From: Bacteroidota bacterium
Lineage (GTDB): Bacteria > Bacteroidota > Bacteroidia > Palsa-948
Assembly (NCBI GenBank): GCA_016213435.1
Contig: JACRAL010000184.1
Location: 1-59,822, forward strand
DNA length: 59,822 bases
Direction of reading: 5' to 3'
This document shows, one piece after another, positions 1 to 59,822 of the stretch (its first letter is position 1; the number at the start of each line of letters is the position of its first letter). The position numbers were made by a program, and so were the translations under genes. The notes beneath the pieces are model-generated. The model made no database searches. It was not told the DNA's origin and worked only from the letters and a program-made list of their open reading frames with translations.

Positions 1-115
1 ATTGTCATTTTAAAGTTAATAATATCGAATAACGAACGTCGAATAACGAATTCTGAAGTGCGTAAAAGTTCGGCATTCTGCGGTTCGACATTCGATATTC
101 ATAATTAAAGCAATT
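1..115. repeat. Intergenic inverted repeat, family A (copy 1)
   Basis: AT-rich non-coding DNA with inverted arms AATATCGAAT (22-31) and ATTCGATATT (90-99). TCGAATAACGAA occurs twice, 15 bases apart, in the left arm. The stretch from position 4 to about 65 resembles the reverse complement of 28330-28398, so this is one member of a dispersed repeat family. I see no coding potential. The repeat may continue to the left of the window. Confidence 0.65.
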
Positions 116-153
116 GTAAACTTTAATATTTTACAAGCCCTTAACAAAATAGA

Positions 154-183
154 TTGCAGAATAAATAAATAAATGTAAATTTG
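154..183 (+). promoter_or_regulatory. Bacteroidota-type promoter for the carboxylase operon
   Basis: TTG at 154-156 and TAAATTTG at 176-183 are separated by exactly 19 bases, which matches the Bacteroidota housekeeping promoter pattern TTG-N19-TAnnTTTG. The first gene starts about 50 bases downstream. The pattern is visible directly; activity is inferred. Confidence 0.6.
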
Positions 184-240
184 GAACTTTAGTTTTTTAA
201 AATAAAATATACTAATTCTTGCCTAACGGTAAATTTTACA

Positions 241-1749
241 ATGATAAAAAAAATACTTATTGCAAATCGCGGAGAAATCGCCGTAAGAATCATGCGCACA
301 TGCCGCGAATTAGGCATCCCGATTGTTGCGGTTTATTCTGAAGTTGACAGGCCGTCAATGCATGTTCGCTATGCAGAGGAAGTATACTGTATCGGTCCTT
401 CTCCGTCTTCTGAAAGTTACTTGGTAATTGATAAAATTATTGAAGCGGCAAAAAAGACAGGAGCTGATGCCATACATCCGGGATATGGCTTCCTGTCAGA
501 AAATGCAGCATTTTCCGAACGCTGTAAAAAAGAAGGGATAATTTTTATAGGCCCCGACGCATATGCCATCGCTACCATGGGCGATAAAATTACAGCGCGT
601 AAAACCATGCTAAAAGCGGGAGTCCCTGTTGTCCCGGGAACAACGGAAAGCATCACAGATGAAAACAAGGCGATTGAAATAGTAAAAGAAATCGGCGTTC
701 CGGTTATGATAAAAGCTTCTGCCGGCGGAGGCGGTAAAGGAATGCGCCTTGTTAAAAAAATGGAAGATGTGATTCCTTCTGTCCGCGCTGCACAATCGGA
801 AGCAAAAGCGGCATTCGGCAATGATGCCGTATATATCGAAAAATATATTGCCTCGCCCCATCATATCGAATTTCAGATACTCGCAGACAAACACGGCAAC
901 ACGATTCATCTTTTCGAGCGTGAATGCTCCGTACAAAGACGCCACCAAAAAGTAATCGAAGAAACCCCCTCTTGCCTGCTAACTCCCGAAGTCAGAAAAA
1001 AAATGGGAGAAATAGCGGTTACTGCCGCAAAAGCAGTAAAATACCACGGAGCAGGAACTATTGAATTTATTGTTGACAATGATCTTAATTTCTATTTCCT
1101 TGAAATGAATACCCGCTTACAGGTAGAACACACCGTTACGGAAAGAGTTGTCGGGGTTGACCTTGTAAAAGAACAGATAAATATTGCCAATGGCCTCCCT
1201 CTGACATTGAAGCAAGAGAATTTATTCCAGGACGGACATTCAATACAATGCCGTATTTATGCAGAAGATACTGATAATAATTTTATGCCCTGCCCGGGTA
1301 TAATCAGGCATGTAAGAGAACCTCACGGTTTTGGGATAAGGATAGACGGATATGTTTTTGAAGGTTTTGAAATACCAATTTATTATGACCCTCTGATTGC
1401 AAAACTTATTGTTTGGGGAAAAACACGCGATGAAGCCATTAAAAGAATGAAAAGAGCTTTATACGAATACAAGATCACAGGAATCAAAACGTCTATTAAA
1501 TTCCTTGAAAGAATTATGGATGCAAAAGATTTTGTTTCCGGAAAATACAATACACATTTTATTGAGAACAACGAGGTTTTTCTTTTTGAATCAAGAGCCG
1601 ATAACAATTTCCAGAGAGATATTGCAGCCATGGTTGCTTATTTTGATTACCAGTCGCAGCGTGGAAAAAATGACATTGCAGAAGATTTAAACCCGGCAGT
1701 CAGCGAATGGAAATCTTATGGCAGAAAAACAAGCATGATGCGTTTATAA
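241..1749 (+). CDS. accC: Acyl-CoA carboxylase, biotin carboxylase subunit
   Basis: This cytoplasmic enzyme carboxylates the biotin of a carrier protein using ATP and bicarbonate. At 502 residues it has the normal length of a free-standing biotin carboxylase. The N-terminal domain opens with the usual IKKILIANRGEIAVR start. The ATP-grasp glycine loop GGGGKGM lies near residues 162-168, and the catalytic motif EMNTRLQVEH near 287-296. The next two genes encode the biotin carrier and the carboxyltransferase, so this is a three-subunit carboxylase. The pairing with a PccB/MmdA-type carboxyltransferase suggests propionyl-CoA rather than acetyl-CoA as substrate, but sequence alone does not settle that. 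The ATG at 241 is well placed after a consensus promoter. Confidence 0.93.
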   Translation: MIKKILIANRGEIAVRIMRTCRELGIPIVAVYSEVDRPSMHVRYAEEVYCIGPSPSSESYLVIDKIIEAAKKTGADAIHPGYGFLSENAAFSERCKKEGIIFIGPDAYAIATMGDKITARKTMLKAGVPVVPGTTESITDENKAIEIVKEIGVPVMIKASAGGGGKGMRLVKKMEDVIPSVRAAQSEAKAAFGNDAVYIEKYIASPHHIEFQILADKHGNTIHLFERECSVQRRHQKVIEETPSCLLTPEVRKKMGEIAVTAAKAVKYHGAGTIEFIVDNDLNFYFLEMNTRLQVEHTVTERVVGVDLVKEQINIANGLPLTLKQENLFQDGHSIQCRIYAEDTDNNFMPCPGIIRHVREPHGFGIRIDGYVFEGFEIPIYYDPLIAKLIVWGKTRDEAIKRMKRALYEYKITGIKTSIKFLERIMDAKDFVSGKYNTHFIENNEVFLFESRADNNFQRDIAAMVAYFDYQSQRGKNDIAEDLNPAVSEWKSYGRKTSMMRL

Positions 1750-1771
1750 TTATTTTTTAAAAACGATTTTT

Positions 1772-2284
1772 ATGATACTCGAATTAAACATTGACAATAA
1801 ACATGATTGCAAAGTTGAATTGCTGAAAAGGGAAGAAAACCTGATTACATTTAAAGTGGATGATACAATTTATGAAACCGATATTGTTAAGGTTACAGAA
1901 GGCGTTTATTCAATTGTAGTTGGAAGCAAATCATTCAATATAGAGATTTTCCGCGGCGAAAACAATAAAAGTTACGAGGTAAAAACCTACCAGCATACGT
2001 ATAAAGTTGATATAATAGACGCTGAAGCAAAATATTTGCAAAACAGAACAAAAGGACTTGATGATGAATCAGGGATTGTAATTTCCACCCCAATGCCCGG
2101 AAAAGTAATAAAAATCCTTGTAAAAGCAGGCGATTCGGTAAAAGAAGACCAGACGGTGATCATTGTTGAGGCCATGAAAATGCAAAGCGAATACAAAGTA
2201 AAAAAAGACAGAATAATTAAAGAGATCAAAGTTAAAGAAGGGGATACCGTTGCTGCAAACCAGCCGTTGATTATTGTTGAATAG
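1772..2284 (+). CDS. Biotin carboxyl carrier subunit of acyl-CoA carboxylase
   Basis: A small protein of 170 residues that carries the biotin shuttled between the carboxylase and carboxyltransferase subunits. The C-terminal biotinyl/lipoyl domain spans roughly residues 95-170 and has the signature EAMKM, with Lys136 as the biotinylated residue. The N-terminal ~90 residues form a beta-rich region probably used for subunit docking. It lies 22 bases after the biotin carboxylase gene and upstream of the carboxyltransferase, so all three are very likely co-transcribed. It lacks the long Ala/Pro-rich linker typical of AccB from fatty acid synthesis, which supports a propionyl-CoA or methylmalonyl-CoA type complex. 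Confidence 0.9.
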   Translation: MILELNIDNKHDCKVELLKREENLITFKVDDTIYETDIVKVTEGVYSIVVGSKSFNIEIFRGENNKSYEVKTYQHTYKVDIIDAEAKYLQNRTKGLDDESGIVISTPMPGKVIKILVKAGDSVKEDQTVIIVEAMKMQSEYKVKKDRIIKEIKVKEGDTVAANQPLIIVE

Positions 2285-2371
2285 TAAAAATCGGTAAGCA
2301 GTAGGCAGGAGCAGTAGGCAGTAAGTTGAAAGCAGGAAGACGGAAGACGATAAACATTAAACCCAAAAATC
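2285..2371. repeat. Intergenic heptad repeat (cagtagg type)
   Basis: The gap between the carrier and carboxyltransferase genes contains imperfect 7-base units built on CAGTAGG (about 2298-2322), followed by a purine-rich GAAGACGGAAGACG stretch. I see no gene. It is one of several 7-base-period intergenic repeats in this window with different unit sequences. Confidence 0.5.
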
Positions 2372-3907
2372 ATGAGTTTAGAAGAAAAATACAGCCTTTT
2401 CGAAAGTAAGAAAAAAGAATCTGAATTAGGCGGCGGAACAGAAAGAATTGAAAAACATCATAAAACAGGTAAAAAAACTGCCAGGGAAAGGATTTATGAT
2501 TTGCTTGATACCGGATCATTTATCGAAACAGACAAATTTGTTACCCACCGATGCAGTGATTTCGGAATGGAAAAAAATAAAATCCCCGGCGATGGGATCG
2601 TTACCGGTTACGGAAAGATTGATGGCCGGTTGATGTTTGTTTTTGCACAGGATTTTACAGTATTTGGAGGTACCATGAGCCGCGCAAATGCCGATAAAGT
2701 TGTAAAACTGATGCAAACAGCCATGAAAATGGGAGCCCCTGTTATAGGGCTAAACGATTCAGGCGGCGCAAGAATCCAGGAAGGAGTTGAAAGTCTCGCT
2801 GGTTATGCCGATATTTTTTATCTCAACACAATAGCTTCAGGCGTAGTGCCTCAGATATCGGCTATTCTCGGGGCATGTGCCGGCGGAGCTGTTTATTCGC
2901 CTGCAATTACTGATTTTATTCTGATGGTTAAGAAAACCAGCAATATGTTTGTCACGGGCCCGGATGTGATAAAAGCCGTAACCCACGAAGAAGTAACAAA
3001 AGAAGAACTTGGCGGCGCAATGACCCACAACACCAAAAGCGGGGTTGCGCACTTTGTTGCCGATAACGATGAACAGTGTATGATGATGTTGCGGGAACTC
3101 ATCAGTTTCCTTCCCCTTAACAACATGGAAGAACCGCCTCATAAACCATGTATGGACGATATATACAGGCTTGATGAAAAATTACAGACCGTGGTTCCCG
3201 ATGATCCGAATAAGCCATACAATATGAAAGACATCATTACAAGCGTGGTAGACAATCACAACTTCTTTGAAGTAATGCCATACTACGCGCAGAACATCCT
3301 GATTGGCTTTGCCCGCCTTAATGGATTTCCTGTGGGTATTGTTGCCAATCAGCCGGAAATGCTTGCCGGCGTGCTTGATATCAATTCGTCTATCAAAGCA
3401 GCCCGGTTTGTGCGCTTCTGCGATTGCTTCAATATCCCTATCATAACTTTTGTTGATGTACCGGGTTTTTTACCGGGAACAGAACAAGAATTCGGAGGCA
3501 TTATCAAACATGGGGCAAAATTATTATACGCTTACTGCGAAGCTACCGTTCCGAAAATTACTGTTATCACTCGCAAAGCATATGGCGGAGCGTATGATGT
3601 GATGTCGAGCAAACATATCGGCGCAGATGTAAATTTTGCATATCCTACCGCAGAAATTGCCGTAATGGGCGCTGACGGAGCGGTAAATATTATTTATAAA
3701 AGCTCGATCTCCGATGAGGAACGCAAAGATGCCGTTGATAATTACAGAAATACTTTTGCAAACCCATATAAAGCAGCAGAACTAGGCTATATAGACGAAA
3801 TCATTTATCCGAAAGAAACCCGCCCCAAATTAATTCAGGCTATGGAGATGTGCAGGAACAAACGCAAATCAAATCCCCCAAAAAAACACGGCAATATTCC
3901 GTTGTGA
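2372..3907 (+). CDS. Acyl-CoA carboxylase carboxyltransferase (PccB/MmdA-type)
   Basis: This 511-residue protein transfers the carboxyl group from carboxybiotin to an acyl-CoA, most likely propionyl-CoA, giving methylmalonyl-CoA. It has the fused two-half crotonase-like fold of propionyl-CoA carboxylase beta subunits. The N-terminal half has [12 protein letters not shown] and [13 protein letters not shown]; the C-terminal half has [25 protein letters not shown] and [10 protein letters not shown], which form the CoA and carboxybiotin sites. Length and motifs are full. It is the third gene of the carboxylase operon. A role as the alpha subunit of a decarboxylase is less likely because a biotin carboxylase gene is present and no membrane beta subunit is seen. 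Confidence 0.92.
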
Positions 3908-3910
3908 ACT

Positions 3911-3934
3911 ACCCTGCGCCAGAGAATGCAGGGT
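3911..3934 (+). terminator. Possible weak terminator hairpin after the carboxylase operon
   Basis: ACCCTGC (3911-3917) and GCAGGGT (3928-3934) form a perfect 7-bp stem with a 10-base loop right after the stop codon. No T-run follows directly, so it could be a processing or stability hairpin instead of an intrinsic terminator. Confidence 0.35.
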
Positions 3935-4006
3935 GTTCCTGATAATTTTATAAATTAATCCGCTTTAAGTTAAAAAATTTTTACTTTTAAAGCCTGAAGT
4001 TTCATT

Positions 4007-5164
4007 ATGCATCTTAATACCCTGCAAAAATTTATCCTGATTTCGCTCGTCTTTTTTCTGATGGGTTGCAGTTATGCTTTTTCGCAAAACAAACATACTA
4101 CAGACAGCCTGGAAAATGTTGTGAAATCGTCTCCTCTGGATACAGCTGTGATGGGCGCTTTGGGAGATCTGTTTTCAGTGTACATTCACAACAATCCTGA
4201 CAAGGCTCTCAAAATGGCTGAAGACGGTTTTGCCATGGCAGAGAAAAAGGGATATAAAAAAGTTTCTGCGCGGTTTTTAAATAATATCGGATATTATTTT
4301 TATGTGCAGAACAATTATGCAAAAGCGCTGGATTTCTACCATCGGTCGCTGAAGATCAAAGAGCAGGTTAGTGATAAAAAAGACCAGACAAGAATGCTTG
4401 TCAACATTGGCAATATCTATGATGAAACCGGCGACCTGAACCATGCGCTCGACTATTATTTAAAAGCGCTCGAACAATTCGAAGATATGTTTTATAAACA
4501 GGGTATAGCTTATTGTCTTAACAACATCGGCTCTATCTACGATGAACAAAAGAACTACAGCAAAGCTCTGGACTTTTACAAGCAATCTGTAAAGATAAAA
4601 ACCGAACTCAATGACAAACCGGGAATTGCAAAATGCCAGATCAACATCGGGATAATATATAAAAACCTGAATGATTGGAATACTGCAAACAAATACCTGA
4701 CTGAAGCCCTCAAGACCGCTGAAACGACCTGTGACAAATCGCTGCTTGCTCTTGTTAATTTGAATCTCGGCGAAATAAATTTTAAAGGGAAAAAATACAA
4801 GGAAGCGGAAGCATTCTATCTTAAAGCCCTTGAGTATTCAACAGAATTAGACAATCTGCAGGATATTCATTTAATTTATGAGGGGCTGATCGAGGTATAT
4901 GCAACTGCCGGGGATTTTAAAAATGCTTATCAATATCAAGATGAATACCTGAAATTGCACGACAGCATTTTAAACAGTCAGTACCAAAATAAAATTGCTG
5001 CAATCACTGCAAAAAACGACAAAGAAAAACAGGACATTCAACTGAAGATAAAACAATCCGAAACCGAGCGGAATTCGTTATTGCACAAATTCAGGATACT
5101 TGCAGGAATTTTGATTATAATTCTTGTTCTTGCAGTAGCCATAGCTTTTATAAAACACAATTAA
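4007..5164 (+). CDS. Secreted/membrane-anchored TPR protein, sensor half of a split TPR-SpoIIE pair
   Basis: This 385-residue protein starts with a signal sequence ending near the Cys/Ala-rich segment MGCSYAFSQ. At least five tetratricopeptide repeats follow (about residues 85-300, with recurring NIGxIY and ALDFYxxSLKIK patterns). Then come a short coiled coil and a single membrane helix near residues 362-380. The chain ends three residues after the helix, so there is no cytoplasmic output domain. In Bacteroidota, proteins with this layout usually continue into a kinase, cyclase, HTH or SpoIIE domain. Here the next gene, 18 bases away, encodes a membrane SpoIIE phosphatase, which suggests that input and output are split between two co-transcribed genes. 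TPRs bind peptides or proteins; the ligand is unknown. Confidence 0.75.
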   Translation: MHLNTLQKFILISLVFFLMGCSYAFSQNKHTTDSLENVVKSSPLDTAVMGALGDLFSVYIHNNPDKALKMAEDGFAMAEKKGYKKVSARFLNNIGYYFYVQNNYAKALDFYHRSLKIKEQVSDKKDQTRMLVNIGNIYDETGDLNHALDYYLKALEQFEDMFYKQGIAYCLNNIGSIYDEQKNYSKALDFYKQSVKIKTELNDKPGIAKCQINIGIIYKNLNDWNTANKYLTEALKTAETTCDKSLLALVNLNLGEINFKGKKYKEAEAFYLKALEYSTELDNLQDIHLIYEGLIEVYATAGDFKNAYQYQDEYLKLHDSILNSQYQNKIAAITAKNDKEKQDIQLKIKQSETERNSLLHKFRILAGILIIILVLAVAIAFIKHN

Positions 5165-5182
5165 CAAAATAAAAACATTGAT

Positions 5183-6721
5183 ATGACTTTGAAAACTTTT
5201 TTTACGACTCAAATCCCCGACGATGAATTTATCATTCAAACGTTAAGGAAAAGAGAGATGCGGATTGAGAACCTGATCAACCGGTTCCGGATCATCTTTT
5301 TTTTGCTGCTGATTGTTTTCGAATGTGTTGTTAATATCGTACTAAAGAGACTTACAACAGACGCATTACTAGATTTATCTGTTTATTTGTTTCCAATCGC
5401 AGGTTTTACAATCATTCACTTTCTTACCAGAAAGGGGACCTACCGGCCCTGGGTAAAATACTATACGGTTACCTCTGACCTGGCGGGTTGCTGTATTTAT
5501 GCTTTATTTTTTTTAAGCGTTGAAAATTTTTCATATCCGATCGGCAAAAGAGAATTCCTTCTCTGCATGTCTTTTGCCATTCTGTTTTTTCATACACTCA
5601 GCCTTTACAGGGGTTATTACCAGATAGTGCTGTATTCTTCTATTCTTGCCATTGCGACAAATTCGGTCATGTTTATTTATAATGAATACTTTTTTATGAT
5701 GGGCGTTTTCACCACACTTATGATCATTAATTTTTCATTCTTCTATTTCTGGGCAGGAAGAAAAATTATTAATAATATCATTTCGAATTTACAATTAGAT
5801 ACGGCTTACAAGGAAATAAAAGAAGCAAATGCGGAGATCACGCAGCAAAACGAAGAGATATGCACGCAGCGTGATGAGATCGAAGCGAAAAGTAAAATCA
5901 TTGAAATAAAGAATCAGGAAACCCGACAGAGCATTGAATATTCACTGCGGATTCAAAAAGCATTGCTTCCGGAGATTGATTATATTAACAAATTCTTACC
6001 GGATTCATTTATATTTTATCGTCCTAAAGATATTGTAAGCGGCGATTTTTACTGGATAAAACAAATTAGTAACGAACCCAATAAATTCACCTCTGCAACA
6101 GATAACCTGAAACTGGAAACCGAAAACCATAAACTGTTAATTGCTGCTGCAGACTGCACAGGACATGGAGTACCCGGGGCATTCATGAGTTTAATTGGAG
6201 CGGAAAAACTGAACGATGCCATTGACCACACCACACACGTTGGAGAAATATTAAAACTTCTCAACAAAGGCGTAAAATCAGCGCTTCACCAGGATGCTTC
6301 GGATTCATCAACTCGTGATGGAATGGATATCGCTCTATGTTGCTACGACACCATATCAAAAAAACTATACTACGCAGGGGCAAACCGGCCTCTGTGGCTC
6401 ATAAGCAACAACTCCCTTATTGAAAACAAACCTACGAAAACCGCTATCGGCGGACTCACGGATCAAAACCAGGAATTTGAGGTGAAGGTGATCCCGCTTA
6501 AAAAAGATGATACCTTTTATATATTCTCCGATGGTTTTGCCGACCAATTTGGCGGACCTGACGGAAAAAAAATGATGACCAAAAGATTTAAAGATTTTCT
6601 TCTTCAGATTAACTCCCTTCCGATGAATGAACAAAAAACTGAAATCGAAAAACATTTCACTGCATGGAAAGGCAATTGCGAACAGGTGGATGATGTCCTT
6701 GTGATAGGCGTGAGAGTATAG
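5183..6721 (+). CDS. Membrane PP2C/SpoIIE-family serine phosphatase
   Basis: The 512-residue protein has an N-terminal membrane domain of about six helices (residues ~30-200), a charged coiled coil (~205-250) and a C-terminal SpoIIE/RsbU-type PP2C phosphatase domain (~255-512). Phosphatase landmarks are SGDFYW, AADCTGHGVPGAFMS and YIFSDGFADQFGG, which carry the metal-binding aspartates. Proteins of this family dephosphorylate anti-sigma-factor antagonists in partner-switching systems. No such antagonist or anti-sigma gene is nearby, so the target is unknown. It directly follows the TPR/transmembrane gene, its likely sensory partner. Confidence 0.85.
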   Translation: MTLKTFFTTQIPDDEFIIQTLRKREMRIENLINRFRIIFFLLLIVFECVVNIVLKRLTTDALLDLSVYLFPIAGFTIIHFLTRKGTYRPWVKYYTVTSDLAGCCIYALFFLSVENFSYPIGKREFLLCMSFAILFFHTLSLYRGYYQIVLYSSILAIATNSVMFIYNEYFFMMGVFTTLMIINFSFFYFWAGRKIINNIISNLQLDTAYKEIKEANAEITQQNEEICTQRDEIEAKSKIIEIKNQETRQSIEYSLRIQKALLPEIDYINKFLPDSFIFYRPKDIVSGDFYWIKQISNEPNKFTSATDNLKLETENHKLLIAAADCTGHGVPGAFMSLIGAEKLNDAIDHTTHVGEILKLLNKGVKSALHQDASDSSTRDGMDIALCCYDTISKKLYYAGANRPLWLISNNSLIENKPTKTAIGGLTDQNQEFEVKVIPLKKDDTFYIFSDGFADQFGGPDGKKMMTKRFKDFLLQINSLPMNEQKTEIEKHFTAWKGNCEQVDDVLVIGVRV

Positions 6722-6806
6722 CCGGGTTATAAAAATATTGAAATTACCATCAGGGTAAATCTTTGCCCGTGTGTATTATTATTATGTAACCAAAAACACC
6801 TGTTTT

Positions 6807-7043
6807 ATGAACCGGAATAATGAATTGATCTATAGAATCTTGAGGAAAATCGGGCTGCGATCCCATGAAATTGAATCCGGCAGAGATTTTAAAGACGATC
6901 TTGGACTGGACTCGATAGAAATCATCTATATGGTGAATCTCTTAGAAAGTAAATTCAATATTTCCATACCGGACCAGGATATTCCTTATTTAAAAAACAC
7001 CCCTATAACCGTTAACTATATTAATAAAAGAGTAAGCGCTTAA
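6807..7043 (+). CDS. Acyl carrier protein-like protein
   Basis: A 78-residue carrier protein, taking the ATG at 6807 as start; an upstream in-frame ATG at 6771 would add 12 unconvincing residues. The motif DLGLDSIEI places the phosphopantetheine-accepting serine at residue 36, and the helical layout fits the ACP/PCP fold. The length is typical for ACP. No ketosynthase, adenylation enzyme or acyltransferase gene is adjacent, so this is an orphan carrier and its acyl cargo cannot be inferred. The helix after the serine (EIIYMVNLLESKF) is less acidic than in the fatty-acid-synthesis AcpP, which suggests a specialised carrier. Confidence 0.8.
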   Translation: MNRNNELIYRILRKIGLRSHEIESGRDFKDDLGLDSIEIIYMVNLLESKFNISIPDQDIPYLKNTPITVNYINKRVSA

Positions 7044-7253
7044 TATAGCCGACGACATTATTGTTTTATTGCCAACCTCATCCTGATCCTGATCGTACTT
7101 TCTTCAAAAAATGAATTGCGTTCCTCAGGGTTTCCCGCTCTCTGACTATTTCCATGCATTCCTCCGCCAAATACAAAATCTTAGTAAAATTGTTAAAAAT
7201 TAGTTAATACTGTAAACCATTTACAAATAAAACTATATTTGCATGCATAACCA

Positions 7254-7730
7254 ATGAAAATAAATCAGAAAATATCTATTGAACAGCCCGTGGGAAGAAT
7301 TCTGTCCTATGCGGGAAAAGCCTTTTTAACATTGCTGAATGCACGGCTCGATAAACTTGATATCGAAAGGAATTTTTATGCATTGCTCCTGATAGAAACA
7401 GGAGAGGGGAAGATCACACAACAGTATCTGGCAGACCTATTGAAAACTGATAAAACAAGCGTTGTACGCATTGTAGACTATCTGTCAGACAACGGATATG
7501 TAAAAAGAATAAAAAGTCCGGTTGACAGAAGAAAATATTCTCTTACGCTTACACCCAAATCAAAAAGGGAAATCCCGATTATAAGAAATGCGATATATGA
7601 AATCACCGAAATGGCATTTAAAAGCCTTAAAAAATCACAGGTTAAAGAGTTTTACAATACATTAAAAATAATAAATAATAACCTGACGTGGCAAAACCAA
7701 ATGGAAGAATCATCGTTCGTTAATCGTTAA
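7254..7730 (+). CDS. MarR-family transcriptional regulator
   Basis: A 158-residue winged-helix protein. The recognition region TQQYLADLLKTDKTSVVRIVDYL (residues ~63-85) is followed by the wing RIKSPVDRRKYSLTLTPKSK, with the family's DxR signature. It lies about 115 bases before an RND efflux operon on the same strand. This matches the common arrangement in which MarR proteins repress a neighbouring multidrug pump and release DNA on binding phenolic or other small ligands. The link to the pump is inferred from position. A TATATTTG box at 7234-7241, directly before the start codon, fits the -7 element of a Bacteroidota promoter, but no good -33 TTG is present. Confidence 0.85.
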   Translation: MKINQKISIEQPVGRILSYAGKAFLTLLNARLDKLDIERNFYALLLIETGEGKITQQYLADLLKTDKTSVVRIVDYLSDNGYVKRIKSPVDRRKYSLTLTPKSKREIPIIRNAIYEITEMAFKSLKKSQVKEFYNTLKIINNNLTWQNQMEESSFVNR

Positions 7731-7748
7731 TTGTTCACAGTTAATGGG

Positions 7749-7832
7749 GTGAAGGACAAACCACAAATAAAAAACTTTGAAGACCTTGAATGCTGGAAGG
7801 CATGCGTAGAGGCAAGAATAAGGCACCAATAA
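7749..7832 (+). pseudogene. Remnant of a four-helix-bundle (S23-like) protein gene
   Basis: A GTG-initiated 27-codon frame encodes KNFEDLECWKACVEAR and then stops. This matches the typical N-terminus of the Bacteroidota four-helix-bundle family related to 23S rRNA intervening-sequence proteins, whose members start with a FEDLxVWxxA pattern and normally run to about 115-130 residues. Everything after the first helix is missing, so this is a truncated relic between the MarR gene and the efflux operon. A different member of the family begins at 59688. Confidence 0.55.
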
Positions 7833-7846
7833 TCTGCTAATAATAT

Positions 7847-8887
7847 ATGAAATTCTTAACATTAATATTCATTTCGCTTTTTATAACAGGATTCATTTCC
7901 TGCAAAAATGGAAAGAAAGATAAAGGGACAAAAGAAAAACCCCCACCGGGCGTAGATGTTATGATTGCGGCTAACGAAAAATTTGAAAACACGGTTGAAG
8001 TAAATGGGACTGTGTTGTCAAATGAAATGGTTGAGTTGCATCCTGAAATCAGCGGACGACTCACCTATCTGAATATTCCGGATGGCGAAAAAGTTTCTGA
8101 AGGAACTATACTGGCAAAGATCAATGATGCCGAACTGCAGGCACAATTAGAACAACAAAAAGCACAATTCGACATAGCCGTAAAAACAGAAAAGAGACTG
8201 AAAGATTTATTGGCAATTAACGGGGTGAACCAGGCCGATTATGATGTGGCCATAAGCCAGGTAAATACGCTTCAGGCAGGTATTAAAGTTTTAAATGCCC
8301 AGATTGATAAAACCGTTATCAGGGCGCCGTTCACCGGAGAACTCGGATTGAGAATGGTTAGCCCCGGAGCATATGTCACGCCGCAAACATTGATCGGAAC
8401 ATTACAGCAAACCGATAATGTGAAAATTGATTTCACAGTACCCGAAGGATATGCATGCCTTATAAATAAAGGGAAGTCTATAACCATTCAAACAAATGTA
8501 TCCAACGAAAATAAAACAGCGACCATTGTAGCCATTGAACCGCAAATAAATATTTTAACAAGAAACTTAAAAGTGAGAGCGCGGCTGACTAACGGCAATA
8601 TTAATCCGGGAGCATTTGTAAAAGTTATACTTACGGAAAAAAAGGAGGGCATTTCAGTACCTACAAATGCCATTATTCCTGATGCCGCCTCCAATCAGGT
8701 TGTTGTTGTAAAAAACGGCAAGGCTGTTTTTAAAAATGTTGAAACAGGAGTCAGAACGGAAAATGCGGTTGAGCTTATAAGCGGAGTAAACCAGGGAGAC
8801 AGCATTGTGGTGAGCGGGGTATTATTTGTGCGTCCCAATGCCCCTGTGAAAATTAAAAAGGCGAAGAAGGTAAATGATAAAAAATAA
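7847..8887 (+). CDS. RND efflux periplasmic adaptor lipoprotein (MFP)
   Basis: The 346-residue adaptor links the inner-membrane RND pump to the outer-membrane channel. It has a lipoprotein signal peptide ending FISC, with Cys19 as the lipidation site. It then has the split biotinyl-lipoyl-like domain (ISGRLTYLNIPDGEKVSEG and TVIRAPFTGELG), a helical hairpin in between (residues ~95-145), a beta-barrel domain and a C-terminal membrane-proximal domain. This is the HlyD/AcrA-family layout and a normal length. It is the first gene of an adaptor-pump-channel operon downstream of a MarR regulator. The substrate cannot be read from the sequence. Confidence 0.92.
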   Translation: MKFLTLIFISLFITGFISCKNGKKDKGTKEKPPPGVDVMIAANEKFENTVEVNGTVLSNEMVELHPEISGRLTYLNIPDGEKVSEGTILAKINDAELQAQLEQQKAQFDIAVKTEKRLKDLLAINGVNQADYDVAISQVNTLQAGIKVLNAQIDKTVIRAPFTGELGLRMVSPGAYVTPQTLIGTLQQTDNVKIDFTVPEGYACLINKGKSITIQTNVSNENKTATIVAIEPQINILTRNLKVRARLTNGNINPGAFVKVILTEKKEGISVPTNAIIPDAASNQVVVVKNGKAVFKNVETGVRTENAVELISGVNQGDSIVVSGVLFVRPNAPVKIKKAKKVNDKK

Positions 8888-8899
8888 ATATCTTTAATT

Positions 8900-8982
8900 T
8901 GTAATCAGTAATCAGTAATCAGTAATCGGTTATCAGTTTAAAATTCCGATTACTGAATACCGATTACTGAACACCGAATGTA
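8900..8982. repeat. Period-7 inverted repeat (aatcagt type)
   Basis: Four to five head-to-tail 7-base units of the AATCAGT type (about 8903-8937) are followed after a short AT spacer by their inverted counterparts (GATTACTGAATACCGATTACTG, about 8948-8971). RNA from this gap can fold into a long imperfect hairpin between the adaptor and pump genes. A related unit recurs at 15745-15835. Confidence 0.6.
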
Positions 8983-9024
8983 TAATCTTATTCCATTGGA
9001 GGAATAATATTTTTGATTTAGAGA

Positions 9025-12000
9025 ATGAACATTTCAGAACTATCTATAAGAAAACCTGTACTGGCAACCGTAATGAACCTGTTCATCATACTATTTGGGT
9101 TTATTGGGTTTACATTTCTGGGTGTTCGCGAATACCCTGCCATTGATCCGCCGGTTGTTACCGTAACAACTTCTTATATCGGAGCAAATGCAGACATTAT
9201 CGAAAGCCAGATTACTGAACCTTTGGAAAAATCAATAAATGGAATTCCCGGTATCCGCACCATTTCTTCCACAAGTTCCGTTGGAAGAAGCAGCATTACC
9301 GTTGAGTTTAACATCAGCGCAGACCTGGAGGCGGCAGCCAATGATGTACGCGACAAAGTAAGCCAGGCGGCAAGAAATCTTCCGCAGGACATAGATGCTC
9401 CGCCTGTAATTTCGAAAGCCGATGCAAACAGCGATTTCATTATTTTGCTTGCGGTTCAGAGCCCAAGCAAGGGGCTCCTTGAACTGAGCGATTATGCCGA
9501 AAATGTATTGCTGAATAAATTTCAAACCATACCTGAAGTAAGCGCCGTAAACATTGTGGGGCAAAAACGCCCGGCCATGCGTTTATGGGTCAACCCGGAT
9601 AAAATGAATGCTTACAATATTGCTTTTAACGATATTACAAACATATTGAATAAAGAGAACATTGAAGTGCCTTCCGGAAAGATCTATGGCAATAAAACCG
9701 AATTAATCATCAGGGCATTGGGAAAGTTGAAAACGGAAAAAGATTTCAGGGATCTGATCATTCGCGAAGATGCAGCTGGAATTGTCAGGCTTGGCGATGT
9801 TGCTAAAGCTGAAATAGGCCCCGAACAATATGAACATAGCTGGAAACTCAACGGGGTAAGCGGTGTTGGATTAACCATTGTTCCACAACCCGGCGCTAAT
9901 TACATTAATATCTCTGATGAGTTTTCGAAACGACTCGAAGAAATTAAAAAATCGCAGAAGGGTGATTTAAATTTTATCACTTTAATAGATAATACAACCA
10001 ATGTGCGCCGTTCGCTGAAGGAAGTCGGAGAAACTTTACTAATCGCTATAAGCTTAGTGATATTGGTAATATTTTTCTTTTTCAGGAACTGGCTTATTGC
10101 AATCCGCCCTCTCATTGATATCCCGATATCTTTGATTTTTACTTTCTTCATCATGTATATGGCCGGATTTTCAGTGAACATTCTTACATTACTGGCAATC
10201 ATTCTTGCAACAGGGTTGGTGGTGGACGATGGAATAGTGGTTACCGAAAATATTTTCAGGAAAATAGAAAGAGGAATACCCGTGCGAAAGGCAGCGATTG
10301 AGGGAAGCAAGGAAATTTTCTTTGTAGTTATATCAACATCCATAACTCTGGCTATCGTTTTTCTGCCTGTATTGTTTTTGCAGGGATTTGTAGGCAGTTT
10401 ATTCAGAGAATTTGGAGTGGTTCTTGCCTGTGCCGTTTTGATTTCTGCATTTGTTTCTCTCACCATTACTCCGGTTCTGAATGTTTTTCTGAATAAAAAA
10501 AGCGCCGGACATGGAAAATTTTATGAAAAAACCGAACCCTTTTTCAGCGGTATGGAAAGCGGGTATAAAAATTTAATAGCGCGTTTTATAAAACATCGCC
10601 GGATTGCCTGGATGATTGTATTATTGTGTCTTATAATCGTTGTTGTAATCGGGAAAAACCTGCAAAGTGAAATAGCTCCTATTGAGGATAAAAGCGGTGT
10701 ACGCTTGCAGTTATCGGGCCCCGAGGGAGCCAGTTTTGGTTATATGACCGAAGCCGGTGAAAAAATAGGGAATTTTTTAATTGATTCTGTACCGGAAAGA
10801 GATTTTTCTTTTATTTCCATTCCGGGCTTTCATAGTTCCGGCATTAACAGCGGTATGGGAAGGATAGGGTTGGTCCCTGTTTCAGAAAGAAAAAGAAGCC
10901 AGAGCGATATTGTAAAGGAGCTCTCAAAAAAATTAATGCGGTTCAATAATGTCCGTATTTTCCCGATTGAAGAGCAAACCATATCCGTAGGACTTGGATC
11001 GAGAGGTTCTTTACCGGTGCAATTTGTTATACAGAACTTAGATTTCGATAAATTGAAAACTGTGATTCCAAAATTTCTGGATGAAGCAAAAAATGATAAG
11101 ACTTTTCAAAATGTAGATGTGAATCTGAAATTTAACAAACCGGAAATTGATATCACCATTGACAGAATAAAAGCCCGTGAGTTCGGACTCACCGCTACCG
11201 ATATTTCCGATGTTATCCAGAGCGCTTTCAGCGGGGGACGGCTGGCATATTTTATTATGAACGGCAAACAATACCAGGTGATCGGCCAGGTTGCGCTGGG
11301 AGACAGGCAGCAGCCTGCAGATATATCAAAATTATATGTCCGTAACAATAAAGGAGATAATATTTCATTAAAAGCGGTTACCAATCTTGTTACATATGCA
11401 AATCCTCCATCGCTCTATCATTATAACCGGTATAAAGCGGCAACCATTTCGGCTTCTCTTGCAGAGGGTAAAACCATTGGCGACGGGGTAAAAACCATGC
11501 AGGAAATTGCCGACAGGATATTGGATGAAAGTTTTCAGACCTCGTTGAGCGGGCCTTCCCGTGATTATGCCGAAAGTTCATCGAATATCGCATTTGCTTT
11601 CGGCCTTGCCTTGCTATTGATTTTTTTGGTGCTTGCTGCACAATTCGAAAGTTTCAAAGACCCGTTTATCATCATGCTTACGGTTCCCTTCGCTATTGCC
11701 GGCGCATTATTAAGCTTATGGATATTCGGGCAAACACTGAATATTTTTTCAGAGATCGGGTTGATCATGCTTATCGGTCTGGTTACAAAAAACGGAATAT
11801 TGATCGTGGAGTTCGCAAATAAAAAGAGAGACCAGGGATTATCAAAACATCAGGCAGTAATTGAAGCGGCAACGCAACGGTTAAGGCCGATTTTAATGAC
11901 CAGTCTGGCAACAACGCTGGGAGCTTTACCCATTGCATTAAGCTTAGGCACAACTGCAACCAGCCGTATTCCATTGGGAATTGTTGTTGTGGGAGGAATA

Positions 12001-12105
12001 TTATTTTCGTTGGTTCTGACATTGTTTGTGATTCCCGCAGTTTACACATTTGTTTCAAGCAAACACAGAAAAAATAAAGAAGAAACAGCTAAATTATTTG
12101 AGTAA
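9025..12105 (+). CDS. RND multidrug efflux pump, HAE1/AcrB family
   Basis: A 1026-residue inner-membrane proton/drug antiporter of normal length. The N-terminus ISELSIRKPVLATVMN is typical of the family. A first large periplasmic loop is followed by the proton-relay motif VVDDGIVVTENI in TM4 (near residue 400). A second periplasmic loop and the TM10 motif KNGILIVEFANKKRDQG follow, and 12 membrane helices are expected in total. It works with the adaptor encoded just upstream and the TolC-like channel whose start codon lies three bases after this stop. Regulation by the upstream MarR protein is plausible. Substrate specificity is unknown. Confidence 0.95.
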   Translation: MNISELSIRKPVLATVMNLFIILFGFIGFTFLGVREYPAIDPPVVTVTTSYIGANADIIESQITEPLEKSINGIPGIRTISSTSSVGRSSITVEFNISADLEAAANDVRDKVSQAARNLPQDIDAPPVISKADANSDFIILLAVQSPSKGLLELSDYAENVLLNKFQTIPEVSAVNIVGQKRPAMRLWVNPDKMNAYNIAFNDITNILNKENIEVPSGKIYGNKTELIIRALGKLKTEKDFRDLIIREDAAGIVRLGDVAKAEIGPEQYEHSWKLNGVSGVGLTIVPQPGANYINISDEFSKRLEEIKKSQKGDLNFITLIDNTTNVRRSLKEVGETLLIAISLVILVIFFFFRNWLIAIRPLIDIPISLIFTFFIMYMAGFSVNILTLLAIILATGLVVDDGIVVTENIFRKIERGIPVRKAAIEGSKEIFFVVISTSITLAIVFLPVLFLQGFVGSLFREFGVVLACAVLISAFVSLTITPVLNVFLNKKSAGHGKFYEKTEPFFSGMESGYKNLIARFIKHRRIAWMIVLLCLIIVVVIGKNLQSEIAPIEDKSGVRLQLSGPEGASFGYMTEAGEKIGNFLIDSVPERDFSFISIPGFHSSGINSGMGRIGLVPVSERKRSQSDIVKELSKKLMRFNNVRIFPIEEQTISVGLGSRGSLPVQFVIQNLDFDKLKTVIPKFLDEAKNDKTFQNVDVNLKFNKPEIDITIDRIKAREFGLTATDISDVIQSAFSGGRLAYFIMNGKQYQVIGQVALGDRQQPADISKLYVRNNKGDNISLKAVTNLVTYANPPSLYHYNRYKAATISASLAEGKTIGDGVKTMQEIADRILDESFQTSLSGPSRDYAESSSNIAFAFGLALLLIFLVLAAQFESFKDPFIIMLTVPFAIAGALLSLWIFGQTLNIFSEIGLIMLIGLVTKNGILIVEFANKKRDQGLSKHQAVIEAATQRLRPILMTSLATTLGALPIALSLGTTATSRIPLGIVVVGGILFSLVLTLFVIPAVYTFVSSKHRKNKEETAKLFE

Positions 12106-12108
12106 AAA

Positions 12109-13596
12109 ATGAATCGAATATTTAAGACTACTCCAAAAACTTGCTTTTTGAAAATCAGCCCTTGCCCCAACCCTAAATGGTGGCTGATTTTCGGCGATTT
12201 CCCTTTAGGGATTAAAGGCAAAAAATCGCTGAAAATTATTTCTCAGACTTTTTGGAGTGGGCTCATATTTAAAATTTTTATACTAAATAAATTACGCTTT
12301 AATCTTTTTGCTTTAACCTTTTTACTATTGCTTATCTCGCTTATTACTCATGCACAGCAAATGATTACACTAAAAAGCGCCATTGATTCTGCATTGAAGA
12401 ATAATTTCGATATTCAGATTGCAAAGAACAATGCTGAAGTCGGCAAAATGAACAACAACTTTGGTATGGCGGGCGGACTGCCTTCAGTGAATATCACAGC
12501 AGGAGATAATGAATCGGTTTCAAATATTTACCAAAAACTAAGCAGCGGTACAGAAATTAATAAAGACAATGCCTTGGGAAACAACCTCGCCGCAGGTGTT
12601 AATGCAAGTATGTTCTTGTTCAACGGATTCAAAGTCTTAGCCACAAAAGAAAAACTGAAATCCATCCAAACACAGAGCGAACTTTTGCTGAACCAGCAAA
12701 TACAAAACACCATCGCTGCCATTATGGTAAAATATTATGACATCATCCGGCAGATGGGTTATCTGAAAATTATACAATCGTCGCTGGAGGTATCGAAACA
12801 AAAACTTGAAATCATCACTCAGAGAAAAAATGTAGGCATGGCTAATGACGTGGAGCATCTGCAGGCACAGATAGATGTGAACGCCGGAGAACAAAATATC
12901 AAGACACAGCAACTGATAATCGGGCAGGCTAAAACGGATTTATTGCAACTCATGAGTGTGAAAAAATATTTCGCCGCCGAGATAAAAGACACCATATTAG
13001 TTGATAAAAATATTCAGATGGATTCCATCATAAATTATCTTAACCGCAATCCGCAATACCTTTCAGCAGAACAGCAAATAAAAATCAATGAGCAGATCGT
13101 TAAGGAAGTTTCTGCGCAGCGGTATCCTTCTGTTAAAATTAATGCGGGTTATAATTTCAACTTAGCTCAAAGCGATGCAGGGCAACTTTTATATAATCAG
13201 AATTACGGACCCTCTGTCGGGATTACGTTGAATATACCGATTTTTAACGGTACTATATACAAGACACAACGCGATGCTGCGGTCTTTAATGTCAATAATT
13301 CAAAACTTCAAAAAGAGAGCCTGCTGAATTCTCTAACCGCAGGTACGGTGAAAACATATCAATCTTACAGTAACACGCTTCAGCAAATCGTGTCACAGCA
13401 AACAAGCAATGAGATGGCCGGGCAATTAGTAAATCTGGTCATAAAAAAATTCCAGATGAACCAGGCCACACTTCTTGATGTGAAAACAGCACAGGCGAGC
13501 TTTGAAGATACCGGTTATCAATTAGTAAACCTGCAGTATGCTGCAAAAATCGCAGAGATTGAACTGAAACGAATGACCTATAGGTTAGTGCCTTAG
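12109..13596 (+). CDS. TolC-family outer-membrane efflux channel, signal peptide interrupted by an in-frame insertion
   Basis: The C-terminal ~410 residues form a TolC/OprM-type outer membrane factor with two OEP repeats of long helices (for example LKSAIDSALKNNFDIQIAKNNAEVGK and the ALLDVKTAQ-like segment near the end). It completes the RND operon. The N-terminus is odd. Starting from the only available upstream ATG, the first six codons are followed by ~49 codons that come from a short inverted-repeat element at 12130-12258. Only then comes a good signal peptide (KLRFNLFALTFLLLLISLITHA, cut before QQ). Removing the 147 bases between the flanking ATATTTAA repeats restores a normal signal peptide in frame. 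The channel as encoded may be exported poorly, or translation may start from a non-standard codon after the element. Confidence 0.85.
   Translation: MNRIFKTTPKTCFLKISPCPNPKWWLIFGDFPLGIKGKKSLKIISQTFWSGLIFKIFILNKLRFNLFALTFLLLLISLITHAQQMITLKSAIDSALKNNFDIQIAKNNAEVGKMNNNFGMAGGLPSVNITAGDNESVSNIYQKLSSGTEINKDNALGNNLAAGVNASMFLFNGFKVLATKEKLKSIQTQSELLLNQQIQNTIAAIMVKYYDIIRQMGYLKIIQSSLEVSKQKLEIITQRKNVGMANDVEHLQAQIDVNAGEQNIKTQQLIIGQAKTDLLQLMSVKKYFAAEIKDTILVDKNIQMDSIINYLNRNPQYLSAEQQIKINEQIVKEVSAQRYPSVKINAGYNFNLAQSDAGQLLYNQNYGPSVGITLNIPIFNGTIYKTQRDAAVFNVNNSKLQKESLLNSLTAGTVKTYQSYSNTLQQIVSQQTSNEMAGQLVNLVIKKFQMNQATLLDVKTAQASFEDTGYQLVNLQYAAKIAEIELKRMTYRLVP
12126..12264. mobile_element. MITE-like inverted-repeat element inside the TolC gene
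   Basis: A non-coding-type palindromic element has 10-bp terminal inverted repeats ACTCCAAAAA (12130-12139) and TTTTTGGAGT (12249-12258). Inner arms are AAAATCAGCC (12151-12160) with GGCTGATTTT (12182-12191), and GCGATTT (12194-12200) with AAATCGC (12233-12239). It is flanked by the 8-bp direct repeat ATATTTAA at 12118-12125 and 12265-12272, which looks like a target-site duplication. Insert plus one duplication is 147 bases, exactly 49 codons, and it contains no stop in the gene's frame. Confidence 0.7.
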
Positions 13597-13602
13597 CAAT
13601 AA

Positions 13603-15687
<2,085 letters not shown>

Positions 15688-15744
15688 AATTTATCATGCT
15701 CTGTTATTATACTTTGATGTACCTAAATTTAAATATTTTTCAAA

Positions 15745-15862
15745 TGATAATCGGTAATCGGTAATCAGTAGAAACCACCGACCTGCCTGCCGGTAGGCAA
15801 GGTTTCTGAACACCGATCACTGATTACAATATATACAATTTCCTGCCTGCCGCAGGCAAGTA
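15745..15862. repeat. Intergenic period-7 repeat and GC-rich hairpins
   Basis: Units of the AATCGGT/AATCAGT type (about 15747-15770) and inverted counterparts (about 15810-15827) enclose a GC-rich hairpin. That hairpin comprises GAAACC (15771-15776) pairing with GGTTTC (15801-15806) around CCTGCCTGCCGGTAGGCAAGG. A second hairpin CCTGCCTGCCGCAGGCAAG lies at about 15842-15860. It separates ligA from the M14 protease gene. I see no gene in it. Confidence 0.55.
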
Positions 15863-15964
15863 TTTCGTTTTTTGTATAATTTTTCGTGTTTCATTTTGAT
15901 TTTTTTTTAAAAAATTCTGTTACCTTTTTAAAAGAATCAGCGTCTAATAAAAAATTAAACCAGT

Positions 15965-18328
15965 ATGAAAAGATTTATTGCTTTTATGATTTTACTAACG
16001 ATCAGTTTTTCTTTATCAGCACAACAGCAGAAATATTCGCGGGTAAAGTTATACCTTGACGGGAAAGACATCAAAGAGGTTGCCAAATTAGGCGTGAATG
16101 TGGAAAACGGAAAACTTAAAAAAGGAAAATATTTTATCGGCGAGTTGTCGGCAACCGAATTAGGCACTTTAAAAAAGAACGGGTACGCGTATGATGTGCT
16201 GATTGAGGATATGAGCAAATATTATAAAGACCGGAACAAAGGCGTAAAATCTGAGAAAAAGAAAAAGTCATCTGAGTCATATCCAACACCCGACCATTTT
16301 AAATTAGGCTCCATGGGCGGCTTTCTCACATATAATGAAATGCTGCAGGAATTTGATTCCATGAGGCTTTTGTATCCAAGCCTGATATCATTGAAACAAC
16401 CCATCGGAACAACAAATACTATTGAAGGCAGGCAACTTATTTATGTTAAAATATCGGATAATCCCGACACGGACGAAAACGAGCCGGAGGTTCTTTACAC
16501 GGGCCTTCACCATGCGCGCGAACCGGCAGGCATGCAGCAACTCATTTTTTTCATGTATTACCTTCTGGAGAATTATAATACAAACGATGAAATAAAATAT
16601 TTAGTTGATAACTTAGAGATGTATTTTATTCCCTGTGTCAATCCAGACGGTTATGTATATAACCAGACCACAGACCCGGATGGCGGCGGCATGCACCGCA
16701 AAAATATGCGGCCCAACGGAACCGGCAACCCGGGAGTTGACCTGAACCGGAACTATGGTTATGAGTGGGGCTATGATGATGTGGGTTCATCCAACGATCC
16801 GTCAGACGACCCTTATCGGGGAACTGCAGGTTTCTCAGAACCTGAAACACAACTGATACGGGATTTTTGTAATAACAGAACTTTTAAATTGGCTATCAAC
16901 TATCATTGTTACAGCAATCTGCTTATATACCCCTGGGGGTATTTACCCGATTATGAAACTCCCGATTCATCGTTGTTTCATAATTATTCAGCGCTGATGA
17001 CAGCCGTAAATAATTATATATATGGCACTCCGATGCAGACTGTCGGATATACCGGAAACGGGACATCGGACGACTGGATGTATGGCGAGCAAAGTACAAA
17101 ACCAAAAATCATCGCATTTTCGCCTGAGGCCGGCAATGCAGATGATGGCTTCTGGCCGGCAATAAACCGGATCGAAGATGTGTGCAGGGCGAATATGGAT
17201 ATGAATTTTTATATTGCACGATTCGCTTTAAAATATGCAAAAATAACTGATCTGACACCCACCTTTATCAGCAGCCAGAATGATTACATAAATTTCAACC
17301 TGAAGTGCCTCGGGTTGGATGCTCCGGCAGATTTCACAGTCTCCATCTCTCCCCTGACATCAAACATACAAAGTGCGGGAAACAGTAAAACATTTTACAG
17401 CATGGCCACCCTGCAGGAAGCGAATGATTCAATTGATTTCTCTCTTGTTTCCACAATCCAGCCCGGACAGAACATGAAATTTTTAATCAACGTGGACAAC
17501 GGGCTTTATATTTATTCGGATACAATTTCGAAAATCTACGGACAGCCGCAAATTGTATTTACCGATCCCGGCAACACAATAACAAACTGGACAAGCACCG
17601 GGTGGAATACAACCACGGCCAGTTATCATTCGCCTACAAAATCAATCACAGATTCTCCCACCGGAGATTATAACATGCCTCCCGTAAATTCTTCCATTAC
17701 CTTAACACAAGCCGTAAACCTCGCCAATGCAACAAACGCTTACCTTACGTTCTGGGCAAAATGGGATGTAAATCCGGCACAGGATTCGGTGATCCTGAGA
17801 ATATCCACAAACAACGGATCCACGTGGACACCTTTAGCCGGACATTACACCTCTGCAGTAAACATGGGCCACCCGGTCTATAACGGGTTAATGCCGAACT
17901 GGGTGCAGGAAGTAATTGATTTAAGTCCCTACGTGGGTCAGAGTGTAAAATTCAGGTTTACCCTGAAAAGCCAGTGGAATTATATGCAAACATATGATGG
18001 CTTTTATTTTGACGATTTTACAGTTTCCACAATCCCGAATACGGTTTATACAATTCCTGAAATTACCGATAATATAATGATCTCAGAGATATTCCCGGTT
18101 CCTGCAAAAGATCAGGTGGTGATACATTATAATATTCCATACTCTACATATTCACCGCATATCCATATTTATAATTCGATTGCACAGGAAATTTTTTCGA
18201 AAAATATCGGCTTTTATGAAAATTCTGTTCATCTTGATTTATCAGGGTTTTGCCCGGGAATCTATTTTTTTGGGATTGATTCAGAATCAAAATTTTCAAT
18301 GATTAAGAAGTTAGTTATTGTAAAATAG
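15965..18328 (+). CDS. Secreted zinc carboxypeptidase (M14) with T9SS sorting domain
   Basis: A 787-residue secreted peptidase. The signal peptide ends LSLSA before QQQ. A short N-terminal domain precedes an M14 carboxypeptidase domain (residues ~115-420). Zinc ligands are in HHAREP (H..E, near residue 182) and NYHCYS (H). The substrate-binding NRNYGYEW and the catalytic glutamate in FSPEAG are also present. Beta-sandwich regions follow, including a MAM/CUB-like segment with YFDDFTVS. The last ~80 residues form a type A T9SS C-terminal domain, with a FPVPAKDQVVIHYN start and an IKKLVIVK end. It should therefore cross the outer membrane by the Por/T9SS system and be attached to or released from the surface. 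It probably removes C-terminal residues from peptides for nutrition. Confidence 0.9.
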   Translation: MKRFIAFMILLTISFSLSAQQQKYSRVKLYLDGKDIKEVAKLGVNVENGKLKKGKYFIGELSATELGTLKKNGYAYDVLIEDMSKYYKDRNKGVKSEKKKKSSESYPTPDHFKLGSMGGFLTYNEMLQEFDSMRLLYPSLISLKQPIGTTNTIEGRQLIYVKISDNPDTDENEPEVLYTGLHHAREPAGMQQLIFFMYYLLENYNTNDEIKYLVDNLEMYFIPCVNPDGYVYNQTTDPDGGGMHRKNMRPNGTGNPGVDLNRNYGYEWGYDDVGSSNDPSDDPYRGTAGFSEPETQLIRDFCNNRTFKLAINYHCYSNLLIYPWGYLPDYETPDSSLFHNYSALMTAVNNYIYGTPMQTVGYTGNGTSDDWMYGEQSTKPKIIAFSPEAGNADDGFWPAINRIEDVCRANMDMNFYIARFALKYAKITDLTPTFISSQNDYINFNLKCLGLDAPADFTVSISPLTSNIQSAGNSKTFYSMATLQEANDSIDFSLVSTIQPGQNMKFLINVDNGLYIYSDTISKIYGQPQIVFTDPGNTITNWTSTGWNTTTASYHSPTKSITDSPTGDYNMPPVNSSITLTQAVNLANATNAYLTFWAKWDVNPAQDSVILRISTNNGSTWTPLAGHYTSAVNMGHPVYNGLMPNWVQEVIDLSPYVGQSVKFRFTLKSQWNYMQTYDGFYFDDFTVSTIPNTVYTIPEITDNIMISEIFPVPAKDQVVIHYNIPYSTYSPHIHIYNSIAQEIFSKNIGFYENSVHLDLSGFCPGIYFFGIDSESKFSMIKKLVIVK

Positions 18329-18418
18329 CAGCGCCTGCTAAAATGAATAATTATGACCCGCCTATAATATCCTGTTTAAAAAAAAATTGTTTTTATCAAA
18401 TATTTTTATCCTTACATT

Positions 18419-18447
18419 TTGCCAATATTAAAAAAAATATATATTTG
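18419..18447 (+). promoter_or_regulatory. Bacteroidota-type promoter for the first M43 protease
   Basis: TTG at 18419-18421 and TATATTTG at 18440-18447 are 18 bases apart. A leader of about 85 bases precedes the ATG at 18537. It contains TGTAATTGCTGAAAGTT (18454-18470), which recurs exactly at 54431-54447 upstream of the S9 peptidase gene. Confidence 0.55.
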
Positions 18448-18536
18448 TAAATATGTAATTGCTGAAAGTTTTCAACACAATGCAACTTTTAAATATTTTG
18501 ATAGTCTATTAATAAGTTTAATTAAATTTTAAAATC

Positions 18537-21029
18537 ATGAGAAGAATACTTTTACTTTTTTGGGTTTTGTTTGTGTTCTCAGGGGGAATTACAAACGCGC
18601 AACAGTCTATTAATGTTACTAAGATTTCAAAAGGTAACGGGGTAGCGACAATTCAGCAAAAAAGGAAATGCGGCACCATGGAATACAATGCGCAGTTGGA
18701 AGCCGCCGATCCAGGCATTACAATCAAAAAACAGGAAACTGAAAAATTTATCCAAAAATGGATAGAGAACAACCAGGATTATATCAATAACTCAAAAACA
18801 GTAGTTACTGTCCCGGTTGTTGTTCATGTTGTTTATAAAACTACTGCTCAGAATATTTCTGACACGAGAGTTAATGAACAGATTACCTGTCTGAACAGGG
18901 ATTATGGCGGACTTAATACCCATTCCATGGGTTCTTTTGCCACAAGTCTTAAGGCAAATACTGAACTGCAATTCTGTCTTGCACAACGGAAACCTGACGG
19001 AACTGCAACAAACGGTATTGACAGGGTATCCACAACCGTAACGTCGTTCTCTACTAATAATGCGGTAAAATATACAAGCCAGGGCGGAGCCGATGCATGG
19101 GACCCTACCAAGTATATGAATATCTGGGTTTGTAATCTGGGGAGCAGTCTTTGCGGGTATGCGCAATTCCCCACCAGTGGTATCAACGCTACTTTTGGTG
19201 TGGTTATATTATATCAGTGTTTTGGCGTTACAGGCGCTTCACCGCCCTATAATCAAGGCGGAACAACCTCACACGAAATTGGCCATTGCTTTAATTTGTA
19301 TCATATCTGGGGCGATGACGGCGGTACGTGCAGCGGTACGGATTATTCTGCCGATACTCCTAATCAGGCCAGCGAAACATATGGAGCGCCTACCGGCGTC
19401 CTTACGGATGCCTGTTCACCCTCATCTCCCGGTATCATGTATATGAACTTCATGGATTATTCTGACGATGCTGCATATGCAAACTTTACACCTAATCAGA
19501 AAGCAAGAATTCAGGCTCTTTTTACACCGGGCGGTTTATTATATTCATTGACTTCTTCTCTTGGATGCGTACCTCCTGGCGGCGCCACCATACCTACGGT
19601 TACTACAACCACTGCAACTTCCATTACAGCTACTACTGCTGCAAGCGGCGGAAATGTAACTGTTGACGGCGGCGCTACAGTAACGGCAAGAGGCGTTTGC
19701 TGGGGAACTTCTGCAAATCCGGTGGCTACCGGCTCTCACACTACCGATGGTTCAGGAACCGGAACATTTACAAGCAGCATTACCGGATTAACAGCCAGCA
19801 CGCTGTATCACTACCGGGCTTATGCTACAAACAGTGCCGGTACTGCTTATGGAAGCGATTTAACTTTCACTACATCCGCAAGCGCCAGTTTACCAACCCT
19901 TACTACTACTTCCGCATCGTCTGTAACCAATACGACAGCGGTGAGCGGAGGTAATATTTCTTCGCAGGGTTCATCGGCAGTAACAGCGCGGGGTGTTTGC
20001 TGGGCTACTACATCAGGTCCCACTATTTCGGGTTCGCATACAACAGATGGATCGGGTACAGGTACATTTACAAGCAATATCACAGGGCTCACGTTGGGCA
20101 CTCTTTATTATGTCAGGGCTTATGCAACGAACACTTCAGGAACCGCTTACGGAAACGAAATTACATTTACAACAACAGGCGGTACAACAAGTTGCGATAC
20201 GCTTATGCCAGCATCATTTACCAGCGGTACATGTAATTTGGCGATTTATTATATTGATGTTTCACCCTATGATAGCGGATATGTATGTGGACAAAATGCA
20301 TGGCTTGACAAAGAAAAAGCTATGTTGTATTCAGGAACCGGCGGCGGAACAATTTCTGACGTTTTTGTATTGTATGGATTAAAAAAAGGCACTACCGGCA
20401 ATACATCCGTAAAAATCTACAGCTCAAATGGCGGCGCTCCGGGCACACTTTTAGGTACGAGCGCTACTATTGTTAAAAGCGCTATAGATACAACAAATCA
20501 AGGAATTAATTTTAATAATAAGTACCATTTTTCAACTCCTGTTACTGTAGGCGCAGATTTCTTTGTAAGCGTGGTTTTACCAACAGGTTTTAACAATACT
20601 ACCAATCAGCTTGCCATTTGGTCAGTTCAATATGCTTGTAGTTCGACTTCACCTTTAGCTTATGAAATGTGGTATGATGATAATTCATGGCATCCATTCT
20701 CAACAGTGTATGGAACAAATATTGACATGGCAATTTTTCCTGATCTTTGTCCTCTCGTTGATGTAAACAGCAATCATATGGTTAATACCATTAATATTTA
20801 TCCGAATCCATCAGAATCATTTATAAATATTGATCTGGGCAAATACTCGCTGAAAGATGTAAAAATATATATTTATGACGCTATCGGTAAACAGATAGGA
20901 TTGATTAACAGGAACGATGCCGAGAACAAACTTCGGTATGATTTTACGCCTTATGGCAATGGTTTGTACATTATTTATTTTGATACTCCGGAAGGTAATG
21001 TTGTTAAAAAAGTTTCGATTAACAGATAA
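18537..21029 (+). CDS. Secreted M43 (cytophagalysin-like) metalloprotease with two Fn3-like repeats and T9SS sorting domain
   Basis: An 830-residue secreted zinc endopeptidase of the pappalysin/cytophagalysin family. After a signal peptide (ending ITNA) and a propeptide-like KRKCGT segment, the catalytic domain carries HEIGHCFNLYH starting near residue 246. The Met-turn region MYMNFMDYSDDA lies downstream. Two tandem ~93-residue beta-sandwich repeats follow (about residues 350-443 and 448-537, both with ARGVCW and TDGSGTGTFTS and ending YxRAYATN). Next comes a jelly-roll-like domain. The last ~80 residues are a T9SS sorting domain (YPNPSESFINIDL to KKVSINR). It is a paralogue of the next gene, with different accessory domains. 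The likely role is degradation of extracellular protein. Confidence 0.9.
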   Translation: MRRILLLFWVLFVFSGGITNAQQSINVTKISKGNGVATIQQKRKCGTMEYNAQLEAADPGITIKKQETEKFIQKWIENNQDYINNSKTVVTVPVVVHVVYKTTAQNISDTRVNEQITCLNRDYGGLNTHSMGSFATSLKANTELQFCLAQRKPDGTATNGIDRVSTTVTSFSTNNAVKYTSQGGADAWDPTKYMNIWVCNLGSSLCGYAQFPTSGINATFGVVILYQCFGVTGASPPYNQGGTTSHEIGHCFNLYHIWGDDGGTCSGTDYSADTPNQASETYGAPTGVLTDACSPSSPGIMYMNFMDYSDDAAYANFTPNQKARIQALFTPGGLLYSLTSSLGCVPPGGATIPTVTTTTATSITATTAASGGNVTVDGGATVTARGVCWGTSANPVATGSHTTDGSGTGTFTSSITGLTASTLYHYRAYATNSAGTAYGSDLTFTTSASASLPTLTTTSASSVTNTTAVSGGNISSQGSSAVTARGVCWATTSGPTISGSHTTDGSGTGTFTSNITGLTLGTLYYVRAYATNTSGTAYGNEITFTTTGGTTSCDTLMPASFTSGTCNLAIYYIDVSPYDSGYVCGQNAWLDKEKAMLYSGTGGGTISDVFVLYGLKKGTTGNTSVKIYSSNGGAPGTLLGTSATIVKSAIDTTNQGINFNNKYHFSTPVTVGADFFVSVVLPTGFNNTTNQLAIWSVQYACSSTSPLAYEMWYDDNSWHPFSTVYGTNIDMAIFPDLCPLVDVNSNHMVNTINIYPNPSESFINIDLGKYSLKDVKIYIYDAIGKQIGLINRNDAENKLRYDFTPYGNGLYIIYFDTPEGNVVKKVSINR

Positions 21030-21050
21030 CTTTATTTGACTCGCAGAAAA

Positions 21051-21072
21051 GCTCCCGAGAGGGAGTTTTTTT
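21051..21072 (+). terminator. Intrinsic terminator
   Basis: The CTCCC-GAGA-GGGAG hairpin (21052-21065) is followed by seven T residues (21066-21072). It lies 22 bases after the stop of the first M43 gene and separates it from the second. Confidence 0.8.
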
Positions 21073-21182
21073 ATTAATATAAGGCAACTGCAAAGTTTAA
21101 ACTGCGTCTTACTATATGATGTTTAATGATTTTTTTCTTTTATGATTTTTATTTATATTGCAAAAAATTAAACCTCTTAGTT

Positions 21183-24053
21183 ATGAATCGTATAAAATTA
21201 TTCCCGGTTGTTTTTACCATGATGGTTTTCCTTGGACAAATTGCATACGGACAGGGAACCATTAATAAAAAAAGAAAATGCGGAACAAATGAGGCACATC
21301 TTGCCCTGATACAAAAAGATCCAACCTACCTGGAGCGATACAACAAACTTCAAAAATTTGTTAACAATTTTGTATTGGCGCATCCTGACGGATATTCGCC
21401 CAAAGTTGTTGTTACAGTACCCGTGGTTTTTCATATAGTTTTAAGTTCTGCACAGATGAGTTCTTTTGCCGATTCCCGAATACAGGAACAAATAACAGTA
21501 TTAAACCAGGATTACGGAGGACAAAACACTCACTCTATGGGATCATTTGCAACAACCCTTAAAGCAAATACCGACCTGCAGTTTTGTCTTGCAGAAACAG
21601 ACCCTTCCGGGAATTCAACAACCGGCATAGAACATCTCACCTCAACGCATGGAGCCTGGTATATGTCATCGGATATTAAACATACGTCTACCGGAGGTAT
21701 GGATCAATGGGATCCCGACAAATATCTCAACATCTGGGTATGCGACCTTGGAGGCGGACTATGTGGATGGGCTCAGTATCCGACAGCTCCCCTGAGCAAT
21801 GAATTCGGGCTTGTATGCCATTATGAGTATGTAGGCGTTACAGGAGCTTCAGCGCCTTATAACCTTGGAGGAACAGCTTCTCATGAAATCGGCCACTGTT
21901 TCAATCTGCAGCATATATGGGGCGATTCCGGGGGTTGCAGCCCTGACGATCAGTGTACAGATACGCCGGTACAGGATGCAGAGACCTATGGCGCGCCGAC
22001 AGGGGTTGTAACAGATGCCTGCAGCGCCGCATCCCCAGGTATAATGTATATGAATTTTTTGGATTACGTAGATGATATAGCGTATGCAAATTTTACTCCG
22101 AATCAAAAAACCCGGATACAGGCCTGTTTTGCTGCCGGCGGTTCGTTAGAACAGTTAGGCCAGTCGGATGCCTGCCAGCCAAGCAATGGCCTGAATGCTA
22201 ATTTCAGCGGAACACCGTTAACGGGAAATCCGCCATTATCGGTTACTTTTACAAACAGTTCAACCGGAGTTCCACCGCCCAACAGCTGGATATGGAGTTT
22301 CCCCGGGGGAACCCCTTCTTCGTTCAGCGGACAGACGCCTCCAACTATTGTTTACAGTACACCCGGAGGCTTCGATGTAACTCTGATTGTTTCAAACGGA
22401 ACAACCACTGACACTTTAACTCAAAACGGCTATGTACAGGTTAACGGCCCGCCTCCCACGGCTAATTTTGCAGGCAACCCGCTGACTGTTGTTGTCAATG
22501 GCTCAGTAACGTTTACAGATCTGTCAACCAATAATCCTTCATCCTGGGTATGGAACTTCCCGGGAGGAACACCCTCGTCGTACAGCGGACTAACGCCGCC
22601 GCCGCTCGTTTATAGCGCTGTTGGCGTTTACAATGTAAGCCTTAGCGTTGCAAACAACAACGGAGGCGATACGTTGATAAAGACCAATTATATTCATGTG
22701 GTATTGCCCAATTACCAGCATCCGGTTGCAAATTTTATTGCAGAGCAGACCACACTGCTGGTTGGCGACAGCACCAATTTTATAGATCTTTCCACAGGAA
22801 TACCTCTTACATGGCAATGGAAATTTACAGGAGGAACTCCTTCTACCGCCAACATTCAAAACCCTATGAATATCAAATACAATGCGGTCGGAAACTATCT
22901 GGTAACATTAACTGTAGCAAACACCAATGGCAGCGATTCTTTGAAAAAGCAGGCATATATTCATGTGGTATCAAACATAGGGACACAGCCTCCGGTTGTC
23001 GAATTTGATGCATCAGCAAGGTTAATACCAATAAACACTACCATTTATTTCACGGATGAGTCTACCAATAATCCCCAGATGTGGGACTGGAGTTTCCAGG
23101 GAGGTTCTCCTGCCACTTCTGATGTTCAGAACCCTACAGGAATTACTTATAATAACCCCGGACAATATTGTGTAACGCTTAAAGTCGCTAACCTTAACGG
23201 AGATGATTCTCTCACCAAATGCGAATATATAATTGTTACCCCTTCGTATATGAATAATTACTGCGATACGATTACCAATATCGGCCATTCGGAAAGCGTT
23301 TGTTACCGGCGATTGTCTGATACCTGGGGAATGTTGCCCGGACCAAACGGAAAAGGGATAAAAGCATATGCTGATAAATTTACGGATTACACATGGAGTG
23401 AAGTAGACGCGATTCTTGTACCTGTAAAAATAGCTAGTCCCGGATCTTCATCATCCACGATACGGTTCAGAATATGGGGCGGCTCTGACATTCCTTCATC
23501 GGAACTGGGCTATGAAGATCTTCTCCTGAATACATTTCATTCAGATTATTATAAATTAGTAACCTTCAATCCTCCGGTTCATGTAGACGGTACTTTCTTT
23601 GTAGGGTGGGAAGTTCAATACGGAACCTCGGATACCCTTGTGGTAACCATGGCTGTTGACAGGGGACCCAGTGGCCTTAATACATTATATGTAAAGCAGG
23701 CAAGCAATGCATGGAGTACATGCAAGGATGTTTTTGGTCTTACAACATCCCTGGGAATAGAACCGGTAGTGTGCCTGATCAGCGATGTTTCTGTTCAGAA
23801 AACTGAAGACAACCTGCTGATATTCCCCAATCCGTCGCATGATATGATAAATATCCAGGCTGAAGATGAGAATATGCTTAACGGTATTGAAGTAAAAGTG
23901 TTTGATATGCTTGGGAAACTAGTAAATGTTACCAGCGGGAAGCCATACGCAAATATGATGCAATTAGATTTCAGCAATAAAAATACTGGGATATATTTCT
24001 TACAGATAATAAAAGGTAATAGAATTACTGTAAAGAAAATTTCTATTTATTAA
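21183..24053 (+). CDS. Secreted M43 (cytophagalysin-like) metalloprotease with four PKD domains and T9SS sorting domain
   Basis: I place the start at the ATG at 21183, giving 956 residues, because it opens directly into a good signal peptide (MNRIKLFPVV to AYG-QG); an upstream in-frame ATG would spoil it. The protein shares the KRKCGTNEAH propeptide motif and the catalytic HEIGHCFNLQH (starting near residue 234) with the upstream paralogue. Four PKD-type beta-sandwich domains follow (starting near residues 336, 424, 513 and 602, with the WxFPGGTP or WxFxGGSP signature). Then come a jelly-roll-like domain and a T9SS sorting domain (FPNPSHDMINIQ to KKISIY). PKD domains often bind insoluble substrates, so this copy may attack particulate protein. 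Confidence 0.9.
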   Translation: MNRIKLFPVVFTMMVFLGQIAYGQGTINKKRKCGTNEAHLALIQKDPTYLERYNKLQKFVNNFVLAHPDGYSPKVVVTVPVVFHIVLSSAQMSSFADSRIQEQITVLNQDYGGQNTHSMGSFATTLKANTDLQFCLAETDPSGNSTTGIEHLTSTHGAWYMSSDIKHTSTGGMDQWDPDKYLNIWVCDLGGGLCGWAQYPTAPLSNEFGLVCHYEYVGVTGASAPYNLGGTASHEIGHCFNLQHIWGDSGGCSPDDQCTDTPVQDAETYGAPTGVVTDACSAASPGIMYMNFLDYVDDIAYANFTPNQKTRIQACFAAGGSLEQLGQSDACQPSNGLNANFSGTPLTGNPPLSVTFTNSSTGVPPPNSWIWSFPGGTPSSFSGQTPPTIVYSTPGGFDVTLIVSNGTTTDTLTQNGYVQVNGPPPTANFAGNPLTVVVNGSVTFTDLSTNNPSSWVWNFPGGTPSSYSGLTPPPLVYSAVGVYNVSLSVANNNGGDTLIKTNYIHVVLPNYQHPVANFIAEQTTLLVGDSTNFIDLSTGIPLTWQWKFTGGTPSTANIQNPMNIKYNAVGNYLVTLTVANTNGSDSLKKQAYIHVVSNIGTQPPVVEFDASARLIPINTTIYFTDESTNNPQMWDWSFQGGSPATSDVQNPTGITYNNPGQYCVTLKVANLNGDDSLTKCEYIIVTPSYMNNYCDTITNIGHSESVCYRRLSDTWGMLPGPNGKGIKAYADKFTDYTWSEVDAILVPVKIASPGSSSSTIRFRIWGGSDIPSSELGYEDLLLNTFHSDYYKLVTFNPPVHVDGTFFVGWEVQYGTSDTLVVTMAVDRGPSGLNTLYVKQASNAWSTCKDVFGLTTSLGIEPVVCLISDVSVQKTEDNLLIFPNPSHDMINIQAEDENMLNGIEVKVFDMLGKLVNVTSGKPYANMMQLDFSNKNTGIYFLQIIKGNRITVKKISIY

Positions 24054-24056
24054 CTT

Positions 24057-25514
24057 TTATTTTATCGGAATATTATTCAGGATTTCGAGCAGTAAATCCC
24101 AGAATTTCTGAACCGATGGGATATTGATTTTTTCATCCGGCGAATGTACGCCCCGCAAAGTGGGACCGAATGAAACCATATCCAGATCGGGATATTTTTC
24201 GAGGAACAACCCGCATTCCAGTCCTGCATGAATAGCTCTCACGTTGGGTTCAATACCGAACAGTTTTTTATATGATATTTTTGCAATATTTAAAATTTCT
24301 GAGTTGGTGTTCGGAGTCCAGCCGGGATATCCTTCGGAATGTTCAACCGCAGCGCCTGCAAGAAGGAATACGCTCTCAACCATATTGGCAATATCCCGTT
24401 TGGAAGAATTAACCGAACTGCGCTGGCTGGTAGTTACAATAATTTTATCGTCTTTAAATTTTATGGATGCAAGATTTGACGATGTTTCAACAAGTCCCGG
24501 CATGGACCGGCTCATGGCTATCACCCCGTGAGGGCAGGCATATACGGCATTGATAAGATTTTTTTGAGTAGCGTCGTCAATTAAAAACGATGGAAGGGAA
24601 ACTTCTTCGTAGCTGAATTTTAATCCCGGTTCGGTATGCGATAATTCAAATTTAACGTCTTTTTCGAAATACCTGACATATTCAGTAAATTTGTCTTTAT
24701 TCTCTTTTGGAAGAGTAAGTATAGCATAAGCTTCACGGGCAATGGCATTTCTTAAGTTTCCTCCATCTATTGTAGAAATTTTTGCATTAAATTTATACGT
24801 GGAATTCCAAATAAAACGGTTTAAAATCTTATTGGAGTTGCCTAATCCTTTCTCGATATCATCGCCGGAATGCCCACCCTTTAAGCCTGATACCTGAATT
24901 TTAACGGCACAATGATCGGCCGGAACCTTTTGTGTATTGTATTGAAAATATGCAACAGTATCTATCCCTCCTGCGCATCCGATAAATAATTCCCCTTCAT
25001 CTTCAGAATCGAGGTTTAATAATATTTTACTGTCGAAAAATCCTTTTTTCAAAGCAAATGCGCCGCTCAGGCCTGTTTCTTCATCAACAGTAAAAAGACA
25101 CTCGATAGGTCCGTGTTCAATATTATTTGCAGTGAGGATAGCCATTTCAGCAGCTATACCGATACCATCGTCTGCGCCGAGGGTAGTTCCTTTTGCTTTC
25201 ACCCAGTCGCCATCTATAAAAGGTTGTATCGCATCTTTTTCAAAATCAAAAACCACATCGCTGTTTTTCTCGCAAACCATGTCAATGTGGCTTTGAAGAA
25301 TTATGGGTTTCAGATTTTCTTTTCCCCGGGTGGCCGGTTTTTTGATCAGTACATTTCCCGCTTCATCCCTTTTGGTTTCGAGATTATTTTTTTTGCCGAA
25401 TTCAAGAAGGAACTGAATCATTTTTTCTTCTTTTTTTGAAGGCCTCGCAACCTGGCATATTTCTTCAAAGTAATTCCAGATAGCTTCAGGTTTTAATCCA
25501 TTAAATGTATTCAT
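24057..25514 (-). CDS. pepD: Aminoacyl-histidine dipeptidase-like M20 metallopeptidase
   Basis: A cytosolic di-zinc dipeptidase of 485 residues, the usual length for PepD (cytosol nonspecific dipeptidase). Metal and catalytic motifs are SHIDMVCEKN (His and adjacent Asp), LGADDGIGIA (bridging Asp), VDEETGLSGA (Glu general base and ligand), NLDSEDEGE and the C-terminal HAGLECGLF. It has the inserted dimerisation domain typical of M20C. It is convergent with the second M43 protease, whose stop is three bases away. A role in breaking down dipeptides released by the neighbouring secreted proteases is plausible but inferred. It is the only minus-strand gene between the window start and 44 kb. Confidence 0.9.
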   Translation of the reverse strand: MNTFNGLKPEAIWNYFEEICQVARPSKKEEKMIQFLLEFGKKNNLETKRDEAGNVLIKKPATRGKENLKPIILQSHIDMVCEKNSDVVFDFEKDAIQPFIDGDWVKAKGTTLGADDGIGIAAEMAILTANNIEHGPIECLFTVDEETGLSGAFALKKGFFDSKILLNLDSEDEGELFIGCAGGIDTVAYFQYNTQKVPADHCAVKIQVSGLKGGHSGDDIEKGLGNSNKILNRFIWNSTYKFNAKISTIDGGNLRNAIAREAYAILTLPKENKDKFTEYVRYFEKDVKFELSHTEPGLKFSYEEVSLPSFLIDDATQKNLINAVYACPHGVIAMSRSMPGLVETSSNLASIKFKDDKIIVTTSQRSSVNSSKRDIANMVESVFLLAGAAVEHSEGYPGWTPNTNSEILNIAKISYKKLFGIEPNVRAIHAGLECGLFLEKYPDLDMVSFGPTLRGVHSPDEKINIPSVQKFWDLLLEILNNIPIK

Positions 25515-25558
25515 AGATATATATTTTAGTTATGTTTACAAATTTTATTGAACAATAG

Positions 25559-25732
25559 TTCGGTAATTTTTGGGGTCATTTTGGCGTGAGCCACGTTGTG
25601 GCAACGCTACTCATCGTGGGCTAAAGCCCGCTATTCGTGAGCGTTTTGACTTACCCCGACCTTAAGGTCGGGGTAAGTGATAAAACGCAGAAATACCAAG
25701 GGCTTTAGCCCTTCATTAAAAAAATTACCGAA
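25559..25732. repeat. Nested compound inverted-repeat element
   Basis: Three nested inverted pairs flank a perfect palindrome. Outer: TTCGGTAATTTTT (25559-25571) with AAAAATTACCGAA (25720-25732). Middle: GGGCTAAAGCCC (25618-25629) with GGGCTTTAGCCC (25700-25711). Inner: GCGTTTT (25641-25647) with AAAACGC (25682-25688). The core is a perfect 30-base palindrome at 25649-25678, centred on CTTAAG. A side hairpin GCCAC-GTT-GTGGC lies in the left arm. The whole 174-bp unit looks like a small non-autonomous repeat or mobile element. Confidence 0.75.
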
Positions 25733-25801
25733 GTATTGATTGAAGATAGTTTGCATTATCTTCTGCATTGCAAAAGTAGAATAAAAAATGAAATTCACTT
25801 G

Positions 25802-25831
25802 TTGTTCAATGACATAAAAATTCTACCTTTG
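25802..25831 (+). promoter_or_regulatory. Bacteroidota-type promoter for the glycan cluster
   Basis: TTG at 25802-25804 and TACCTTTG at 25824-25831 are separated by 19 bases, a full match to TTG-N19-TAnnTTTG. The first gene starts 43 bases after the -7 box. It probably drives at least the aminotransferase and the following glycosyltransferase gene. Confidence 0.65.
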
Positions 25832-25874
25832 TAAGAAAATCATTATGTAATTAATAGCTATTAAGTATATTTAG

Positions 25875-27014
25875 ATGAAAAACATTCAGTTATTTGTACC
25901 TACCTATAATATTGACGAGTGCCTTGCAGAAATCAGGGAATGCCTGGAAATAGGATGGACCGGTATCGGTTTTAAAACCAACCGGTTTGAAGATGCCTGG
26001 AAAAATTATACAGGCCTTTCGAATGCGCATTTTTTAAATTCAAATACAGCAGGATTACACCTGGCATTAAAATTATTTAAAGAAGAATTTAAATGGAACG
26101 ACAGCGATGAGGTGATTACTACGCCTCTCACCTTTATCTCTACGAACCATGCAATTCTTTATGAACGGCTTCACCCGGTTTTTGCCGATACGGATGATAC
26201 ACTATGCCTTGATCCGGAATCTATTGAAAAAAGAATTACGCCAAAAACCCGCGCTGTAATGTATGTGGGTATGGGAGGAAATGCAGGGAGACTGAACGAT
26301 GTAATTGATATTTGCAAAACGCACGGATTGAAACTTATTTTAGATGCAGCCCATATGGCGGGAACGGTTTTTAATAATAAACATATCGGGCATGGAATTG
26401 ATTGCACGGTTTTCTCATACCAGGCCGTTAAAAATTTACCTACCGGTGATTCAGGTATGATTTGCTTCACGGAAAATGAATTTGATACAAAAGCAAGAAT
26501 GCTTAGCTGGCTTGGAATATCAAAAGATACGTATTCAAGGGCAAAGGGAAATTATAAATGGCTTTATGAAGTTGAATATGTGGGATTGAAAGCGCACGGA
26601 AACTCTATTATGGCTGCGATCGGGCTGGTACAGATCAGATATATGAACAGGGACAATGAAAAAAGAAGAGAAATCGCACAAAAGTATGATCAATATTTTT
26701 ATGGCATTTCGGATTTGAAATTAATTGAGCATTTGGATAATTGCATTTCGTCCCGCCATTTATACCAGATCCGGGTTCCGGAGAATCTGAGAGATGAAAT
26801 GATTGTATATTTAAATTCCAAAAATATTTTTCCCGGTGTTCATTACCGTTCCAACACAGAATACAAAATGTATAAATATGCACTGGGCACTTGTCCTGAA
26901 GCAGAAAAAGTTTCAAGAGAAATCATCAGCCTGCCCATGCATTTACGATTAACCGATGACGACGTACAGTACGTATCAGAAACCCTGCTGAATTATATTA
27001 AAGAAAATCATTGA
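25875..27014 (+). CDS. DegT/DnrJ/EryC1/StrS-family aminotransferase
   Basis: A 379-residue PLP-dependent enzyme that typically transaminates a nucleotide-linked keto-sugar. The family landmarks are present: TGLSNAHFLNSNTAGLHLAL near residue 50, LDAAHMAG (Asp that contacts the pyridine nitrogen), and SYQAVKNLPTGDSG with the Schiff-base lysine. The length is normal. It opens the glycan cluster and is followed after 5 bases by a glycosyltransferase gene. No sugar dehydratase is visible in the window, so its keto-sugar substrate would have to be made elsewhere. Confidence 0.88.
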   Translation: MKNIQLFVPTYNIDECLAEIRECLEIGWTGIGFKTNRFEDAWKNYTGLSNAHFLNSNTAGLHLALKLFKEEFKWNDSDEVITTPLTFISTNHAILYERLHPVFADTDDTLCLDPESIEKRITPKTRAVMYVGMGGNAGRLNDVIDICKTHGLKLILDAAHMAGTVFNNKHIGHGIDCTVFSYQAVKNLPTGDSGMICFTENEFDTKARMLSWLGISKDTYSRAKGNYKWLYEVEYVGLKAHGNSIMAAIGLVQIRYMNRDNEKRREIAQKYDQYFYGISDLKLIEHLDNCISSRHLYQIRVPENLRDEMIVYLNSKNIFPGVHYRSNTEYKMYKYALGTCPEAEKVSREIISLPMHLRLTDDDVQYVSETLLNYIKENH

Positions 27015-27019
27015 GAATA

Positions 27020-28183
27020 ATGAAAGTTCTGATGATTGCACCCACCCCGTTTTTTGCCGACAGGGGCTGCCATACTCAAATATACGAAGAAATCAAAGCC
27101 CTTCAGAAATTCGGGCATGAAATCATTTTATGTACTTACGGGCTTGGAAGAGATGTTCCGGAAATTAAAATTGTAAGAACCATCAATTTTTTCTGGTATC
27201 ATAAACTCTCGGCAGGTCCTTCTTATTCTAAAATTCTCTTATTGCCTTTCATGATTTTAACAACCATCAGAACAGTTCTGAAATTCAAACCGGATATCAT
27301 TCACGGACATCTTCACGAAGGCGCCATAATAGCAAGAATCTGCAAACTATTTTTTCCGAAAAAAAAATACATTTTCGACATGCAGGGTTCATTAACCGGA
27401 GAATCACTGCAACATGGATTTATTGAGCAAGGAAGTATTTTTCATAAGTCTTTTATTTGGTTTGAAAAAAGAATTGTCAACTGGTTTTTTGTTATAACGC
27501 AATCGGAAAGTATGCTGAAAGAACTCGAAACCGCCGGTGTGCCTGAAAAAAGAAGAAGAAATGTAAAAGACGGAGTTGATACGGATAATTTTTGTCCGTT
27601 ACCTTTTAATGAAGAAATAGCGGAAAAATATAAGATTGATAAAAACAGGCCGAGAGTCCTGTTTATGGGTTTATTAGAACAATACCAGGGCGCTGATGTA
27701 ATGTTCGAAACTTTTAAGTATGTTTCAGAAATAATGACCGACATTCAGTTTATTGTTATCGGGTTTCCTAACATTGAGAAATATAAAGAAATTTGTAAAG
27801 ATTATGGAATTGAGGGAAAAGTTAAATTTCTCGGAAGAGTGGATTATAATATTCTGCCGCAGTATTTATCATTAGCTGATATAGCGATTGCTCCAAAAAT
27901 TGCTATCACGGAAGGCGACGGGAAAATTTATAATTACATGGCCATGGGAATGGTCACTGTTGCGTTTGACCGCAGCGTTTCCAGAGAAATACTGGGAGAT
28001 ACCGGCCTGTTTGCAGAGTTCGGAAATGCAAAATCAATGGCTGAAAGAATTATATGGGCAGTGAATCATCCGGATGAATGCAAAGAAATAGGGAAAAAAG
28101 CAAGAGAGCGCGCCGTTCATAATTTATCATGGGATGCCGTAGGGAGAAGGATTGATGAGGTGTATCGAATTTTGGGCGTGTAA
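27020..28183 (+). CDS. Glycosyltransferase family 4 protein
   Basis: A retaining GT-B glycosyltransferase of 387 residues, taking the ATG at 27020 as start. An upstream TTG overlapping the previous stop is possible. The N-terminal domain begins MIAPTPFFADRGCH and contains a DIIHGHLHEGA segment. The C-terminal Rossmann domain contains RVLFMGLLEQYQGADV and the acidic donor-site segment ITEGDGKIYNYMAMG, a variant of the usual EGFGxxxxEAMA. It probably adds a sugar to a lipid-linked intermediate on the cytoplasmic face. Sugar specificity cannot be predicted. Confidence 0.87.
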   Translation: MKVLMIAPTPFFADRGCHTQIYEEIKALQKFGHEIILCTYGLGRDVPEIKIVRTINFFWYHKLSAGPSYSKILLLPFMILTTIRTVLKFKPDIIHGHLHEGAIIARICKLFFPKKKYIFDMQGSLTGESLQHGFIEQGSIFHKSFIWFEKRIVNWFFVITQSESMLKELETAGVPEKRRRNVKDGVDTDNFCPLPFNEEIAEKYKIDKNRPRVLFMGLLEQYQGADVMFETFKYVSEIMTDIQFIVIGFPNIEKYKEICKDYGIEGKVKFLGRVDYNILPQYLSLADIAIAPKIAITEGDGKIYNYMAMGMVTVAFDRSVSREILGDTGLFAEFGNAKSMAERIIWAVNHPDECKEIGKKARERAVHNLSWDAVGRRIDEVYRILGV

Positions 28184-28199
28184 AAAATTAAAGTTTTCT

Positions 28200-28398
28200 T
28201 TTACATTAATTATGAATATCGAATACCTGCCCGCTTCGCATTTATCACGTTTTACGTGAGCAGGCGGGTCGAACCGTAGAATTTTGAAATAGGGCAAACA
28301 GCCAGTGACTGTTTGAGCCAGTTCTGTGTGATAGACACACTTCGACATTCATTATTCAGTGTTCATTATTCGATATTTTTAAGTTTAAAATGACAAAG
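28200..28398. repeat. Intergenic inverted repeat, family A (copy 2) with internal hairpins
   Basis: Outer inverted arms are AATATCGAATA (28215-28225) and TATTCGATATT (28367-28377). Inside are a hairpin of CCTGCCCGC and GCAGGCGGG around CACGTTTTACGTG, and a hairpin AAACAG-CCAGTGA-CTGTTT. The reverse complement of the right end (28330-28398) resembles the first ~65 bases of the window, so the two are members of one repeat family in opposite orientation. I see no coding sequence in the 240-bp gap. Confidence 0.65.
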
Positions 28399-28426
28399 GT
28401 ATTTCTAAACAAAGACTTTATAATTG

Positions 28427-29347
28427 ATGAATTTTATGAATTGCCCCGTATGCAATAATGAATGTAAAATTCTGTTCGAAGACGGGAAGGATTATTTTAT
28501 TCTTGACGGGAATTCTCCAACCTTTGGAATATCATACTGCGATAACTGTGAGATCGGTTTATCCACACCCTTCCTTTCTGATGATAAATTATTATCTTAC
28601 TATCCTGACGAATATGAAGCATACAAACCCAAAAAATCTTTTGCTGCATTTCTCCAGACAAAAAAATACCGGAGCGATTTGAAGATTATATTGAAAAAAA
28701 CAGGATATAAGAACCCAACATTGTTCGAAATCGGATCTGGCAGGGGCGAATTTTTAAATGAAGCAAAAAAAGCGGGATTCATCGTCGAAGGAATTGAGCC
28801 TGGCAAAAGCGGGATTGATTTTGCAAAAAATAATTTTAATATTGATTTGCAGAATGGCTTTGCCTCCGAAATAAGATATAATAAAAAGTATAATGTTATT
28901 GTTGCCCGCCATGTATTGGAACACATCAATGGTTTTAATAAATGCCTGGCCGATATTTATCAAAGCGGTTTAGTAAATTCAGGTTTATTGTTTATTAAAA
29001 TTCCCCGTTTCGATTCATGGGAAGCAAGATTTTTTGGTAAGTTTTGCAGTGGTTTTGACCTACCCAGGCACAGGGTTCATTTTACAAAAAAAGGCATAAA
29101 AAAGCTGCTTTCCCAAATTGGTTTTGTAAATATCAAAATCCTGGACGAAGTAGTTCCTTCCGATATCATCAGGAGTTTACAATATTATTCGAAACACGGG
29201 TGCAATTCTTTTCTTATTTTAGCGGCCAGAATATTTACTGTTTTCCCATACCTTATGAAACTTTTCTTTGCCCAGTTTATGGGGATTATTTTATCTCCTT
29301 TTGGAACCGGCAGAATGATAATCGTAGCAGAAAAAAAACCGGATTGA
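28427..29347 (+). CDS. Class I SAM-dependent methyltransferase with N-terminal zinc-finger-like motif
   Basis: A protein of 306 residues; the start could also be the ATG at 28436. It begins with a CPVC...CDNC four-cysteine motif (first ~45 residues). It then has a Rossmann methyltransferase domain with motif I FEIGSGRGEFL (near residue 103) and motif post-I EGIEPG. This layout occurs in many cluster-borne methyltransferases that act on sugars, including sugar C-methyltransferases. The last ~60 residues have two hydrophobic segments that may associate with the membrane. The acceptor is unknown. Confidence 0.8.
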   Translation: MNFMNCPVCNNECKILFEDGKDYFILDGNSPTFGISYCDNCEIGLSTPFLSDDKLLSYYPDEYEAYKPKKSFAAFLQTKKYRSDLKIILKKTGYKNPTLFEIGSGRGEFLNEAKKAGFIVEGIEPGKSGIDFAKNNFNIDLQNGFASEIRYNKKYNVIVARHVLEHINGFNKCLADIYQSGLVNSGLLFIKIPRFDSWEARFFGKFCSGFDLPRHRVHFTKKGIKKLLSQIGFVNIKILDEVVPSDIIRSLQYYSKHGCNSFLILAARIFTVFPYLMKLFFAQFMGIILSPFGTGRMIIVAEKKPD

Positions 29348-30855
29348 CGAAAGATACCATCATATTATTCTATCCATCTCCCTGGCCCGAAGAGACAAGG
29401 GGCAGAATACCCTATGCCCTGCTTTACTTAGAACGGATGATTCGTGACCTTGGCCTGCAGATTATATTAATTGATGAACAGGTTAACAAAGATTATCATT
29501 ACAGAATTGAACCTGTTAAAGACCGGATCCTTCTGGCAGGTGTGAGTTCAATGACCGGCTACCAGATTAAAGGCGCCATAAGTTTTTCAAAATATATTAA
29601 AAATCAAAATAATGCGTTGGTCGTGTGGGGCGGGTGGCAGGCAACGCTTCTCCCGGAACAGGTACTGGATGAAGATTATATTGATATGGCAATAATGGGA
29701 CAGGGTGAAATACCTTTCAGAAACCTTGTTCAAGCTCTTGTGAATAATCTTGATATTACTGAAATCAGAGGGTTGGCCTATAAAAATAATGGGAAAATTA
29801 TTATAAACCCGAATGAGAAATTTACAAACTTCAATGACTTCCCAAAGATCAATTATGGTTTGATTGATATTAATGATTATGTATTCAAAAGCGCATATGC
29901 CGGCAGGTGCTTAGGTTATTTCACAAGTCATGGCTGCCCTTATAACTGCGGGTTTTGCTGTGTGGCAGAAGTGTATGGAAGAAAATGGTATTGTAAAAAT
30001 GTTGATGAAATAATATCAGACCTTGCCTATTTTAAAAAAGCTGCGAATATTGATTGCGTAACATTTGATGACGATAATTTTTTTGTCAATAAAAAATTCA
30101 CGGTTGAATTTTGCGAACAGCTTATTTCATCAGTATTAAATTTGTTTTGGGATACCAGCGCACATGCGGGACTGTTTTTGAAATTGTTTTCAGACTCAGA
30201 CATTGACTTGTTTTACCGGTCTGGTTGCAGGCAGATTTATATCGGCGCTGAATCAGGAGACGAAGAAGTGATGGAAATGATCGATAAGAAAGCAACGGTC
30301 GAGGATAATTATACTTTTGTCAGAATATTGAATAAGCATAATATCACACCGTTGTTTTCAACTATGATAAGCTTTCCCTCAGAGAGCGACAGAGACATTG
30401 ACATGACGCTTGATATGATCCGGCAGGCAAAGCTGATAGACAAATCGCTGAGAACACGTATTTTCTTTTATACGCCGTATCCGGGAACCGAACTTTACAA
30501 AAAGGCGATTGAGCATGGTTTTCGTCCTCCTGAAAAAATGGAGGGATGGGCCACGCATACGTTGCGGAAATTTCATGCTCCCTGGTGGAAAAAAGACTAT
30601 CGCTGGAAACTTGAAGTGTTTGCAAATTTTTATCTGCCTCTTGTAAATCCGGGGTTTTATAAAATGGTTCCAAGGAACATGCAGCCGGTTGTTTTTATAA
30701 TAAACAAACTTTTTTACCCGATTGCTTATTTACGATTTAAGTACAATTTGCTGCGATTCCCTATAGAAGCTATTGTATTTATTATATTACTCCGTTTGTT
30801 CAATAAACTGTTCCGGAAAAATTTTGCACTGGGGTTTGAAAGTTATCTTGATTAA
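29344..30855 (+). CDS. Radical SAM protein with N-terminal B12-binding-like domain
   Basis: I place the start at the TTG at 29344. It overlaps the previous gene's TGA (TTGA), and sequence upstream of it reads as a shadow of the preceding gene. This gives 503 residues. Residues ~1-130 look like a B12-binding domain (TIILFYPSPWPEETRG and VVWGGWQATLLPEQ). The radical SAM core follows with the cluster motif CPYNCGFC at residues ~200-207 and YIGAESGDEEVMEMI. A C-terminal extension with hydrophobic segments closes it. Relatives catalyse methylations or rearrangements on lipids, glycans or peptides. Placement between methyltransferase and membrane transport-like genes suggests modification of a lipid-linked intermediate. 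Confidence 0.85.
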   Translation: MTKDTIILFYPSPWPEETRGRIPYALLYLERMIRDLGLQIILIDEQVNKDYHYRIEPVKDRILLAGVSSMTGYQIKGAISFSKYIKNQNNALVVWGGWQATLLPEQVLDEDYIDMAIMGQGEIPFRNLVQALVNNLDITEIRGLAYKNNGKIIINPNEKFTNFNDFPKINYGLIDINDYVFKSAYAGRCLGYFTSHGCPYNCGFCCVAEVYGRKWYCKNVDEIISDLAYFKKAANIDCVTFDDDNFFVNKKFTVEFCEQLISSVLNLFWDTSAHAGLFLKLFSDSDIDLFYRSGCRQIYIGAESGDEEVMEMIDKKATVEDNYTFVRILNKHNITPLFSTMISFPSESDRDIDMTLDMIRQAKLIDKSLRTRIFFYTPYPGTELYKKAIEHGFRPPEKMEGWATHTLRKFHAPWWKKDYRWKLEVFANFYLPLVNPGFYKMVPRNMQPVVFIINKLFYPIAYLRFKYNLLRFPIEAIVFIILLRLFNKLFRKNFALGFESYLD

Positions 30856-30869
30856 TTTTTTCGTTCAAT

Positions 30870-31838
30870 TTGAAATTTAATAAAAACATATTAAAATTAT
30901 TTTTAAAACTGCTTATTAGCGCCGTTCTGTTAACAGTTTTTCTTTATCATATAGAACTTAAAAAAGTATTCGAAATATTTTCTCAAATATCGGTCAGCAC
31001 GATAATCCTTGCCATTTCAGTAAACATTATTGCAATTCTTGTCAGCGGCTATAAGTGGAAATTACTGATTCCCCGGCACCATTATTTTAAGATTATTCTT
31101 ATCGCCATGATCGGCAGGTTTTACTCCATTGTGCTCCCCGGTCAGATAGCGGGAGAAGGAGTTAAAGCATGGATTTTAGGAAAAGGGCATGAAGATGCCG
31201 AGCAAATTGCAGCATCTGTGATTCTCGACAAGATCACAGGAGTCATTGGGACTTTGATAATTTGTATTCTGGGTATTATCTGCTCCATGAAGATGATTCC
31301 GCGGGAGGTTACAGTTTCAATTATTCTGTGTGTCCTTTTGCTTTTCATTATTCTGTTCAGTTTGCGCAATGAGCGTTTTTTCTCATTTATAAATAAAATC
31401 TGTCAATATTTTACCCGTTTTAAAAAAATCGAAAAAACGGTTAATCATTTACTAAAAGCCATTGCAGAATTTAAATTATATCTCAAAAATCCGGGGCTGA
31501 TATTTATAAATATTTTTGCCGGCTGCATTTACCAGTTGCTGGCTGTTTTGCTTATATACGTATTTAGCAGAAGTATCCAGATAGATGTTGGTTTCTTTGA
31601 TTATTGCTGGATTTTTGGAATTGTAACCATTGCGTTAATTCTGCCAGTAACCATAGCAGGATTGGGTGTAAGGGAAGGTACTTTTTTAGGTTTACTGGGA
31701 TGGCTTGGAGTTGTAAATGAAAAAGCGCTTGCGCTTTCGATAGCTTTTTTAGGAATGCAGCTTTTAGATGCTATCATTGGAGGCGCTATACATTTCACAA
31801 TGATATATAACAAACAGCACACTGTTTTAAAAAAATAA
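30870..31838 (+). CDS. AglD/MprF-like flippase-domain integral membrane protein (copy 1)
   Basis: A 322-residue polytopic membrane protein that starts with TTG at 30870, 14 bases after the radical SAM gene. It has about eight hydrophobic helices and the family's conserved loop [20 protein letters not shown], followed by DKITGVIG and the late motif IAGLGVREGTFLGLL. This is the lysylphosphatidylglycerol synthase transmembrane (UPF0104/AglD) fold. Members are thought to flip or hand over lipid-linked substrates; biochemical roles differ. A close paralogue lies at 40958. Confidence 0.85.
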   Translation: MKFNKNILKLFLKLLISAVLLTVFLYHIELKKVFEIFSQISVSTIILAISVNIIAILVSGYKWKLLIPRHHYFKIILIAMIGRFYSIVLPGQIAGEGVKAWILGKGHEDAEQIAASVILDKITGVIGTLIICILGIICSMKMIPREVTVSIILCVLLLFIILFSLRNERFFSFINKICQYFTRFKKIEKTVNHLLKAIAEFKLYLKNPGLIFINIFAGCIYQLLAVLLIYVFSRSIQIDVGFFDYCWIFGIVTIALILPVTIAGLGVREGTFLGLLGWLGVVNEKALALSIAFLGMQLLDAIIGGAIHFTMIYNKQHTVLKK

Positions 31839-31850
31839 GTTAAAATTATC

Positions 31851-33806
31851 ATGAGAAATTCAAATCAATTCTTTAAAATCCTGCTTATCTCGATATTTGC
31901 AATCGCCATCCTTTTTACTGTTTATTCTTTTTATGCATATCTTAGTCAATACCCAACGGCAGACCAGTTGCAATTTACACTTCCCAGGTTCATGGATTTT
32001 TTTAAAGATATCAATTCTGTTACTGTATCTGATGGTTCAAACCTGTCTTTTATTTTCGTAGGGTTCCCGGGAAGACTGATTAATCATTTGTTTTTTTCAG
32101 GATATCAATCCGGTGATTTGATTTCCGGGAATTTTTATTACACTGCGGTACTACCTTATATGATTGTTCAAGTCACTCTGTCGCTGATCCTTTTATTCTA
32201 CTGCATCCATATGATTGGCAAAATTTCCGGATTAACATGGAAAACAAATTTCCTGTATTATTTATTCATTACTTTAATTTTTCTCAATTATCCGATTCTG
32301 ATAGGAGGAATAAAAGTGTTCAAATACGATGCATTGTCAATTCCCTGTTCAATTGCAGCCATCCTTAATTATATCCTATTTATTAAAGGAAATAAAATCA
32401 GTCACCTTGTTTTATCTATTGTTTTTATAGCTTTTGCAATCATTGAAAAAGACACAACATTCATCACATTTTTCATTATATTATTTTTTGAAATTATTTT
32501 TATTTTATTTCAAAAACTTAGCCTGAAAATAGTTTTTATCAGATTATCACGAAGACTATTGTTAATTTTTGCAGTATTCTTCGGAACCGTCTTTTTACTG
32601 GTACCGCAATTTTGGCTGAACCCGTTGAAAATTTTCATGATTTTTAAGAACATCGCCTTCCTGACAAAGGAAATAAGTGTTGTTACAATAATATACCTTC
32701 TGTTTGCATCGGTTATTGGTTTTATAGTGATACGTGCGTTATCTTTTCAAAAAGAAACTGTTTTAAAACGAATCTCTGAGATTAAAACGGCAAGAGCTCT
32801 TAAAATCCTTTTCATATTTTTTATTTTAATTTTTATTTCCTCTGTTTTTTTTCAGGAAAACAATATGATCGGTTCCTACTATGCCGATGGGGCTGTTAAA
32901 AATAAAATTGCAAGCGGAGAAATATATTCAACCCCGGAAATAGCCCAGGTTTCCATTACAACCATGGATAAAAGTTCATTTCTTACCCGTTTAAAAATCT
33001 CTTATAATATGTTCCGGTTGTTTGTTTATTCAGCGCCTGAATTAATAGTATTACTTTTTTTCGCTTCGCCTTTATTTTTTTTATGGGCACAACGAAAAAA
33101 AATATTTCACCAGGATAAGTTGCTCCCTTATTTAATATTGTTCCCCTTAATTTCATTCATTTCATATTTTGCATTAATGCCCCCGATAAATTCAAGATAT
33201 TTATTACCATTATACCTTCTTATCATGATTTTTGTAATTTACTTTTCAGTAAGAATTTTACTATCCTTACAAAGCAATAAGTTTGTTTATATATCATTGT
33301 TTTGTTTACTTGCACTTACGCTTCGCCCAATGATTGCCGCCTACCCGTATTACCTTGGATATATGAGTTTTTTTCGCAGTAGTACCGTAGAGAATAAAGA
33401 TTATCTGGACATGAATACATACAGCGAATGGACATGGCTTGGCTGGGGAGAAACAGCACATCCCTGTTTTAAATACATTGAAGAACAATCGAAAGGTGAA
33501 ACGAAGGTACTCTATGATTATATTAATTCATGGGTTTCCCCTAAGCGATTTGGGCCTCTTTATTCCGCTCAGGGCAGAAACCGGTATATGACATTCGGAT
33601 ATAAAGAACTTAAAAATATGCTTACCCAATTAAAAGAAGGGAAAATCGAGTATATTCAAATTAGTAAAAATGTCGCATACCGGGGCGTTCCGGGAAATTA
33701 TATTATGAATAATTACAGGAAACTGGCTGCATTTACCGATAAGGTATGCGGTGTCGAATATGGCTGGGTATTCAGAACGGACGACCTGTTAAAGGCTGTT
33801 CAATAA
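31851..33806 (+). CDS. Large polytopic membrane protein, putative GT-C glycosyltransferase (copy 1)
   Basis: This 651-residue protein has roughly 11-12 membrane helices and a C-terminal soluble segment of about 130 residues. The first extracytoplasmic loop (YPTADQLQFTLPRF) carries an aspartate where GT-C enzymes keep their catalytic acid. A late helix contains PPINSRYLLPLYLL, the kind of motif seen in GT39/GT83-like enzymes. I therefore suggest a polyprenyl-phosphate-sugar-dependent transferase acting outside the membrane, but the family is not certain. It is clearly paralogous to the protein encoded at 42400-44379 (WTWxGWGET, SKGExKVLxDY, QGRNRYxxF and EYxxISKNVAYRG in both). It follows the flippase-like gene with a 12-bp gap. 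Confidence 0.6.
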   Translation: MRNSNQFFKILLISIFAIAILFTVYSFYAYLSQYPTADQLQFTLPRFMDFFKDINSVTVSDGSNLSFIFVGFPGRLINHLFFSGYQSGDLISGNFYYTAVLPYMIVQVTLSLILLFYCIHMIGKISGLTWKTNFLYYLFITLIFLNYPILIGGIKVFKYDALSIPCSIAAILNYILFIKGNKISHLVLSIVFIAFAIIEKDTTFITFFIILFFEIIFILFQKLSLKIVFIRLSRRLLLIFAVFFGTVFLLVPQFWLNPLKIFMIFKNIAFLTKEISVVTIIYLLFASVIGFIVIRALSFQKETVLKRISEIKTARALKILFIFFILIFISSVFFQENNMIGSYYADGAVKNKIASGEIYSTPEIAQVSITTMDKSSFLTRLKISYNMFRLFVYSAPELIVLLFFASPLFFLWAQRKKIFHQDKLLPYLILFPLISFISYFALMPPINSRYLLPLYLLIMIFVIYFSVRILLSLQSNKFVYISLFCLLALTLRPMIAAYPYYLGYMSFFRSSTVENKDYLDMNTYSEWTWLGWGETAHPCFKYIEEQSKGETKVLYDYINSWVSPKRFGPLYSAQGRNRYMTFGYKELKNMLTQLKEGKIEYIQISKNVAYRGVPGNYIMNNYRKLAAFTDKVCGVEYGWVFRTDDLLKAVQ

Positions 33807-33881
33807 AATAATATTAGTAAAAAAGTTGTAGATTTGTCATCTTGTAATGAAAATTAATAAAAACAATTAAATTTTGGAATA

Positions 33882-35027
33882 TTGAAAATTCTCATTATTA
33901 ATTACGAGTACCCGCCATTAGGAGGAGGAGGAGGGAAACAATCAATGTATCTGGCAGAATTGTATGCGCAAAGCAATGAAGTCTACTTTTTGACTGCCGG
34001 ATGGAATGAATTCGGGGTCATGAAAAAAGACGGGTATATACTGCATCGTTTAAAAACCAAAAGAAAAAAAATTTATTGTTGTTCAAATAAAGAGATGTTT
34101 GATTTTGTAAAGAAGGCATGGTTAGCGATTCCATCTGTATTAAAAATATTTAAACCAGACATTATTCAGATTTTTTTTACTATTCCCACAGGCATGATCG
34201 CCTTTCATCCAAAATTAAGAAAAATACCATATTCTGTTTCAATCAGAGGGTCGGATGTTCCCTTTCATAATCCTGATTTAAGTAAACTCATTTATTTTTT
34301 GTTTCTTCCTTTTGTAAGAAAAATATGGAGTAAAGCTCACTCGTTGATTTCAAACAGTGAAACGCTAAAATCAGAAGTTTTGGCTATCTCCCCGTCTCTG
34401 AATATTGATGTTATTCCAAACGGCATAGATATTTCGAAGTTTAAACCAAAAAAGTTTAATACAGATTCTAAAGAAATTACATTGCTTTTTGTAGGAAGGT
34501 TAATTCCGCTAAAGCAGATTGATTTTATCATTCGTGCACTTCCTGATGTTAATAGGTTAAGCGAATCAAACATTTATCTTACGATAGTTGGAAACGGCTG
34601 TGAGGGAAAATATTTAAGGAGTTTGGTTAGTCAATTGAACCTTTCAAAACATGTTACATTTACCGATGAAGTAGATTTTTCAAAGATACAGGAAGAATAT
34701 GCAAACGCTGATATATATATACAACTCTCCAAGGTTGAGGGCATGAGCAACACCGTTATGGAAGCAATGGCAAGCGGATTACCCGTTATTACTACAAATG
34801 TTGGAAGAAATTGTGAGCTGATAAACGGTAATGGTATTCTTATTAATGAGGTTTCTCATAACAGTATTGTACAAGCTATTTTAAAGTACTCCAATAATAA
34901 AGAGAAGATTATTTCAGATGGAATTATTTCCAGAAAAATTATTGAGAAGTATTCATGGGATAATATTTTTGGGCAAAACCTAAAAATTTTAAGCAATGTG
35001 CGGGATAGCAGGGTTCAACTGGATTGA
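33882..35027 (+). CDS. Glycosyltransferase family 4 protein
   Basis: A 381-residue GT-B retaining glycosyltransferase that probably starts with TTG at 33882. The N-terminus IINYEYPPLGGGGGKQS is the acceptor-side glycine loop typical of the family. The donor side has LLFVGRLIPLKQIDFIIRAL and SKVEGMSNTVMEAMASGLPVITTN, with the classic EGxxxxxxEAMA acidic motif. The gene overlaps the following asparagine-synthase-like gene by 32 bases, so the two are translationally coupled. A TAGATTTG box at 33829-33836 could be a promoter -7 element but lacks a -33 partner. Confidence 0.9.
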   Translation: MKILIINYEYPPLGGGGGKQSMYLAELYAQSNEVYFLTAGWNEFGVMKKDGYILHRLKTKRKKIYCCSNKEMFDFVKKAWLAIPSVLKIFKPDIIQIFFTIPTGMIAFHPKLRKIPYSVSIRGSDVPFHNPDLSKLIYFLFLPFVRKIWSKAHSLISNSETLKSEVLAISPSLNIDVIPNGIDISKFKPKKFNTDSKEITLLFVGRLIPLKQIDFIIRALPDVNRLSESNIYLTIVGNGCEGKYLRSLVSQLNLSKHVTFTDEVDFSKIQEEYANADIYIQLSKVEGMSNTVMEAMASGLPVITTNVGRNCELINGNGILINEVSHNSIVQAILKYSNNKEKIISDGIISRKIIEKYSWDNIFGQNLKILSNVRDSRVQLD

Positions 35028-36819
35028 TAAATCTGTTATAAAAATAATGACTGATAAAATCAGTCACCGCGGGCCTGATGGTGAAGGGTTTTATTTTGAT
35101 CAGTCATTATCTTTGGGACACCGTCGTCTTTCCATCATAGACCTTTCTGAAAAGGCAAACCAGCCGATGATATACAAAGACTATATTATTATTTTCAATG
35201 GTGAAATTTACAATTTCCAGAAGATAAAACAACAGCTTATTCAGAACGGTCATAACTTTGAGTCTGATTCAGACACAGAAGTCTTGCTACACGCTTATGA
35301 AGAATGGGGCACGTCTTGTGTGAACCAGCTGAATGGCATGTGGGCTTTTTGTTTATATGATAAAAATAAAAACCTGTTGTTTCTGTCGCGTGATCGTTTC
35401 GGAGAAAAACCATTGTATTACTTTTTCAACGGAAATCAGTTTATTTTTTCTTCTGAATTAAAGGCTATCAGGGCGCATGACCTTAATCTGCAAATCAATG
35501 AAAATGCTTTGAATTTCTACTTCTATCAAAAATACATAGGAAAAGATCTTGCCATTTTCAAAAATGTATTCAAATTAAAACCTGCCCACAATTTATATTT
35601 TAATTTACAAACAAAATCGCTTGAAATATCGCAATACTACAACCTTGATTCCGAAATTCAATTGGCAAAAACGTTAGAGGTTTCACAACGGTTAAAGGAA
35701 ATAAAAGAATTGATTCCTGATGCCGTTGAAAAAAGGCTCATCTCTGATGTTCCTGTCGGGAGCTTTCTTTCAGGTGGAGTTGATTCGTCTCTGATATCAG
35801 CCATTATTGCAAAAAACCATTCGGATTTCGATACCTTTTCAATAGGCTTTAAAGAAAAATCGTTTGATGAGCTCCCCTATTCTAAAATTGTAGCTGATCA
35901 TATCAAAACAAACCATCTCTGGGAATTTTCAGAAATCAATGAAGATATAATAAAGCACATTATTGAAAATATGGATGAACCTTTTGGAGACTCATCAGTG
36001 ATTCCGACATACTTACTCTCTCAAATCACAAAGAAAAAAGTTACAGTCTCGCTTTCCGGCGATGCGGGAGACGAAGTTTTTGGCGGGTATGATACGTATC
36101 TGGCGCATAAGATCATCCTGTATTTTCCTGAATTTCTTATGGGACTGTGTAAAAATCTCTTGAAAATAATTCCGCCATCAGATAAAAAAGTCACACTTGC
36201 ATTTAAGGCAAAACGTTTTTTTGAAAACTATAATAAAAATATAAACCACAGGCATTTTAACTGGATGGCAACATTCAAAGAGGATGAACGGAAAAAGCTG
36301 CTTGCTGATTATCTTTCCGATAATGCTCTTCTTGATTTTCCTGACGAAAAAAATGATATAACAGTTGTTCAGTTAAATGACTTAACCTACTACCTTGCAG
36401 AGGATATCCTTAAAAAAGTGGATTCGGCCTCTATGCTTAATTCATTGGAGGCGCGCGTGCCTTTTCTCGACCACAGGCTGGTTCCGCTTGTATTAAGCTT
36501 GCCTGAAAAATATAAAATCAGAAGACTTTCCACAAAATGGCTTTTAAAAGACATTGCAAAAAGTTTCATCCCCGCTCAGATCATAAATAGAAAAAAAAGA
36601 GGGTTCACGGTTCCTGTTTCAACATGGATAAAAAACAGTACGTTTATATCAAAATGCCTGACAGAAGATTTCTATTTTGAGCATAAATTACTTAATAAAG
36701 AATTTGTATTATATTTGTACAACACCCATATCAGTAATAAAAAGGACTATGCAAGGCAACTATGGCTGGTGTTTGTTTTTAATTACTGGTGGGTAAAAAA
36801 TATGCGTAATGCAGTTTGA
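34996..36819 (+). CDS. asnB: AsnB-type glutamine-dependent amidotransferase (asparagine synthase family)
   Basis: A two-domain amidotransferase of 607 residues. The N-terminal class II glutaminase domain begins MCGIAGF with the nucleophile Cys2 and includes ISHRGPDGEG. The C-terminal ATP-pyrophosphatase domain has the PP-loop SGGVDSSLIS near residues 258-267 and LSGDAGDEVFGGYDTY. Enzymes of this class either make asparagine or, in surface-polysaccharide clusters, amidate carboxyl groups such as those of uronic acids. The cluster context favours the second role. It overlaps the genes on both sides (32 bp and 11 bp). Confidence 0.88.
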   Translation: MCGIAGFNWIDKSVIKIMTDKISHRGPDGEGFYFDQSLSLGHRRLSIIDLSEKANQPMIYKDYIIIFNGEIYNFQKIKQQLIQNGHNFESDSDTEVLLHAYEEWGTSCVNQLNGMWAFCLYDKNKNLLFLSRDRFGEKPLYYFFNGNQFIFSSELKAIRAHDLNLQINENALNFYFYQKYIGKDLAIFKNVFKLKPAHNLYFNLQTKSLEISQYYNLDSEIQLAKTLEVSQRLKEIKELIPDAVEKRLISDVPVGSFLSGGVDSSLISAIIAKNHSDFDTFSIGFKEKSFDELPYSKIVADHIKTNHLWEFSEINEDIIKHIIENMDEPFGDSSVIPTYLLSQITKKKVTVSLSGDAGDEVFGGYDTYLAHKIILYFPEFLMGLCKNLLKIIPPSDKKVTLAFKAKRFFENYNKNINHRHFNWMATFKEDERKKLLADYLSDNALLDFPDEKNDITVVQLNDLTYYLAEDILKKVDSASMLNSLEARVPFLDHRLVPLVLSLPEKYKIRRLSTKWLLKDIAKSFIPAQIINRKKRGFTVPVSTWIKNSTFISKCLTEDFYFEHKLLNKEFVLYLYNTHISNKKDYARQLWLVFVFNYWWVKNMRNAV

Positions 36820-37615
36820 TTTCGGTAAAAACTGGGATGATTTTTCCAAAAATGCACTGACTGCCGACAGCATCAGCCAGGCAAAAGAGCACTTTGATAA
36901 ATTGTTCTCAGGAATTGATATTATCGGGAAATCATTCGTTGATATAGGATTCGGACAGGGTCTGAGCCTGTTGATAGCATCAGAAAAAGGAGCAAAAACC
37001 GTAGGTTGTGATATTAATCCGAAATGTAAAAATGTACTTGAGAAGAACCTTGTTTTTTTTCGTGACACGAAAATTGATGCTGTTCAAACGATTATAGGCT
37101 CTATTCTTAAAAGCGAAATAGTGGATGTTATTAAAAATTGTTCGCCCGACAGGGAGACCAGTCAGTATGATATTGTTCATTCATGGGGCGTTTTGCATCA
37201 TACGGGGAAAATGTGGAAAGCTATTGACAATTCAATGCAATTGGTAGAAAAAGATGGATGGTATATTATAGCCATATATAACAAACACTGGTCATCCGGA
37301 TTATGGAATGCCATTAAATGGTTTTACAATATTTCTCCCGGTTTTCTGAAATGGTTCATGATTAAAATATTTTATGTGATCATCTCCATCGCAAAATTTA
37401 TTGTTACAGGAAAAAATCCTTTCACGCAAGTCCGCGGAATGAGTTTTTATTATGACATTATTGATTGGTTAGGCGGCTATCCCTATGAATACGCTTCTGT
37501 GGATGAAATAAAAAATTATATTGAAAAACAGGGTTTTCGTTTGATTAGATTTAATATGCCGGCAACGCCTACAGGCTGTAATGAATTTGTATTTCAGAAA
37601 AAAGGGGATCAATGA
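36809..37615 (+). CDS. Class I SAM-dependent methyltransferase
   Basis: A 268-residue methyltransferase whose start overlaps the amidotransferase gene by 11 bases. The SAM-binding motif SFVDIGFGQGLSLLIA lies near residues 47-62, followed by TVGCDINPKC, and the later VHSWGVLHHTGKMW resembles motif IV/post-IV of small-molecule methyltransferases. Hydrophobic residues ~165-200 may contact the membrane or a lipid-linked substrate. It is one of four methyltransferases in the cluster. The acceptor is unknown. Confidence 0.82.
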   Translation: MQFDFGKNWDDFSKNALTADSISQAKEHFDKLFSGIDIIGKSFVDIGFGQGLSLLIASEKGAKTVGCDINPKCKNVLEKNLVFFRDTKIDAVQTIIGSILKSEIVDVIKNCSPDRETSQYDIVHSWGVLHHTGKMWKAIDNSMQLVEKDGWYIIAIYNKHWSSGLWNAIKWFYNISPGFLKWFMIKIFYVIISIAKFIVTGKNPFTQVRGMSFYYDIIDWLGGYPYEYASVDEIKNYIEKQGFRLIRFNMPATPTGCNEFVFQKKGDQ

Positions 37616-38505
37616 AATTTGAATTATATATAACTATTGACACGGAACCGGACTGTGATATTCACTGGAACCGGTCATTCCCTTTTACTTTTACTTCAGT
37701 GCTGCAGGGTATACCGGAAATTCTCAGGCCTATTTGGGATAAATATAAAATCAACCCGATATATTTTGTTTCACCTGAAGTGGTTTCAGATAAAGCCTGT
37801 TGTGACGTTTTAAAAAATGAAATCAGTAAGGGTGCAATCATAGGCACACACTTACATTCCGAATACATTGAGCCAAATCGTACTTTTGTAAATGGAGGTA
37901 CATCAAATGAATTTCCATGCTTCGCACATGATAAAAATATTGAACTGGAAAAAATAAGAAATCTCACCGATCTCATTAAAAAAAATCTTGGCTACAACCC
38001 TGAATGGTATAGAGCTGCCAGATTTGGAGCAGATTTAAATACTATTCAATCATTACAGAAATTAGGTTATAAATTTGACAGTTCTGTTACGCCGCATATA
38101 AGCTGGGCTAAACAGGGAGGCCCGGATCACAGCAAGGCCCCGGAACAACCCTACTGGATCTCTGCTGACAATTTTTACCAGTCTGTTTCTCGGGAAAAAA
38201 GTATCGGGATCAAAGAATTTCCAGTAAGCATTTCCGGAAAACGCATGGGCGCTTTTGGGTCTGTATTGCCAGATAAATGGTTGTTCTACAACTGGCTTCG
38301 CCCCTCTCACATGTCTGTTGCTGAACAAAAAAAATTAGTTAATACATATATAAAACGTTATAAAAACCCTACGTTTGTGATGATGTTTCATTCCATGGAA
38401 ATTATGATCGGGAAGACACCTTATGTAAAAAATAAAAAAATGCAAAAATATTTTCTGAACCGTTTAGAGAAAACAATAGAATATATAATTCAAAAAAATG
38501 GATAA
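37612..38505 (+). CDS. Polysaccharide deacetylase (NodB-like) family protein
   Basis: A 297-residue protein with the hallmarks of carbohydrate esterase family 4. Motif 1 is TIDTEPDCD near residues 6-14 (catalytic base and metal aspartates). Motif 2 is GTHLHSEY near residue 80 (the HxxxH-type metal ligands). Motif 3 is RAARFGAD and the later DSSVTP segment matches motif 4. The C-terminal MMFHSMEIMIG supplies the late histidine. There is no signal peptide, so it should act in the cytoplasm on a nucleotide- or lipid-linked N-acetyl sugar. It overlaps the methyltransferase genes on both sides (4 bp and 8 bp). Confidence 0.8.
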   Translation: MKFELYITIDTEPDCDIHWNRSFPFTFTSVLQGIPEILRPIWDKYKINPIYFVSPEVVSDKACCDVLKNEISKGAIIGTHLHSEYIEPNRTFVNGGTSNEFPCFAHDKNIELEKIRNLTDLIKKNLGYNPEWYRAARFGADLNTIQSLQKLGYKFDSSVTPHISWAKQGGPDHSKAPEQPYWISADNFYQSVSREKSIGIKEFPVSISGKRMGAFGSVLPDKWLFYNWLRPSHMSVAEQKKLVNTYIKRYKNPTFVMMFHSMEIMIGKTPYVKNKKMQKYFLNRLEKTIEYIIQKNG

Positions 38506-39235
38506 ATCATACAGAGACAGAATATATAAACACTACCTTGGCAGCATATTTAATACGGGCCGGGATATTCAGAATATTGAGAAGGAGTACAAAGATCATT
38601 TTTTGTATTTCAATAAAAACTATTCCCGTTTTTTGCCTTCAGATAAAAATGCAAGAATACTGGATGCCGGTTGTGGATTAGGCCATTTTTTATTTTATTT
38701 AAATAAACTGGGTTACACCAATTCTGTTGGGATTGATCTCTCTGAAGAACTTGTAGATTTTTGCAAACAAAAAGGCTTCCATGCAGAATCATCTGATTTT
38801 TTCAACTATCTGAAAAATCACAAAAATACCTTTGATGCTATTGTTATAAATGACGTGATAGAACATTTATTCAAAGAAGAAATTATGGATCTGCTGGATA
38901 TTATTTTAGAATCACTAAGACCTAATGGTTGTGTGATGATCAAAACGCCCAATATGGCAAATCCTTATACAGCCGCATCAAGTGTTTATATTGATTTCAC
39001 GCATGAAACGGCATTTACAGAAACCAGTATGAAAGAAGTTCTTGCTGTTACAAATTTTAAAAAAGTTATTGTAATTGGAACAGACATTTATGTATTTTCG
39101 ATGAATCCGATAAATCACTTGGCAAAATGTATTGCATACATCTCATTCAAAATTTACTATTTTAGAAATTGGCTGTATGGCCGGAAAAGTTTAAAAATAT
39201 TTGAAAAAGATCTGCTGGCAGTTGCCTACAAATAA
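38498..39235 (+). CDS. Class I SAM-dependent methyltransferase
   Basis: A 245-residue methyltransferase overlapping the deacetylase gene by 8 bases. Motif I is RILDAGCGLGHFLFYL near residues 48-63, post-I is SVGIDLSEE and motif IV is VINDVIEHLFKEE. A pair of hydrophobic stretches near residues 205-230 may give membrane association. The layout resembles UbiG-like or sugar O-methyltransferases of surface-glycan clusters. The acceptor is unknown. Confidence 0.82.
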   Translation: MDKSYRDRIYKHYLGSIFNTGRDIQNIEKEYKDHFLYFNKNYSRFLPSDKNARILDAGCGLGHFLFYLNKLGYTNSVGIDLSEELVDFCKQKGFHAESSDFFNYLKNHKNTFDAIVINDVIEHLFKEEIMDLLDIILESLRPNGCVMIKTPNMANPYTAASSVYIDFTHETAFTETSMKEVLAVTNFKKVIVIGTDIYVFSMNPINHLAKCIAYISFKIYYFRNWLYGRKSLKIFEKDLLAVAYK

Positions 39236-39249
39236 AGTTATATTTTTCA

Positions 39250-39852
39250 ATGAAAAAAAATTACGAACGATATCAGAATGTAGATGCTGACGATTATGAA
39301 AATCCCACACTGGTGAGTCGTTTAATTGGTAAAGCAGGAGATAATTTAATAACCGGGATACTCAATTCAATTACTAATAAAAATGTTCTGGAATTGGGTT
39401 GTGGTACAGGCAGGTTCACAAAACTATATTGTAAAAATAATAATGTCACTTGTGTTGACATAAATACACATCTTTTTAAACTGAATAATGTCAAATTAAT
39501 TGAAGGTGATGTAACAAAACTTGAAACATTGCTGAAAGATGATACTTTTGAAACAGTTCTTTCTTTCTGGATGACAGAATATTTGAACAATGATGATTTC
39601 AAAAAAACGCTCATCGGTTGCAAAAAATATTTATCACAGAACGGCAAAATTATTTTTACTGTTATTTCAAAAGGTTTATGGGGCAGATGCTATGTTGCCG
39701 GAGCAAAATTAAAAGGAATTAACAAATACAATTACAGCAATAGTCAGTTAACTGAAATAGCTCAATATTCAGATTTGGAAATTGAAAAAACAATTTCTGT
39801 TAAACGGTTTGGCTTTGAGTTCGGCAAAATCATTATTTTTCAAAACGTATAA
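39250..39852 (+). CDS. Class I SAM-dependent methyltransferase, short
   Basis: A 200-residue protein with motif I VLELGCGTGRFTKLY near residues 46-60, post-I TCVDINTH, an acidic VKLIEGDVT segment and motif IV FETVLSFWMTEYL. It starts with ATG at 39250, 14 bases after the previous methyltransferase gene. The short length leaves only the core Rossmann fold with no substrate-binding cap. It is the fourth methyltransferase of the cluster and shows no close similarity to the other three beyond the core motifs. Confidence 0.8.
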   Translation: MKKNYERYQNVDADDYENPTLVSRLIGKAGDNLITGILNSITNKNVLELGCGTGRFTKLYCKNNNVTCVDINTHLFKLNNVKLIEGDVTKLETLLKDDTFETVLSFWMTEYLNNDDFKKTLIGCKKYLSQNGKIIFTVISKGLWGRCYVAGAKLKGINKYNYSNSQLTEIAQYSDLEIEKTISVKRFGFEFGKIIIFQNV

Positions 39853-39857
39853 GCCCC

Positions 39858-40958
39858 ATGAGATACGCTTTGTTAATGCTTGGAAAATTTTTTAGGTTTA
39901 AGGATATTTTCTTTTACCTGAAAAAAATTATTGATTTTATTTTTTATAAATACCTGAGCATTGCTCCTCCCATAAAACTCCAGATAGAACTCGCCTCGTT
40001 TTGCAACCTCAAATGCAGTTTCTGTGTTCTCAGCGAAATCAAACGGGAAAAAAAACTGATGCCTTTAGATGATTTTAAAAAAATTATTGATGAATCCGGT
40101 GCCCGTTACATTCAATTAAGCGGTGTTGGGGAAACCTTTCTGCACCCCGATTGTATAGAAATGCTGAAATATGCAAAATCAAAAACGCAATTTGTAAAAG
40201 TCACAACAAACGGACTTGTGATCACGGAGGAAATGGCAAAAGGTATTGTTGATTCAGGTCTCGATATGCTGGATGTTTCTATTGATACAACAGATGAAAA
40301 TTTATATAAAGAAATTCGCGGCGCTAAACTGGAAAAGGTTCTGGGTAATATTAAAACTGTTTTTAACTACAGAAACCAGAAAAAATCCAACCTGAAAATC
40401 AGGGCGAAAAATGTGTATAACGAAAAAAATATTTATAACCTTCCCAAAGACATTGAAAAATTAGATTCGCTTCCGTTCGATGAAGCCCTTTTTTTATGGA
40501 TTGCTGATCTTTATGAGGGATCCACGCACAGCACTGTGAAAAAAGAATACATCGGGGTTCTGAACGAAGCCATTGATGTGGCAAAAAAAATCAGGAGACC
40601 CGATTTGGTTAAAAATGTGAAAATCCTGATTGATATTGTCTGGACAAAAAGTGTTCCTGTTGAAAAAAGGGTTTGCTATGAGCCGCTTTATGCCCCCTAT
40701 ATAACGGTTGACGGAGACCTTATCCCCTGTTGCACGAGCGCTATGTGGGTATTGCAAAACGAAAAAAATATGCTGCAAATGACGATGGGAAATGTGATTA
40801 AAAATCATTTTATGGAAGTCTGGAAAAGCGTGCATGCAATTAATGTGAGGAAGAAAGTTCTTGCCGAAAGACAAAATTTTGCACTATGCAAGGATTGCCT
40901 GTTCGATGAAAATTATTTTCTTAAATTTGTTTATAAAATTGCAAAACAGATAAACTGA
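39858..40958 (+). CDS. Radical SAM protein with SPASM-like C-terminus
   Basis: A 366-residue radical SAM enzyme. The cluster motif CNLKCSFC lies near residues 49-56, followed by QLSGVGETFLHPD (the GGE-like SAM-binding motif) and VTTNGLVITEE. The C-terminal region has CYEPLYAPYITVDGDLIPCC and LCKDCLF, cysteines that would hold auxiliary iron-sulfur clusters as in SPASM/twitch proteins. Such enzymes act on peptides, sugars and other substrates. No precursor-peptide gene is seen nearby, so a glycan or lipid-linked substrate fits the context better. Its stop overlaps the start of the flippase-like gene by one base. Confidence 0.85.
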   Translation: MRYALLMLGKFFRFKDIFFYLKKIIDFIFYKYLSIAPPIKLQIELASFCNLKCSFCVLSEIKREKKLMPLDDFKKIIDESGARYIQLSGVGETFLHPDCIEMLKYAKSKTQFVKVTTNGLVITEEMAKGIVDSGLDMLDVSIDTTDENLYKEIRGAKLEKVLGNIKTVFNYRNQKKSNLKIRAKNVYNEKNIYNLPKDIEKLDSLPFDEALFLWIADLYEGSTHSTVKKEYIGVLNEAIDVAKKIRRPDLVKNVKILIDIVWTKSVPVEKRVCYEPLYAPYITVDGDLIPCCTSAMWVLQNEKNMLQMTMGNVIKNHFMEVWKSVHAINVRKKVLAERQNFALCKDCLFDENYFLKFVYKIAKQIN

Positions 40959-41890
40959 TGAAAAAATTTTTTAATAAAATATACATAAAATACTTTATAA
41001 CCTGCGGTTTACTGGTTTGGCTTTTTCTGAAATTTGATGTCGGCAAGGTATTCGCAATAATTTCAGGATTATCTGTTTTCGTTTATTTGATGGTAAATTT
41101 TATTCATCTTGTTTCATACATTTTCAGCGCTTTAAAATGGAAAATTATTCTTCGTAAAATTTCATATATTAAGCTATTAAAATTATATCTCATCGGCAGC
41201 TATTACTCGATGGTATTACCCGGGCAAATTGCGGGCGAAGCGGCCAAAGCATACATTCTCGGGAAAGATGATAATGAAGCGGAAAAAGTTGCGGTTTCTG
41301 TAATAATAGACAAAATCACGGGAATCATCGGCCTGCTTTTGCTGAGTATTGCCGGCATATTTTTTTCCAAGATGAACCTTTCGCCAAAATTAGCGTATAG
41401 TTTCTCTGCCGCTGTGATTATCTGTATTATGTTATTATTTTCATTAAGAATTTCAGTTATTTACCATTTTTTTTATTCCATAACAAACTCATTAATGAAA
41501 CATTTTCCTAAATTTAAGGCAAGTATTATTTTTCTGCAAAACATTCTTTCGTCATGGCAGTTATATATTCGCAAAACAGGACTGATGCTGCTTTGCGTTA
41601 GCATGGGCGTCGGGTACCAGTTGTTTGCCGTTCTGATATATTCAACACTTGCATCAAGCATGGGAATTATTATACCTTTTGCCGACTGGTTATGGATTAT
41701 CGGGTTCCTTTCCATTATTTTACTTTTACCTATTTCAATTGCAGGAATCGGTGCCCGGGAAGGAACTTTGATTGGCATTTTGGCTACCCTTGGAATATCA
41801 TCAGAAAAAGCAATGGCCTTATCTCTTTCAATTCTTGGGATACAGATTGTCTGGGCAATTATTGGGGCATTAATAGAAATTAAACGATAG
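40958..41890 (+). CDS. AglD/MprF-like flippase-domain integral membrane protein (copy 2)
   Basis: A 310-residue polytopic membrane protein and clear paralogue of the protein encoded at 30870-31838. Both carry [20 protein letters not shown], the DKITGxIG segment and the late motif IAGxGxREGTxxGxL. It belongs to the lysylphosphatidylglycerol synthase transmembrane/UPF0104 family, with a proposed role in moving or presenting lipid-linked substrate. As in copy 1, it follows a radical SAM gene and precedes a large GT-C-like membrane protein, here with an acetyltransferase gene between them. Confidence 0.85.
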
Positions 41891-41897
41891 ACGTTAT

Positions 41898-42392
41898 ATG
41901 ATAAAAGTATTATATAATCTGATTTTCATGAAGCTGATCAGTGGAATGCGTACAAAATTTTATGGGTTATTATTAGGGCATATCGGCCAAAAATCAATTA
42001 TTCTGAAAGGCTTTGGCATGACATGTCCCGGGAAAATATTTATTGGCAACAATACCCAGATCAATTTTTATGTTTTCATGGACGCAGGCGGCGGTATCGA
42101 AATCGGAAATAATGTGATGGTTGCTTCATATGTTTATATTGCTTCAGCCGATCATGGCCATGCCCGCTTAGATATACCAATGAACCAGCAGGAGAATATC
42201 TGTGCTAAAATTACCATTGGAGACGATGTCTGGATCGGGGCTCATGCAATAATTACAAAAGGCGTTACTGTGGGGAAAGGAGCTATTATCGGCGCGGGTT
42301 CCGTTGTAACTGAAAATGTTGAACCTTATGCCATCGTTGCAGGCGTTCCTGCAAAATTAATCCGGTATAGAACAGAAAAATTTGTTAAATAA
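41898..42392 (+). CDS. Hexapeptide-repeat O-acetyltransferase (left-handed beta-helix)
   Basis: A 164-residue acyltransferase with repeated [LIV]GxxxxI hexapeptides, for example [19 protein letters not shown] and [17 protein letters not shown], and the catalytic-type histidine in SADHGHAR. The C-terminal [14 protein letters not shown] is the usual coenzyme-A-binding end of WbbJ/Maa-type enzymes. It probably transfers acetyl from acetyl-CoA to a sugar hydroxyl of the cluster's glycan. It starts 7 bases after the flippase-like gene. Confidence 0.9.
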
Positions 42393-42399
42393 AAATCCA

Positions 42400-44379
42400 A
42401 TGGATATGGAAAATATTAACAGGTTGCTGAAACCGGTTGTAACAGTCGTTTTAACAATTGCAGTTATTCTTACAATATATACTTATTATGCCTATCTTAA
42501 TCAATACCCTACCGCAGATCAGCAACAATTCTCCTTAGCCCGTTTTAATGATTTCAGGAAGGATTTCAGGCAAATTAATTTTTCCGAAGGGTCCAACCTG
42601 TCTTTTATACTCGTTACATTACCGGGCTCCGTTTTGGACAGATTGTTAAAATCGGATCATCTGCCGGGCGACAAGCTATTCGGGAATATTTCTTATAATG
42701 AAGTGTATGCTTTCACCTTCTTTCAGGTTACTTTTTCGCTTCTGTTCTTACTTTATGCCGGTCTTCTTTTGGGAAAAGCCCTGCAGCTTAAATTAAAACA
42801 GGATGGATGGCTGTATCTTTTTATGCTCCTTCTCATCATGAACTACCCGATACTGAAAGGAGACATTAAAGTTTTAAAATACGATGCCTTCTCCATTTTA
42901 TGCTCTTTTATCGCTGTTCTTCATTACATTTTATATAAACAATGCAAACGGAAGATTTCATTTATTTTATCCATTTTATTCTGTGCGCTGGCATTTATAG
43001 AGAAAGACACTACGATCATTACATTCTTTTCGATATTGTTTGTTGAATTAATTTATGTAAGCCTGCTCAGCGTGCCTTTAAAAGAAGCCATCAGGCGTTA
43101 CCTGAAATTTTTACTCATAAGTATCCTGATTTTTTTTATAACAACAGCAGCCCTGGTTCCGCAATTCTGGTTCAATCCCGGAAAATTAACCGAGGTGTTT
43201 ATAAGCCTTCCGTTTCAGGCAAAAGCGATGGATCTGAAAAATGTAATGATCATTCTGTTTTTAGCAATACTTTATTTTCTCGGCTCGCGTTTGATTGTAT
43301 TACAGCCTGAAGTAACATATTCCTGTTTGAAAAAAATCAATTTCCGTTTGGTTCTTCTTGTGTGCGGATTCGCATTTTTATTGATTTTTATCTCTGCTGT
43401 CTTATATCAGACGAATAACATGTATGGCATGCATTATGCAGATATGGCATTAAAACAAAAGGTAAGCGACGGCGCCTGTTATGCCACTCCTGAACTTGCC
43501 AATCTTTCTATTTCAACTCTCGACAGCAGTTCCCTGCTTACAAGGGTGAAGATATGTTACAATATATTCCGGGTTATCGCTTATTCCGTGCCGGAACTCA
43601 TAAGCATTCTGTTTTTCTTATCTCCATTCATTTTGCTCCTGGGAGTAAAATATAAGCTTTATGAAAATACCACACTTTTAAAATATTTCATTGCATTTCC
43701 TTTACTGTTATTCTTAAGTTATTTTATTTTTCAGCCCCCGATAAATTTTAAATACCTGATCCCGGTTGTTCTGCTTATCATTGCATTTATATTCTACATA
43801 ATGATTCGTTTTTTCACCGGCGAAAATCCATTTTATAAATACCGGTTTGTGATTATTATCCTCTTTTCTGCATTGCTGATACGTCCTGCTGTTGTGAGTT
43901 TTCCGCACTATCTCTGCCACATGAGTATTTTTAGAAATACCAACCTCGAAAACTCAGATTATCTGGATATGAATATTTATTCCGAATGGACCTGGGTTGG
44001 CTGGGGTGAAACTGCCGGAGCCTGCTTTAAATATATTGAAGACCATTCAAAAGGCGAGGTTAAAGTACTTCACGACTATGTATTGCCGTTTTCATTCAGC
44101 AAAAGGATAAAACCACATTTTTCGGTACAGGGAAGAAACCGGTACCTCGCTTTCTTGAAGAAAGATCTGAAAGAGATGCTGAAACAACTGCGTGATGCTG
44201 ATATAGAATATATTTTAATCAGCAAAAATGTTGCATACCGGGGATCCATCAGTAATTATATTATGAACCGTTATAGAAGGAATGCCGTATTTGCAGATAA
44301 GGTTGGCGGTATAGAATATGGTTGGGTTTTTAAAACAGCGGATATATCAAAAGCTGTGGAGCAAACATTTCCTGAATAA
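42400..44379 (+). CDS. Large polytopic membrane protein, putative GT-C glycosyltransferase (copy 2)
   Basis: Taking the ATG at 42400 as start gives 659 residues. The in-frame TTG at 42382, overlapping the acetyltransferase stop, is an alternative. It has 11-12 predicted membrane helices, the loop motif YPTADQQQFSLARF after helix 1, a PPINFKYLIPVVLL helix and a C-terminal soluble segment with WTWVGWGETAGACFKYIE. It is paralogous to the protein at 31851-33806 over its full length. The GT-C suggestion rests on topology, the loop aspartate and the late helix motif; the exact family is unproven. Confidence 0.6.
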   Translation: MDMENINRLLKPVVTVVLTIAVILTIYTYYAYLNQYPTADQQQFSLARFNDFRKDFRQINFSEGSNLSFILVTLPGSVLDRLLKSDHLPGDKLFGNISYNEVYAFTFFQVTFSLLFLLYAGLLLGKALQLKLKQDGWLYLFMLLLIMNYPILKGDIKVLKYDAFSILCSFIAVLHYILYKQCKRKISFILSILFCALAFIEKDTTIITFFSILFVELIYVSLLSVPLKEAIRRYLKFLLISILIFFITTAALVPQFWFNPGKLTEVFISLPFQAKAMDLKNVMIILFLAILYFLGSRLIVLQPEVTYSCLKKINFRLVLLVCGFAFLLIFISAVLYQTNNMYGMHYADMALKQKVSDGACYATPELANLSISTLDSSSLLTRVKICYNIFRVIAYSVPELISILFFLSPFILLLGVKYKLYENTTLLKYFIAFPLLLFLSYFIFQPPINFKYLIPVVLLIIAFIFYIMIRFFTGENPFYKYRFVIIILFSALLIRPAVVSFPHYLCHMSIFRNTNLENSDYLDMNIYSEWTWVGWGETAGACFKYIEDHSKGEVKVLHDYVLPFSFSKRIKPHFSVQGRNRYLAFLKKDLKEMLKQLRDADIEYILISKNVAYRGSISNYIMNRYRRNAVFADKVGGIEYGWVFKTADISKAVEQTFPE

Positions 44380-44389
44380 AAACAATTGA

Positions 44390-46924
44390 TTATTTGCAAT
44401 ATTTTTGTAACGCCTCATCTGCTTTTGCCATACCCAGTTCTTTCGCCTTTTTAAAATCATTGCAAGCAGCCGTCTGATCCTTTAAATTATATTTAACAAT
44501 GCCACGGTTGAAGTAATAATCGGCATTATTTTTTTCCAAATCAATGGCTTTGCAATAATCTGTTAACGCTTCTTTATAATTTTTTAAACTGAAATTCACA
44601 TTCCCCCGGTTACTGTAAAGTTTTGCATTGGGCTCTTCCGATAAATCAATCGCTTTATTGTAATCTTTCAAAGCTTCATTATAATCTTTCATTAAATAGG
44701 AAGCATTCCCAAGACCAAAAAAAGCTTCTGATTTCTTCGGGTTAAGTTCTATTACTTTTTTATAATCAGCTATGGCGCCTGTTAAATCGTTGCTTTCAAG
44801 TTTTGCATTGCCCCGGTATAAATAAGTGTCATAATTTACCTTATTAAAATTTATTGAAGCATCGAAATCTTTAATGGCATTTAGTTTATTCCCCAAAAGC
44901 AAATTTATGCGTCCTTTATTATAATAGGCATACGCCTTATTCTCATTATTAGTAAAATCCAATATATCCTTCTGTAATGAAATCCTTAAATCATCTTTGC
45001 TAAAAGCAGTTTTTGATATAGTTGATACTTTTATTTCGATTGCCTTATTCATATCATTCAATGCTCCGATATAATCCTTTAACTCTTTTTTCGAAATTCC
45101 CCTGTTGTAATATGCCTCGGCAAACTCCGGATAAAGATTTATAGCGACAGAGTAATCTTTGATGGCTTTTACATAATCATTTGTTGCAGTTGCCCTGCAA
45201 AAATAGGACATGTAATCCTTTGGATCAATTTCTATGACTTTAGTAAAATCAGTATATGCGGGTTCATAGTTATTTTGGAACAAATGAAGCTGACCTTTAT
45301 TGTAAAAAGCAATTTTACTTTTCGGATCATATTTTAATATAAAATCAAAATCTTTAATCGCCCCTTTATAATCGAGCGACTGAGCTTTTGCAATCCCCCT
45401 GTTTATTAATGCTTTAATGTATCTCGGGTAAATTTCAAGTGTTTTATTAAAATCACTAATTGCGCTTTTGTAGTCTTTCATTTGCATATAAATACAACCG
45501 CGGTTGTACCATGGGTCAGGGTTTCCATGGATTAAACCCAGGGCTATATTCAAATCGCTTACAGCTCCTTTGTAGTCGCCGATTTTTGCTCTGGCATTTC
45601 CCCTGTTGTTGTAAGCAAAAGCAATATAATGATCTTTTTTTATTACATCGCTGAATAAGGTTATACTGTCTTTCCAGACTTTTGTCCTGTTCCATGTTGT
45701 CAGGATAATGGAAAATAAATATATGCCGAATAACCCCCAGATAATAAATTTAATTTTAGGAATAATTTTATACTCGGAAATATAAGTTAAATATTGACCG
45801 CTTATAAAAAAGAGACCTAAATAACCGAGGTAAGTATATCTTTCTGCAACAAAAGAAACTCCTTTAATTGGAAGAATATGCAAAACCAAAGAAATGGTAA
45901 TTATAAAAAACAGGATACCAAAAACAATATCTTTTTTAAAAAGGGTTCTCTTTTTCAGGAACAGGATAAACAGAGCGATTAAAACAATAATAATAAATGA
46001 GGAGGCATAATAAATAAATGGCAAATATCCGCTTACTTTCATGGGGAAAGGATGAATTAAACATAAGTTATACGGTGCAAAAAATCCTTTTAAATAAAAA
46101 ACCAGCGAATTTGATAAAAAGAAAAATTTATCAATCAAAATATAGTTAAAGTAATTGACATACTGGTCTACCTTGTAATCACTGATATATTCAATATTAT
46201 ATTTATATAAAAACTGCGGGCTTATCTGAAGGTACCCGATAATTATCATAACTATAAAAATCGGTGATTTCTCTAAAATATTTTTAAGATTAAACTTTCT
46301 TGAGTAATAATAATCTATCAATAGCAGCACAATGGGGAATGTTACTGCGGCTGTTTTTGATAAACAGGAAAAACAGGCAAAGAAAAAAGATAATACTAAA
46401 TATTTGATTTTATAATTGGTCCGAATATAGTAAACATAGCTGATTAATCCTAATAAAAAGAAAAAAGTGTAGAGCACATCCTTTCTCTCTGCAGCCCAGG
46501 CTACCGACTCAACCTTAAAGGGATGAACTGCAAACAGAAATGCAACAATGCCCGCTGTCTTTACCCTTGCAGTTAATAATTTTACAAAAAAGAAAACAAA
46601 AGCGATATTGCATAGATGAAGTAAAATGTTTATAAAATGATAAGGCAGGGGATTATTACGAAAAAAATAATAGGTAAAGGCGTGAGACAACAAAGTTAAT
46701 GGGTCTCTGATTAAAATTTCAGGAGTACAGAATATGTGAAACCCTTTAACCGGAAATTGCGTGACATACTTATTTTTATAGATCAACCCATCATCATCCC
46801 AGTTTGTAAAATCGTTAGTTAAAATTTCAGAGAATAAAAGAAAAGAGAAAAATAAAATTGAGAATAAAACAATTAAAGATTTGATTTTAGATACAGTGTT
46901 CTGGCGGTTTAAAGCATCATCCAT
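44390..46924 (-). CDS. TMTC-like membrane GT-C/TPR protein
   Basis: I choose the start at 46924 (MDDALNRQNT), giving 844 residues. The N-terminal half has about 10-11 membrane helices. The loop after helix 1 reads NDFTNWDDDGLIYKN and later loops read PLPYHFINILLHLCN and FLFAVHPFKVESVAWAAERKDVLY. These match the conserved acidic and FAVHPxxxExVAW motifs of the TMTC protein O-mannosyltransferase family (GT-C). The C-terminal half holds about eleven TPRs (YNRG, ALxDYNKAI patterns). Known TMTC proteins glycosylate exported proteins; a matching role here is inferred. It converges with the glycan cluster. A TATATTTG-like -7 box (minus strand, 46952-46959) precedes the start. Confidence 0.75.
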   Translation of the reverse strand: MDDALNRQNTVSKIKSLIVLFSILFFSFLLFSEILTNDFTNWDDDGLIYKNKYVTQFPVKGFHIFCTPEILIRDPLTLLSHAFTYYFFRNNPLPYHFINILLHLCNIAFVFFFVKLLTARVKTAGIVAFLFAVHPFKVESVAWAAERKDVLYTFFFLLGLISYVYYIRTNYKIKYLVLSFFFACFSCLSKTAAVTFPIVLLLIDYYYSRKFNLKNILEKSPIFIVMIIIGYLQISPQFLYKYNIEYISDYKVDQYVNYFNYILIDKFFFLSNSLVFYLKGFFAPYNLCLIHPFPMKVSGYLPFIYYASSFIIIVLIALFILFLKKRTLFKKDIVFGILFFIITISLVLHILPIKGVSFVAERYTYLGYLGLFFISGQYLTYISEYKIIPKIKFIIWGLFGIYLFSIILTTWNRTKVWKDSITLFSDVIKKDHYIAFAYNNRGNARAKIGDYKGAVSDLNIALGLIHGNPDPWYNRGCIYMQMKDYKSAISDFNKTLEIYPRYIKALINRGIAKAQSLDYKGAIKDFDFILKYDPKSKIAFYNKGQLHLFQNNYEPAYTDFTKVIEIDPKDYMSYFCRATATNDYVKAIKDYSVAINLYPEFAEAYYNRGISKKELKDYIGALNDMNKAIEIKVSTISKTAFSKDDLRISLQKDILDFTNNENKAYAYYNKGRINLLLGNKLNAIKDFDASINFNKVNYDTYLYRGNAKLESNDLTGAIADYKKVIELNPKKSEAFFGLGNASYLMKDYNEALKDYNKAIDLSEEPNAKLYSNRGNVNFSLKNYKEALTDYCKAIDLEKNNADYYFNRGIVKYNLKDQTAACNDFKKAKELGMAKADEALQKYCK

Positions 46925-46992
46925 AAGCGTTACAAAAATAAGAATCGGCATCAAATATATAAATCATTTTGCTAATATATTTCTTAATTTTT

Positions 46993-47021
46993 TTGTAAAC
47001 TTAAATTTTATACTAAATTTG
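46993..47021 (+). promoter_or_regulatory. Bacteroidota-type promoter for the chaperone-like gene
   Basis: TTG at 46993-46995 and TAAATTTG at 47014-47021 are 18 bases apart. The chaperone-like gene starts 31 bases after the -7 box. It is divergent to the TMTC-like gene. Confidence 0.55.
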
Positions 47022-47052
47022 CGTTATACAAGAACAAGAAAGCAATGTTGAA

Positions 47053-47901
47053 ATGATGAAAAAGAGTCTGTTTTTATTTAAATTAATTTTTTTCGCATTG
47101 GTAATTTATGGGCAGGATACTGTTCCGGTTACTACTATTCCACGGGATACAGCATCTAATGACATGGGCGTGAGCGTTTCCCCTTCTTCCATGTATTTGA
47201 ATTTAAAGCCGGGAAGCAGTGTTATAAAAGAAATTACGGTAAACAACAATTCCAACAAAACACATAAGTTTGCCATTGGGTTCAACGATTTCGAGATGGA
47301 CAGAACCGGGAGAAGGATAACCACTGAAAAAAATAAATATGCATTATCAAAATGGATTTCTCCGTCGCCATCTTTCATTGAATTAAAGCCTTATGAAAAA
47401 CAAAAAGTTAAATTATTCATTTCTATTCCCGATACTGCATTTTTTGCCGCCTGGACAATGGTTATAGTTGATGAAATCACCGAAAGGAACCCGTTGGATA
47501 TTCAGGGGAATGAAAAAACCATTGCATTCGGAATTTACCAATCGGTGGGATTTGGCATATTTATTTTTCAAAACCCGCCGAATGTAAAAAATCATGATGT
47601 GGAAATTCTAAAATTTACATTTTCTGACACAAATGGCAAAAGAACCCTGACTATGGAAGTAAAAAATATTGGCGACGGGATCGGTTTTTCTTCTGCCTAT
47701 GCGGAAATTACAAATCTTAGCTTGGGTAAGACCACCAAAATACCGGCCAAGCGCTTTACTATTCTTCCGGGATATTCGAGAGATTTTGTTTTTGACCTGC
47801 CGGATAATTTAGAACCCGGAAAATATTCCGTAGTAGGCATATTGGATTTTGGCAGCAAAGTAGAAATAAAAGCTGCAGAACTGGAATTTAACATTGAGTA
47901 A
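47053..47901 (+). CDS. Periplasmic PapD-like chaperone candidate
   Basis: A secreted protein of 282 residues with a signal peptide ending VIYG before QDT. Two beta-sandwich domains follow. The first (residues ~35-140) has the pattern of pilus chaperones and ASPM/MSP-like Ig domains: VSVSPSSMYLNLKPGSS, EITVNNNSNKTHKFAI, WISPSPSFIELKPYEKQKVKLFISIP. The second (~165-282) ends in PGYSRDFVFDLP and PGKYSVVGILDFGS. The two-domain size fits a chaperone-usher chaperone (~230-250 residues plus signal). A generic Ig-like secreted protein is the alternative. Nearby genes for fibre-subunit-like and usher-like proteins support the chaperone reading, which remains inference. Confidence 0.5.
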   Translation: MMKKSLFLFKLIFFALVIYGQDTVPVTTIPRDTASNDMGVSVSPSSMYLNLKPGSSVIKEITVNNNSNKTHKFAIGFNDFEMDRTGRRITTEKNKYALSKWISPSPSFIELKPYEKQKVKLFISIPDTAFFAAWTMVIVDEITERNPLDIQGNEKTIAFGIYQSVGFGIFIFQNPPNVKNHDVEILKFTFSDTNGKRTLTMEVKNIGDGIGFSSAYAEITNLSLGKTTKIPAKRFTILPGYSRDFVFDLPDNLEPGKYSVVGILDFGSKVEIKAAELEFNIE

Positions 47902-47959
47902 TATATAGGCTAAAAAATCAAAACCCTGTAGTTCTGATAAAATTTAGCGGTGTAGTTTA

Positions 47960-48262
47960 ATGGATATAGCAATATCACAAAATAAAGTTCCGGTCAGATT
48001 AACCATTGAAAGGTGGATACATATAGTTGAACATCACGATGACCTGGCAGGATATTACGATGAAGTTTTGAATGTAGTTGAAAATCCGGATTTGGTTATT
48101 TCGGGATACCAAAATGCGTTGATAGCATTAAGAGAAATAAAAGCAGGAAAATATTTAGCAATTGTTTATAAAGAAATTAAGAAAACGGATGGGTTTATAA
48201 TAACTGGCTATTTTACTGCGAAAATGAATTTGAAAAAACAAATTATTGTATGGAAAAAGTAG
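47960..48262 (+). CDS. Small toxin-like protein (DUF4258/PBECR-like), first gene of a pair
   Basis: A 100-residue protein with the pattern RLTIERWIHIVEHHDDL, NPDLVISGYQNALIALREI, KYLAIVYKEIKK and FIITGYFT. This order (an early HIxxxH segment, a central NPD and a late TGYF/TAY strand) resembles the RelE/barnase-like folds grouped under DUF4258 and PBECR. The next gene encodes a DUF2283 protein and overlaps by 13 bases, an arrangement seen in candidate toxin-antitoxin pairs. Ribonuclease activity is not established. It interrupts an otherwise functionally related locus. Confidence 0.55.
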   Translation: MDIAISQNKVPVRLTIERWIHIVEHHDDLAGYYDEVLNVVENPDLVISGYQNALIALREIKAGKYLAIVYKEIKKTDGFIITGYFTAKMNLKKQIIVWKK

Positions 48263-48492
48263 CAATAGAGAAAAGAACCATCAGGGATATTTGCAAAGTG
48301 GCTTCGATGTTCACAAAACTTCCTGCAACAAAATTCTGGGTTGACTATGACAAAGAAGCAGATGTGCTTTACATCAGTTTTTCCCGTCCGCAAAAAGCAA
48401 GCGATTCAATAATGCAGGATGATGGAGTGTTGTTACGCTACAGAGGAAATAATTTGGTTGGTATGACCGTATTGGATTTTTCGCACAGGTAA
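48250..48492 (+). CDS. DUF2283-family protein, putative antitoxin partner
   Basis: An 80-residue protein. Residues ~32-78 match the DUF2283 pattern: YDKEADVLYISF, then an acidic DDGVLLRYRGNNLVGMTVLDFS. Start and upstream stop overlap by 13 bases, which implies translational coupling with the preceding toxin-like gene. DUF2283 proteins are small and often sit beside DUF4258-like proteins in genomes; an antitoxin function is suspected, not shown. Confidence 0.65.
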   Translation: MEKVAIEKRTIRDICKVASMFTKLPATKFWVDYDKEADVLYISFSRPQKASDSIMQDDGVLLRYRGNNLVGMTVLDFSHR

Positions 48493-48715
48493 AAATACAT
48501 TTATTTTTTTTTATTAAAAAAATTAAATTAATTTTGAGAAAAATTATTATTGCTAACTAAAACCAAAAAGACAAAAGAACAGAAAGAGGAAAACAAGCGA
48601 GCCTGAACTTTTATGCAGCATAAGATTTCAGCAAGTGACGCCATCCCTACAACAATGGCACAAATTAAACTAGTTTAATAAATGTATTGTTGAATTAAAT
48701 TTTAAACAGAAAGAT

Positions 48716-49504
48716 ATGAAAAGATTAATTTACGTAATGGCAATTTTAGGGCTGTTTGCGTTTTCCAAATCCACATTTGGCCAATTGTTGGACGAGAAAG
48801 ATGTAACCATAACCATGGATTTGCAGCCAATTCTCCAACTCAATATGGTTGGATCAGATCAACTCGATTTCGTTTTTGATGATATCAGGAAATATTATGC
48901 CGGTATTACCAGATACGGTGCAACACAATTAAAAGTCAGTTCAACTGTGAACTGGGACTTATATGCAGTGGGTTATTCAATGTCCGGAACAAACTTTGAG
49001 CAGGTTGTTAAATACGGTGCCGGTACAGGACTAAATTCAATTGATGGTATTAAATGCCATGCTCTTGAAATTCATCAGACACCCAACAATGCTCAATCAA
49101 CCGGAAGTACTGGTTTGTGGGCTGATTATGATGCTACTTTTAGTTTAGTTACTGCAGGAACAACGAATGCCGGAATAAATGGTATTTATTCCAGCGCAAC
49201 ACCTTATACCGCACCCGCTTTAACTGAAAAATATATTTTTGGGCATAAAGTTGAGGGTTCAGGCTCTTGCGGGCTTGGTGGCTCTTATTTAACGGCTACC
49301 AACGCAGTTACAGGTACTATGACAGGGGTAGGAACAAGTTATTATTTTATTTTAGATTACAGAATTCTTCCCGGTTTACCTGTTGTTTTCCCAATGTCTG
49401 GAACCAATGCTAATGCTCAGGATGGTCTTACAGCTGGTAGCTATGCACAGCCTGGCGTATATCAAATGAATGTTAAGTATATTATTGTTGAAGATTTACC
49501 GTAA
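48716..49504 (+). CDS. Secreted beta-rich protein A, candidate fibre subunit
   Basis: A 262-residue secreted protein. The signal peptide ends KSTFG before QLLDE. The mature N-terminus DVTITMDLQPILQLNM alternates polar and hydrophobic residues, as donor strands of chaperone-usher pilins do. The core LDFVFDDIRKYYAGITRYGATQL is shared with the next gene (VEFKFDDMSDYYAGLNISGQVQL), so the two are paralogues. The C-terminus FILDYRILPG ... GSYAQPGVYQMNVKYIIVE resembles the terminal strand of spore-coat-U/Csu-type subunits. I do not recognise a named family. It lies between the chaperone-like and usher-like genes. Confidence 0.55.
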   Translation: MKRLIYVMAILGLFAFSKSTFGQLLDEKDVTITMDLQPILQLNMVGSDQLDFVFDDIRKYYAGITRYGATQLKVSSTVNWDLYAVGYSMSGTNFEQVVKYGAGTGLNSIDGIKCHALEIHQTPNNAQSTGSTGLWADYDATFSLVTAGTTNAGINGIYSSATPYTAPALTEKYIFGHKVEGSGSCGLGGSYLTATNAVTGTMTGVGTSYYFILDYRILPGLPVVFPMSGTNANAQDGLTAGSYAQPGVYQMNVKYIIVEDLP

Positions 49505-49523
49505 TTTTAAATACAATTAGATT

Positions 49524-49560
49524 AAAAAAAGGTTATCTTATATGAGGTAACCTTTTTTTA
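49524..49560 (+). terminator. Intrinsic terminator after candidate subunit A
   Basis: The hairpin with arms GGTTA (49531-49535) and TAACC (49548-49552), extended inward by G-U pairs, is preceded by a run of A and followed by a run of T. It could work in both directions. It suggests that subunit A is transcribed at a higher level than the genes after it. Confidence 0.75.
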
Positions 49561-49655
49561 TTGAGTATTTTTCCCCATTTTTTATTTCATTGTTTCTTTA
49601 TTTGTATAAAATTTTAATTATTTTTAAAGTTTTATTTATTGATTAAAAGGCGTTA

Positions 49656-50339
49656 ATGAAATTATTTTTATTAATTGTTATAATATTTTTTCAGATACCT
49701 GCTTTTGCCCAGTTTCTTCCGTGCGAGTGCAATCTAGATCTACCGGCTGATGATTGTCAGAATATGCTTGCTGATCCCACAGTTGGTTTATCCTATAGTT
49801 CATATATGAAACCTGTCGAATTTAAGTTTGATGATATGTCTGATTATTATGCAGGACTAAACATCAGCGGACAGGTTCAGTTAAGGATCAATGTTAAAGA
49901 TCCGGCTGTTCCAACGGGTAATTGTGTATGGGGACTTAAGATGTATATTACTACAGATGATGTAGCTCCTAATTGGAAATCATGGGCAACATATGGTCAC
50001 GGGACTGGAAACCCACCTCTTTTTAACCTACTTGAAGTTAAAGTAACAAATGGCTGCCAGACTCCGGATAACCTTATTGATAATACATGGGTGCCTTTTC
50101 CTGCAGCGCCTAATTACGGCCCCAATTACGTTATAAATATCATTGATAACCTTGCGCAACAACTTCCCTGTGCAAATTGCGGTGTCGCTTGCCGGGACCA
50201 GGAAGTAAATACGGTCGGAAGTTTTTTAACTTATTATGATCAATACACGTTCAATATTGATTTTAAGATTAAGCCGGGTTTTTCTTATATAGCCGGTAAT
50301 TATAAAGTAAAAGTTTGGTTTTGTATTTATGAACATTAA
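49656..50339 (+). CDS. Secreted beta-rich protein B, candidate minor fibre subunit
   Basis: A 227-residue secreted protein with a signal peptide ending PAFA before QFLPC. The mature protein is cysteine-rich: CECNLDLPADDC near its start, then NCVWG, NGCQ, and CANCGVACRD near residue 175. Disulphides are therefore likely. It shares the FxFDDxxxYYAG core, an ATYGHGTG segment matching KYGAGTG, and a C-terminal FNIDFKIKPG ... YKVKVWFCIYE strand with the preceding protein. A tip adhesin or minor subunit is possible. I cannot name a family, and the role is inferred from paralogy and position. Confidence 0.55.
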   Translation: MKLFLLIVIIFFQIPAFAQFLPCECNLDLPADDCQNMLADPTVGLSYSSYMKPVEFKFDDMSDYYAGLNISGQVQLRINVKDPAVPTGNCVWGLKMYITTDDVAPNWKSWATYGHGTGNPPLFNLLEVKVTNGCQTPDNLIDNTWVPFPAAPNYGPNYVINIIDNLAQQLPCANCGVACRDQEVNTVGSFLTYYDQYTFNIDFKIKPGFSYIAGNYKVKVWFCIYEH

Positions 50340-50401
50340 ATATCCGGATTTTTTTATTCTTTGAAAATAATTGTTGAAAAAAAATAAATAAAAGATTTTC
50401 C

Positions 50402-53400
50402 ATGCGCTTGAAGATAAATATTTTTTCAACAGTATATTTTCTATTTATAGTTCCTTTTCTGCTGGGATTTTTTTCTACTTCTGTTTTATCTCAGATAAAA
50501 ATCACATCTCATAGTAATCTTAACGGACAACCACAAAATGTTGTCGCTAAATTTGCACAGGAAGAAATATATTTTGACAGGGGAGAGATGATTTCAAATC
50601 TTCTCTTTGTACGGAATAATTCTAAAGATACGATTTTATTTTCAGTTGATCTGAGTTTCCCGACTATCTGGAAAAGCTTAACGCGCAATAATAAAATGTT
50701 CAGGCTGGCCCCCAATGATTCCATTTTCATTCCTGTAAGGATTATCCCGCTTGATGTAATAAAAGGGAATACCCGCTACTTAGTCAGCGCTTTTCTGCTT
50801 TCAGGAGAGAATAAACAACTTGCTTATTCCTATTTCTTCGCTTTTACTAAGAAAAAAAACAGTTGGACGATTAATGTGCTGCCCGCGAATAAAATTTATT
50901 TTCTGAATAATGAAAACACTGCCATGTTCTCGGTAAATATTGCTAATACCGGGAATGAAGACCAGGATATTTTATTGTCTTATGAAAACTTAAATTATAA
51001 TTCAAGCGTTACTGATACATTAGGGAAAGCTTTAAAAAAGCCTTCATTTAACATTACCCTTCCTACCGACAAAGACACATTCTTATATTATTTATTTACA
51101 TACTCAAAAAACCCGCGGAATTTTTCCAGGATCGATATGGATGATTACAATCCCAATAGCCTTGGCGAAGAAAGAAAATATTCTTTATTCATTAATTCGA
51201 GTGAACCCAGAACAGGGACATTCGAATCCTTCAGAGCGGGGAAAAAGATTGACTTCATCAGGCTGTCCGATATATCTAAGGTAAACCCGTTCGGATATCG
51301 TTCATTACCTTTAATAATGGATATAAATGCTTATAATATTCTATTGGACAATCCTATGATGAGCGTTGATTTAAGAGGATATACCGCAATAAAACGAAAT
51401 ACTTTTTTAGCATATTCCACACGTTTGTTTTTTGATAGTTATTTTTATACTAATAATCCGATAAAATTCGCCCCTTTATATATAGGGTATTATAATAGCG
51501 ATTTATTCAGCATTGAATATGATGATACCCGGACAGGCCGTAATTTAAGGGGTTCATATAATCTCTTAAACAGGCATAGATTTTCTGCACAAATAAATCA
51601 GGGCCCCGCATTTTCAAAGACAGATTACTGGGGGGCGACTCTTAGCTATTCTACGCAATTTAAGCTGAATAACAAATGGGTTCCATATATCAGTCTGGGA
51701 CCGTCTTATTTTCACTGGAGTTATTTACCTACAAAAACAAATACTGATTACTTAAGGCTAGGGGTAAATACCAATATTTATAAATTTACGGTTTCCCCGT
51801 TTGTCGGAATTTATAGAATTAATTATAACAATGATTCTACAAAAAATATTTTCCCTTTTGGAGGTTCGCTAGGTTACAGCGACAGTTTTTTTAAAAACAA
51901 ATTAAAAACCGCATTTAACGGGAAATATGGAAAAAATGAATATGTTTATACCTATTATTCTTCAAATAATAAATATGAGCAATACCAGGCTTGCCTCAGT
52001 AATTCTTATGACTTAACGGATAAGCATAAGCTATCTTTATACAATTCTTTCAATAGCCTGAATTACAACTTTAGTAATTATTCGAATATAACTCAGGATT
52101 TTGAAAATCGTTTAAATTATATCGTAAATACAAAATATGGAAATTTAATTTCCTCTCTTTTTTACAATATGTTTAAAAGAGACCTGTTTGTTTATCATTC
52201 CCGGGGATTAAATTTCGGGTTTGGAAAATACGATTATAAAAATAAAAACCGATACTTTAGCAACATTAATACAGGGTATAACCGGGCCATAAATTATTCT
52301 GATGAGAAAGATTACTTTTTCTTTCGTTATTCTTTGATTCTCGGATATAAAACCTGGTCTGTATATTCTTATTACTTTTATGGTTACTCGGCTTTGAGTA
52401 TGGCGATGATGCAATCCATGTCCAGAAAATATCCCCAATTAGTTTCCTTTACACTACAAAATCAGTATGTTTTTCCGATACCCTCCTTTGTATTGGAATC
52501 CAGATTTGGATACGCTTATTCAAACATAACCGGGCATAGGGCTACTTTAAATCCGGAATTTTATTATTTTACGCGATCCGGGTGGCGATTTAAACTAAGC
52601 CCGGAATTTTATTACTCTTATTCAAATCCTGTAACAGGAACCGGAAACTACTATTTACATACCACAGGCGAAATTCAAAAAATTGAATCAAAATCAAATT
52701 TCTCATTCGGCTGTAATCTCGGGATCCGAAAAGAATTTGGTATTCCAATACCCTATAGTAAATCAAAATATTGCAGCATCGATTTTATAACATTTATGGA
52801 TGTAAATGGCAACCGGCTTTTTGAAAAGGGAGAACCTTTATTAGAGAATGTTGTGCTTAATATTAACGGGAATGAGGTGATTACAAACGACAAAGGAGCC
52901 GCTACAATTAAAAATATTGAAATCGGGGCATATCCTTTCTTGGTATTTTCATTAATTGATTTGCAGGGTTGGTTCCCTTATAAAGAAGACTCTGTTTTAC
53001 TTATTAAATCAGAGATAAAATATATTCCCTTTTTAAAAGGAATCAAGGTTTATGGAGGAATTGTTTTAGATAGAGAAAAATACTCAGGGACTTATGATAT
53101 GCCGATTGATCTTTCAAAAATTAAAATTTCTGCAAATAACGGAAAAACAGCATTGGTTACTCTTACTGATAACAAAGGTAACTACTCAATGTACCTGCCA
53201 TATGGAAAATATACGCTCACAATTGATGAATCCTTATTTGGCGATCGGTTTATGGTTGCCGAAAACAACTTTGAACTCACCATTGACGAAAAAATTGATA
53301 ATTTATATATACCTTTTTATGTAATTGAGAGAAAACGTAAAATCTCCGTCAAAAAATTTGAAAACGGAACTGTTAAGAGCGACGAAGATTCGCCCGACCT

Positions 53401-54379
53401 GAGGAAAAAGAAAGAAGATGAAGAAAAGAAGCGGCAGCAGCAGGAGGCAGACAAGAAGCGGCAGTTGCAGCAGCAAGAGTCGGATAAACAGAAAAAATTG
53501 GATGAGGAAAGGAAAAAACAGGAAGAATTGGATAAGCAGAAACAGTTGGATGAAGAAAAGAAAAATAAACAGGATGAAGACTCTGCCAAAATAAAGAAGA
53601 CGCAGGATGGGGTAATAGACCTCACGTCGCATGGCGAAGTCAATAAAGATGATATTAAAAATCTTAAGGATGCTATTCTCGATAAAATGAGCGATAAAAA
53701 CAAGACAGATACTGTTCAGGATAAAACCAAGACCAAGGATGAAGGCAAAGTAAAAGATGAAGGCAAAGTAAAAGATGAAGGCAAAGTAAAAGATGAAGGC
53801 AAAGTAAAAGATGAAGGTAAAGTAAAAGATGAAGGCAAGGTAAAAGATGAAGGCAAGGTAAAAGATGATAAGAAAATCGAAGAAGAAGTTGTAAAGAAAG
53901 ATTTCAACGACCTCAAAGCTCTGAACCGCGCCATCAACAAAGACGATTTCTTAGATGTGGAAATTGACGGCCTTTTATATCGCGTCCAGGTGGCTGCTTC
54001 CAATACAGAAGTGCCTGCTTCATGGCTGAGAAATCAATTTAATATCAAACAGGATGTCTATCTCTTTAGAAATGATGATGGCATGATGAATTACTGCCTC
54101 GGTGATTTCAAAACAAAAGGGGAGGCAATAAAATGGAACGAAAGATTTGCATTACAGAAAAAAATTAATTCTTTCATTACATATTATTATAACAACAAGA
54201 GGGTGCCGTACCAGGTGATCGAAAGCATTTACCATGCAATCATTGAGCAGATAAACCAGGAACGCCAGCAGAAAAGCGATCAGCCCGATATGCAGAAAAC
54301 CCTGCAGCAGCATAATGATTCTCTTAAAAAACTTCAGAACGACACTATGAAATTATTGCAGGATACCCTTAAGAAATAA
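50402..54379 (+). CDS. Usher-like outer-membrane barrel protein with tandem repeats and C-terminal SPOR domain
   Basis: A 1325-residue protein. Signal peptide: residues 1-~31. Two Ig-like domains follow (~45-150 and ~155-285). Then a long aromatic beta-strand-rich region (~300-790) of alternating pattern fits a large outer-membrane barrel. At ~795 ITFMDVNGNRLFEKGEP opens a SdrD_B/usher-C-terminal-like domain with GNEVITNDKGAATIKNIEIGAYPF, and a second carboxypeptidase-regulatory-like domain with GNYSMYLPYGKYTLTID follows. Residues ~995-1110 are a charged K/E/Q coiled coil. Seven KDEGKV repeats occupy 1112-1153. A SPOR domain (~1190-1265, YRVQVAASN and YCLGDFKTKGEAIKWNE) binds peptidoglycan in known cases. 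Its neighbours suggest secretion or assembly of the two small secreted proteins. A porin or gliding-associated barrel is the alternative. Confidence 0.6.
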   Translation: MRLKINIFSTVYFLFIVPFLLGFFSTSVLSQIKITSHSNLNGQPQNVVAKFAQEEIYFDRGEMISNLLFVRNNSKDTILFSVDLSFPTIWKSLTRNNKMFRLAPNDSIFIPVRIIPLDVIKGNTRYLVSAFLLSGENKQLAYSYFFAFTKKKNSWTINVLPANKIYFLNNENTAMFSVNIANTGNEDQDILLSYENLNYNSSVTDTLGKALKKPSFNITLPTDKDTFLYYLFTYSKNPRNFSRIDMDDYNPNSLGEERKYSLFINSSEPRTGTFESFRAGKKIDFIRLSDISKVNPFGYRSLPLIMDINAYNILLDNPMMSVDLRGYTAIKRNTFLAYSTRLFFDSYFYTNNPIKFAPLYIGYYNSDLFSIEYDDTRTGRNLRGSYNLLNRHRFSAQINQGPAFSKTDYWGATLSYSTQFKLNNKWVPYISLGPSYFHWSYLPTKTNTDYLRLGVNTNIYKFTVSPFVGIYRINYNNDSTKNIFPFGGSLGYSDSFFKNKLKTAFNGKYGKNEYVYTYYSSNNKYEQYQACLSNSYDLTDKHKLSLYNSFNSLNYNFSNYSNITQDFENRLNYIVNTKYGNLISSLFYNMFKRDLFVYHSRGLNFGFGKYDYKNKNRYFSNINTGYNRAINYSDEKDYFFFRYSLILGYKTWSVYSYYFYGYSALSMAMMQSMSRKYPQLVSFTLQNQYVFPIPSFVLESRFGYAYSNITGHRATLNPEFYYFTRSGWRFKLSPEFYYSYSNPVTGTGNYYLHTTGEIQKIESKSNFSFGCNLGIRKEFGIPIPYSKSKYCSIDFITFMDVNGNRLFEKGEPLLENVVLNINGNEVITNDKGAATIKNIEIGAYPFLVFSLIDLQGWFPYKEDSVLLIKSEIKYIPFLKGIKVYGGIVLDREKYSGTYDMPIDLSKIKISANNGKTALVTLTDNKGNYSMYLPYGKYTLTIDESLFGDRFMVAENNFELTIDEKIDNLYIPFYVIERKRKISVKKFENGTVKSDEDSPDLRKKKEDEEKKRQQQEADKKRQLQQQESDKQKKLDEERKKQEELDKQKQLDEEKKNKQDEDSAKIKKTQDGVIDLTSHGEVNKDDIKNLKDAILDKMSDKNKTDTVQDKTKTKDEGKVKDEGKVKDEGKVKDEGKVKDEGKVKDEGKVKDEGKVKDDKKIEEEVVKKDFNDLKALNRAINKDDFLDVEIDGLLYRVQVAASNTEVPASWLRNQFNIKQDVYLFRNDDGMMNYCLGDFKTKGEAIKWNERFALQKKINSFITYYYNNKRVPYQVIESIYHAIIEQINQERQQKSDQPDMQKTLQQHNDSLKKLQNDTMKLLQDTLKK
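53735..53878 (+). repeat. 18-bp in-frame minisatellite (KDEGKV x7 plus one degenerate unit)
   Basis: Seven consecutive 18-base units encode KDEGKV (53735-53860), followed by a degenerate KDDKKI unit (53861-53878). Units differ only at synonymous positions (GGC/GGT, AAA/AAG), which points to recent expansion. The tract lies inside the usher-like gene, between the coiled coil and the SPOR domain, and is likely to vary in copy number. Confidence 0.9.
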
Positions 54380-54430
54380 CATCATTCAAGATTTTTTTTT
54401 ATACTAAAAACGGGATAAAATTGTACATTT

Positions 54431-54560
54431 TGTAATTGCTGAAAGTTGCAAATTCCAAATTCCAAGTCCCAAATTCTAAGGGAGAAAAGTTATATTAGGT
54501 TCTTGAACTTTTGATCTTTGGACTTGGTTCTTGAGACTTGGGGCTTGAGGCTTGGGGCTT
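54431..54560. repeat. Intergenic period-7 inverted repeat (aattcca / cttgggg type)
   Basis: TGTAATTGCTGAAAGTT (54431-54447) is followed by 7-base units AATTCCA/AGTCCCA (about 54450-54475) and, after a spacer, by inverted-sense units built on CTTGGGG and GGTTCTTGAGACTTGG (about 54519-54560). The arms can pair into an imperfect hairpin. The 232-bp gap holds no gene that I can see. Confidence 0.5.
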
Positions 54561-54620
54561 TCAAATAAATGAGTCCATTCAAAGTATAACATCAAAAATC
54601 GTAATCATAATTTGTTTAAC

Positions 54621-56744
54621 ATGAAAAATTTTATTGCTTTTGGGATAGCGTTTATAACGGTTCTGCTTTTATCGTGCTGCAGAGAACAAGCTAATGAAAA
54701 CACAGTTGCCGGTAAAAAGAATGAAACTGCAAATGAGCCGAAATTTGATAACAAACTTACAGACCGGGAAATTTCCGGAGGAGTGATGACACCAGAGATT
54801 ATGTGGAAATTCGGGAGGGTCAGCGAAGCCCGGATTTCACCCGACGGAAAAATTGTTATATATGCTGTGAAACGATTTGATGTGCCAACCAATAAAAGTA
54901 AAAATGAAATATTTTCGGTTTCTGTTACCGGAGGCGAACCCAAGTTGTTAACGAATCATATCGGCCAGAATTTTAATCCCCGATGGAGGCCCGATGGAAA
55001 AAAGATCGGGTTTCTTTCTGATAAATCCGGCGTTCCGCAGATTTGGGAAATGAATCCTGACGGATCGGATAAAAAACAGGCGACAGATATTCCCGACGGC
55101 ATCAACAGTTTTGAATACTCGCCTGCGGGTTCCCGCATCCTGTACACCAAAGATGTGAAACTCGATAAAACCGCTTCCGAAGTCTATTCCGACCTTCCCA
55201 AAGCCGATGTCCGCATTATAGATAACCTGATGTACCGCCACTGGGACAACTGGCACGATTATGCGTACAGCCATATTTTTGTTGCCGATTATATGAACGG
55301 GAAAATGAACAACGGGGGAGACATCATGCAGAATGAAAAATTCGACTCCCCTCTTTCTCCCTATTTCGATAATGCAGAAATAAGATGGAGCCGTGACGGA
55401 AAAATGATAGCCTATACCTGCAAAAAAATGTCAGGGAAAGAATATGCTCTCAGCACCAATTCTGACATCTACGTCTACTTCCTGGAAACAGGGAAAACAG
55501 AGAATATCTCACAGGGTATGAACGGGTACGACAAATACCCTGTCTTTTCTTACGACAGCAAATATATTGCATGGCAAAGCATGGAGACTCCCGGGTACGA
55601 ATCGGATAAGGACCGCCTGATTATTTATGACTTTGCTACGAAAGAGAAAAAAGATGTTACCCAAAACTTTGAAGAAAGCGTTTCAAATCTCACATGGAGT
55701 AAAGACGACGGTAAGATTTACTTTATAAGCGGGATAAAAGCCACATTCCATGTTTTTAGTTTCGATATCAAAGTTAATAAAATATCACAGGTTACAAAAG
55801 GCGTTCACAATTATCATGCATTGCAATGTGCCGATAATACGCTGATCGGTGAAAAGACGTCCATGTCTATGGCCAATGAGATTTTCCGCATTGATGAAAA
55901 TACGGGCAAAGAAACGCAGCTTACGTTTACCAATAAAAATATTTACGATAAGATTGAAATGGGTAAGGTTGAGGAACGCTGGGTGAAAACTTATGATAAC
56001 AAAGATATGCTTGTGTGGCTGATTTATCCTCCGAAATTTGATCCTAAGAAAAAATATCCCGCCATCCTGTTTTGCCAGGGCGGTCCCCAGGATGCCGTGA
56101 GCCAGTTTTTTTCTTTCCGATGGAATTTCCAGATGATGGCCGCTAACGGGTATGTTGTGATAGCCCCCAACAGGAGAGGCCTGCCAACATTCGGAAGAGA
56201 ATGGAACGACCAGATTGCGCTGGATTATGGCGGGAAAAATATGAAAGATTATTTATCGGCTGTGGATGCAATAAAAAAAGAACCCTTTATAGATACAGAT
56301 AAAATAGGCGCTGTGGGGCCAAGCTATGGCGGGTATTCCATCTACTGGCTGGCTGGCCATCATGAAAAACGTTTCAAAGCTTTTATAGCGCATTGCGGTA
56401 TGTTTAACTTAGAAAGTCAATACGGCACTACCGAAGAATATTTTTTTGTGAACCACGATCTGGGCGGGCCTTACTGGAACAAACCCAAGCCTAAAAGTTA
56501 TGAATTTTCTCCGCATCTGGCAGTTCAGAATTGGGACGCTCCGATCCTAATCATTCATGGCGGAAGAGATTTCAGAATCCCCTATACACAGGCAATGGAA
56601 GCATTCAATGCAGCCCAGTTGCGCGGCGTTCCCAGCAGGTTCCTGTTCTTCCCCGAAGAATCGCATTTTGTCCTAAAGCCGCAGAATGCCATACTCTGGC
56701 AGCGCGAATTCAAAGCATGGCTTGATAAATATGTTAAAAAGTAA
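54621..56744 (+). CDS. S9 prolyl-oligopeptidase-family lipoprotein (dipeptidyl-peptidase-like)
   Basis: A serine peptidase of 707 residues, starting at ATG 54621. The lipoprotein signal ends LLLSC with Cys19. An eight-bladed PD40/WD40-like propeller (ARISPDGKIVIYAV, NPRWRPDGKKIGFLS, IRWSRDGKMIAYT and similar blades) covers residues ~55-425. The alpha/beta-hydrolase domain carries the triad Ser568 (GPSYGGY), Asp650 (GGRDFRIPY) and His682 (ESHFV). It resembles DPP-type and acylaminoacyl-peptidase enzymes of Bacteroidota that cut oligopeptides in the periplasm or at the membrane. The next gene is an M16 peptidase, 32 bases on. Confidence 0.9.
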   Translation: MKNFIAFGIAFITVLLLSCCREQANENTVAGKKNETANEPKFDNKLTDREISGGVMTPEIMWKFGRVSEARISPDGKIVIYAVKRFDVPTNKSKNEIFSVSVTGGEPKLLTNHIGQNFNPRWRPDGKKIGFLSDKSGVPQIWEMNPDGSDKKQATDIPDGINSFEYSPAGSRILYTKDVKLDKTASEVYSDLPKADVRIIDNLMYRHWDNWHDYAYSHIFVADYMNGKMNNGGDIMQNEKFDSPLSPYFDNAEIRWSRDGKMIAYTCKKMSGKEYALSTNSDIYVYFLETGKTENISQGMNGYDKYPVFSYDSKYIAWQSMETPGYESDKDRLIIYDFATKEKKDVTQNFEESVSNLTWSKDDGKIYFISGIKATFHVFSFDIKVNKISQVTKGVHNYHALQCADNTLIGEKTSMSMANEIFRIDENTGKETQLTFTNKNIYDKIEMGKVEERWVKTYDNKDMLVWLIYPPKFDPKKKYPAILFCQGGPQDAVSQFFSFRWNFQMMAANGYVVIAPNRRGLPTFGREWNDQIALDYGGKNMKDYLSAVDAIKKEPFIDTDKIGAVGPSYGGYSIYWLAGHHEKRFKAFIAHCGMFNLESQYGTTEEYFFVNHDLGGPYWNKPKPKSYEFSPHLAVQNWDAPILIIHGGRDFRIPYTQAMEAFNAAQLRGVPSRFLFFPEESHFVLKPQNAILWQREFKAWLDKYVKK

Positions 56745-56776
56745 GTTATTGTATTGTTAATTTTATAGACATTCAA

Positions 56777-59569
56777 ATGAAAAATGTTGTTGTATTATTT
56801 TTTATTCTTGGTTTTTTATCTTTCAGTAATGCACAGAAGCTTGACCTGAAAGATAAGTTAACACTTGATCCCAACGTGCGGTATGGTAAGCTCGATAACG
56901 GGCTGACGTATTATATACAGGTGAATAAAAAACCGGAGAAACGGGCGCAACTGATGCTTGCCGTTAATACAGGTTCGGTTTCAGAAGATGATGATCAACA
57001 GGGGCTGGCTCATTTTACCGAACACATGGCTTTCAATGGTATTCCGAGTTTCCCGAATAATAAATTAGATGAATACTTAGAATCTGTGGGTATAAAAAAA
57101 TCTAATGCCTATACCAGCTTTGACCGCACCGTTTATTATATCGAAACGCAGACAGACAAAGACGATGTGTTCGGCAACTGTATGCAGATCATAAAAGAAT
57201 GGTCGCACGACGAAATGCTTGACTCCGTTGAAATTGATAAAGAAAGAGGCGTTATTATTGAAGAGTGGCGTCTGGGCCAGGGCGCTGAAGAACGGATGAG
57301 AAATAAATACAGGCCTGTGCTCATGAAAGATTCCCGGTATGCCGACCGCTTACCCATTGGGAAAAAAGAAATCCTGGAATCTTTTAAATACAATACAATC
57401 CGTAAATTTTACAAGGATTGGTACAGGCCGGATAATTTTGCCGTAATCGTTGTCGGCGATATTGATGCCGATAAGGTGGAAAAAATGATAAAAGCAAAAT
57501 TCGGCGATATTTCCAAAGTAAATAACCCCAGAAAAGTCCAGGAATATGAAGTACCCGACCATAAGGAAACAAGGATTGCAAAAGTAACAGACAAGGAAGC
57601 TTCCCGCACCACGCTTATGATTTCTTATAAACATCCCAAAGAAGAAACGAATACTGTTGCAGATTACCGGCGTCAACTTGTATATAGTTTATATAATTCC
57701 ATGCTGAATAAACGCCTCTCTGAACTGCAGAAACAGGCAGATCCTCCGTTTACATTCGCATACACCTATTTCGGTCGTATGGTGAAAACAAAAAACAATT
57801 ACGTGTCTTATGCTATGGTTAGCGAAAAAGGAATTGAGAGAGGTATAGAAACATTGGTTACAGAAAACGAACGTGTAAAAAAGTATGGTTTTACTTCCAC
57901 CGAACTTGAAAGGAATAAAAAAGAACAGCTTCGGGATATGGAGCAGGAATATAATGAAAGAGACAAGACAGAATCAAACAATCTTTCGTACCAGTTAGTG
58001 GAAAACTTTCTAAACCATGAACCGGCTCCCGGAATTGAAACAGAATACGAATTGTATAAAAAATATTTGCCAATGATTACTCTTGAAGAAATGAATGCAC
58101 TCGCAAAAAAATGGATAACCGATGGAGAAAATCTTGTTGTGGTTATTCAGGCTCCGGAAAAAGAAGGAGTGGCGCTGCCTTCGGATGATAAAATATTGAG
58201 CATTATTAAAGATATTCAGAAAAAAGATATTAAGCCGTACCAGGATAATATCAGTACAAAACCCTTGGTTTCGGTGAAGCCGAAAGGATCAAAAATTATT
58301 GAGGAGAAAAAAATTGATGAGGCCGGAATCACCCGGTGGAAACTTGAAAACGGAATACAGGTTATATTTAAGATCACTGACTTTAAAAATGATGAGATCG
58401 TATTTTCCGCTTCCAGTTGGGGAGGTTGGTCTTTATATCCCGAAAATGAACATCTGACTGCTTCAAATGCTGCCGGCATCATAGCCATGTCCGGCCTCGG
58501 TGAATTTACAAAGATTCAGTTAGACAAATATCTTACGGGGAAAATAGCATATCTCAGTCCTTCCATCAGCGAAACCAAGCAGGGGTTCAGGGGAAGCGCA
58601 TCGCCGCAGGACATCGAAACTGCATTACAGATGGTATATATGTATTTCACACAGCCAAGGAAAGACACCGCTGCTTTTAAATCTTTCATCGAACGGCAAA
58701 GAACCTCGTTACAGAACAAGAGCGCTAAACCGGAAAATGTTTTCTATGATTCGGTACGGTATGTAATGGCACAGAAGAATTATCGCTACAGGCCGATGAA
58801 CGAAGAAATGTTAAAAGAGATTGATTTAAACCGGGCTTATGATATTTTCCGCGAAAGATTTTCTGATGCATCCGGATTTACTTTTTATTTTGTCGGAAAT
58901 ATAAAACCGGAAACCTTTAAACCCTTGGTGGAAACGTATCTTGGCGGTATTCCTGCAGGCAAGAAAAAAGAAATATGGAAAGATGTGGGAGTCAGAAATC
59001 CGAAAGGAATCATAGAAAAAACAATTTATAAAGGCAAAGATCCCAAATCCTCCGTTGTTTTGTTTATGACCGGAGATTTTGACTGGATCCGGAAAAACAG
59101 GATGGATGCAAATGCCGTGAGCCAGTTGATAAATGTCAAACTCCGCGATGCAGTGAGGGAAGAAAAGGGCGGCACCTATGGAATTTATTCTTTTGTGAAT
59201 CCTTCGCGTTTTCCTGTTTCAGTGTTTTCCACAGCCGTACAATGGGGATGTTCGCCCGACAGGGCAGACGAATTAATTAAAGTAGCGATGCAGGTTATAG
59301 AGGATATTAAAACCAAAGGGGCCGAAGATATAGATGTAACCAAAGTGAAAGAGATGCTCAAAAAAGAAAGAGAAACCAATATTAAAGAGAATGAATTCTG
59401 GTTATCCTATATTTCGGGCAGCTATGAGAATGAAGAAAATGTGCTTGATATTTTTGAGTATGATAAGTTTCTGGAAAGCATCTCCTCCGAATCCCTGAAG
59501 CAGTCTGCTATTAAGTATTATGACAAAACAAATTTTGCAAAGTTCCTGATGATGCCGGAAAAGCAGTAA
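56777..59569 (+). CDS. M16 zinc peptidase, PqqL-like
   Basis: A 930-residue periplasmic peptidase with signal peptide ending FSNA before QKL. The inverzincin motif HFTEH (H79, E82, H83) and the downstream glutamate region ERGVIIEEW (near residue 155) form the active site in the N-terminal M16 repeat. The C-terminal half (from ~residue 520, WKLENGIQVIFKITDF) is the second, non-catalytic repeat, with the late RDAVREEKGGTYGIYS motif. Full-length PqqL-type proteins are about 930 residues, so it is complete. It probably shares a transcript with the S9 peptidase. Confidence 0.92.
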   Translation: MKNVVVLFFILGFLSFSNAQKLDLKDKLTLDPNVRYGKLDNGLTYYIQVNKKPEKRAQLMLAVNTGSVSEDDDQQGLAHFTEHMAFNGIPSFPNNKLDEYLESVGIKKSNAYTSFDRTVYYIETQTDKDDVFGNCMQIIKEWSHDEMLDSVEIDKERGVIIEEWRLGQGAEERMRNKYRPVLMKDSRYADRLPIGKKEILESFKYNTIRKFYKDWYRPDNFAVIVVGDIDADKVEKMIKAKFGDISKVNNPRKVQEYEVPDHKETRIAKVTDKEASRTTLMISYKHPKEETNTVADYRRQLVYSLYNSMLNKRLSELQKQADPPFTFAYTYFGRMVKTKNNYVSYAMVSEKGIERGIETLVTENERVKKYGFTSTELERNKKEQLRDMEQEYNERDKTESNNLSYQLVENFLNHEPAPGIETEYELYKKYLPMITLEEMNALAKKWITDGENLVVVIQAPEKEGVALPSDDKILSIIKDIQKKDIKPYQDNISTKPLVSVKPKGSKIIEEKKIDEAGITRWKLENGIQVIFKITDFKNDEIVFSASSWGGWSLYPENEHLTASNAAGIIAMSGLGEFTKIQLDKYLTGKIAYLSPSISETKQGFRGSASPQDIETALQMVYMYFTQPRKDTAAFKSFIERQRTSLQNKSAKPENVFYDSVRYVMAQKNYRYRPMNEEMLKEIDLNRAYDIFRERFSDASGFTFYFVGNIKPETFKPLVETYLGGIPAGKKKEIWKDVGVRNPKGIIEKTIYKGKDPKSSVVLFMTGDFDWIRKNRMDANAVSQLINVKLRDAVREEKGGTYGIYSFVNPSRFPVSVFSTAVQWGCSPDRADELIKVAMQVIEDIKTKGAEDIDVTKVKEMLKKERETNIKENEFWLSYISGSYENEENVLDIFEYDKFLESISSESLKQSAIKYYDKTNFAKFLMMPEKQ

Positions 59570-59687
59570 TAATAAACTATTATTAAAAATAATGGCTCTA
59601 TTCTATGATACGGTTGAAAGTTCATTTTAAATTGATTACCGATTGAAGAACAACGATTGAAGATTTCAGATTAAAAAATAAACTACT

Positions 59688-59822
59688 ATGAAAAGACATG
59701 AATTAGAAGAGCGATTAATAGATTTTTCGGTATTTATAATTGAGCTATCAGATGAATTACCCAATACCAAAGCAGGTAGCCATTTATCAGGGCAAATGGT
59801 TCGTTCAGGTACTTCCGTATCG
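59688..59822 (+). CDS. Four-helix-bundle (S23-like) protein, partial
   Basis: From ATG 59688 to the window end, 45 codons encode MKRHELEERLIDFSVFIIEL and then LPNTKAGSHLSGQMVRSGTSVS. The segment L-x-x-Q-[ML]-[VI]-R-S-[GA]-T-S-V is the core signature of the four-helix-bundle family related to proteins encoded in 23S rRNA intervening sequences. The 3' part lies beyond the window. The function of the family is not established. Confidence 0.85.
   Translation, partial: MKRHELEERLIDFSVFIIELSDELPNTKAGSHLSGQMVRSGTSVS

Follow-up and report, generated by a model that had tools for sequence, protein, structure and literature searches.

The window analyzed here, a 59,822-nucleotide stretch of DNA from a Bacteroidota bacterium, contains a real in-frame MITE insertion in the signal peptide of a tolC-family efflux channel; the kind of element is known, its location unusual. 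That this sequence is a MITE insertion is hardly in doubt. The full account that we propose, in which the inserted element is read through from the native start codon and the channel is exported and cleaved so that its mature form is unaltered, is in our view probably correct.

A MITE at the start of an efflux channel gene

The channel gene (495 aa; positions 12109–13596; OEP match, E 3.7e-37) belongs to an efflux locus headed by a MarR-type regulator (7254–7730), which is followed by an RND periplasmic adaptor (RND_mfp; 7847–8887), an RND efflux permease (9025–12105) whose end lies 3 bases from the start of tolC, and tolC itself, all four on the forward strand, and then by ligA. The window also encodes a carboxypeptidase whose Por secretion tail points to a host among the Bacteroidota.

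Direct repeats (ATATTTAA) lie at both ends of 12118–12272, with imperfect inverted repeats inside, and a sequence-only reading of this DNA had interpreted them as an 8-bp duplication around a 139-bp element with 10-bp terminal inverted repeats (TIRs). Both kinds of repeat are present, but their extents differ from those proposed. Because 11 related copies in other genomes have exact 6-bp duplications, the target-site duplication is ATATTT, at 12118–12123 and 12265–12270, and the element spans 141 bp, at 12124–12264 (forward strand). The 8-bp duplication was therefore dropped; it appears because the left end of the element reads AAGACTACTCC, not GAGTCCACTC, and the right flank continues with AA. 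The TIRs are imperfect and 16 bp long, with AAGACTACTCCAAAAA on the left (12124–12139, forward strand; family consensus GAGTCCACTCTAAAAA), its outer bases mutated, and GAGCCCACTCCAAAAA on the right (12249–12264, as read on the reverse strand). Thirteen of the 16 pairs match, and a 20-nt inverted repeat is 80% complementary.

Two inner hairpins, both annotated on the forward strand, lie between the TIRs. Hairpin 1 (12150–12192; arms GAAAATCAGCC and GGCTGATTTTC) carries in its loop core unit 1, CCCCAACCCTAAATGG (12165–12180, forward strand), one mismatch from CCCCNNCCCTAAAGGG; hairpin 2 (12187–12236; arms ATTTTCGGCGATTT and AAATCGCTGAAAAT) carries core unit 2, CCCTTTAGGG (12201–12210, forward strand), which is the inverse of unit 1 with a degenerate outer part. 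The hairpins share six bases and thus compete with one another. As DNA, the element folds with a z-score of −4.85 relative to shuffles. A scan of the window for 6-bp duplications with TIRs of at least 12/16 at a spacing of 80–250 bp returned 4 places, vs a mean of 0.63 and a maximum of 2 in surrogates; because surrogates also give some, the anatomy alone is suggestive, and the related copies decide. No match to the window was obtained from Rfam, nor to the element from BLAST against plasmids and phages.

Other palindromic sequences occur in the window. At 25547–25744 there is a second MITE-like element, intergenic and 186 bp long, with an ATTGAA duplication, a 15/16 TIR, and a very strong hairpin (−93.6 kcal/mol as RNA) that includes CCCCGACCTTAAGGTCGGGG. 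At 10–110, an 89-bp palindromic element with TTAAAG flanks and a 13/16 TIR contains TCGAATAACGAA-type repeats.

Related copies in other genomes

Among 395 genomes of the class, BLAST recovered two strong copies, both in G276, which belongs to a different family. Among the matches listed, the TIR pattern occurs 28 + 26 times in this genome (about 54 termini), vs once for a control pattern. The 18 G276 copies that we measured are mostly 151–152 bp and have near-perfect TIRs; the longer ones, of 259–391 bp, contain extra core DNA that apparently represents nested insertions. When the window element is aligned with these copies, TIRs, hairpins, and CCCTAAAGGG units all line up, although about a quarter of the bases differ and the window element is a net 10 bases shorter than the 151-bp consensus. 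We built a covariance model from the window copy and 14 G276 copies, so matches to those copies arise by construction; the window element matches all 151 model positions (E 2.4e-20) as one of the model's own 15 sequences. Beyond G276, the model finds a pair of copies in G173 and a single one in G298; the latter genome also holds an element (L088) that shares the TIR but not the interior.

These relatives behave as a mobile family. They span 131–391 bp without a long ORF inside, and exact 6-bp duplications flank 11 of the 21 outside copies in eight different sequences, AGTTAT, ATATTT, AATTTT (four times), AAAAAT, ATACTT, ATTGTT, AAAATT, and AAGTTT, each fitting the pattern A....T. These 21 copies lie between genes or at gene ends, and long ORFs cross none of them. 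The earlier proposal that the element is a mobile MITE thus holds, and the other copies with different flanking duplications that it called for exist in other genomes but not in the element's own, in which BLAST, the TIR pattern, and the covariance model list no second full copy with the same TIR. More widely, scanning the genome collection with a two-part pattern gave 11 scattered matches, most in unrelated phyla, and viral contigs gave one exact TIR match, within an ORF and without a partner.

Short, without transposase coding, bounded by TIRs and a duplication of constant 6-bp length, and present in multiple copies (in other genomes), the element has the properties of a MITE; its family matched no named one in the open-licence papers with which we compared it. 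No transposase ORF was found inside the copies or recognized beside the solo termini examined, and for DDE_Tnp_1, the transposase family considered as a partner, a search of G276 gave no match and five loci in the family-mates of G276 lack the MITE TIR. We infer that a transposase supplied in trans would mobilize this non-autonomous MITE, with its GAGTCCACTCYAAAAA TIR and 6-bp A....T duplications.

The family resembles MITE239, MITE464, and BrickBuilt of Porphyromonas gingivalis (PMC4596501), which are likewise short, non-coding elements of Bacteroidota with TIRs and a target duplication, presumed mobilization in trans, and several to dozens of copies per genome; the IS5-type TIRs of P. gingivalis begin with GAG, as here. 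It differs from the P. gingivalis MITEs in its TIR, its 6-bp A....T duplications, and its two inner hairpins with CCCTAAAGGG units. According to PMC4596501, prokaryotic MITEs are almost exclusively intergenic; the window copy, in contrast, lies in a coding frame.

Insertion into an ordinary signal peptide

The nearest TolC homologs, at 40–49% identity (G277, G379, G299, G241, and G294; L173–L177), have ordinary short signal peptides directly after the start (e.g., MKKVFIFLCFIASLAQAQQ and MKKLFLFLFSVIAIQGFSQQ), and the 49 extra residues of the window's TolC are therefore an insertion. Four of these five homologs have the RND C-terminus immediately upstream; the L175 stretch gave no RND match. 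The empty site proposed earlier as a check is therefore present at the level of distant homologs but not in a close relative: a TolC homolog was undetectable in five of six genus-mates and the sixth has one at 29%, so that, with no close homolog among them, no same-species or same-genus empty site was found. A native, conserved N-terminal extension of a TolC subfamily, repeat-like by resemblance, might also be in frame and positively charged, but the extension is absent from the nearest homologs and the DNA related to it consists of intergenic mobile copies in other genomes, which leaves this reading extremely improbable.

The element and one duplication (141 + 6 = 147 bases) make 49 codons that are stop-free in the tolC frame and sit after native codon 5, ahead of the signal core. 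Removing them in silico turns the 495-aa protein into a 446-aa ORF starting MNRIFKIFILNKLRFNLFALTFLLLLISLITHAQQ. These results bear out the sequence-only reading in its claims of an in-frame insertion between start codon and hydrophobic core, of 147 stop-free bases adding 49 residues, and of a signal peptide restored by excision. One of the six frames of the window element is open, namely that of tolC; among the G276 copies, 1 of 84 frames is open and length plus 6 is divisible by 3 in 1 of 14. A long ORF runs through the window copy, vs none of the 21 outside copies. In view of the net loss of 10 bp, the frame may at some point have been broken and then restored.

Predicted effect on the channel

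In the tolC signal peptide, the MITE entered downstream of codon 5 and ahead of the hydrophobic core, and since its 49 codons are stop-free in the tolC frame, they would be read through from the native ATG. The n-region of the preprotein would then comprise about 65 residues instead of 16. The insert contributes eight K/R and one D, for a net charge of +7 (an example of the encoded peptide is IISQTFWSGLIFK). Downstream of it, the signal core LFALTFLLLLI and the THA-QQ cleavage region are unchanged, and the hydropathy peak is 3.09 with and without the insert. Because core and cleavage region are intact, Sec export is most likely kept. Sec export accommodates n-regions that are long and positively charged, as in autotransporters with their extended signal peptides; the insert would then be lost along with the signal peptide. 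The Sec pathway would still export the channel, signal peptidase would remove the insert, and the mature channel would be unaltered. The sequence-only reading had left it between a disabled channel and a tolerated insert; we favor tolerance, and judge tolerated export of the channel to be the likely outcome.

Read-through of the whole insert depends on where translation starts. A start inside or after the element, so that not all 49 residues are carried, would be offered by the in-frame TTG at 12148, which gives a shorter extension, or by a non-canonical start behind the element, and ATGs within the repeats of the G017, G015, and G059 homologs described below could serve in the same way. The insert has no ATG or GTG, however; the next starts behind it are a TTG at 12328, inside the core, and an ATG at 12361, behind the cleavage region; and the ATG at 12109 lies 3 bases past the RND stop, an arrangement like that of a coupled operon. 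We therefore think an internal start quite improbable here.

Tolerance also has to be weighed against damage. The hairpins begin within about 20 bases of the ATG, and with an RNA z-score of −4.17 they possibly exact a cost in translation. If they blocked initiation, or if the 65-residue n-region blocked targeting, the insertion would cripple or shut down the channel, and the open frame would be the luck of a recent event. The target duplication is still perfect, which is consistent with recency, and no close relative permits a test of selection on the frame. On the other hand, the other 441 codons are undamaged and give a full OEP match, the frame is still open although 3 of the 16 TIR pairs are mismatched and the element has diverged from the G276 copies, and in-frame palindromes at the same site in other TolC proteins suggest tolerance. 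A crippled channel is thus unlikely, and export with removal of the insert remains our preferred reading.

Palindromes at the same site in other TolC homologs

Unrelated palindromes lie in frame at this site in two or three other TolC homologs. The clearest is that of G017 (L008, 1387–1500), in which a perfect palindrome with 34-bp arms (MKTYKTIVPSEYLRMTNWVNNTLRVGVILRYSEGTIVKFVTCLF; z −12.9) lies in frame between start and core. Another repeat occupies the same place in the homologs of G015 and G059, which belong to one genus (z −3.7 and −2.8), and the G011 homolog has a short palindrome with 9-bp arms (CTCTCCCC; z −2.4). The true start could be an ATG within the repeat in some of these genes. 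The homologs of G129 (L190) and G093 (L185) look insert-like as protein but have no significant fold (z −1.3 and +0.9) and were not counted. Perfect arms of at least 12 occur in 3 of 52 regions upstream of the homologs vs 1 of 207 within genes, which supports an enrichment weakly: in L176, one of the three, the palindrome stops some 90 bases short of the mature start and is apparently intergenic, and with an arm of 11 the window's own copy is below the cut.

Core units in the element's own genome

The inner units of the MITE have a wider distribution than the MITE itself. With up to one mismatch, the unit CCCCNNCCCTWWAGGG has at least 126 matches in the element's own genome, vs 1 for a control. 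The CCCCNNCCCTAAAGGG units there (L040–L069 and L200–L251; about 126 among the matches listed) often form inverted pairs. Exact units fall within an ORF of at least 80 aa in 28 of the 64 cases examined; many of these are evident genes, and some of the 28, particularly short ones, may not be genes. Core-like palindromes are apparently in frame in rarA, pyrB, ispE, tsaE, ispG, and others. Among the unit-bearing ORFs, Pfam confirms RarA (MgsA), an aspartate/ornithine carbamoyltransferase, a GHMP kinase (IspE-like), and TsaE, whose match falls in two stretches around the insert, as well as LptC-like, LysM, asparaginase-like, and GHL10 proteins. In three of these, the LptC-like, LysM, and GHL10 proteins, units fall within the apparent signal peptide or ahead of it. 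For instance, in L155 (G000:C126:317-440), a GHL10 glycosyl hydrolase-like secreted protein whose locus the MITE model matches weakly (E 3.8e-5), a MITE-like core that holds the only upstream in-frame ATG supplies both the start codon and the n-region.

In number, more than 100, and in their frequent inverted pairing, the CCCCNNCCCTAAAGGG units resemble REP and REPIN sequences (cf. PMC3733652). Unlike REP/REPIN with RAYT (Y1), the MITE has TIRs and a target duplication, and none of the five Y1_Tnp matches in its own genome is flanked by exact core units, on which ground a RAYT origin of the units was discarded.

To our knowledge, in-frame palindromes are known chiefly from Rickettsia; the present case is an in-frame insertion with evidence of mobility from another phylum. 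The Rickettsia palindromic elements (RPEs) are similar palindromic repeats of about 150 bp that lie in frame in unrelated protein genes and are read through (PMC10969869). They insert in frame unusually often, and a similar mechanism elsewhere has been considered conceivable (PMC10969869). Several genes with apparently in-frame core-type inserts may give the window's own genome an RPE-like trait, of which the MITE as such would be one case. The differences from RPEs are the phylum, the sequence, the clear TIRs and target duplication, and the location of the outside MITE copies, which are not in coding frames; moreover, the insert in tolC is probably absent from the mature protein, because it lies within the signal peptide.

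A broader idea, which we advance tentatively and regard as somewhat doubtful, is that the n-regions of Bacteroidota signal peptides are a recurrent safe harbor for small palindromic elements, which, taken with the in-frame palindromes of housekeeping genes, would amount to a Bacteroidota counterpart of the RPEs, with the CCCTAAAGGG core modular and common to MITEs of different TIRs. If so, insertions that keep the frame would be removed with the signal peptide, and unrelated repeats would for that reason have struck the same TolC site independently. The discarding of the signal peptide would be a simple reason for the survival of inserts, and where annotated Bacteroidota secreted proteins have long n-regions, transposon DNA may be the source.

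The covariance model also matches elements in G359, G071, and G373 that have quite different TIRs and a similar core, the G071 and G373 matches being weak (E about 0.003). Several MITEs may have captured the core as a module, or the core may be a repeat in its own right, inserting into these MITEs. The elements of the G359 family (L150, L154, L157, L160, L162, L164, and L166) combine the TIR TATCCGTTTGTTTACCTA with a similar inner core, and several of them are flanked by inverted (ATGCT/AGCAT), not direct, repeats.
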